A DNA stretch of 30,150 nt from a virus, in IMG/VR virus record IMGVR_UViG_3300020196_000166, positions 1-30,150 of that record; one strand, written 5' to 3'. Positions 1 to 30,150 of this stretch are shown here, piece after piece. Numbering within the stretch: the stretch's first letter is position 1; each line of letters begins with the position of its first letter. The notes under the pieces are model-generated. The model made no database searches. It was not told the origin of the DNA and saw only the letters and a list, made by a program, of their open reading frames with translations. The position numbers were made by a program, and so were the translations under genes.

Positions 1-78
1 AGTTTTGAATTGTTTGTTTATAGTTTCGGCAATGAGCCCACCGAGTTCATCGGAAAGATCACTCTTTGATTTTGCCAT
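1..78 (-). CDS. N-terminal end of a gene cut by the window edge; possible UvsX/RecA-type recombinase
   Basis: Only the first 26 codons are visible, starting at the ATG at 78-76 and reading MAKSKSDLSDELGGLIAE and onward without a stop to the window edge. A good ribosome binding site (AAGGGTGAG) precedes the start, and only 12 bases separate it from the stop codon of the gp32-like gene, so the two are probably co-transcribed. The short N-terminus resembles, from memory, the start of phage RecA/UvsX-type recombinases, and a recombinase beside a gp32-like protein would make functional sense. Twenty-six residues are too few to prove it, and another replication protein is equally possible. That it is a real coding start is much more certain than the product name. 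Confidence 0.5.
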   Translation of the reverse strand, partial: MAKSKSDLSDELGGLIAETINKQFKT

Positions 79-90
79 AACTCACCCTTA

Positions 91-846
91 TTAAAATAAA
101 TCATCAAATGTAACACCGACATCTTCAGCAGATGTAGATGGCTTCTCACTCTTTTCTTGTTTGTAATTAAGGTCCTTTGATTCTTCTTCTTGTGAAGAAG
201 CACCCATCCAAGTTTGCAATTGAATCTTCAAATCATCATAAGATGGTTCTGGATACAATTCTGTAATTTGTGGTTGTGACTTAATCTTTTCAAGAACGTC
301 TGCACTTTCTGTAATGGGTGTTTCTTTTGGTTTAACACGAATACTTGTTTCTGCATAAGTTTTACCAGCTTCTTCTGGTGACTTAACGGTAACAACAATG
401 TCACGACCAGATTTTGGATCAGACAAATCACCGTAATCAGGATCAACAAAGAAAGCAAGCAGTTCTTCATAGATTTGTTTACCAAATCCCCAAAACTTCA
501 CACCTTCATTTTCTTGACCACGAACAATAACAGGAACATAGATACGCATTTTAGGTTCCAATTTTCTACCCATTACCCAATCTTCCTTGTCACCAGTTTG
601 TTTAAGTTTTTCTGCAAACTCAACCACTGGATCAGGACGACCAAATGATGCAGGAGAAAGAATAGACCTCTTACCCAAATTGTAATGGAAATACAATTCG
701 ATAAACGGATTTTCTCTGTTGTGAATGTAGGGAACAATTCTGATTTGGGTTTCACCCGGATCGGGTTTCCAAATGTTAGATGTGCGATTGTTTGTGTTTT
801 TTAGAGAGTTCAAACGACTCTTGATTGCATCTAGGTTAATAGCCAT
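91..846 (-). CDS. 32: gp32-like single-stranded DNA-binding protein
   Basis: This 251-residue protein looks like a T4 gp32-type single-strand DNA-binding protein, which coats unwound DNA during replication, recombination and repair. An N-terminal basic segment (about residues 1-25) would mediate cooperative self-binding. An OB-fold core follows (about 30-175), with PGETQIRIVPY near 30-40 and KFWGFGKQIYEELL at 117-130, which match the family pattern. The C-terminus is acidic and ends in GVTFDDLF, like the protein-recruiting tails of gp32. T4 gp32 binds zinc through one His and three Cys; here the equivalent stretch (about 53-90) has no Cys, and the whole protein has none, so the zinc site is absent. 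Length is a little below T4 gp32 (301). GGAG lies just before the ATG. The next gene follows 12 bases downstream. Confidence 0.85.
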   Translation of the reverse strand: MAINLDAIKSRLNSLKNTNNRTSNIWKPDPGETQIRIVPYIHNRENPFIELYFHYNLGKRSILSPASFGRPDPVVEFAEKLKQTGDKEDWVMGRKLEPKMRIYVPVIVRGQENEGVKFWGFGKQIYEELLAFFVDPDYGDLSDPKSGRDIVVTVKSPEEAGKTYAETSIRVKPKETPITESADVLEKIKSQPQITELYPEPSYDDLKIQLQTWMGASSQEEESKDLNYKQEKSEKPSTSAEDVGVTFDDLF

Positions 847-972
847 GATGTTTCTCCAAATGTGTAATAAATAATGTTTAATCGTTACTAAAAGAATGTT
901 ATGTCTAATAGAACAATACTAATATATGAATTTAATGTTTAATAAGCAAGCAATTTTTATTTTATTCTATAA

Positions 973-980
973 ATAAATAT
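973..980 (-). promoter_or_regulatory. ATATTTAT intergenic motif (candidate late promoter) ahead of the gp32-like gene
   Basis: The coding strand reads CCCATATTTATTTATAG immediately after the 3' arm of the terminator hairpin at 976-1005. The 8-mer ATATTTAT is identical in ten intergenic sites in this window. Here it is about 130 bases before the gp32-like start, unusually far, but a near copy (TATTTATT, 866-873) lies about 20 bases before that start. The promoter role is an inference from repetition and position. Confidence 0.4.
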
Positions 981-1005
981 GGGAAATCCGAAGATTTCCC
1001 ATATT
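976..1005 (-). terminator. Intrinsic terminator with UUCG tetraloop after the ParB-like gene
   Basis: A perfect 13-bp stem (AATATGGGAAATC with its complement) closes a TTCG loop on the minus strand, giving the very stable C(UUCG)G tetraloop. It starts right after the TGA of the ParB-like gene (1009-1007). The sequence after it is T/A-rich (TATTTATAG) rather than a pure U run. It would separate the upstream late genes from the gp32-like gene. Confidence 0.75.
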
Positions 1006-1006
1006 A

Positions 1007-1849
1007 TCATTTATTGTATTTCATAAGTTCCTTTAATCTACGAACAATCGTTTCTGGTATTTTTTCCACATTGAATGTGTTATCAACCCAAGCTGGTGCA
1101 TCATCTGTTTGAGGCATAACATCACGCTTTGGAGCACCTGCAACTGGAGGACTTTGTTTTTTCAATGTTTCTACATTACCCCAAATATAGTCCGCAATCG
1201 CTTCTGGTGTATCGCCTTTATCATATTTCTTAAACACTTCAACAACTGGCTCTTTTATATTATCAATAACATATTTTTTCAATTCACTCTCACCAACTTG
1301 AAACAGATTTACACCACCACCGGCTGCAGTTGGAACTGTTCCAGTTTGAGCAGCAATACCAATTTGAGTGGCTTTAAGTGCTTCGAGTGGTTTTTTAATA
1401 TCCGTTAAATCAACTGCCTTTATCTTTGCATCAGGATTAAGACAGAATACTTGTGACCAACGGTGGTGTCCGTCAATAACAAATTTACCACCACCACCTG
1501 TTACAATTGATTTTCCAGCAGGTGCAACTACACCACCTTTCAAACAGGCCTCTGCACTTGCAGCATCTTTTAACGGATAGCTCAATGATTTATCCATAAC
1601 AACTTCATTTTGAGTTGGCTGTAAATCTGTGCAAACAGGAGAAGCGGCAGATGTTTTAACTGGAGCATCTGACGATAAAGATTTTATGGCATCAACAAAT
1701 TTAGGATCCTTTATATTATCACCCAGCTCTTTTACAAATGAAACATAATCTTTTTTAAGAATTTTTTTCAATTCTTCTTGTGCATCTTCTTCATTTAGTT
1801 TTACTTTAACTTCGTTTACTAAACTTTTCAATGAATTTTTCATCAACAT
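1007..1849 (-). CDS. ParB-like domain protein with possible capsid-targeting leader
   Basis: A protein of about 280 residues. The centre has the ParB/sulfiredoxin-like pattern: PTQNEVV at 78-84, then KFVIDGHHRWSQVF at 122-135, and LKATQIGIA at 158-166. The DGHHRW core is the recognisable signature of this fold, which in various families binds or cuts DNA or hydrolyses nucleotides; which activity applies here is unknown. The N-terminus (MKNSLKSLVNEVKVKL) is a short amphipathic helix ending in LVNE, similar to the T4 internal-protein leader MKTYQEFIAE that is cut after Glu. Two starts are possible: ATG at 1849 and ATG at 1843. The second has better spacing from AGAGAG and gives a leader beginning MKNSLK. 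It lies 5 bases after the hydrolase gene and ends at a strong terminator. It could be a virion or ejected protein. Confidence 0.65.
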   Translation of the reverse strand: MLMKNSLKSLVNEVKVKLNEEDAQEELKKILKKDYVSFVKELGDNIKDPKFVDAIKSLSSDAPVKTSAASPVCTDLQPTQNEVVMDKSLSYPLKDAASAEACLKGGVVAPAGKSIVTGGGGKFVIDGHHRWSQVFCLNPDAKIKAVDLTDIKKPLEALKATQIGIAAQTGTVPTAAGGGVNLFQVGESELKKYVIDNIKEPVVEVFKKYDKGDTPEAIADYIWGNVETLKKQSPPVAGAPKRDVMPQTDDAPAWVDNTFNVEKIPETIVRRLKELMKYNK

Positions 1850-1854
1850 TCTCT

Positions 1855-2499
1855 CTAAATCGTATTAACAAATTCTTCTTGTATTTTAAGTTCTTCTGGC
1901 GATGCCTGACCAGTTTTACCCCAATCTGGAAGAACAGACATTATATGAAATGCCTTAGCACTTCTAACATCTTTCATCCACTTTCCTGATGTTGGATTAT
2001 CTTTATTTTTTAATATGTTCACATGATTTGCACCAGGAAAAACATATAATGGCATACCACTTTCTTTTGCCAACATCACAGAATGTTTTAATGGAACTAT
2101 ATTATCACTACCGCCGTGAATAATTGCACCGTTACCGCTAATTTCAGAACCAGTTAAAGTTACCGTTGGCCATTGTCTATTCCATGCAGGAGCAACAAGG
2201 TAAACGGTATCTGGCTTTTTTGCACCCATTGATAATGCCTGAAGAAGTATTGCTCCACCACGTGAATAAGCAATCAATGTTTTAGGATTTTCTTCATTCA
2301 AATACAATATCGCTTTTTCAATATCTTCGGTTGTTACACTTGTTGAGTCAGAAAAAGCAGGACATCCTGTATCTTGTTCTGGACTTGTCCATTCTACATT
2401 ACACGCATCAACCCGCATATCTTTTGGTTTCATCCCATATCCATGAAATGCACCCTTTTCAATTTCAATTTCTTTTAGCAAGTCAATTAACTTAATCAT
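1855..2499 (-). CDS. Alpha/beta hydrolase-like protein with possible capsid-targeting leader
   Basis: A 214-residue protein with a plausible alpha/beta-hydrolase catalytic triad. The nucleophile elbow is LIAYSRGGA (Ser79, an AxSxG variant of GxSxG). The acid is likely Asp132 in IHGGSDNIVPL, and the base His159 in FPGANHV. Order and spacing fit a small serine esterase or acyl-hydrolase; the substrate cannot be predicted. The first 20 residues (MIKLIDLLKEIEIEKG) precede the enzyme core and look like a detachable amphipathic leader. The gene is tightly packed between neighbours (2 bases after the upstream gene, 5 before the next) and has only a weak ribosome site (AAGATAAAA before ATG). Hydrolases are rare among tail and replication genes, so it may be a packaged enzyme that acts on the host envelope, a signal molecule or a lipid. 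That role is inference. Confidence 0.7.
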   Translation of the reverse strand: MIKLIDLLKEIEIEKGAFHGYGMKPKDMRVDACNVEWTSPEQDTGCPAFSDSTSVTTEDIEKAILYLNEENPKTLIAYSRGGAILLQALSMGAKKPDTVYLVAPAWNRQWPTVTLTGSEISGNGAIIHGGSDNIVPLKHSVMLAKESGMPLYVFPGANHVNILKNKDNPTSGKWMKDVRSAKAFHIMSVLPDWGKTGQASPEELKIQEEFVNTI

Positions 2500-2501
2500 T
2501 T

Positions 2502-3125
2502 TTATCTTATATTGTTTGATAACAAATGAGTTCTTACTATTTCTTTTATCTTCTTACGAAGTTTATTTTTTAATCTTTCTTCAACCTTATCTGATTTTTT
2601 TTGTGGTTCTTCCGATTCAGGAGGAACTTCATTAGTCTGAATAGCAGTATCTACTTCTTCTTGTATTTTCAAAGAAATTTTCTCAGCAACATGATTTAAT
2701 TCTGACAAAAACATTTCTATAACTTCTTCATCTTCGGCCGTCAATCTTCTTTTAATAAAACCGGATATTTTTTCTGTTAATTTTTGAATATCATTTTCAT
2801 GTTTTTCTTTTTCACTTTCAGTATATGGCATACTTTTTAATGAATTAACTGCCTTATAGAGTGTAATTAAATCTGAATTGTTATGGAATCTAGACGATAT
2901 TGATTGTAACGAGTCCTTACCACTTCGGTATGAATCTGAATTAAACAATTTCTTAAATAAAAATTTTATAGATGAAGGACTTTCCTTTGGAAACATATAC
3001 AATATATTACCCTTCCCCTTTTCTGCCAAATTTAATGCATCAATTAATACAATATAAGTAAAAGGACTAATTGCAGATTGCGATATTGATTCATTTACGA
3101 TTTTTCTTTTCATTTTTTTACTCAT
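2502..3125 (-). CDS. Unknown charged helical protein
   Basis: A 207-residue protein that I do not recognise. The first third is mixed and partly hydrophobic (SPFTYIVLIDALNLAEKG near 20-37). The remainder is rich in Lys and Glu and predicted by eye to be helical or coiled-coil, ending in a very basic segment (KNKLRKKIKEIVRTH). The N-terminus contains KIVNES, which resembles the Asn-Glu leader ends seen in neighbouring genes; a second possible start (MKRKIVNES) lies four codons inside. Its ATG overlaps the TGA of the preceding gene by four bases (ATGA), so translation is probably coupled. The context suggests it belongs to the same group of possible internal or ejected proteins; no function is assigned. 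Confidence 0.6.
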   Translation of the reverse strand: MSKKMKRKIVNESISQSAISPFTYIVLIDALNLAEKGKGNILYMFPKESPSSIKFLFKKLFNSDSYRSGKDSLQSISSRFHNNSDLITLYKAVNSLKSMPYTESEKEKHENDIQKLTEKISGFIKRRLTAEDEEVIEMFLSELNHVAEKISLKIQEEVDTAIQTNEVPPESEEPQKKSDKVEERLKNKLRKKIKEIVRTHLLSNNIR

Positions 3126-3451
3126 GGTATTAGAGTTATTTTTGAGTCTTTTTGGATCAAATAAACACTTATACTTGTTTTTTTATTAAAAAAGTGTAAT
3201 TTACCAGACATTGGCTTTTTATATTCGTAGCCAATTGATTTTAGTGCATCTATTATCTCATGTTCTTTATACTTACTAGCATCTATAACATTATCCGGAA
3301 GCATTGATATATCTGTTAGTTTCTTTTTTAGTTCATCAAAAATTGTATCAAATCCACTTGCTTCATTGATAAAGTTAAACTTGCAAAAAACATTTACAAG
3401 TTTTTTTGTAATTTCATTTATCAAATTTTCTTTGTTGTGTTTATTTTTCAT
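3122..3451 (-). CDS. Unknown small protein with INEAS leader-like site
   Basis: A 109-residue protein without a family I recognise. Two points in the N-terminal third resemble prohead-protease cleavage sites of T4 internal proteins: ENLINEIT near residue 12, and NFINEASGF near 27-35, the latter almost the same as the T4 leader end FIAEA. The C-terminal part (residues 65-109) reads like a compact alpha/beta domain (ALKSIGYEYKKP, then two beta-rich strands). A candidate promoter motif lies 26 bases ahead, so this gene may begin a short operon of four or five genes running to the terminator at 976-1005. The ribosome site is weak (AAAGATAAAAC before ATG). Confidence 0.6.
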   Translation of the reverse strand: MKNKHNKENLINEITKKLVNVFCKFNFINEASGFDTIFDELKKKLTDISMLPDNVIDASKYKEHEIIDALKSIGYEYKKPMSGKLHFFNKKTSISVYLIQKDSKITLIP

Positions 3452-3476
3452 GTTTTATCTTTTAATTGTTCTCATA

Positions 3477-3484
3477 ATAAATAT
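3477..3484 (-). promoter_or_regulatory. ATATTTAT motif (candidate late promoter)
   Basis: The coding strand reads TTCTATATTTATTATGAG in the 48-base gap, 26 bases before the ATG at 3451. It is the same 8-mer found in the other gaps. Confidence 0.5.
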
Positions 3485-3499
3485 AGAATTGAAATTAAA

Positions 3500-3922
3500 T
3501 TACCAATTATACACTCTAACTAAAAATATCTTAACAACACGGAAACCTTCTTTATTTTTAAGAAGTGCACAATTACGGTATCTTTCCCATTCAATAGGAT
3601 ATTTTTTATCAAGTATACCATTATTCAAATTCATTATCAATTCATTTAGAGCATTTATTGTGTATATCGTATTTGTTTCTCGTTTTTGATGAACCATTAT
3701 TGAATTTGGGAGAAATTTTTTGTAACTATCCATTATGACATTATACGAAAGTATTACATCTTCTTTTGTATCAAAAGACTTAAAATGAAATACTTTGTTG
3801 TTTAATATAGAAAAATTTTCTTTTATATTATCCAAAGTTTCTTGAACTTGGTATTTTCTTGCAAAAGTACATACAAGCTGTGTCTTCAATAATTTTCTCT
3901 CATTTTTTGTAAATTTCCGCAC
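3500..3922 (-). CDS. Unknown small protein
   Basis: Up to 140 residues, basic and not recognised. The reading frame opens with a GTG at 3922 (RKFTKNERKLLK). The conserved intergenic 8-mer ends only a few bases before that GTG, and there is no properly spaced Shine-Dalgarno. If the 8-mer is a promoter, the true start may lie inside, for example a TTG near 3889 preceded by GAGAG. The body alternates short helices and strands, with an aromatic-rich C-terminus (ERYRNCALLKNKEGFRVVK). The gene sits between the polymerase-like gene and the leader-bearing group, is preceded by an 18-base gap, and is followed by a 48-base gap containing its own motif. Function unknown. Confidence 0.5.
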   Translation of the reverse strand: MRKFTKNERKLLKTQLVCTFARKYQVQETLDNIKENFSILNNKVFHFKSFDTKEDVILSYNVIMDSYKKFLPNSIMVHQKRETNTIYTINALNELIMNLNNGILDKKYPIEWERYRNCALLKNKEGFRVVKIFLVRVYNW

Positions 3923-3927
3923 TTAAT

Positions 3928-3935
3928 ATAAATAT
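3928..3935 (-). promoter_or_regulatory. ATATTTAT motif close to the start of the unknown gene at 3500-3922
   Basis: The coding strand reads GGAACATATTTATATTAAG between the polymerase-like stop codon and the GTG at 3922. The distance to that GTG is only a few bases, the shortest in the window, which argues either for a downstream start or against this copy being a promoter. Confidence 0.35.
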
Positions 3936-3939
3936 GTTC

Positions 3940-5154
3940 CTAAATTTGTTTAATGTTACCAAAATCCTCGCCAACATAAATTTTTATTGACATATTATCT
4001 GTCTCAAATGCAGACTGCAGAGTGTCAATTAAATCCATTTCATCTGGATGAATATCAAAAACAAAAGCATCATAAAGATACATCATAAACACAGACTTCT
4101 TATTTTGTAAATGTGGTAAAATACTTTTTATCTTACGGACATTGTATTCGGTTTCCAATGATTGAAGAACATAATTGAATACTTTATTAGGTGTTGCATC
4201 TTGAATATCTCTGAAATTCTTTTCGTAAAACCAAGACTTTACCATGCCATCGGTTTCATATAAGGAATACATTTCATCTATGAGTGCCTGAACTGATCTA
4301 AAGAAAGTGTGGTTCATAAATTCAGGCGTAATTGTTCCATATATGTTTTGAAATACTTTTGATTTGAATTGGTCATAGTCCATGTCCATATCCAAATCAC
4401 TCTGTATCTGCTCATACGGATGATATTCAAATTGATAATCCAATATCTTAGCAAGTAGTTTTATATGGAACGCATCATAATCAAATTGAACTATCTTACC
4501 GCCTTCAAATCTTGAACTAATTTTATCTCTACTGCCGTCTTTCTTATTCATTGCAGAGAAATTAAAACCATCCCAAGCATTACTCGGTCTACCTGTTGCA
4601 GTATACCACATATAATTTTGTTTCTTCGTTTCATCGCCAACAAGAATATCATTCTTTTCTATTTCATGGAATACATTTATGAAATCATTACAGTAATCTA
4701 TACAACTCTGTTCAATTGGGTTTTCTGTATAAACTCTCATAACATATTTTGCAATCTTTCTTGCCCATTCCAATTGTTTTGAAAGTGGTATGACATGACC
4801 TAAATCTTCTATTTTGTAAAATTTATTGGCGAGCGTTTCCATACCCTTCGGATAAAATTCTTTTGGATTGATATAGTCTGATGTATAATAATGTACATAT
4901 GAATTTAGATCGATACCATCATTGAAACCGTTATATGCCAATGCTTTCTTATTGAATACAAGTGTTTTTGGATGCAATTTTATTTCATTTAACTTAATGT
5001 CTGTATCTACTTCATCTGGATGTGTAAAATTTATGTATTGTTCTTCCCCATCGGTAAATAGAAAATACATACCAATAATGCCAACTGCAGACGGGTGTTT
5101 GTTTGGATTGCTTGTAATTGGAATGCAAACCGAAGGTTTTTCTTGAAATGTCAT
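3940..5154 (-). CDS. Family A DNA polymerase-like protein, proofreading residues apparently lost
   Basis: A 404-residue protein whose C-terminal half matches the Pol I polymerase motifs in order. YTATGRPSNAW (184-194) is the TATGRLS equivalent. QFDYDAFHIKLLA (223-235) is motif A with the metal-binding Asp225. FKSKVFQNIYG (263-273) is motif B: Lys264, Phe268 and Tyr272 line up with E. coli K758, F762 and Y766, but the R754 position is Tyr260. YLYDAFVFDI (359-368) is motif C with Asp362, where the usual VHDE has become LYDA. The first 170 residues resemble a 3'-5' exonuclease domain: VGIIGMYFLFTDG (24-36) and METLANKFYKIED (105-117) align by eye with Klenow. The DxE position reads VCIPIT (9-14), so the catalytic acids seem to be missing. 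It is about 200 residues shorter than Klenow. The placement after the baseplate block is unusual. Whether it polymerises DNA is unknown. Confidence 0.7.
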   Translation of the reverse strand: MTFQEKPSVCIPITSNPNKHPSAVGIIGMYFLFTDGEEQYINFTHPDEVDTDIKLNEIKLHPKTLVFNKKALAYNGFNDGIDLNSYVHYYTSDYINPKEFYPKGMETLANKFYKIEDLGHVIPLSKQLEWARKIAKYVMRVYTENPIEQSCIDYCNDFINVFHEIEKNDILVGDETKKQNYMWYTATGRPSNAWDGFNFSAMNKKDGSRDKISSRFEGGKIVQFDYDAFHIKLLAKILDYQFEYHPYEQIQSDLDMDMDYDQFKSKVFQNIYGTITPEFMNHTFFRSVQALIDEMYSLYETDGMVKSWFYEKNFRDIQDATPNKVFNYVLQSLETEYNVRKIKSILPHLQNKKSVFMMYLYDAFVFDIHPDEMDLIDTLQSAFETDNMSIKIYVGEDFGNIKQI

Positions 5155-5169
5155 AATAAAGTTTGTATA

Positions 5170-5856
5170 TTAACAGTTAATACATGGTCGTGGATTGAAT
5201 TGACCATCATATTTACTAAATTCTCTATAATTGTGCAATAGTTCTGCTAATATACGAAATTTTTTTGAATGCCGCAAAACAATTCTTCTATTGGTATCAA
5301 CTACTCCAGGAGTAACTAATATATCATTTTTATAGACATCGTATTCAGGACCGGATAGTTTCCATGGAATAGCTATTAAACCATAAAGAAATTGGTTTAT
5401 TCCACCATTTTTTGTGTTGTAAGTGGATGCCTGTTCTTGATCAATCTCATATAAAACTCTATCTTTCTCGTTTCTTTTATACACAAAAAATCTTTGTATA
5501 ACACCCGCTTCCAACTCTTTTGTAGTTGGCCTTCTTTTAACAACAGATGGAGACCTGTATCTATAAAACTGTGTGTTTGTTCCCAACAGTTTTCTTTTTT
5601 CTCCGTTTGAAAACACAGTAAAATGTTTTAGATCAAGATACTTGAAATAACTAGCATTACCTTCTTTATATCTAATCAATCTTTTTGATTTAACAGGATC
5701 CCAATCTCTTTCTGTATATTTTTCACCTGTGGAATACTGATGATAATAACCACTATATTCTTTCCAATCATCAAGATACATCAATTCCTGTCCTTTGGTA
5801 AATAAGTTTTTAGTAATTTGATTTTCAGAATAAAATATCTTTTTTCTTGTTGCCAT
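5170..5856 (-). CDS. Probable virion (baseplate/tail-associated) structural protein
   Basis: A 228-residue protein from ATG 5856, chosen because GGAG lies 9 bases before it and it begins 11 bases after the hub gene stop; a longer frame back to 5928 would overlap the hub gene. The N-terminal half contains GYYHQYSTGEKYTERDW and a following S-K-R-L-I-R-Y segment. This resembles a structural-protein family I recall from large marine myoviruses, in which a short 'GxY..Y..G..YT' unit marks a beta-rich domain. The C-terminal part has VYKNDILVTPG and TNRRIVLRHSKKF, and ends in PRPCINC. No enzymatic motif is seen. It is the last gene of the tail block before the polymerase-like gene. The structural role is inferred from position and that resemblance. 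Confidence 0.55.
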   Translation of the reverse strand: MATRKKIFYSENQITKNLFTKGQELMYLDDWKEYSGYYHQYSTGEKYTERDWDPVKSKRLIRYKEGNASYFKYLDLKHFTVFSNGEKRKLLGTNTQFYRYRSPSVVKRRPTTKELEAGVIQRFFVYKRNEKDRVLYEIDQEQASTYNTKNGGINQFLYGLIAIPWKLSGPEYDVYKNDILVTPGVVDTNRRIVLRHSKKFRILAELLHNYREFSKYDGQFNPRPCINC

Positions 5857-5867
5857 TACATACTCCG

Positions 5868-7865
5868 TTAAAGTGTTCCACTTCCGTCCATTTTCAATCT
5901 GGCTGCAGTATGTAATGTGGTTTCCCACATACCACCAGATATTTTATGTTCAATTTTTGTAATAACAAATACTAATTTATTATCAACATAAGTTTTCGGG
6001 ACAAGATTTGTTGATATTACATCACCAAACCTAAATCCACTAACGCCATCTATCGTTATAGAAAAATCAACTGGATATAATGCCATATTTAACCAATGTG
6101 CATTTCCAGGACTTGTGGACATTTTTTTTAATTTTGCCAAATTTCCTCTAAACGCCTCACACCATGCATCATTGAATCCTGTTTTTGAAAAATTTTCAAC
6201 CGCCTTTACTAATTTTTGTTGAACTGCCGCTGCATCGCCTCCAGACGCTGCATCTGCCTTTACTTCTATATTTGCAGGTTTATTTGCACCACGAGCTTTA
6301 ACATAAGCAGCCGCTGCCATTGGTGCAGGTGGTTTTGACGATATATTAACATTCTTTATCAGTGGTCTATAAATATCTGCAGTAAATTTTAATGGTGTAA
6401 CTTTATTCGTATGAGTTGATGATAAATTTGAATCTTCTATTGAAAGAATACACACTGCCAATTTACCATCAGCGTTTCCATCAAAATTGCTCGGTGGTTC
6501 GCATAAAACTGGTGATAATTGATACATTTCTCCAGAAGCAACATTTATTCTTTTCAATAATGTTTCAAACCAATTTGTTAAGTTTTTATAGAAAACATTT
6601 GCAGAATTTTCTTGAATAAAATTTTTGAAAGTTTCTTTTATGTAGTCTGTTCCAATCAATATGCCGCCTATGTTTATGTCATTTCCATTGACAAATGCAG
6701 CATCTTTATACTGTGGTACACAGTCTCCGTATTTTCCCATAACAGCTGAATCAGGAAATACAACATCAATTGGAAATGCAGACTGTATTGGTAATTTTTG
6801 TGTTATATTACCTTCAACCGCGACTTTGAATACTTTTCCCAAACCACCGCCGCCACCTTCAAATTTTTCTATTATCTTATTTGCGAAATCAACAAGACTA
6901 TAAACATTCACATACCAAAATGGTTTAACAGCAGCTGATTCAGGCGGTGGTGGTGGTGGATCTGGGTTTTCAACTTCATCCTCCTCACCATCGGATTCTT
7001 GATACGGCCATGCAATTCCAACATAGTCTAACATTTTGCTAACCGTGTTACCAGCAGCAAGATCAAATACTTCTCCTGCAGCAGCAGGAACCCAAGTTGG
7101 TATACCAGCTCCACCTGATGAATCTGGCGGTGGAGTTGGCACATCTCCATCAGTTCCTGCTGCTCCCTCTTCTTTTCCAGTTCCTAAATCTGCATCAATA
7201 ATAGATGCCAAATTATTTCCTTCAACAACAACTTTTGCTGGATCTGTTACTTCACCAGCAGCACCTTCCTCTGATTTTGTTGATTGATCTCCAGAAGCAC
7301 CAACTGCAATAGTTGCGGCCGATACAATAGATATTGTTGCTGATAATGATAAGTCTACATTGAATGACCAATTGAAATTACTTATTATTCCAGTAAATGC
7401 CTGTTTACAGGCAGGACCACCATAGCTCCATCCCCAAGACATTTTAACTTCTTTTCCTGGAACAAAATATGCACTATCAACCCCTTTCATAGAAAATCCA
7501 CCAGCACTTATTTCCGGCCAAAATGAAAATGCAAAGTTTCCTCGTAAAAGAGATCCAATTGTTCCATCATTAGTTACATCAATAGACGTTAATAAAGGAA
7601 ATCTTGGCAAATTATTTGAGTTGTATAATTTTAATGCACCACTTTTATCACTCATAACTCTGTCACCTGGAAATCCAAGAGGAATGCCCCCACCAACAAC
7701 ATGACCATATGCGGTTTTTCCATATGACCATTCTACTGCTTTTGTATTTTTTCCACCACGAACTCTAGTTCCTACCTGTGTTGCTCTAGCAGCCAATTCA
7801 CCCTTTACACTTCCACCAACATTATGATAAAAGGGATTATCATATCCACTACTCCATTTTGGCAT
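5868..7865 (-). CDS. Baseplate hub protein (gp27/gpD-like) with proline-rich insert
   Basis: A 665-residue protein interpreted as the baseplate hub that links the tail tube to the central spike. The N-terminal domain (about 70-190) is beta-rich, with FVPGKEVKMSWGWS and FTGIISNFNWSFNVDLSLSA, a layout typical of gpD/gp27-type hubs. The C-terminus (FVITKIEHKISGGMWETTL, near 630-655) is the characteristic closing strand pair of that family. Between them, about 195-310, lies a low-complexity insert rich in Ala, Gly, Asp and Pro (TPPPDSSGGAG, DPPPPPPESAA) that normal hubs lack; T4 gp27 is 391 residues. GGAG precedes the ATG with good spacing, 6 bases after the LysM gene. It is co-transcribed with LysM and the structural gene. 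The family call rests on context plus these end motifs; a spike fusion is not seen. Confidence 0.65.
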   Translation of the reverse strand: MPKWSSGYDNPFYHNVGGSVKGELAARATQVGTRVRGGKNTKAVEWSYGKTAYGHVVGGGIPLGFPGDRVMSDKSGALKLYNSNNLPRFPLLTSIDVTNDGTIGSLLRGNFAFSFWPEISAGGFSMKGVDSAYFVPGKEVKMSWGWSYGGPACKQAFTGIISNFNWSFNVDLSLSATISIVSAATIAVGASGDQSTKSEEGAAGEVTDPAKVVVEGNNLASIIDADLGTGKEEGAAGTDGDVPTPPPDSSGGAGIPTWVPAAAGEVFDLAAGNTVSKMLDYVGIAWPYQESDGEEDEVENPDPPPPPPESAAVKPFWYVNVYSLVDFANKIIEKFEGGGGGLGKVFKVAVEGNITQKLPIQSAFPIDVVFPDSAVMGKYGDCVPQYKDAAFVNGNDINIGGILIGTDYIKETFKNFIQENSANVFYKNLTNWFETLLKRINVASGEMYQLSPVLCEPPSNFDGNADGKLAVCILSIEDSNLSSTHTNKVTPLKFTADIYRPLIKNVNISSKPPAPMAAAAYVKARGANKPANIEVKADAASGGDAAAVQQKLVKAVENFSKTGFNDAWCEAFRGNLAKLKKMSTSPGNAHWLNMALYPVDFSITIDGVSGFRFGDVISTNLVPKTYVDNKLVFVITKIEHKISGGMWETTLHTAARLKMDGSGTL

Positions 7866-7871
7866 AAAATA

Positions 7872-8207
7872 TTATCTCCAATTATTGTAACCATCTAATA
7901 AGGAAGCTATACCGGTATCTTCTTGATAATACGGTATTCTTATCACTAATCCAGCAGGAACATCAAGACTACCTTTACCTAAATTATTTGCCTTAGCAAT
8001 AACAAACCACAATGATTCATCATTATAGTATTCTTTTGCCAATATATCCAATCTGTCACCTTCTTGTGAAAGAATTTGTGTATCTTCCGCTTTATTAAAA
8101 TTTGGATAAAAAACAGTAGATAGTCTTCTGACGAATTTATTTATTCCGTCAGATTCTATCTTTCTAGCATTTTGAACAATATATGTTCCACCATATCTTT
8201 TTGACAT
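7872..8207 (-). CDS. LysM-like baseplate protein
   Basis: A 111-residue protein. Residues 46-95 form a LysM-like module: a start resembling LSQEGDRLDILAKEYY, a central NDESLWFVIAKANNL, and an ending PAGLVIRIP that matches the usual 'pG..l.IP' close. Small LysM proteins (P2 gpX and the LysM part of T4 gp53) belong to baseplates, where the domain holds hub and wedge parts together. The gene lies directly upstream of the hub gene, with 6 bases between them, and after the giant structural gene, which supports that role. The N-terminus (residues 1-40) is outside the LysM module and unrecognised. The ribosome site is AGAGGAA, well spaced. A candidate late promoter lies in the 65-base gap in front of it. 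Confidence 0.75.
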   Translation of the reverse strand: MSKRYGGTYIVQNARKIESDGINKFVRRLSTVFYPNFNKAEDTQILSQEGDRLDILAKEYYNDESLWFVIAKANNLGKGSLDVPAGLVIRIPYYQEDTGIASLLDGYNNWR

Positions 8208-8243
8208 AATTCCTCTTATGTAAATGATTTCAATATCACTTTA

Positions 8244-8251
8244 ATAAATAT
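8244..8251 (-). promoter_or_regulatory. ATATTTAT motif (candidate late promoter) before the LysM gene
   Basis: The coding strand reads AGATATTTATTAAAG, 37 bases before the LysM ATG. The same 8-mer as at the other sites. Confidence 0.5.
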
Positions 8252-8272
8252 CTATACTGTATTATTTACCAT

Positions 8273-8332
8273 TTATTTCTTCTTCTTTCCTTTCTTTTTC
8301 TTTTTGGAATTAGTAGCAGGAGTTTCAATTCA
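8273..8332 (-). other. In-frame lysine-rich reading frame after the TGA of the giant gene (possible readthrough)
   Basis: The giant gene ends in CCA TGA (8332-8330). The same frame then stays open for 18 codons and stops at TAA (8275-8273), encoding IETPATNSKKKKKGKKKK. A run of nine lysines in eighteen residues is unlikely by chance and resembles basic C-terminal tails of structural proteins. TGA serves as an ordinary stop elsewhere in the window, so this is either stop-codon readthrough, a recent nonsense change (from GGA, CGA or TGG), or a sequencing error. Confidence 0.5.
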
Positions 8333-11300
8333 TGGCGTGTTACCAACTTGTGCATTAGCAGCATTCGCTTGTTCTAAAGCATCCGCTTGTGTTTGATCCA
8401 TAGCAGTCCCAGCAAGCATAGAATCTAATTGATCTGATGTATTACCAGACGGATATGTTCCTGGATCTGGTACATTTATAGGTTCTTCTGGTCTTGCCAA
8501 ACTAAATCCACCGGTATTTTGCTGTTGACCAGTTAAATTTGGAACCAAATTCTGTGCACTAACATCAGGATTTGTTCCTGTTGCAGCCGGAAGGTTTGCA
8601 TTAGGAGTTCCTGTTTGTGGAACATTTGTTGAACCACCATTTTGTTGATTTGCGGCATCGCCTGTTCTTACTTCTTCTTTCGCAACAAAACCAACATCGC
8701 CTATTGTATCTTTTTGAGTATCTTCTCTTGCTGTTTCATCAACAACTGGAATTTGTGTTTCTGTTTCTGGCATTGGTGATGACAATTGAGTATCATCCAA
8801 TTCAGGAACACTCTGTAAATCTTCTGATGCATCAAAAGCTCTGAAGTAATTTACTTTGTTTGCCGCCTTCGGTAAAAGTCCTGTTTCCAGTGTAGCATCA
8901 CTATCATCATATAGTGAATACATAACACCATTATATTCTGGTCTGTAAACACCAACCGGAGTAAATCCAACAGAAACTTCTATTGTTTTTGGTAATTGTA
9001 AAACGCCAGGATTTGATAAATTCAAATTACCGGCTTTAACATTTGATTTTCTATCGCCTTCAAGGTGTGCAGTTTCCCATGTAGTTCCAACATTGTCAAA
9101 ACTATATGATAATGAACTTATGAAACCTGGCATTTTTCTATACAAATGACCTATATTCAAACGAATCATAGGTCCACGAATTAGTCCACCCTTTGTATAT
9201 TCGGGTGCAGTCCATGACGATAAAAAGTTCAATTTACGCCACGATGCTTTCATTTCATCGCGAGATCCAATATGAACAACAAATCCAAAATTTATATTTC
9301 TTTCATATCCATCATAAACATAGAGTGGATCTCCTCTACCCATATATTTTACAGGATTCCATTTTGGATTATGACTTTCATTTATATTATTAAAAGTTGC
9401 TCTAAATGCTATTATTTCTGCAGGACGATTTACTCCACCGGATGCAATTTTCAAACCGGTGAAATAAAATTCAATCATATCATTTGTACCTGGAATAGAT
9501 TCATTATTATATTTTCCCTTTTCATATACCAAATCGGTTGTTATATTTTTTGATACTTTTCTGTAATCCAATATGTTTATCCTATCTCCTCTGAATTGAC
9601 GACCTGGTTTTAATTTTGCTATTCCAGATTGTGTTTTTGAATCTTTAACATAAAGCAAATTTGTAATTGCCGGTATATTTCTTTGAGAACCTGGTTCACC
9701 ATGTGCACCCAAACCGAAATACTTTTCCAAATTTCTAGAGTGAAATTTAGCAAATCTTGGATCAGATACAAAGTATTCTTTATCTGCTGTATCTGGAACA
9801 GTTGTTACTTGACCGTCTGATCCTGTAACTTGGCTTGCTGATCCACCGGCATATACATCCCATCTAAAATCATTATATTTTCTAAATCTGTTTGGAACAC
9901 TTGGATCTGCTTTTTTCAAATTACTATATGTTGCAGTTAAATACTTTTTTAATGGATTTAATTCATCCGGAGATGATTGATTTATTTTTTCATTAGGAAT
10001 AGTTGCAACACCTGCATTTACAAAATCTGTTCTACGAACTCTATCTACTATTGTTCTTCTTGAAGGATCGTAAGGATCCAATTGTTTAATTCTTTGTATA
10101 GACTGATTTTGTAATTTTATAGGACTTGGTAAAATAGTTGATGGCGAAGAAGATTCTTCTAACGGTCCATTTAATATCTCTGATAATTTTCTTATTGAAC
10201 CAAAAACCTTTTTATCCGTTTCAATAAAATCATTTACTATTTCTTGCGAGTATGTATTACTATCCTCACCAGTAAAATCTGTATAACTATAATACTGATT
10301 TCTTCTGGCGGTTAAAGGAAATTTTGGATTTTTACCGCTTGTTATACTCCAAGGTGGTGCAGTGTATGCACTTGTTGGTGTGCTCGTTGATGGTCCACCT
10401 GTTGGTGAAGTTGCTGCTGGAGCGCCATTTGTTGGTGGTGTTCCAGTAGTTGATACAGTAGCACCTGCACCTGGAGGTGGAGTTGTTGTGCTTGGAGCAG
10501 TTGGACCATATTCTGACGGTGCAGCAGCAGTATTAACTATATCTGATTCAGGAAGAAGTGGACTTGTGCTATAATAAACTAAATGTGGATGTCTTGATTT
10601 TCTTATTGTAGTTCCACCAATTCCTAATGGAGCATTGGGTCCTCCAAAATTACTAGATATTCTGCCTATGTTTGGTTCTAATGAATTATCCCGTGATACA
10701 TTTGTCACCGGTTGAAAGGAATTTGGTAATAATTCTTTCATCAAACCGATCAATCTGTTGTAGTCTGTTTGATCACCGTCACCGTCTGGTGTTTCTAATG
10801 ATTTCCAAATATCAGATGTTGGATCCGGCCAAGACTTATATTCACGAATTTTTGTTGTATCTTCATATTTGTTTAATTGAGCAGAATCAATTGCACCCAA
10901 AATACTATGTCTTGGTATTCTCAAACCAATTGGTGATCCACCAACATTTGCAATCAAAGCAAGTGGATTGTATATTTGTGTTGGAGACATACCTAATGTT
11001 GTAATTGATGAAAGTGTGTCTATAATGCCTTGAGAAGGTCTAGTATCTACGCTTGGATTCATCAATTGTAAACCGACTTGTTTTGCAAGAAATAACAATC
11101 CTTTTGCAGATAATAAAAACTTACCTATACGGAAAACATCCTGAACTATTCTTTCCGCAGCAGTAACCGCACCACCCCTAACGAGACCTTCATCAAATCC
11201 TATTCCAAATCCCCATCGTTGTCCTATATCTCTTAAAACATATGGTTGATCAAAACCAAAATCTTTATTGTATGAATCATCCCTTAAATTAAATTTAGTA

Positions 11301-14300
11301 TATTGAACATCAAGTGGTGTTGGTGATTTTTTTGTAATTGCCCATTTTGCCAAATAACCTTTACTTTCCGTAACATCTTTCATTGTTTTTGCATACGGGT
11401 TGCCATAATAACTCGGTTCAGCATTAACTTTTGAGTCAGGAACTTGATTTGTTAGTGATGCTAGAACACCAGCGGATGACCATGACTTTTTAGCAAAAGT
11501 TACAGGTGCATATTTTTCTCTATCGGATATTGATATTCCACCGGCTGATCTTTTAATTTCTAATCCTGTTCTAGATCCTGGATCAGAATTGTAAACTAAT
11601 TCTGGTTTTATTATTGGATAAAGCGTCTCTGCAAAAGAGTTCATCTTAACCATAAATCCACTTTTTTCAAATGGAGTAAAACCAAAGAAATTAGTTGTAG
11701 GTTTATCATTTACAGGTGATTTATTAGGACCACTTTCCGTTGATAATGATGAATAACCCGAAGAAAGTTGTGTATTTGCCTTATTATCAAAAAATGTTAC
11801 AAACCCTGCATCCGCAGTTGTGTTACGACCTACACCATTTGGATTTGGTATACTATTTCTTACAATTGGTCCTATTCCAAAATACTTAACATTTGGTGCC
11901 TCAGACCTAGCACCTTTCCAATTATAGTTTCCAAAATCTGGAGTATAAAATGTTTGATATAAAGCACTTAATGTTTTGAAACCCTGACCAGCTTCATCTG
12001 TAATATAATCAACATTTGGTGCTTCAGATCTACCACCTTTCCAAGTAAACAAACTACTTTCGGAATTATATTTACTTTCAAGTAATGGTGGAAACAGTCC
12101 AAATCCAGGTGCATTTTGATTTACAAAATAATCAACTGCAGGAGCATTGCTTCTTGCTCCCTTAAATGTAAATTGTGATATGTCTTGGGTATATTCGGAT
12201 GCAAGTGGTGCAGCAAAAGTTGTAAAACCACCACCTTGATCATTAACCAAAAAATTTACTGCGGGAGCAGCATCTCTACCACCTTTCCACGTAAATTCAC
12301 TAATATCTTCGGTGTATTCACTTTCAAGTTTTGGGGCTTTTAATGTAAAACCTTTGTTGTAACTATCGGGAAAATAGTTCACCGGAATAGGTTGGCTACC
12401 CTTAAAAGTAAATTTTGAAATATCTTTTTTATATTCGGACTCTAATGCCTTTGGGAATTTTGTAAAACCAGGTGCACTTTCATTTCCAAAAAAATCAACA
12501 GTCTTTGCGGCATCTCTGCCTCCATTCCAATCGAACTCTGATGAATCTTTTACATATTTTGTTTGTAATTTTTCAGCTTTTCTATGAAATCCAGCAGTTG
12601 TAAATTTTCCAGCTTTATCAAAATAATTTACTTCCGGTGCAGAACCAGGACCGCCATCCCAATCAAATTCAGAAGATTCTTTTATGTATTTTGTATCAAG
12701 TTTTTCAGCTAAACGATGGAATCCTTTTGTGGTAAATTTACCACCTATATCGAAATAGTTTACTTCTGGTGCAGAACTACGACCACCATCCCAATCAAAT
12801 TCAGAAGATTCTTTTATGTATTTTGTATCAAACTTTTGAGCTAATCTATGGAATCCAATAGTCGTAAATTTACCAGGCAAATCAAAATAATTAACTTCTG
12901 GAGATTGACTTCTTCCACCATCCCAATCAAATTCAGAAGATTCTTTTATGTATTTTGTATCAAACTTTTGTGCAAAAGTATGAAAACCTACGGTGGAATG
13001 TCTACTATTTAGGTCAAAATAGTTTACAGCAGGAGCATCTAATCTAAATCCATCCCAATCAAATTCAGAAGATTCTTTTATGTATTTTGTATCAAACTTT
13101 TGTGCAAAAGTATGAAAACCAACTGTTGTATTTTTTCCAGTTAAATCAAAATAATTTATTGCAGGAGCATCTGATCTAAATCCATCCCAATTAAATTGAG
13201 AAGAATCCTTTATGTATTTTGATATTTGAAATTGAGTAAATGTATTAAAACCTTCTGTTGTGTGTTGTTTCAATAAATCTAAATAATTTACAGCAGGTGC
13301 CTGACTTCTATCACCATTCCAATCATATATTGAAGACTCTGGAATATATTTGGTTATACCTAATTGAGAAAATTTGTGAAAACCCTCTGTTGTATTTTTT
13401 ACAGTCAAATCAAAATAATTTACAGTTGGTGCATTATCTCTAGTTCCATCCCAATCATATATTGAAGAATCTGGAATATATTTTGTTTCCAATGATTGTG
13501 CAAGTATATGAAAACCCACATTTGTATTTTTTGTAGTTAAATCAAAATAGTTTACGGCAGGTGCAGTAGTTCTGTCTCCATCCCAATCATAGATAGAAGT
13601 TTCTGGAATATATTTTGAATCATACAATTGAGCAAATGTTTGAAAACCAGCATTTGTATTTTGTGATGTCAAATCAAAATAATTTATTGCAGGTGCTGAT
13701 CCTCTATCCCCATCCCAATCATGTATAGAAGTTTCTGGAATATATTTTGAATCATACAATTGAGCAAATGTATGAAATCCAGTATTAGTATTTTGCCCCT
13801 CTCTATCAAAATAGTTTACAGCAGGTGCACTTGTGACTACCCCTTTCCAAGTAAAATCTGATGAATCTGCAATATATTTTGAATCATACAATTGAGCAAG
13901 TCTACCGAATCCAAGTGTTGTATATTTGTTTGTAATATCAAAATAATTTACTTCTGGAGAACTTGCACCATTTCCATCCCAATCGTGAACCGAAGATTCC
14001 ATGATATATTTTGTATCATACAATTGTGGAAATCTATTAAATCCAGATGTTGTATTTAATTTTTTTATATCAAAGAAATCTACTTCAGGAGCACTATCAG
14101 ATTTTCCAGTCCAAGCAAATATAGAACTATCTGGTTTATATTCTGTCTCATACTGTAATGCAAAAGTTGTAAAACCACTAGTTGTAAACTTTGAATTTTG
14201 ATCAAAGAAATCTGTTTGTGGTATATTTGCAAAACTAAACTTTGAAGAATTTGGAATATACTCTGAAACATTTGGTTGAGCAAATGTTGTAAATCCAGTT

Positions 14301-15796
14301 GCATTATCATCTACCATAAAACTAACTGCTGGAGCAGCAGCAGTTTTACCATTCCACCCATATATTGAAGATCCAATTATTTTACTATCACCTATTTGTT
14401 GTCTTGCTGTAAAACCAACTACATTATTATTCTGAAAGAAATTTACTTCTTGTGTTCCAATTACAGAAAATTTTGATACTGATGGATCTTCATTTCTTCC
14501 AGATGGATTTGTCTTTTGAATAGAATCTATATTGTAAATGGTATTATCTTCAAGTTGTATTGATTGTAAATCATATTTTATAGTATCAACAATTTGTGAT
14601 GGAGACATTTCCATCAATCTTGATATTGGAACATATCTCAACGGTTCATCATCAAAATTAAGAGATGTTGTATCTTCCAATAATTTTGAAGACAAATCAA
14701 CTTTCAATATCTTTGTATCTGGAATAGTAACAAAACCATCAACTGGCAATTCCGTGAGTATTTCAACAGTTTGATCAGTTCTATCTATTGATAAAGGATT
14801 TCTTTCTAATGCTATGTTTGGATTGATAACATTATTTATCGGTGAAAACAAATCAGAATTTATTACAACAGATTGTGCAGATAAGTCTGCAAATAAAGGT
14901 TTTCGTATTATTAAAACATTTGGATTTTCTATATTATCCGATGCATCATCTGGATTTATCAATAACTCCGGACTTTGTTCAGACCTATCCAATGATAAAG
15001 GTTTCCTTTGAATTTGTATATTTGGATTTTCTATATTATCCGAAGCATCATTAGGATTTTTTGTTAATTCGGGTGATGATAATTCCAATCCTGATGTTAA
15101 TTGTGAATCTTCTGGATTGACATTAGAATCATTATTATTTGTTCCATGTTGTTGTTTTTCTATTTTAATTTCAGATTTATTCAACATACTGACGAATTGT
15201 TCCTGGCGAATTTCACCAAACTTTGATGCAATTTGTTCAATGGATATTCTACTAAAATTTAAGTCTGTGAATGTCTTGTTTATGCTAGAATACTTTGATA
15301 CAGAATTTACTAAACCGTTTTCTATAACATTTTTAATAATATCATCAAACTTTGAGGTTTCCAAATAATTCTCAATAGGTTGTGTTTTGAAAGTGCGAAT
15401 ATCATCTAACTTTGTTGTTTCTAACCTATTTTCAATTGGGGATGTATTAAATGCCTTTGTATCATCCAATTTTGTTGAACTTAACCTATTTTCAATTGGA
15501 GATGTATTAAATGCCTTTGTATCATCAAGTTTAGTAGAACTTAATCTACTTTCTAATGATTTTGTTTTGAAAGGTTTTATATCATCAAATTTTGTTTTAC
15601 TAAGCAATGATGATACACTTTGGGTTTTAGGTGCAGAAATATCAGGTGACATTTCAGCCAATTTATCAGTTATTGGTTGTAATGTTGCAAAATTTTTGCC
15701 GTCTTTCGCTTTTGATGCCTCAGGAGTTATTTTATCTTCGCGTGAAACTTCGGAACGAAATTTGGATAAATCTGATCTTAAATCTACCAATGGCAT
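8330..15796 (-). CDS. Giant repeat-containing baseplate/tail structural protein
   Basis: A 2488-residue protein, second only to the whole tail operon in size. Three tandem-repeat blocks occupy its N-terminal half: 20-residue units at about 68-152, 34-residue units at about 240-350, and some twenty 44-residue units at about 440-1310 with the core 'KYIxxSSxFDWDG...APxVNYFD...TTxGFHxFAQ'. A domain with FDEGLVRGGAVTAAERI (near 1533) follows, then a Pro/Thr linker (near 1760-1810). The conserved C-terminal part has NFGFVVHIGSRDEMK and SSWTAPEY (near 2165-2205), a pattern I recall from baseplate proteins of large myoviruses. Its place between tape measure and LysM/hub corresponds to the T4 tube-initiator genes (48/54), so the C-terminal domain may anchor to the baseplate-tube junction while the repeats form an extended arm. 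It starts at ATG 15796 after AGGAAAA. A lysine-rich frame follows its TGA. Confidence 0.7.
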   Translation of the reverse strand: MPLVDLRSDLSKFRSEVSREDKITPEASKAKDGKNFATLQPITDKLAEMSPDISAPKTQSVSSLLSKTKFDDIKPFKTKSLESRLSSTKLDDTKAFNTSPIENRLSSTKLDDTKAFNTSPIENRLETTKLDDIRTFKTQPIENYLETSKFDDIIKNVIENGLVNSVSKYSSINKTFTDLNFSRISIEQIASKFGEIRQEQFVSMLNKSEIKIEKQQHGTNNNDSNVNPEDSQLTSGLELSSPELTKNPNDASDNIENPNIQIQRKPLSLDRSEQSPELLINPDDASDNIENPNVLIIRKPLFADLSAQSVVINSDLFSPINNVINPNIALERNPLSIDRTDQTVEILTELPVDGFVTIPDTKILKVDLSSKLLEDTTSLNFDDEPLRYVPISRLMEMSPSQIVDTIKYDLQSIQLEDNTIYNIDSIQKTNPSGRNEDPSVSKFSVIGTQEVNFFQNNNVVGFTARQQIGDSKIIGSSIYGWNGKTAAAPAVSFMVDDNATGFTTFAQPNVSEYIPNSSKFSFANIPQTDFFDQNSKFTTSGFTTFALQYETEYKPDSSIFAWTGKSDSAPEVDFFDIKKLNTTSGFNRFPQLYDTKYIMESSVHDWDGNGASSPEVNYFDITNKYTTLGFGRLAQLYDSKYIADSSDFTWKGVVTSAPAVNYFDREGQNTNTGFHTFAQLYDSKYIPETSIHDWDGDRGSAPAINYFDLTSQNTNAGFQTFAQLYDSKYIPETSIYDWDGDRTTAPAVNYFDLTTKNTNVGFHILAQSLETKYIPDSSIYDWDGTRDNAPTVNYFDLTVKNTTEGFHKFSQLGITKYIPESSIYDWNGDRSQAPAVNYLDLLKQHTTEGFNTFTQFQISKYIKDSSQFNWDGFRSDAPAINYFDLTGKNTTVGFHTFAQKFDTKYIKESSEFDWDGFRLDAPAVNYFDLNSRHSTVGFHTFAQKFDTKYIKESSEFDWDGGRSQSPEVNYFDLPGKFTTIGFHRLAQKFDTKYIKESSEFDWDGGRSSAPEVNYFDIGGKFTTKGFHRLAEKLDTKYIKESSEFDWDGGPGSAPEVNYFDKAGKFTTAGFHRKAEKLQTKYVKDSSEFDWNGGRDAAKTVDFFGNESAPGFTKFPKALESEYKKDISKFTFKGSQPIPVNYFPDSYNKGFTLKAPKLESEYTEDISEFTWKGGRDAAPAVNFLVNDQGGGFTTFAAPLASEYTQDISQFTFKGARSNAPAVDYFVNQNAPGFGLFPPLLESKYNSESSLFTWKGGRSEAPNVDYITDEAGQGFKTLSALYQTFYTPDFGNYNWKGARSEAPNVKYFGIGPIVRNSIPNPNGVGRNTTADAGFVTFFDNKANTQLSSGYSSLSTESGPNKSPVNDKPTTNFFGFTPFEKSGFMVKMNSFAETLYPIIKPELVYNSDPGSRTGLEIKRSAGGISISDREKYAPVTFAKKSWSSAGVLASLTNQVPDSKVNAEPSYYGNPYAKTMKDVTESKGYLAKWAITKKSPTPLDVQYTKFNLRDDSYNKDFGFDQPYVLRDIGQRWGFGIGFDEGLVRGGAVTAAERIVQDVFRIGKFLLSAKGLLFLAKQVGLQLMNPSVDTRPSQGIIDTLSSITTLGMSPTQIYNPLALIANVGGSPIGLRIPRHSILGAIDSAQLNKYEDTTKIREYKSWPDPTSDIWKSLETPDGDGDQTDYNRLIGLMKELLPNSFQPVTNVSRDNSLEPNIGRISSNFGGPNAPLGIGGTTIRKSRHPHLVYYSTSPLLPESDIVNTAAAPSEYGPTAPSTTTPPPGAGATVSTTGTPPTNGAPAATSPTGGPSTSTPTSAYTAPPWSITSGKNPKFPLTARRNQYYSYTDFTGEDSNTYSQEIVNDFIETDKKVFGSIRKLSEILNGPLEESSSPSTILPSPIKLQNQSIQRIKQLDPYDPSRRTIVDRVRRTDFVNAGVATIPNEKINQSSPDELNPLKKYLTATYSNLKKADPSVPNRFRKYNDFRWDVYAGGSASQVTGSDGQVTTVPDTADKEYFVSDPRFAKFHSRNLEKYFGLGAHGEPGSQRNIPAITNLLYVKDSKTQSGIAKLKPGRQFRGDRINILDYRKVSKNITTDLVYEKGKYNNESIPGTNDMIEFYFTGLKIASGGVNRPAEIIAFRATFNNINESHNPKWNPVKYMGRGDPLYVYDGYERNINFGFVVHIGSRDEMKASWRKLNFLSSWTAPEYTKGGLIRGPMIRLNIGHLYRKMPGFISSLSYSFDNVGTTWETAHLEGDRKSNVKAGNLNLSNPGVLQLPKTIEVSVGFTPVGVYRPEYNGVMYSLYDDSDATLETGLLPKAANKVNYFRAFDASEDLQSVPELDDTQLSSPMPETETQIPVVDETAREDTQKDTIGDVGFVAKEEVRTGDAANQQNGGSTNVPQTGTPNANLPAATGTNPDVSAQNLVPNLTGQQQNTGGFSLARPEEPINVPDPGTYPSGNTSDQLDSMLAGTAMDQTQADALEQANAANAQVGNTP
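11875..14480 (-). repeat. About twenty tandem 132-bp (44-residue) coding repeats
   Basis: Inside the giant gene, the sequence ATCCCAATCAAATTC recurs at 12656, 12788, 12920 and 13052, with a related copy at 13184, exactly 132 bases apart. Copies starting at 12920 and 13052 share about 70 identical bases. Outer copies are more diverged (WKG or FKG instead of WDG). The gradient suggests recent internal duplication in the middle of the array and older copies at the edges. Limits are approximate. Confidence 0.85.
14755..15075 (-). repeat. Three coding repeats of about 34 residues
   Basis: The unit is NPxDASDNIENPN, then RKPL, then a short acidic stretch such as DRSEQSPELL. Two copies are nearly identical and a third (VINPNIALERNPLSIDR) is diverged. 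They lie in the giant protein between the 20-residue and 44-residue arrays. Confidence 0.7.
15341..15595 (-). repeat. Four to five coding repeats of 20 residues
   Basis: The unit TKLDDTKAFNTSPIENRLSS (60 bases) is repeated with small changes near the N-terminus of the giant protein. Two central copies are almost identical at DNA level. The ends fade into TKFDDIKPFKTKSLESRL and SKFDDI. Confidence 0.8.
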
Positions 15797-15817
15797 TACT
15801 TTTCCTATTTGTTTACT

Positions 15818-15825
15818 ATAAATAT
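15818..15825 (-). promoter_or_regulatory. ATATTTAT motif (candidate late promoter) before the giant gene
   Basis: The coding strand reads TTTATATTTATAGTAAA, 22 bases before the ATG at 15796 and upstream of the AGGAAAA ribosome site. Confidence 0.5.
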
Positions 15826-15841
15826 AAAAATTGATAGATTG

Positions 15842-18800
15842 TTATACTCTACGACCATAAGTATTATCTATTGCTACATTGTAAGTTTTTCTTACATCTA
15901 TTTTACTTTGAATTTCCTCAACAGTCTTATCACCAATTTTTATTATAGTTGGTTGCGAAGTTATTGAAGACATTATTCCGATTAACTTTTCAAGTTTTTC
16001 AACAACAGGATCTTGACCACCCTTTCCTTCTTTACCAGCAGTAGCAGCTGAATTTGCCATTGGCGAGGATGACATTCCAGTTGCAGGTGATGCAGCACTT
16101 TGTGGAATCGATGTTGCCTGTACAGCAGCAGGTGTTGATTTTTCTCCACCACCGCCACCAAACAGAGATGATATACCAGAAACAACACCACCTATTCCTG
16201 GCAATGATGTTGCCATTGAAGATATACTACCAACAATTGAACTTATGGTTTCTCCAACTTTTTGTATAGGTTCAAGTAATGCACCTATCTTCGCATCAAT
16301 TGATTGTAAAACTGCAAGTTGTGAGTCTGTGCCACCAGCGGCAGTGGTTGCACCACCCATCGAGTCCATTGCTGAACCAATCTGTTTAGTTGCACTTGCA
16401 CTAGCAACTACTGAACCCTGTGGTAGAGATACAACTTCTGGTCCTTTTTCACCAACAAGTGTAGCACCACCCTTTGTTATTGTACCACCCGTTGCCGCCG
16501 CACCAATTTTCTTTTCACCTTCTGCACCCTTAGCGGCTTCATCTCCTCCGCCCGCAAATGGATTTAGTGAATCTGGAAGAAAATCCAACATTCCTTTTGC
16601 CGCATCTTTTATCGTATCACCCAAACCGGAAAACATACCTGTAAATTTGTCAAACAGGTCTTGAACTAAATTAAATGGTGCCATTATGAAATCAAGAATT
16701 GCCTTACCTATTGTTTCTATTCCACCTTTGAAATCACCGGTAAACATTTTTATTATACCGTCTATCAAACCTTTTGCTAAATCAAATGGTCTCATTATGA
16801 ACTTCAAAATGGAACCACCTATGTCCATTATGAAACCACCAATTTTTTTGAAAACATCTGTAATGTTATTGAAAAATCCATCAACTTGTTCAGTTAATTT
16901 TGTTCCAAAAACCGCATCAATTACAGTTGCAATACTGCCCCAAATTAGTTTAGGTATTCCTAAAAATATGTTAATAACATTATCTATTATGGAATCTCCA
17001 ATTTGCTTTAAGCCACCTTCAAAATCACCTGTGAACATTTTTATTATTCCACCAAATAAATCTTTCAAAATGTTAAATGGTGCCATAATAAAATCAATTA
17101 TTTTACCACCCACCCCAAAAATAATATTACCAACTGTTTCTTTTATCCACTTAAATACTTCATCAAGTCCTGCAGTCAAATTTGTTCCGAATAATGCATC
17201 AATTACACCAGTAACCATTCCTAAAATTTTCTTCGGAACACCAAGAAAATATTCAACCAATAAATTACCTGCGGATTGAGCTGCACCTTTGAAATCACCT
17301 GTAAATAATTTTACTACAAAACCAATACCTTCTGTTATTAGTGTTATTGGTTTTAATATGAATGATAATAGATATTTACCGATTGCATTGATTGCAGGTT
17401 GTAGTCTTTCAAACAATGCCTTAACACCATCCATAATTCCACCGAACTTACTACCAGTTTCAGTTGCACTCTGTAATGGAGTAAATGCCTTTGATATAGT
17501 TTCACTTATACCCTTAAAAACATCCCAAATAGGACTTATCACTGCCTTCCAAAATAGTTTAGCAGGAGTTATTAAGCTAGTTATTAAACCCTTACCTATT
17601 TCTATAACTGTTCCTTGAATAAAGTCCATAACTTTACCGATACCATCGAATATGGCAGACAATCCTGCACCTGACTTTTCACCTGTGTCCATTACTGAAA
17701 ATACTTCTTGGATTGCATCTATTATAGGTTGTATCAAAGCAAAAACAAGTTTTAATGGAAACATAAATGACTTGAATATCAATTTACCAATACCAATCAA
17801 TATAGTAAATACGGGTTTAATTGCACTCATAATACCATCAAATGTATCAATTAAACTAGATCCACCACTTTCGGCATCAAACATTGCATGAACCATATCA
17901 ACAAGCGGTGTTATCAATTTTTCAGCAGATTGCTGGATTTTTTTCATTACATCGCCGAGTTTTTCTGCAAAAGTTGCAGAATCTTTTTCAGCAGCCAGTG
18001 CTAATAATTTATCAGCAGCACCTTTTTTTCCAAGAGCTAATTGTGCCTCAGCTTCTTTTCTCAATCCTTCTGCATTTTGTAGATGTTTTTGTTCAAGCAT
18101 TTCAGAAGAAAGCCCAACATCTTTCAACTCTTGTGCCTTAGTAAGCATAGTAGTCATTTCTTCAACAGACATACCCATGGCCTCTGCCATTGACTTTTGT
18201 TGAATACGATTCATTTCAGTAAATTCTTGTAATGATCCAGCTTCTTCCAACAACGTATCTTGCAGTTTACCGATTTCACCACTTAATGCATATTCTCTAG
18301 CTTTATCCAAATTCAAATTTTTACCGGTTAATACTCTGGCTTCCATTTCTTTAGCAAGTGATGTTTCTATATCTAATAAACCATCACCAATTTCTTGAAC
18401 TTTTTTCAAATCTGTTCCAAGTAATTTTGCCTTTTGAGCGGCTTTAACCAATGCATCGGATCCACCCTTAAATGCAACAGCAACTTCTTTTGGAACGGAA
18501 GCAAGTGCTTTCATTGCAGCTCTATCGGTCATAAGACCTTTGCCCATTTTAACAGTTGAATTTGTTAAATCACCAATAGATTTTCCAGTAATTGCAGACA
18601 ATGTTTTTATATTATCAACCTCTTCTGCACTCATACCAAATTTTTCTGTTAATACTGCCGTATCTTGAACAAGTTGTTTCATTTTTTGACTAGCTGCACC
18701 AGTTCCTTTTGCAATAGAAGCAACATCTAATCCACCCATTGATTCACTAACAGTAGCCATTGATTTAGCAAGTTCGCCTGCATTTAATCCTGTTAGTTTC

Positions 18801-20098
18801 ATTTCACCAGACATCTTTTTTGCAAGCTCATAGGTTTCTCTTGCTTCTTTTTTATTTCCGCCCATGGACTTTTGGACTTCTGAAACCTCTTTATCTACAC
18901 CGGCAAATGCAGCAATTATCAACCCAACGGCAGCAAGAATACCAAATATAACAGCTTGAGGACCCGCCAATAGTGCCATGCCAAATTGTTTAGCAGCAAG
19001 ACCTAATGCCTTAAACCCAGCAAGTCCGCCCGCTTGAAATCCAGTCATTACATTAGTAAGAGCTCCACCTAAATTTTTTGTTATATTTTCTTTGAATTTA
19101 TCAAAACCTAGAGTTTTTATTAATGCACCGCCACCTGGTATTTTTTTAACAGAACCTTCAACCCCATCAAATACTTTATTGAAACCAGTTGAATCAACAA
19201 GTTCTTTCATTTCTTGTGTTTTTTTTATTATTTCTTGTTGTTTTGTGGCTTCTTTCTCATTGAGTGCATTGGATTCTTGTTTAGCAGAAATAATTGCATC
19301 CAATCCTTCTTTTTGTTTTTGATAAAATTTAACAGCTTCCATATCCCTTTTTGCTGTTGCATCCATTATGTCCATTTCAATGTTACGGATACCGATTTCT
19401 TCTCGTTTTGTATCTAACTGTTTATATGAACCCTTTACAGCTGCTTGAGTAGCGTCTGCCATGTCTTCTTGGACTTCGGACAACAAAACACTTGTCTGAT
19501 AATCCAATTTTATGAATTTGAGGTTTTCTAATCTTTGTGATGCATTTTGTGTAGCGGCTTGTGCTAAAGCATCTTGACGTGATTGTAGTGTGTTGTTTAT
19601 GTATTCTTCTAGTTTTATTTGTGCAGAAGAATTTTTAAGTAATTCTTTCCCCTTTGATTCAACAGACTCTTTATTTTTTTGTATTTCTACTTCATATCTA
19701 TTTAATTCTTTTTCAATGTTTAGAATTTCACTTTGTTGTATTTTTATTTTTTCGGCTTCTTTTTCAAGTTGTTTATTTGATTTGAGCATTTCTTGCGTTC
19801 TATCAAGTGAATCTTCTTGCAAATCAAGAATAGATTGACTTATTTCTTCTCTCTTTTCATCAGACTCTAAAACTTTTCCGTTAATATCTACTATTTCTTT
19901 TGTTATACCCCTTTTTTGTTTTTCTAAATCTAATAGCTGAAATTGAATTTGTGAAGCTTCTTTCAAATTAACAACATCTTCCGATGAAAGTATTTTTAAT
20001 CTTTCTCGTAACGCGATGAGTTCTTTTGTAATTTCCGCCTCAATTTTTCGCAAATTGCTAATTTCTTCGGCGGTTTTTTTGTCTACTTTATCTGCCAT
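15842..20098 (-). CDS. Tail tape measure protein
   Basis: A 1418-residue protein that sets tail length and is threaded through the tube. Residues 1-300 are a long charged coiled coil. A strongly hydrophobic stretch (AVIFGILAAVGLIIAAFAG, about 380-400) is typical of tape measures and may cross the host membrane on ejection. Residues about 920-1150 contain repeated amphipathic units, including three copies of MFTGDFKGG-like sequence and two of IDAxFGTxLT. The classic C-terminal motif GGTITKGGATLVGEKGPE, then VSLPQGS, lies near 1205-1232, followed by an Ala/Ser/Gly-rich region. At about 1.5 angstrom per residue, this predicts a tail near 210 nm. The ATG has no clear Shine-Dalgarno, and a strong terminator lies just ahead of it, both consistent with low expression of a protein needed in few copies. 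Confidence 0.9.
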   Translation of the reverse strand: MADKVDKKTAEEISNLRKIEAEITKELIALRERLKILSSEDVVNLKEASQIQFQLLDLEKQKRGITKEIVDINGKVLESDEKREEISQSILDLQEDSLDRTQEMLKSNKQLEKEAEKIKIQQSEILNIEKELNRYEVEIQKNKESVESKGKELLKNSSAQIKLEEYINNTLQSRQDALAQAATQNASQRLENLKFIKLDYQTSVLLSEVQEDMADATQAAVKGSYKQLDTKREEIGIRNIEMDIMDATAKRDMEAVKFYQKQKEGLDAIISAKQESNALNEKEATKQQEIIKKTQEMKELVDSTGFNKVFDGVEGSVKKIPGGGALIKTLGFDKFKENITKNLGGALTNVMTGFQAGGLAGFKALGLAAKQFGMALLAGPQAVIFGILAAVGLIIAAFAGVDKEVSEVQKSMGGNKKEARETYELAKKMSGEMKLTGLNAGELAKSMATVSESMGGLDVASIAKGTGAASQKMKQLVQDTAVLTEKFGMSAEEVDNIKTLSAITGKSIGDLTNSTVKMGKGLMTDRAAMKALASVPKEVAVAFKGGSDALVKAAQKAKLLGTDLKKVQEIGDGLLDIETSLAKEMEARVLTGKNLNLDKAREYALSGEIGKLQDTLLEEAGSLQEFTEMNRIQQKSMAEAMGMSVEEMTTMLTKAQELKDVGLSSEMLEQKHLQNAEGLRKEAEAQLALGKKGAADKLLALAAEKDSATFAEKLGDVMKKIQQSAEKLITPLVDMVHAMFDAESGGSSLIDTFDGIMSAIKPVFTILIGIGKLIFKSFMFPLKLVFALIQPIIDAIQEVFSVMDTGEKSGAGLSAIFDGIGKVMDFIQGTVIEIGKGLITSLITPAKLFWKAVISPIWDVFKGISETISKAFTPLQSATETGSKFGGIMDGVKALFERLQPAINAIGKYLLSFILKPITLITEGIGFVVKLFTGDFKGAAQSAGNLLVEYFLGVPKKILGMVTGVIDALFGTNLTAGLDEVFKWIKETVGNIIFGVGGKIIDFIMAPFNILKDLFGGIIKMFTGDFEGGLKQIGDSIIDNVINIFLGIPKLIWGSIATVIDAVFGTKLTEQVDGFFNNITDVFKKIGGFIMDIGGSILKFIMRPFDLAKGLIDGIIKMFTGDFKGGIETIGKAILDFIMAPFNLVQDLFDKFTGMFSGLGDTIKDAAKGMLDFLPDSLNPFAGGGDEAAKGAEGEKKIGAAATGGTITKGGATLVGEKGPEVVSLPQGSVVASASATKQIGSAMDSMGGATTAAGGTDSQLAVLQSIDAKIGALLEPIQKVGETISSIVGSISSMATSLPGIGGVVSGISSLFGGGGGEKSTPAAVQATSIPQSAASPATGMSSSPMANSAATAGKEGKGGQDPVVEKLEKLIGIMSSITSQPTIIKIGDKTVEEIQSKIDVRKTYNVAIDNTYGRRV

Positions 20099-20122
20099 TT
20101 ATTCAAAGAAAAATTAAAAAAA

Positions 20123-20152
20123 ATAGTTCGTATACATAAATATACGAACTAT
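20123..20152 (-). terminator. Intrinsic terminator between the gp26-family frameshift gene and the tape measure gene
   Basis: A perfect 12-bp stem (ATAGTTCGTATA with its complement) has a 6-base loop and is followed on the minus strand by eight T and more T-rich sequence. It begins just after the TAA at 20157-20155. The loop contains the ATATTTAT motif, so stop and restart signals overlap. Confidence 0.85.
20136..20143 (-). promoter_or_regulatory. ATATTTAT motif inside the terminator loop, before the tape measure gene
   Basis: The coding strand reads CGTATATTTATGTATACG, 38 bases before the tape measure ATG. The motif spans the loop and stem edge of the terminator at 20123-20152. Confidence 0.45.
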
Positions 20153-20154
20153 GA

Positions 20155-20379
20155 TTATTTCGGACTAAATACCGGTCTATTGACTTTATTTGTAGATGGG
20201 TTTGTTTCTTTCATTTTATTATTTTGTTCTTCAACAAATTTTGTTATTTGTTGAATATAAAATCTACGAAGATGAATAGGCATTTCATATACCTCATTCC
20301 AAGTAAACCCACCTTGACCGTGATAGCAAAGACTAAAAATTTCTTGATGTAAACCTAGTTTATACTCAATTCCCAGGCC
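20155..20379 (-). CDS. Frameshift extension of the gp26-family protein (tail assembly chaperone-like)
   Basis: A 74-codon reading frame in the +1 (equivalently -2) frame of the gp26-family gene, running past its TGA to a TAA at 20157-20155. It has no ATG, GTG or TTG before its conserved-looking centre: the first ATG is the Met of VYEMP. It therefore cannot readily start on its own, and is most simply reached by slippage at the T run at 20380-20386. It encodes a compact helical peptide with LCYHGQGGFTWNEVYEMP, then LRRFYIQQITKFVEEQ and a polar tail. Peptides with this GGFTW..VY.MP..LR look are, from memory, found near tape measure genes of T4-like marine phages. The fused product would be about 358 residues. 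By analogy with lambda G-GT, P2 E-E' and Mu, it would be the chaperone that holds the tape measure before tube assembly. Confidence 0.65.
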   Translation of the reverse strand, partial: GLGIEYKLGLHQEIFSLCYHGQGGFTWNEVYEMPIHLRRFYIQQITKFVEEQNNKMKETNPSTNKVNRPVFSPK

Positions 20380-21232
20380 AAAAAAATGAAACTCCCATTG
20401 GGATGTCTAACTCCTTTACCTCACCAGTTACATCTGAAATAAATGTATATGTCAAATCAAGGTCAGGTGATATTGATTTGATATATTGTCTTAATGCCCT
20501 CGAATCTGCCGCAAAAAGCTCGTTATCAACAAAATTATTTATATTTGCTCTTCCAGAATCACCATCAACTGCAATAATGAGATGTTTGAGTCTTGTTGTT
20601 AATTCTTTATCAATTCCAGTTCTAGCAAAACTTTTATTCATCGATTTAATTTCAGATTGAATTTCTTTTTCTAACCTATGAGTCATAAGACGGAATGTTA
20701 CAACTCTTTTTGAATTTGGAAGTTCATAGTCAAATTCATTTTTTCGAGACTGAAATAAGCTATAATCGACCTCCTTGTGCTCGATTTCAGTTAAATCTAT
20801 TGTTACTTTTTGTTTTGTTCCAGTAGAAAATGGATCTTCAACTTCAACTACATAATCTTTACCATAACCTAAAATCCTCGCAGCAACCATAATTGCATTT
20901 TTATCACCAACATATAAATCATTATAGTCTATTGATGTAACAATCAAAGACTCAAACAACTTATCCAACACCACACCTTGTTTAATCAAGTTTTGTGATG
21001 TTAATATATCTTCTTCACGAGCAGTCATATATTTCATTTCAATCACACCATTAGATAATGGATTCCCTTCGTGATACAATAAACCTCTTGAAGGCAAAGG
21101 TATAATTTCTGTTGGAAATTTTGATTTCTTTACTTCGGTTTGTTTGTGTTCTGAAAGAAGTTGTGCTTTAATATCTGCATCTGAAACTGTTTCTTCTGTG
21201 GGTAAATCATACCCAGTTGGAATTTTTGTCAT
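20366..21232 (-). CDS. 26: gp26-family baseplate/tail assembly protein (zero-frame product of a frameshift gene)
   Basis: A 288-residue protein of the T4 gp26 type (the T4_baseplate family, named from memory). Signature segments are IPLPSRGLLYHEG (44-56), EMKYMTAREEDILTS (65-79), LYVGDKNAIMVAARILGYG (106-124) and a beta unit ending DLTEIEHKEVDY (146-157). In relatives that unit often carries a CxxC zinc pair; here the equivalent stretch EDPFSTGTKQ has none. The last codons are TCA TTT TTT TGG CCT GGG AAT TGA; the seven T allow a shift into the downstream frame. It sits between tube and tape measure genes, the standard place for tail assembly chaperones, rather than with the other hub genes. 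Its ATG is 124 bases after the tube gene stop, behind a hairpin and candidate promoter. The family is fairly sure; the chaperone role is inference. Confidence 0.75.
   Translation of the reverse strand: MTKIPTGYDLPTEETVSDADIKAQLLSEHKQTEVKKSKFPTEIIPLPSRGLLYHEGNPLSNGVIEMKYMTAREEDILTSQNLIKQGVVLDKLFESLIVTSIDYNDLYVGDKNAIMVAARILGYGKDYVVEVEDPFSTGTKQKVTIDLTEIEHKEVDYSLFQSRKNEFDYELPNSKRVVTFRLMTHRLEKEIQSEIKSMNKSFARTGIDKELTTRLKHLIIAVDGDSGRANINNFVDNELFAADSRALRQYIKSISPDLDLTYTFISDVTGEVKELDIPMGVSFFWPGN
20380..20386 (-). other. Slippery run of seven T (candidate programmed frameshift site)
   Basis: The coding strand reads TTTCATTTTTTTGGCC four codons before the zero-frame TGA. A +1 or -2 slip on TTT TTT places the ribosome in the frame of the 74-codon extension. 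A tiny inverted repeat (TAAAC CTA GTTTA, 20350-20362) lies about 20 bases downstream, but is too weak to call a stimulator. Confidence 0.6.
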
Positions 21233-21280
21233 AACTAATCCTATAACATTGTTTGTAATAAAACATTCTAATTTACTAAT

Positions 21281-21288
21281 ATAAATAT
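21281..21288 (-). promoter_or_regulatory. ATATTTAT motif (candidate late promoter) before the gp26-family gene
   Basis: The coding strand reads ACCCATATTTATATTAG at the 3' edge of the hairpin at 21285-21319, 49 bases before the ATG at 21232. Confidence 0.5.
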
Positions 21289-21319
21289 GGGTATACCGAA
21301 AAAATCAGCATACCCGTAT
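21285..21319 (-). terminator. Hairpin (probable terminator) after the tail tube gene
   Basis: Arms ATATGGGTATAC and GCATACCCGTAT form a 12-position stem with one mismatch and one G-T pair around an 11-base loop. It follows the tube gene stop by 37 bases. On the minus strand the sequence after it is A/T-rich but not a U run; the better T tract is on the opposite side. It may be a weak terminator or an mRNA-stabilising 3' hairpin. Confidence 0.5.
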
Positions 21320-21356
21320 TTTTTATTTCATCATTAATATAATAATACAAATTGTA

Positions 21357-21845
21357 TTAGTATTGAAGGATAGCATAATCGTATGCAAGTGTGAGAGAAA
21401 TCTCAACAAATGCATCAGAAGACCAATCCATATCACCGAATGTAGTTGCAGTAATGAAAGCACCTTTGAGTGTCCATTCTTCAACCTTATCACCAACAGG
21501 TCCAAGAACATGAAATGTTATGTCTTTCTTGTAAAAGTCAGAATAACCATCACGACCTGTTACTGATTCATGTGATAAACGAACCCACTCCATAACTGCC
21601 TGTGCCGCTGATGGAACAATTGGATCATAGAGTTTAATAGAAACATCTTGCCATTCACCCTTACCTTTAACTTTTCTTTTAATGTTAATGTGATCCAATG
21701 TTATGGGATTAAAACTGATATTTGGGCGACCAGCACCTTTTATCAAATAAGCCGGAACTCCCTCAATATACATAATAAAACGATTTTGTAATTTCGGCTC
21801 AAACGGAGTAAAAAACACTTCCGTGGGATCAAGTAATTCAGCCAT
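21357..21845 (-). CDS. 19: Tail tube protein, gp19-like
   Basis: A 162-residue protein, the same length class as T4 gp19 (163), which stacks as hexameric rings to form the inner tail tube. Family features seen are NRFIMYIEGVPAYLIKGAGRP (an N-terminal strand then loop), an ITLDHINIKRKVKGKGEW segment near 48-65, a central SIKLYDPIVPS, and the C-terminal DWSSDAFVEISLTLAYDYA, the typical last strand of gp19 homologues. It begins at ATG 21845 with GGAG at ideal spacing. It follows the sheath gene across a 91-base gap containing a terminator-like hairpin and a candidate promoter, so the tube may have its own strong late transcript, as expected for a protein needed in more than 100 copies. Confidence 0.92.
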   Translation of the reverse strand: MAELLDPTEVFFTPFEPKLQNRFIMYIEGVPAYLIKGAGRPNISFNPITLDHINIKRKVKGKGEWQDVSIKLYDPIVPSAAQAVMEWVRLSHESVTGRDGYSDFYKKDITFHVLGPVGDKVEEWTLKGAFITATTFGDMDWSSDAFVEISLTLAYDYAILQY

Positions 21846-21876
21846 TTATATCTCCAAATTAAAATTATTCTTTTAG

Positions 21877-21884
21877 ATAAATAT
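21877..21884 (-). promoter_or_regulatory. ATATTTAT motif (candidate late promoter) before the tail tube gene
   Basis: The coding strand reads GTGTATATTTATCTAAAAG, 32 bases before the tube ATG and upstream of its GGAG site. Confidence 0.55.
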
Positions 21885-21902
21885 ACACATTTCAAAAAAT
21901 GT

Positions 21903-21926
21903 TGGGAAGAGTATTTCATCTCCCCA
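21903..21926 (-). terminator. Probable terminator after the tail sheath gene
   Basis: On the minus strand, TGGGGAG pairs with CTTCCCA (one G-T pair) around a 10-base loop, followed by ACATTTTTTG. It begins 10 bases after the sheath stop and ends before the tube promoter motif. Confidence 0.6.
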
Positions 21927-21936
21927 TTTAATTCAA

Positions 21937-24375
21937 TTAAGCACCTGGAAATGCCGCACCTGTTGATTGAATGTTGAAATCAAGAATGATAAATTCAGCA
22001 GTCTTTGCAGGTTGTAGATATAATTGTCCATAAAGAATGTTACGGTCAATAATATCCGGCGTATTGTTACTTTCATCCATGATAACACGGAAGGCATATA
22101 GACCTTGGCGTTGTTGGATTGATTCAAGATATGGGTTCACAATGTTCAAGAAACGAGTTCTTGTTTGTGATGTGTTTTGTTCAAACACAAGGTATCTTGT
22201 AGAAGAAGCAATAAACTTTTTAGAAGCAATCAAGAGTCTGCGAACATTGATACGGTCAAGTGCAGATGGGCGACCTTGAAGTGTTTTTTGTCCCCATACA
22301 CAAACGCCTGTTGCAGGAAATACTGCAATAGGATTTATTCTTGCCTCGTATAATGTATCTCTTTCAGCTTGTGTTAATCTGGTTTTAACTTCAACAACTT
22401 CTGTCAAACCACCGCGATTAAGACCAGCAGGCGCAAACCATTCAGCGGCAACACGGTCATTGAATGCAATAACGCCAGGAAGAACAACAGAAGGTGGAAC
22501 CCAAATAGGTTTGTTTTTATCGAAGTCAATAATTTTAACCCAAGGATAATATGTAGCAGCATAATTTGTGTCAAGACCTTCTGAATTGGATGTTGCACTT
22601 GCAATATTATCATTTATTCCAATTGAATCCATTACATAGAAAGCATCACCACGATTTTCACACATATCAATACCATATGTTGTTATTGCAGAATGCAATG
22701 AGTGTAATACACCTGGCATAGCAATCAAGTTAATATCAAATTCGTCTGCATTAGAAACGGCATCAATTGCCTTTTTGTAAGCAACATATCCGTCAGCAGA
22801 TGAATTTGAAATGTCAAATCCTTGTGTGTTTCCAGCTTCAATATATGTTCCTGTTTTCTTTTGTATATTTGGCTTATTACCGTCAAATCCACCTTGGAAT
22901 GGCAACATAAATTTACGAGAATCAAGAGCAGTATTTGTAGTTAAATCAATTGATGAACTATAAGCAGTTGCACTTGATGGGAAACTTGCACCCGCATTTT
23001 GTTCATAATCGCCAAGGTAGAAGTCTTCATTAGATCCTGTTGTTTGATTATCAGAAATAGGCAATGGTCTTAAATAGTTAAAGTTATCTGTATTTGAGAA
23101 ATCATAATCGAATCCCCAGTAAACTCTTCTATTGTAAGCACCGCCAATTGTTTGGTCTGTTACATAAGATGCAGAAGGTGGTTGTGTAAATGCACTTGGT
23201 ATTGGTGATATGAGAGCACGGAAACCAAATGGAACTAGGTTAGGTGAAACGCCACCATTAGTTACTGCATCTGTTGTTTCAACACGAATATATTTTGATT
23301 TATTAGAATAGTCACCATTAACAACAACTTTACCTTCATCTGTGATTGTTATGTATCTATCACCGATAACTCTAGCAATATATTTTGGTGAATTTGAATC
23401 AAGATTACACTTAAATGTTTCAATAACAGAAGGACGAATATCCTCGTCTTCGTAATTGAATGGAGTTTGTGGTAATTTAGATTGATCAACATATCTAACA
23501 ACAACATCAAAATCACCATATTCAGAACCAGCAATCGAACCAGCAGGACGAATGTTTGCAATACCAACCTTTATTTCATAGTTTGAATGAACACCATGAG
23601 AAAGAGTGTGGAATCGGAACAAGTCTGATGCACTTGCACCAACTTTTTGTGATGTCACCCAAGGTGTAGATGCTTCTAAATAATCTTGCAAAAAGTCCCA
23701 AGGTGCACCACTTGATCCAGTTTCAATCAATACAGTTGTTAGGGGATCAGCAGCAATAGATGCAGATGCCTGTTGTCTAAAATTAACATAATTGTAAACT
23801 GCATGTGTTCCATACGGGTTATACCCATATAAATCGCCGATATATGAAGTATTTTCAGGATTGATAGATGAACTAAAAGGCACACCATCTTCATTTGTTG
23901 CATTTGTAAAGAATGAAACATCTGTTGTAAAGTCACCAGCAACAGTTATTACAAAACTACCACTTGCATTTGCAGTGATAGTGGAATCAGCAAACAATGA
24001 TGTTGAGTCACCACTTGTAACAACAAATGTAGGATGTAAGAAAGAAATCAATTTCTTACCCCATGATCCAGTTGCAACAAGTGCAATTGGATGTTTCAAT
24101 GAATAACCGCCTGTGCCCATAACTCTAACTATGGTTGCACTACCTGCATTATTCAAATAGTTTTTTGCTGTGTATGGAAGATATGATTGCTCAAATGTTC
24201 CACCAAATTTTGTTAAAAATTCTCCATATCCTTGAACTACGGTAGGGACAAATGCAGGTCCCTTGAGCGTTGGTCCTATAAGAGCAGCACCAATTTGACC
24301 AATCCCCTGTTGAAGGAATGATAGATCATTTTCATTAGTAAACACTCCAGGACTTACAATTCTTTCATTAGCCAC
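21937..24375 (-). CDS. 18: Tail sheath protein, gp18-like
   Basis: An 812-residue contractile sheath protein, longer than T4 gp18 (659). The N-terminus (SPGVFTNENDLSF) and the following GPTLKGPAFVPTVVQGYGEF are classic sheath openings. Residues about 110-480 are a variable, Ser/Thr/Asn-rich outer region, probably protruding domains. The C-terminal third has the conserved sheath core: YYPWVKIIDFDKNKPIWVPP, then VAAEWFAPAGLNRGG, PIAVFPATGVCVWGQKTL, INVRRLLI and a closing AEFIILDFNIQ. It starts with GTG at 24375, preceded by GGAGATAA; no ATG in that vicinity fits better. The tube gene follows. A palindromic candidate promoter lies 40 bases ahead. Its identity is secure from the C-terminal motifs and its neighbours. 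Confidence 0.95.
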   Translation of the reverse strand: MANERIVSPGVFTNENDLSFLQQGIGQIGAALIGPTLKGPAFVPTVVQGYGEFLTKFGGTFEQSYLPYTAKNYLNNAGSATIVRVMGTGGYSLKHPIALVATGSWGKKLISFLHPTFVVTSGDSTSLFADSTITANASGSFVITVAGDFTTDVSFFTNATNEDGVPFSSSINPENTSYIGDLYGYNPYGTHAVYNYVNFRQQASASIAADPLTTVLIETGSSGAPWDFLQDYLEASTPWVTSQKVGASASDLFRFHTLSHGVHSNYEIKVGIANIRPAGSIAGSEYGDFDVVVRYVDQSKLPQTPFNYEDEDIRPSVIETFKCNLDSNSPKYIARVIGDRYITITDEGKVVVNGDYSNKSKYIRVETTDAVTNGGVSPNLVPFGFRALISPIPSAFTQPPSASYVTDQTIGGAYNRRVYWGFDYDFSNTDNFNYLRPLPISDNQTTGSNEDFYLGDYEQNAGASFPSSATAYSSSIDLTTNTALDSRKFMLPFQGGFDGNKPNIQKKTGTYIEAGNTQGFDISNSSADGYVAYKKAIDAVSNADEFDINLIAMPGVLHSLHSAITTYGIDMCENRGDAFYVMDSIGINDNIASATSNSEGLDTNYAATYYPWVKIIDFDKNKPIWVPPSVVLPGVIAFNDRVAAEWFAPAGLNRGGLTEVVEVKTRLTQAERDTLYEARINPIAVFPATGVCVWGQKTLQGRPSALDRINVRRLLIASKKFIASSTRYLVFEQNTSQTRTRFLNIVNPYLESIQQRQGLYAFRVIMDESNNTPDIIDRNILYGQLYLQPAKTAEFIILDFNIQSTGAAFPGA

Positions 24376-24413
24376 TTATTATCTCCAAAAAAATTATAGA
24401 ATTAAGTCTTCAT

Positions 24414-24421
24414 ATAAATAT
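24414..24421 (-). promoter_or_regulatory. ATATTTAT motif in a palindrome (candidate late promoter) before the sheath gene
   Basis: The coding strand reads CTTCATATTTATATGAAG (24408-24425), an 8-bp inverted repeat with the motif at its centre, 39 bases before the sheath GTG. There is no U run after it, so it is not a convincing terminator. Confidence 0.55.
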
Positions 24422-24438
24422 GAAGTAAAAAATCCAAA

Positions 24439-24738
24439 CTACGAACCAGACGGAATAAATTTACCGGAGTCTATATCTAAAATACCATCACCATATTTTT
24501 CATTTAAAGATTTAACAAGAGTTTGTTCTTCGTCTTGTAATGTAGTATATTCCGTGAATAATTTTTCACGTAATTCTTTCATTTGATCCAATCTCTTTGT
24601 CAATAAATGTAACTCTATTTCAACTTGACCAATTTGTGCAGTTGTTCGAGCATATTGTGATTGTAAATTTTTAACCGCAACAACATCATCATCGGAAAAA
24701 TTTTGTTCAGTTGTATTTGATGTAACTTCGTCTGCCAT
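24439..24738 (-). CDS. Small coiled-coil protein between neck and sheath genes
   Basis: A 99-residue acidic protein of unknown function. Residues about 20-80 form a clear heptad-type coiled coil (IELHLLTKRLDQMKELREKL). A short conserved-looking tail (YGDGILDIDSGKFIPSG) follows, of a kind I recall in small proteins of T4-like marine phages. It has no membrane segment or Cys. It starts at ATG 24738 with an AAGAGG site, 35 bases after a candidate promoter, and ends 63 bases before the sheath start. It sits where T4 has genes 16-17 (terminase) but is unrelated to them. A tail or neck accessory part, or an assembly factor, is plausible from position alone. Confidence 0.6.
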   Translation of the reverse strand: MADEVTSNTTEQNFSDDDVVAVKNLQSQYARTTAQIGQVEIELHLLTKRLDQMKELREKLFTEYTTLQDEEQTLVKSLNEKYGDGILDIDSGKFIPSGS

Positions 24739-24772
24739 AAAAACCTCTTAAATAAAATATAAAATAACAAAT

Positions 24773-24780
24773 ATAAATAT
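24773..24780 (-). promoter_or_regulatory. ATATTTAT motif (candidate late promoter) before the small coiled-coil gene
   Basis: The coding strand reads TTACATATTTATATTTG, 35 bases before the ATG at 24738, in an otherwise very T-rich gap. Confidence 0.5.
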
Positions 24781-24801
24781 GTAAAAAAATATCAAAAACT
24801 A

Positions 24802-25872
24802 TTATGTTTCATCAAATTCAGTTGGGTAAACATCCGGAGATCTATTGATAGATACATCGGTTAGTCTTTTTACCTTTTCTCTGTAATGTATTAATTCTTC
24901 ATCTGTTTGTTTATTGAGTTTACCAAATCCTTTTTCATTTTTACCAATGCGAAGAACATTTCTTCTATCGGAATTTGAAATTCCAAATTCATCATTATTT
25001 TGAGAAAGTTCTGCGGATTCTCTAGCAAGAATAGAATTTATATCACTAAATGCCTCGGATGTAAAAACAATTTTATTGGCAGTAACCAATCTCTTTGTTG
25101 TTGTTTGAGCAGCAACATCTTTTGGTAATAAATAAGCATGAGCAGTAATCTGAAAAGAAGCACGGACAATTCTATCTTGACCTGTTGTATTACTATTCTC
25201 CATTCCAATACTATCCATATTTGTAGAAAATTTGAAAAAGTTTTTATCACCAAATGATTGACCACTAAAATACACAAAATTTTCTACAATGTAATTCAAT
25301 TGATTTTGATATTCACACCAAGCAATAAAATCGTATGAAATATCAACATAATCTGGCATAGGAGTCATAAAGTATTCAGAGGGTTTTTTCTTTTCATATT
25401 GAGTGCTAAATCTATCGTATGGTGTTGTTGCATTATATTTTTGTCTCATATAATACGCAATCTGATTTACATTAGCAACTTTATTTCTACGCATTTCCGA
25501 TTTAATGTTTACGCTTGAACGGCGAAAAGTAATCAATGGTGCAAGTGTTTTTCCCTTTTTATCTTTTAGGAAACCATCTCTTTGAATAGATGCCCATTTT
25601 TCAGAATTTGCATAAATGATTGGAACCGATATATTCTCACCACCATCTTCAACTTTTAATTGCATTTTTTGATCGATAAACGATTTTATTGCAAAATCAA
25701 CATCATATAAAGTAATTCCAAGACTTCTTGTTTTATCTTTATCCCGTCTTACTTGTAAATCTCGCCTATAACCTAAATCAGTTCTTGGGTTTTGTATAGA
25801 ATTTTTGTCATCTATAAAACTATCACTTGTTCTACGAAGTGGTGGTTTCCTATATTTGCTAGAATTATTCAT
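24802..25872 (-). CDS. 15: Tail terminator / sheath stabiliser, gp15-like
   Basis: A 356-residue protein resembling T4 gp15, the hexameric ring that caps the tail and holds the last sheath and tube discs. After a basic, disordered N-terminus (about 1-52, many Arg and Lys), the core starts at LYDVDFAIKSF. ISVPIIYANSEKW (81-93) aligns with the gp15 segment RVPITYASKEHF. PDYVDISYDFIAWCEYQNQLNYIVE matches the gp15 stretch around 'yelsiftRYEDDMFQIVEQ'. RASFQITAHAYLLPKD corresponds to the gp15 C-terminal strand. T4 gp15 is 272 residues; the excess lies mainly in the two tails. Its ATG overlaps the stop of the gp14-like gene (TAATG), giving tight coupling. Order 13-14-15 matches T4. Confidence 0.8.
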   Translation of the reverse strand: MNNSSKYRKPPLRRTSDSFIDDKNSIQNPRTDLGYRRDLQVRRDKDKTRSLGITLYDVDFAIKSFIDQKMQLKVEDGGENISVPIIYANSEKWASIQRDGFLKDKKGKTLAPLITFRRSSVNIKSEMRRNKVANVNQIAYYMRQKYNATTPYDRFSTQYEKKKPSEYFMTPMPDYVDISYDFIAWCEYQNQLNYIVENFVYFSGQSFGDKNFFKFSTNMDSIGMENSNTTGQDRIVRASFQITAHAYLLPKDVAAQTTTKRLVTANKIVFTSEAFSDINSILARESAELSQNNDEFGISNSDRRNVLRIGKNEKGFGKLNKQTDEELIHYREKVKRLTDVSINRSPDVYPTEFDET

Positions 25873-26396
25873 TATATGTTGCTCGGTATATCATTATTAT
25901 CAATTGGAATTGCCGGTCTAAATTCTTCAATATGTATTCTTGAACGTCTTGTCAAGTGTGTATTTGCAATAATAGAAACATTATGACCCCATTTTTCAGT
26001 TGCAAAAGAATAATCTGGATTTTTTCCGCCGAAAAATTGATTTTCTTGAATTGAATCAACTTCCCAAAAATCACCATTATATTCTATGACATCACCAACT
26101 TCAATAAAAATATCAACCTCTTTCAAATACTCTCGTATAAATGCAAAGTTTGCCGCCTGTTGGTAGTCTTGTCCAAATTCAGTTCCTTCATATGTCTGTG
26201 CTTGATAATCTATCAATGACGGAACTTTGATAGGACTGTGATATACTTTTTTATCGGATTCATTATACAAATTTGTTTTTGTATTTTCCAATGAAAGTTT
26301 GTAAACTGCAACCTCTGTATCAATTATATCATTGACCAATTCCATATTAAACTTGTGAACAAGTCCAGCATCTCTGGTTCCATGAAATAATGGCAT
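25872..26396 (-). CDS. 14: Neck protein, gp14-like
   Basis: A 174-residue protein resembling the T4 gp14 neck protein that joins the completed tail to the head. The clearest family stretch is VGDVIEYNGDFWEVDSIQEN (about 100-119), corresponding to gp14 '[20 protein letters not shown]', followed by PDYSF. An aromatic FGQDYQQAANFAFIREYL helix region (74-91) precedes it. It is shorter than T4 gp14 (256). The ribosome site is AGGA. It starts 4 bases after the gp13-like stop and overlaps the gp15-like start. The call relies on both the motif and its position between gp13 and gp15 relatives. Confidence 0.75.
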   Translation of the reverse strand: MPLFHGTRDAGLVHKFNMELVNDIIDTEVAVYKLSLENTKTNLYNESDKKVYHSPIKVPSLIDYQAQTYEGTEFGQDYQQAANFAFIREYLKEVDIFIEVGDVIEYNGDFWEVDSIQENQFFGGKNPDYSFATEKWGHNVSIIANTHLTRRSRIHIEEFRPAIPIDNNDIPSNI

Positions 26397-26400
26397 TATT

Positions 26401-27531
26401 TTATCCTATGTAAATTGATAAAGGAGTTCCATTCAAACTAGCTGCAAGTGCTTCAGTTTCTAATCTTTTTGCTTCTAATAATTTACTTCTGGTCATTGTA
26501 TCTAACATAGTTCTTAATTGTTCTACCAATGCCTGTTTTTCTGCAGTTGCTGCAGAAAGTAAATCGGCAGCATTAAGAGTTGTTTCACCATTTGGTATTG
26601 GTATACTTCCATATTTACCGCGAATATATCCAAGCATTTCTTTTGCTAATGCCAAACCAAAACTGTATATCCATGTTTTTCCCGGAGAATTTATTTGTGA
26701 ATAAACCATATAATCATAAGGTGCATTTGACATATCAGAAACCTGTCCACCCGGATATTTTAATGGATTACTTCTTTCTTCTTTTACAATATACTCAATC
26801 CACAATTTGAAATTTTTTGTTGGTACTGGAAATATACGAAGTTCATTTTTTATTATTTCAAATGTAAAGGCAGATTTACGCATTAAATCATTGAACTCTA
26901 TTGCTTGAATACGAAGCAAATCTGCATACATTGGCATCAACATAAATGATACACCAGTAGAATAAGCACCGAACCCAAATGTGTCAAGCATTGCTTGATT
27001 TCCCAAATAAGGATCGTAAAATCTCATTGAAGCCGGTGGGGAATAGTGATGTACTTTTTTTATTTCTATTGAACCGGTTGGAACTTTTACATCACGTATT
27101 AGTGTATCTAAATCATATCGTTGTTTTCCAACAGTAATATCAATAGATGAAGAATAAAATTTAACATTACCGTTAGTAAAAGTTTCACTACCATATTCGG
27201 TTGCAAGTTGAACAAGTGGACCCATTCCAGTTGAAATGTTGCGTTGTGTTAAATTTGATCCAGTAGATGCACCTATTATACTCAAAAGATTTTGTTGTAT
27301 GTTGAATTGATTTATGTGATATGAATACTCATAAACTGCTTCTTCAAAACAAGTATAAAAATTTACATCTTGCAATTCAACATCAACAAGTGGATAACCC
27401 AATCTTTTAGCACACCAATCCGCAAAAGGATCTGCTTCTGCTTGAAAATCAGCATCGTTATCAAATGTTCCAAACGGTGTGCTACCAGTTGTAAAACTTG
27501 AACTACCAGGCCAAATAGGAATATCTGTCAT
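26401..27531 (-). CDS. 13: Neck protein, gp13-like
   Basis: A 376-residue protein resembling T4 gp13, which with gp14 forms the collar joining head and tail. Family marks are KRLGYPLVDVELQDVNFYTC (42-61), matching gp13 '[20 protein letters not shown]'; a segment FRIFP/VPTKNFKLWIEYI-like near 235-250; and a C-terminal helical region, ALAKEMLGYIRGKYGSIPIP with AATAEKQALVEQL, matching gp13 'ALAKELNGQILAKHQ' and 'ARLEKEALREEL'. It exceeds T4 gp13 (309) mainly through the N-terminal 35 residues and a C-terminal tail ending PLSIYIG (gp13: PFGILVG). It begins immediately after the PhoH stop (TAAATG). Identity is well supported. Confidence 0.85.
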   Translation of the reverse strand: MTDIPIWPGSSSFTTGSTPFGTFDNDADFQAEADPFADWCAKRLGYPLVDVELQDVNFYTCFEEAVYEYSYHINQFNIQQNLLSIIGASTGSNLTQRNISTGMGPLVQLATEYGSETFTNGNVKFYSSSIDITVGKQRYDLDTLIRDVKVPTGSIEIKKVHHYSPPASMRFYDPYLGNQAMLDTFGFGAYSTGVSFMLMPMYADLLRIQAIEFNDLMRKSAFTFEIIKNELRIFPVPTKNFKLWIEYIVKEERSNPLKYPGGQVSDMSNAPYDYMVYSQINSPGKTWIYSFGLALAKEMLGYIRGKYGSIPIPNGETTLNAADLLSAATAEKQALVEQLRTMLDTMTRSKLLEAKRLETEALAASLNGTPLSIYIG

Positions 27532-28281
27532 TTACTTCTCGGTTTTTGTTTCTTCAAAATACTTCAATATATCATCAACAATAGGATGACGGTGGTTTGT
27601 TTTTAACTCATAAACCCCCAATCCATTTATCTTGTCTTTCATATTAAATAAATATGGAAGACCAGAATCTTTTTTCTGTTTTAAGTCAATTTGTGATATA
27701 TCTCCAGTTAAAATCATTTTTGAATTTATACCAAGACGAGACAATATCATTTCCATTTGTGGTTTGGTTACATTTTGTGATTCATCAACTATCACACAAG
27801 AATTTACAAATGTTCTACCACGAAGAAAAGAGATAGGAGCAATTTCTATCTTATCTTCAGCCATTAACTTTTCAATTTTTTCTTTATGGTATAACATATT
27901 CATATTTGCTTGAATAGGAGATACCCAAGGATCCATTTTTTCTTTTATATTACCAGGAAGAAATCCTAAATCTTCATTCGATACCGTTGGTCTTGTAATT
28001 ATTATTCTTTCAACTTCACGATAGAAAAAACATTCAAGGGCAATTTGTGTTGCAAGTAATGTTTTACCAGAGCCAGCTTTACCAACAAATACTGAAATTG
28101 TATCACGAAGAGCATCAGCTTTTATCCTCTTTTGTTCGTCATTAAGAGTAAGTTGGAACTGTATTTTATTCTTAATAGTTTTTCTTCCTTTTTTTATACC
28201 AGTTGTATTAAGACTTGATACTTCTTCTTCACTCAACAAATGTTCATTGTTATTCGTTTCTTCGTTATATTCAGAACACAT
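27532..28281 (-). CDS. phoH: PhoH-like ATPase
   Basis: A 249-residue PhoH-family P-loop ATPase. Walker A is VGKAGSGKT (66-74), with ITRPTVSNEDLGFLPGNIKEKM (95-116), the most characteristic PhoH stretch, behind it. Walker B is VIVDESQN (163-170), followed by MILTGDISQIDL (189-200) and a late NHRHP (229-233). The first 40 residues are acidic and probably disordered. The PhoH fold is helicase-like and is associated with RNA metabolism in bacteria; its phage role is unresolved. Phage copies are common in marine myoviruses. The ribosome site is AGGAG. The gene is sandwiched between a GAF-like membrane protein (8 bases upstream) and gp13 (no gap), so it would be expressed with structural genes. The family assignment is sure; the job here is not. 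Confidence 0.92.
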   Translation of the reverse strand: MCSEYNEETNNNEHLLSEEEVSSLNTTGIKKGRKTIKNKIQFQLTLNDEQKRIKADALRDTISVFVGKAGSGKTLLATQIALECFFYREVERIIITRPTVSNEDLGFLPGNIKEKMDPWVSPIQANMNMLYHKEKIEKLMAEDKIEIAPISFLRGRTFVNSCVIVDESQNVTKPQMEMILSRLGINSKMILTGDISQIDLKQKKDSGLPYLFNMKDKINGLGVYELKTNHRHPIVDDILKYFEETKTEK

Positions 28282-28289
28282 AATGGCTC

Positions 28290-28889
28290 CTATAATAATT
28301 TAGAAAGGGTATCTCCCATTGATTTTACGTCAGCTTCAATTTCGGATAATATGTTATCCAATTTCTCAACTTTATGGGTCCATTCAAAACCTACAATAGC
28401 GATAAATTCCGATCCTTTTCGTATCGGATAAACCACTGCTGATTTAGACCCTCTCTGTGAAAAAAATGCTTTTGTAATTAAGTCCTCTATATTATCTACA
28501 ACAGGATATACCGCCTTATGATTTACTACATCTTCAACGAAGTTTGAGTAAAGAGACATCGGTAAGTTCTGATATTGCTTAAACTCTGTGCTAACCCCTT
28601 CATCGAGTGATTCAAATGAGGTTGAGAGTTTGGTCATGGATTTGCCTGTCTTGTATTTACCACCGTTATGTCTTTGAAGTATAAATGCACGCTGACATTT
28701 ATATTCTTCTAACAGTTGATCTAATATGGTTTGGATAAGTTTGGAATGAGAAATCTCTCGGTCAATTCTTTTTTGTTTGTATTCACCATATTTGTATTTG
28801 AGAAACCAAGAAAGAAACACACCAAGTAGTGTGGCAATACTTGATACCGCCAAAGAAATGATGTCTATGTATTGAATTTGAGTTTCCAT
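28290..28889 (-). CDS. Membrane-anchored GAF-like sensor domain protein
   Basis: A 199-residue protein. Residues about 8-30 (IDIISLAVSSIATLLGVFLSWFL) form one membrane helix at the N-terminus. The rest is a soluble alpha/beta domain with features of a degenerate GAF fold: QRAFILQRHNGGKY (66-79), then a central SAVVYPIRKGSEFIAIVGFEW strand pair (about 148-168) and a terminal helix with many acidic residues. 'HNGG' proteins like this occur in large phages, as far as I recall. No catalytic residues are visible. There is no Shine-Dalgarno before the ATG, and a one-base variant of the intergenic motif (CTATTTAT) lies right in front, so the start or the promoter could be elsewhere. PhoH follows 8 bases later. 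Function unknown; signalling at the host inner membrane is possible. Confidence 0.6.
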   Translation of the reverse strand: METQIQYIDIISLAVSSIATLLGVFLSWFLKYKYGEYKQKRIDREISHSKLIQTILDQLLEEYKCQRAFILQRHNGGKYKTGKSMTKLSTSFESLDEGVSTEFKQYQNLPMSLYSNFVEDVVNHKAVYPVVDNIEDLITKAFFSQRGSKSAVVYPIRKGSEFIAIVGFEWTHKVEKLDNILSEIEADVKSMGDTLSKLL

Positions 28890-28918
28890 TTGTAATAAAT
28901 AGCAAAGTGAAAATAAAA

Positions 28919-28940
28919 AAGGGTGACAAATGTCACCCTT
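28919..28940 (-). terminator. Intrinsic terminator after the internal-protein-like gene
   Basis: AAGGGTGACA pairs with TGTCACCCTT (about 9 usable base pairs), followed on the minus strand by TTTTATTTTC. It lies 24 bases after the stop codon of the gene at 28964-30150. Confidence 0.8.
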
Positions 28941-28963
28941 ATTAAAATTTATTTTTATGGAAT

Positions 28964-30150
28964 TTACTTTACATATAATAAATTACCATCTTGTATTTTG
29001 AACTCACCACGTGGGTTATATGATTCTGTTTTTCCTGCATCTGCAACTTTCTTTTGTAATGTTGGTATCATATTTACTATTACTGTTGCAACACTATAAG
29101 CAATTAAGCAACCACCAACAATAGTGATAAAAGTTTTAGCCGCAGCAAAAATAGGAGCAAGTGGTGGAATAAAAAATCCAACAATATCCGCACCACCAGG
29201 AGTTAATAATTTTACAGCAACTTCCATTATCTCGGATATTATTCCTGAAAGAATTACAAACTCAAATACACCTGGTCCACCTAATAATTTTGTGGCTTCT
29301 GAAAACTTTTTTAGCAATTCTTTACCAACCATTGCAGTTACCACTTGTGTAATTTTTGCTAAAGGTGCAAAAACTGACTGTAATATCTTAACACTTAATT
29401 CAACTATACCTTTCAATGCAGGATTTTTAATTGCACCTTCAAGGTGTGTAAACCCACCACCTTCAAAAAGAAATGCCCTATCATTTGAACTATTATACAA
29501 TTCAGAAACAACATTAGAATTTGAAAATAATTTATTTCTTTCTTTAATAATGTTTAATTTCATTTTTTTAACAGATTCCATAGTTTTTAAGTCATCCAAA
29601 CCATCCTCGGCCTTTGCTGCATCAACTTTAACATCTTCTGAAGGTGCAACACTACCAGCAACCATATCTTTTTCCCAAGTTGGAGCGGAAACCCATTTAC
29701 TATAAAAAGTTGTTGTTAGATATTTTCCAGACTCGAACAAATTTTTTACTTCTGTTGCAAACGTTTTTGGATCAGATACATTCTGTATTTTCTTTTCTAC
29801 ATCTGCAGATGCTTTAGCGGCAGCAGATTTTGCCTTTCCAGCGAATGATCCAAATGCTTTCATCAATCCGTCTTTGCATGCTGATGCAACTTCTGATACA
29901 AGTGCAGAAAATTCTTTCCAAACCGCTTTTATTTTACCCCAGCCACCTGAAAGAACTTCTTTTGCCTTATCACCAAGACCTTTAAGACCATCCCATATAT
30001 CACTAAAAAATCCTTCGGATAATACTGCATCACCGTCTTTGGATTCAACTATTGTTTTTACACTTTTATCCAATTTATTTATTATGGACTCACTTAATGA
30101 TTTTGTTTTTGTCTTTGAAAACAAAATACGCATAGCAGACGCTTCATTTT
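28964..30150 (-). CDS. Probable internal/virion protein with hydrophobic C-terminal segments (5' end beyond window)
   Basis: At least 389 residues from the first ATG in frame (30133), which has no ribosome site. The frame stays open upstream to the window edge and reads NEASA just before that Met, so the real start is probably outside. NEASA repeats the INEAS site of the gene at 3122-3451 and resembles the T4 internal-protein cut after Glu; VLSEGFF and LFEGGG are further candidate sites. The N-terminal third is basic and Ala/Lys-rich (an amphipathic helical region near 60-110). The C-terminal third has two or three hydrophobic stretches (about 290-357) with Gly and Pro, suggesting a protein able to insert in membranes. 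It has its own terminator. A head-internal or ejected protein is the best guess; it has no recognised domain, and this is inference. Confidence 0.55.
   Translation of the reverse strand, partial: NEASAMRILFSKTKTKSLSESIINKLDKSVKTIVESKDGDAVLSEGFFSDIWDGLKGLGDKAKEVLSGGWGKIKAVWKEFSALVSEVASACKDGLMKAFGSFAGKAKSAAAKASADVEKKIQNVSDPKTFATEVKNLFESGKYLTTTFYSKWVSAPTWEKDMVAGSVAPSEDVKVDAAKAEDGLDDLKTMESVKKMKLNIIKERNKLFSNSNVVSELYNSSNDRAFLFEGGGFTHLEGAIKNPALKGIVELSVKILQSVFAPLAKITQVVTAMVGKELLKKFSEATKLLGGPGVFEFVILSGIISEIMEVAVKLLTPGGADIVGFFIPPLAPIFAAAKTFITIVGGCLIAYSVATVIVNMIPTLQKKVADAGKTESYNPRGEFKIQDGNLLYVK

Follow-up and report, generated by a model that had tools for sequence, protein, structure and literature searches.

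A predicted +1 frameshift at a conserved UUU-pyrimidine site in gp26/gp51-family genes located between phage tail tube and tape measure genes

As judged from sequence comparisons, the gp26-like locus of the analysed viral DNA (a stretch of 30,150 nucleotides, hereafter the window) very probably encodes a tail assembly chaperone of the gp26/gp51 family in two forms, the longer of which would be made by a +1 slip of the ribosome at a UUU-Y site. The arrangement of the two frames, the conservation of UUU-Y, the purifying selection on the extension, its homology to T4 gp51 and the contrast with a -1 lineage can be read directly from the compared loci.

Layout and homology of the gp26-like locus

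The features concerned are all on the minus strand of the window:
20366-21232, minus strand: open reading frame of 288 aa for TAC-N, the short form of the putative tail assembly chaperone (gp26 family)
20380-20386, minus strand: slip site TTTTTTT, read TCA TTT TTT TGG, where tRNA-Phe is proposed to slip by +1 (UUU to UUU)
20387, minus strand: base preceding the slip site, A in the window and never T in the +1 lineage
20366-20368, minus strand: zero-frame stop TGA, as found in the sequence
20155-20379, minus strand: extension GGC CTG GGA ..., 74 codons plus TAA, entered by +1, homologue of the gp51 C-terminal part
20155-21232, minus strand: predicted long form (TAC-NC), residues 1-284 plus 74, i.e. 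358 aa, with one base skipped in translation
15842-20098, minus strand: tape measure protein gene, 1418 aa, directly downstream (phrog_58, E 1e-15)
21357-21845, minus strand: gp19-like tail tube gene, directly upstream (PF06841, E 1.7e-6; phrog_4542, E 8e-27)

On the minus strand, the gp26-like open reading frame ends with GTT TCA TTT TTT TGG CCT GGG AAT TGA, its stop falling four codons past TTT TTT T, as the preliminary description had noted. An overlapping frame in +1/-2 phase is open from 20406 to 20155 and runs beyond the zero-frame TGA; counted from GGC at 20379 to TAA, it comprises the 74 codons given in that description, and both peptide stretches attributed to it (GGFTWNEVYEMP and LRRFYI) are present in its translation. 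The stop of the extension and the start of the tape measure open reading frame, which begins at 20098, are 57 bases apart, and the position of the gp26-like gene, between the tail tube and tape measure genes, is a chaperone-type location.

The zero-frame protein matched phrog_150 ('baseplate hub') with an E-value of 1.1e-10 over residues 34-284, and a profile search identified phrog_150 as the PHROG family of T4 gp26 and gp51. In the Pfam search, the window protein did not reach PF12322 (T4_baseplate), which was reached by two members of the +1 clade, LIS04 and GXN1 (E 5e-24 and 4e-25, respectively). As for the extension, its match to phrog_634 ('baseplate hub assembly catalyst') was weak (E 0.06); at the profile-profile level, its profile matched T4 gp51 and the -1-type extensions with Prob 96 and E 4e-9. 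The alignment of the fused profile to the -1 fusions and T4 gp51 was colinear (Prob 97, E 1.8e-10), the zero-frame part alone reaching Prob 80 in the profile-profile comparison. T4 gp51, for its part, matches the gp26 profile end to end plus the extension profile phrog_634. By these comparisons, the predicted fusion is homologous over its full length to T4 gp51, a member of the same family (PF12322; PHROG 150 and 634) that itself consists of gp26 and the extension in one frame.

The zero-frame part and the extension were modelled separately with AlphaFold (AF2). The zero-frame model had a pLDDT of 84.6, and the extension was modelled as a three-helix domain with a pLDDT of 80.5 overall and of about 90 over residues 11-60. 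Against viral models, Foldseek matched the zero-frame model to gp26/'baseplate hub assembly protein' entries with E-values down to 2e-19. Sequence and fold searches of the PDB gave no significant match to a solved structure, the HK97 chaperone 2ob9 being matched only weakly by Foldseek (Prob 0.18, E 2.4).

Because the fused product is homologous to T4 gp51, the gp26 family would work in tail assembly, as a chaperone that has a short and a long form. The preliminary description had suggested this role for the family in this lineage, and the homology of the extension to the C-terminal part of gp51 lends support to it. It is improbable that the frameshift is real and the protein a component of the baseplate hub, instead of a chaperone of the tape measure. 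The database names ('baseplate hub', 'hub assembly catalyst') and older T4 genetics, which put gp26 in the hub (PMC3004832), would agree with a hub component, whereas gp51 is needed for assembly yet is not found in virions, and the pair gp26/gp51 is counted among the chaperones of hub assembly (PMC3004832). Moreover, the locus lies between the tube and tape measure genes with a short/long pattern typical of chaperones, and papers citing Vladimirov 2022 (PMC10885494, PMC12846349) treat the T4-like genes as chaperones in their citing passages. Read as a chaperone locus, the arrangement offers support, drawn from sequence only, for the T4 'hub' proteins gp26 and gp51 being the two chaperone forms that start the tail on the tape measure.

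Conservation of the junction and direction of the proposed shift

A first scan of IMG/VR, with a search pattern including SFFW at the amino-acid level, provided 80 relatives, 78 of them with a complete junction. Later scans were conducted without the SFFW pattern, using Flavobacterium phage immuto, Listeria phage LIS04 and Microcystis phage Mel-JY01 as seeds (LIS04 as query gave two further loci only), and with named phages added to the scans the full sample amounted to 231 loci, of which 78 are non-redundant.

In the first scan, TTTTTTTGGCCT was located exactly 18 nt upstream of the zero-frame stop in 78/78 of the relatives with a complete junction, all of which also had an open extension in the same frame, so that the arrangement is not due to chance. 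In the full sample, the junction of every locus (231/231) has an in-frame UUU with U or C as the next base, and the extension is open in +1: the T/Y site is kept among the relatives, and the frame of the extension does not vary. The pN/pS ratio of the extension is 0.22 in the +1 frame, close to the 0.20 of the end of the zero-frame gene, vs. 0.91 and 1.98 for the same region in the other two frames, purifying selection being confined to the +1 frame. At the first Phe codon, 58/58 have TTT, for a general usage of about 79% TTT and about 21% TTC among Phe codons, the third base being kept as T although reading in +1 passes over it.

As for the base preceding the slip site, T was found in none of the 231 loci; among the 78 non-redundant ones, 37 would be expected from codon usage against 0 observed, with a log10P of -24.7 that assumes independent loci and is overstated because the relatives share ancestry. 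A T at this position would create the -1 heptamer T TTT TTT, which its absence rules out; a canonical -1 XXXYYYZ site is therefore lacking here, and the extension lies in +1.

Several variants of the junction occur among the 231 loci, i.e. TTT CTT TGG in 33 relatives, TTT CTA TGG in four (L143, L154, L165 and L168), CTT TTT TGG in three and TTT TTT TAC in two, together with TTT CTT TAC, TTT TTT CAC, TTT TTT CGT, TTT TTT AGT, TTT CTA TTC (in LR756508) and TTC TTT CGT (in GXN1). Concerning named phages, the junction reads TTT TTT TGG in Rhodothermus phage RM378, TTT TTT CAC in Bacillus phage SP-15 and TTC TTT CCC, with an open +1 frame, in Burkholderia phage BcepSauron. In all the variants, tRNA-Phe can move by +1 from UUU onto UUU or UUC with perfect pairing, and those with CTA or TTC TTT C offer no good option for re-pairing at -2. 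Slippage of tRNA-Phe by +1 from UUU to UUY appears to fit the variants best. Schwartz and Curran, in 1997, are said to have found UUU-pyrimidine sites prone to +1 shifting.

The programmed frameshift that the preliminary description had postulated, joining the gp26-like protein to the extension, is thereby supported by the conserved UUU-Y and by selection on the extension; its Mu-like -2 option is disfavoured. Such a shift, which would insert one extra Phe, leads to the identical final frame, tRNA-Phe can also re-pair perfectly at -2 on the T7 site, and Mu uses -2 at this locus (PMC5009743). The chance of it operating here is nevertheless small: the relatives with TTT CTA TGG and TTT CTA TTC offer acceptable pairing only at +1, from UUU to UUC, and in these as in TTC TTT CGT a perfect +1 pairing is found where good -2 pairing is absent. 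Since the CTA and TTC TTT C variants have no good -2 pairing, a single mechanism common to the lineage would be +1. RNA polymerase can also slip on T7 tracts, but a fusion arising from transcriptional slippage, instead of ribosomal frameshifting, is very unlikely and is excluded by whole lineages of the same architecture without a long T run (TTT CTT T, TTT CTA, TTC TTT C).

A separate small gene, or a product of reinitiation, with no fusion at all, is hardly to be expected either, even though an ATG stands just past the gp26 stop in 80/80 cyanophage-type loci and the Mel-JY01 record annotates two genes. In the +1 lineage, no ATG is found at a consistent position among the relatives, in line with the lack of a usable start already pointed out in the preliminary description, and the in-frame GTG and TTG codons are scattered, varying in position or falling inside the conserved domain, which they would truncate. 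A separate gene with its own start was rejected on these grounds, no homologue with such a separately started extension occurring in the +1 group; it would also leave the UUU-Y site and the dual-coded TGGCCT unexplained, and the extension is fused in T4 gp51.

A search for stimulators of the proposed +1 slip gave no conserved RNA structure at the junction of the relatives, the downstream RNA being on average only weakly stable (mean z about -0.9). A helix proposed by alifold is not claimed as a stimulator, as it is built almost wholly on invariant coding columns. The same applies to an SD-like stimulator upstream, since only some of the relatives have G-rich stretches such as ATGGAGGTATC. With neither a conserved structure nor conserved SD-like stretches, no second stimulator was identified; Rfam and tRNA scans of the window gave no matches. 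A UUU-UGG +1 site proposed for yopN was not borne out when tested by mutation (PMC3789692), which counts against the +1 reading here.

Probable opposite shifts in two lineages

In P-SSM2, S-PM2, HTVC008M, KVP40, Cr30 and W-14, a T TTT TTY site precedes a homologous extension in -1; Vi01 deviates, with GAA ATT TTC in the same -1 phase. As for the cyanophage-type loci of IMG/VR, NNT TTT TTC was found in 80/80, with the extension in -1. In cyanophage and T4-like gp26 genes, the homologous extension thus adjoins at the corresponding Phe-Phe codons, as in the window but in another frame: -1 after T TTT TTY vs. +1 after a UUU-Y that T never precedes. Both T4 and Aeromonas phage 25 have two separate genes, where the window has one gene with a predicted +1 frameshift.

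In a tree of 46 proteins, a single branch with a support of 100/100 split the +1 loci from all the others, the order within the groups being unsure because several branches are long. Two lineages can be distinguished, one with -1 on T TTT TTY (cyanophage/T4-like) and the other with +1 on V TTT Y, where V is not T; the latter spans phages of Bacteroidota, Firmicutes and others. It is probable that one orthologous family uses the same Phe-Phe pair for opposite shifts in two deep lineages, with selection barring T before the +1 site and T4 avoiding shifting by means of separate gp26 and gp51 genes. This would constitute a natural experiment on the direction of frameshifting, with homologous proteins, the same codons and one flanking base as the apparent switch.

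In the cyanophage-type loci (L311-L390), the distance from the first base of the gp26 stop to the start of the extension-frame ATG is 5 nt in 80/80, so that a free small extension protein may be made there, besides or instead of a frameshift product. An uncultured jumbo phage (LR756511, L109) is an outlier: its zero frame runs about 20 codons beyond the FFFP motif, its extension-like frame is in -1 phase with a TAATG start, and it fits neither slip class clearly. Campylobacter phage CP81 (L224, L227, L230) has several neighbouring gp26-like matches in different frames, which suggests tandem gp26-type genes rather than a frameshift.

Proposed mechanism, known systems and other features of the window

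In the proposed mechanism, most ribosomes would terminate at TGA and release TAC-N, of 288 aa. When P-site tRNA-Phe occupies UUU and a pyrimidine comes next, a minority would slip one base forward and read on through GGC CTG GGA, giving ...SFF-GLGIEYK... and TAC-NC, of 358 aa. The roles of the two forms are taken from lambda gpG/gpGT (PMC5009743): by this analogy, the tape measure protein would be coated by many copies of TAC-N and few of TAC-NC, and the extension of TAC-NC would serve to recruit the tail tube subunits. For this phage, we infer the occurrence, exact direction and efficiency of the shift, as well as the chaperone function.

In lambda (G/GT), P2 (E/E') and Mu, too, the chaperone locus precedes the tape measure gene and gives a short form and, by frameshifting, a long one; lambda and P2 shift by -1 and Mu by -2, and their proteins belong to families different from that of the gp26-type gene, for which no sequence similarity to the lambda, P2 and Mu chaperones was detected here. 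Chaperone genes of tailed phages are known to shift by -1, -2 or +1, T4 being given as an exception in a 2016 review, which also has archaeal HSTV-2 shifting by +1 at the same functional locus (PMC5009743). Forward-shift chaperone cases, with the direction proposed here, are found in the SEA-PHAGES set and the PRFect training set (PMC10885494). UUU-pyrimidine sites and prfB provide the parallel of a peptidyl-tRNA slipping +1 onto UUY/UUU, as proposed here, and the TTT CTT TGG relatives also contain the CUU U of prfB. Unlike these, the present site is conserved in a phage structural operon and has no stop codon in the A site.

A chaperone role had been thought undescribed for the gp26 family, which does not hold. 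In the passages where they cite Vladimirov et al. 2022, the PRFect paper (PMC10885494) and a 2025 phage paper (PMC12846349) credit that work with the chaperone genes of T4-like phages, with separate short and fused long copies and poly-T -1 signals. On the word of these citing papers, the headline proposal of the preliminary description is correct and is not new. In the literature searched, a +1 shift in gp26-family genes is not reported, and what appears to be new is limited to the use of +1, the rule of UUU-Y, the exclusion of a preceding T and the contrast between the two lineages.

Recognition of the proposed long form would correct the records of many T4-superfamily phages, which either lack the long chaperone or list its pieces as hypothetical proteins. 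In the Mel-JY01 record (L082), the long chaperone is split into two overlapping 'hypothetical proteins', and in that of immuto (L083), it is truncated, with a 36-codon fragment.

Elsewhere in the window, a minus-strand open reading frame of 2488 aa (8330-15796), located between the tape measure and baseplate genes and without Pfam match, contains many repeats of about 44 aa, with a 132-bp tandem period at 12522-13829 and the consensus TKYIxESSxxDWDGxRxxAPxVNYFDL. Another one of 404 aa (3940-5154, minus strand), also without Pfam match, carries motifs resembling the palm of family A DNA polymerases (TGRPSN and FDYDAFHIKLLAK). Finally, a gp32-like single-strand DNA binding protein (91-846, minus strand, E 1.7e-12) and PhoH (27532-28281, minus strand, E 1.4e-60) were found, which is consistent with a phage of the T4 superfamily.
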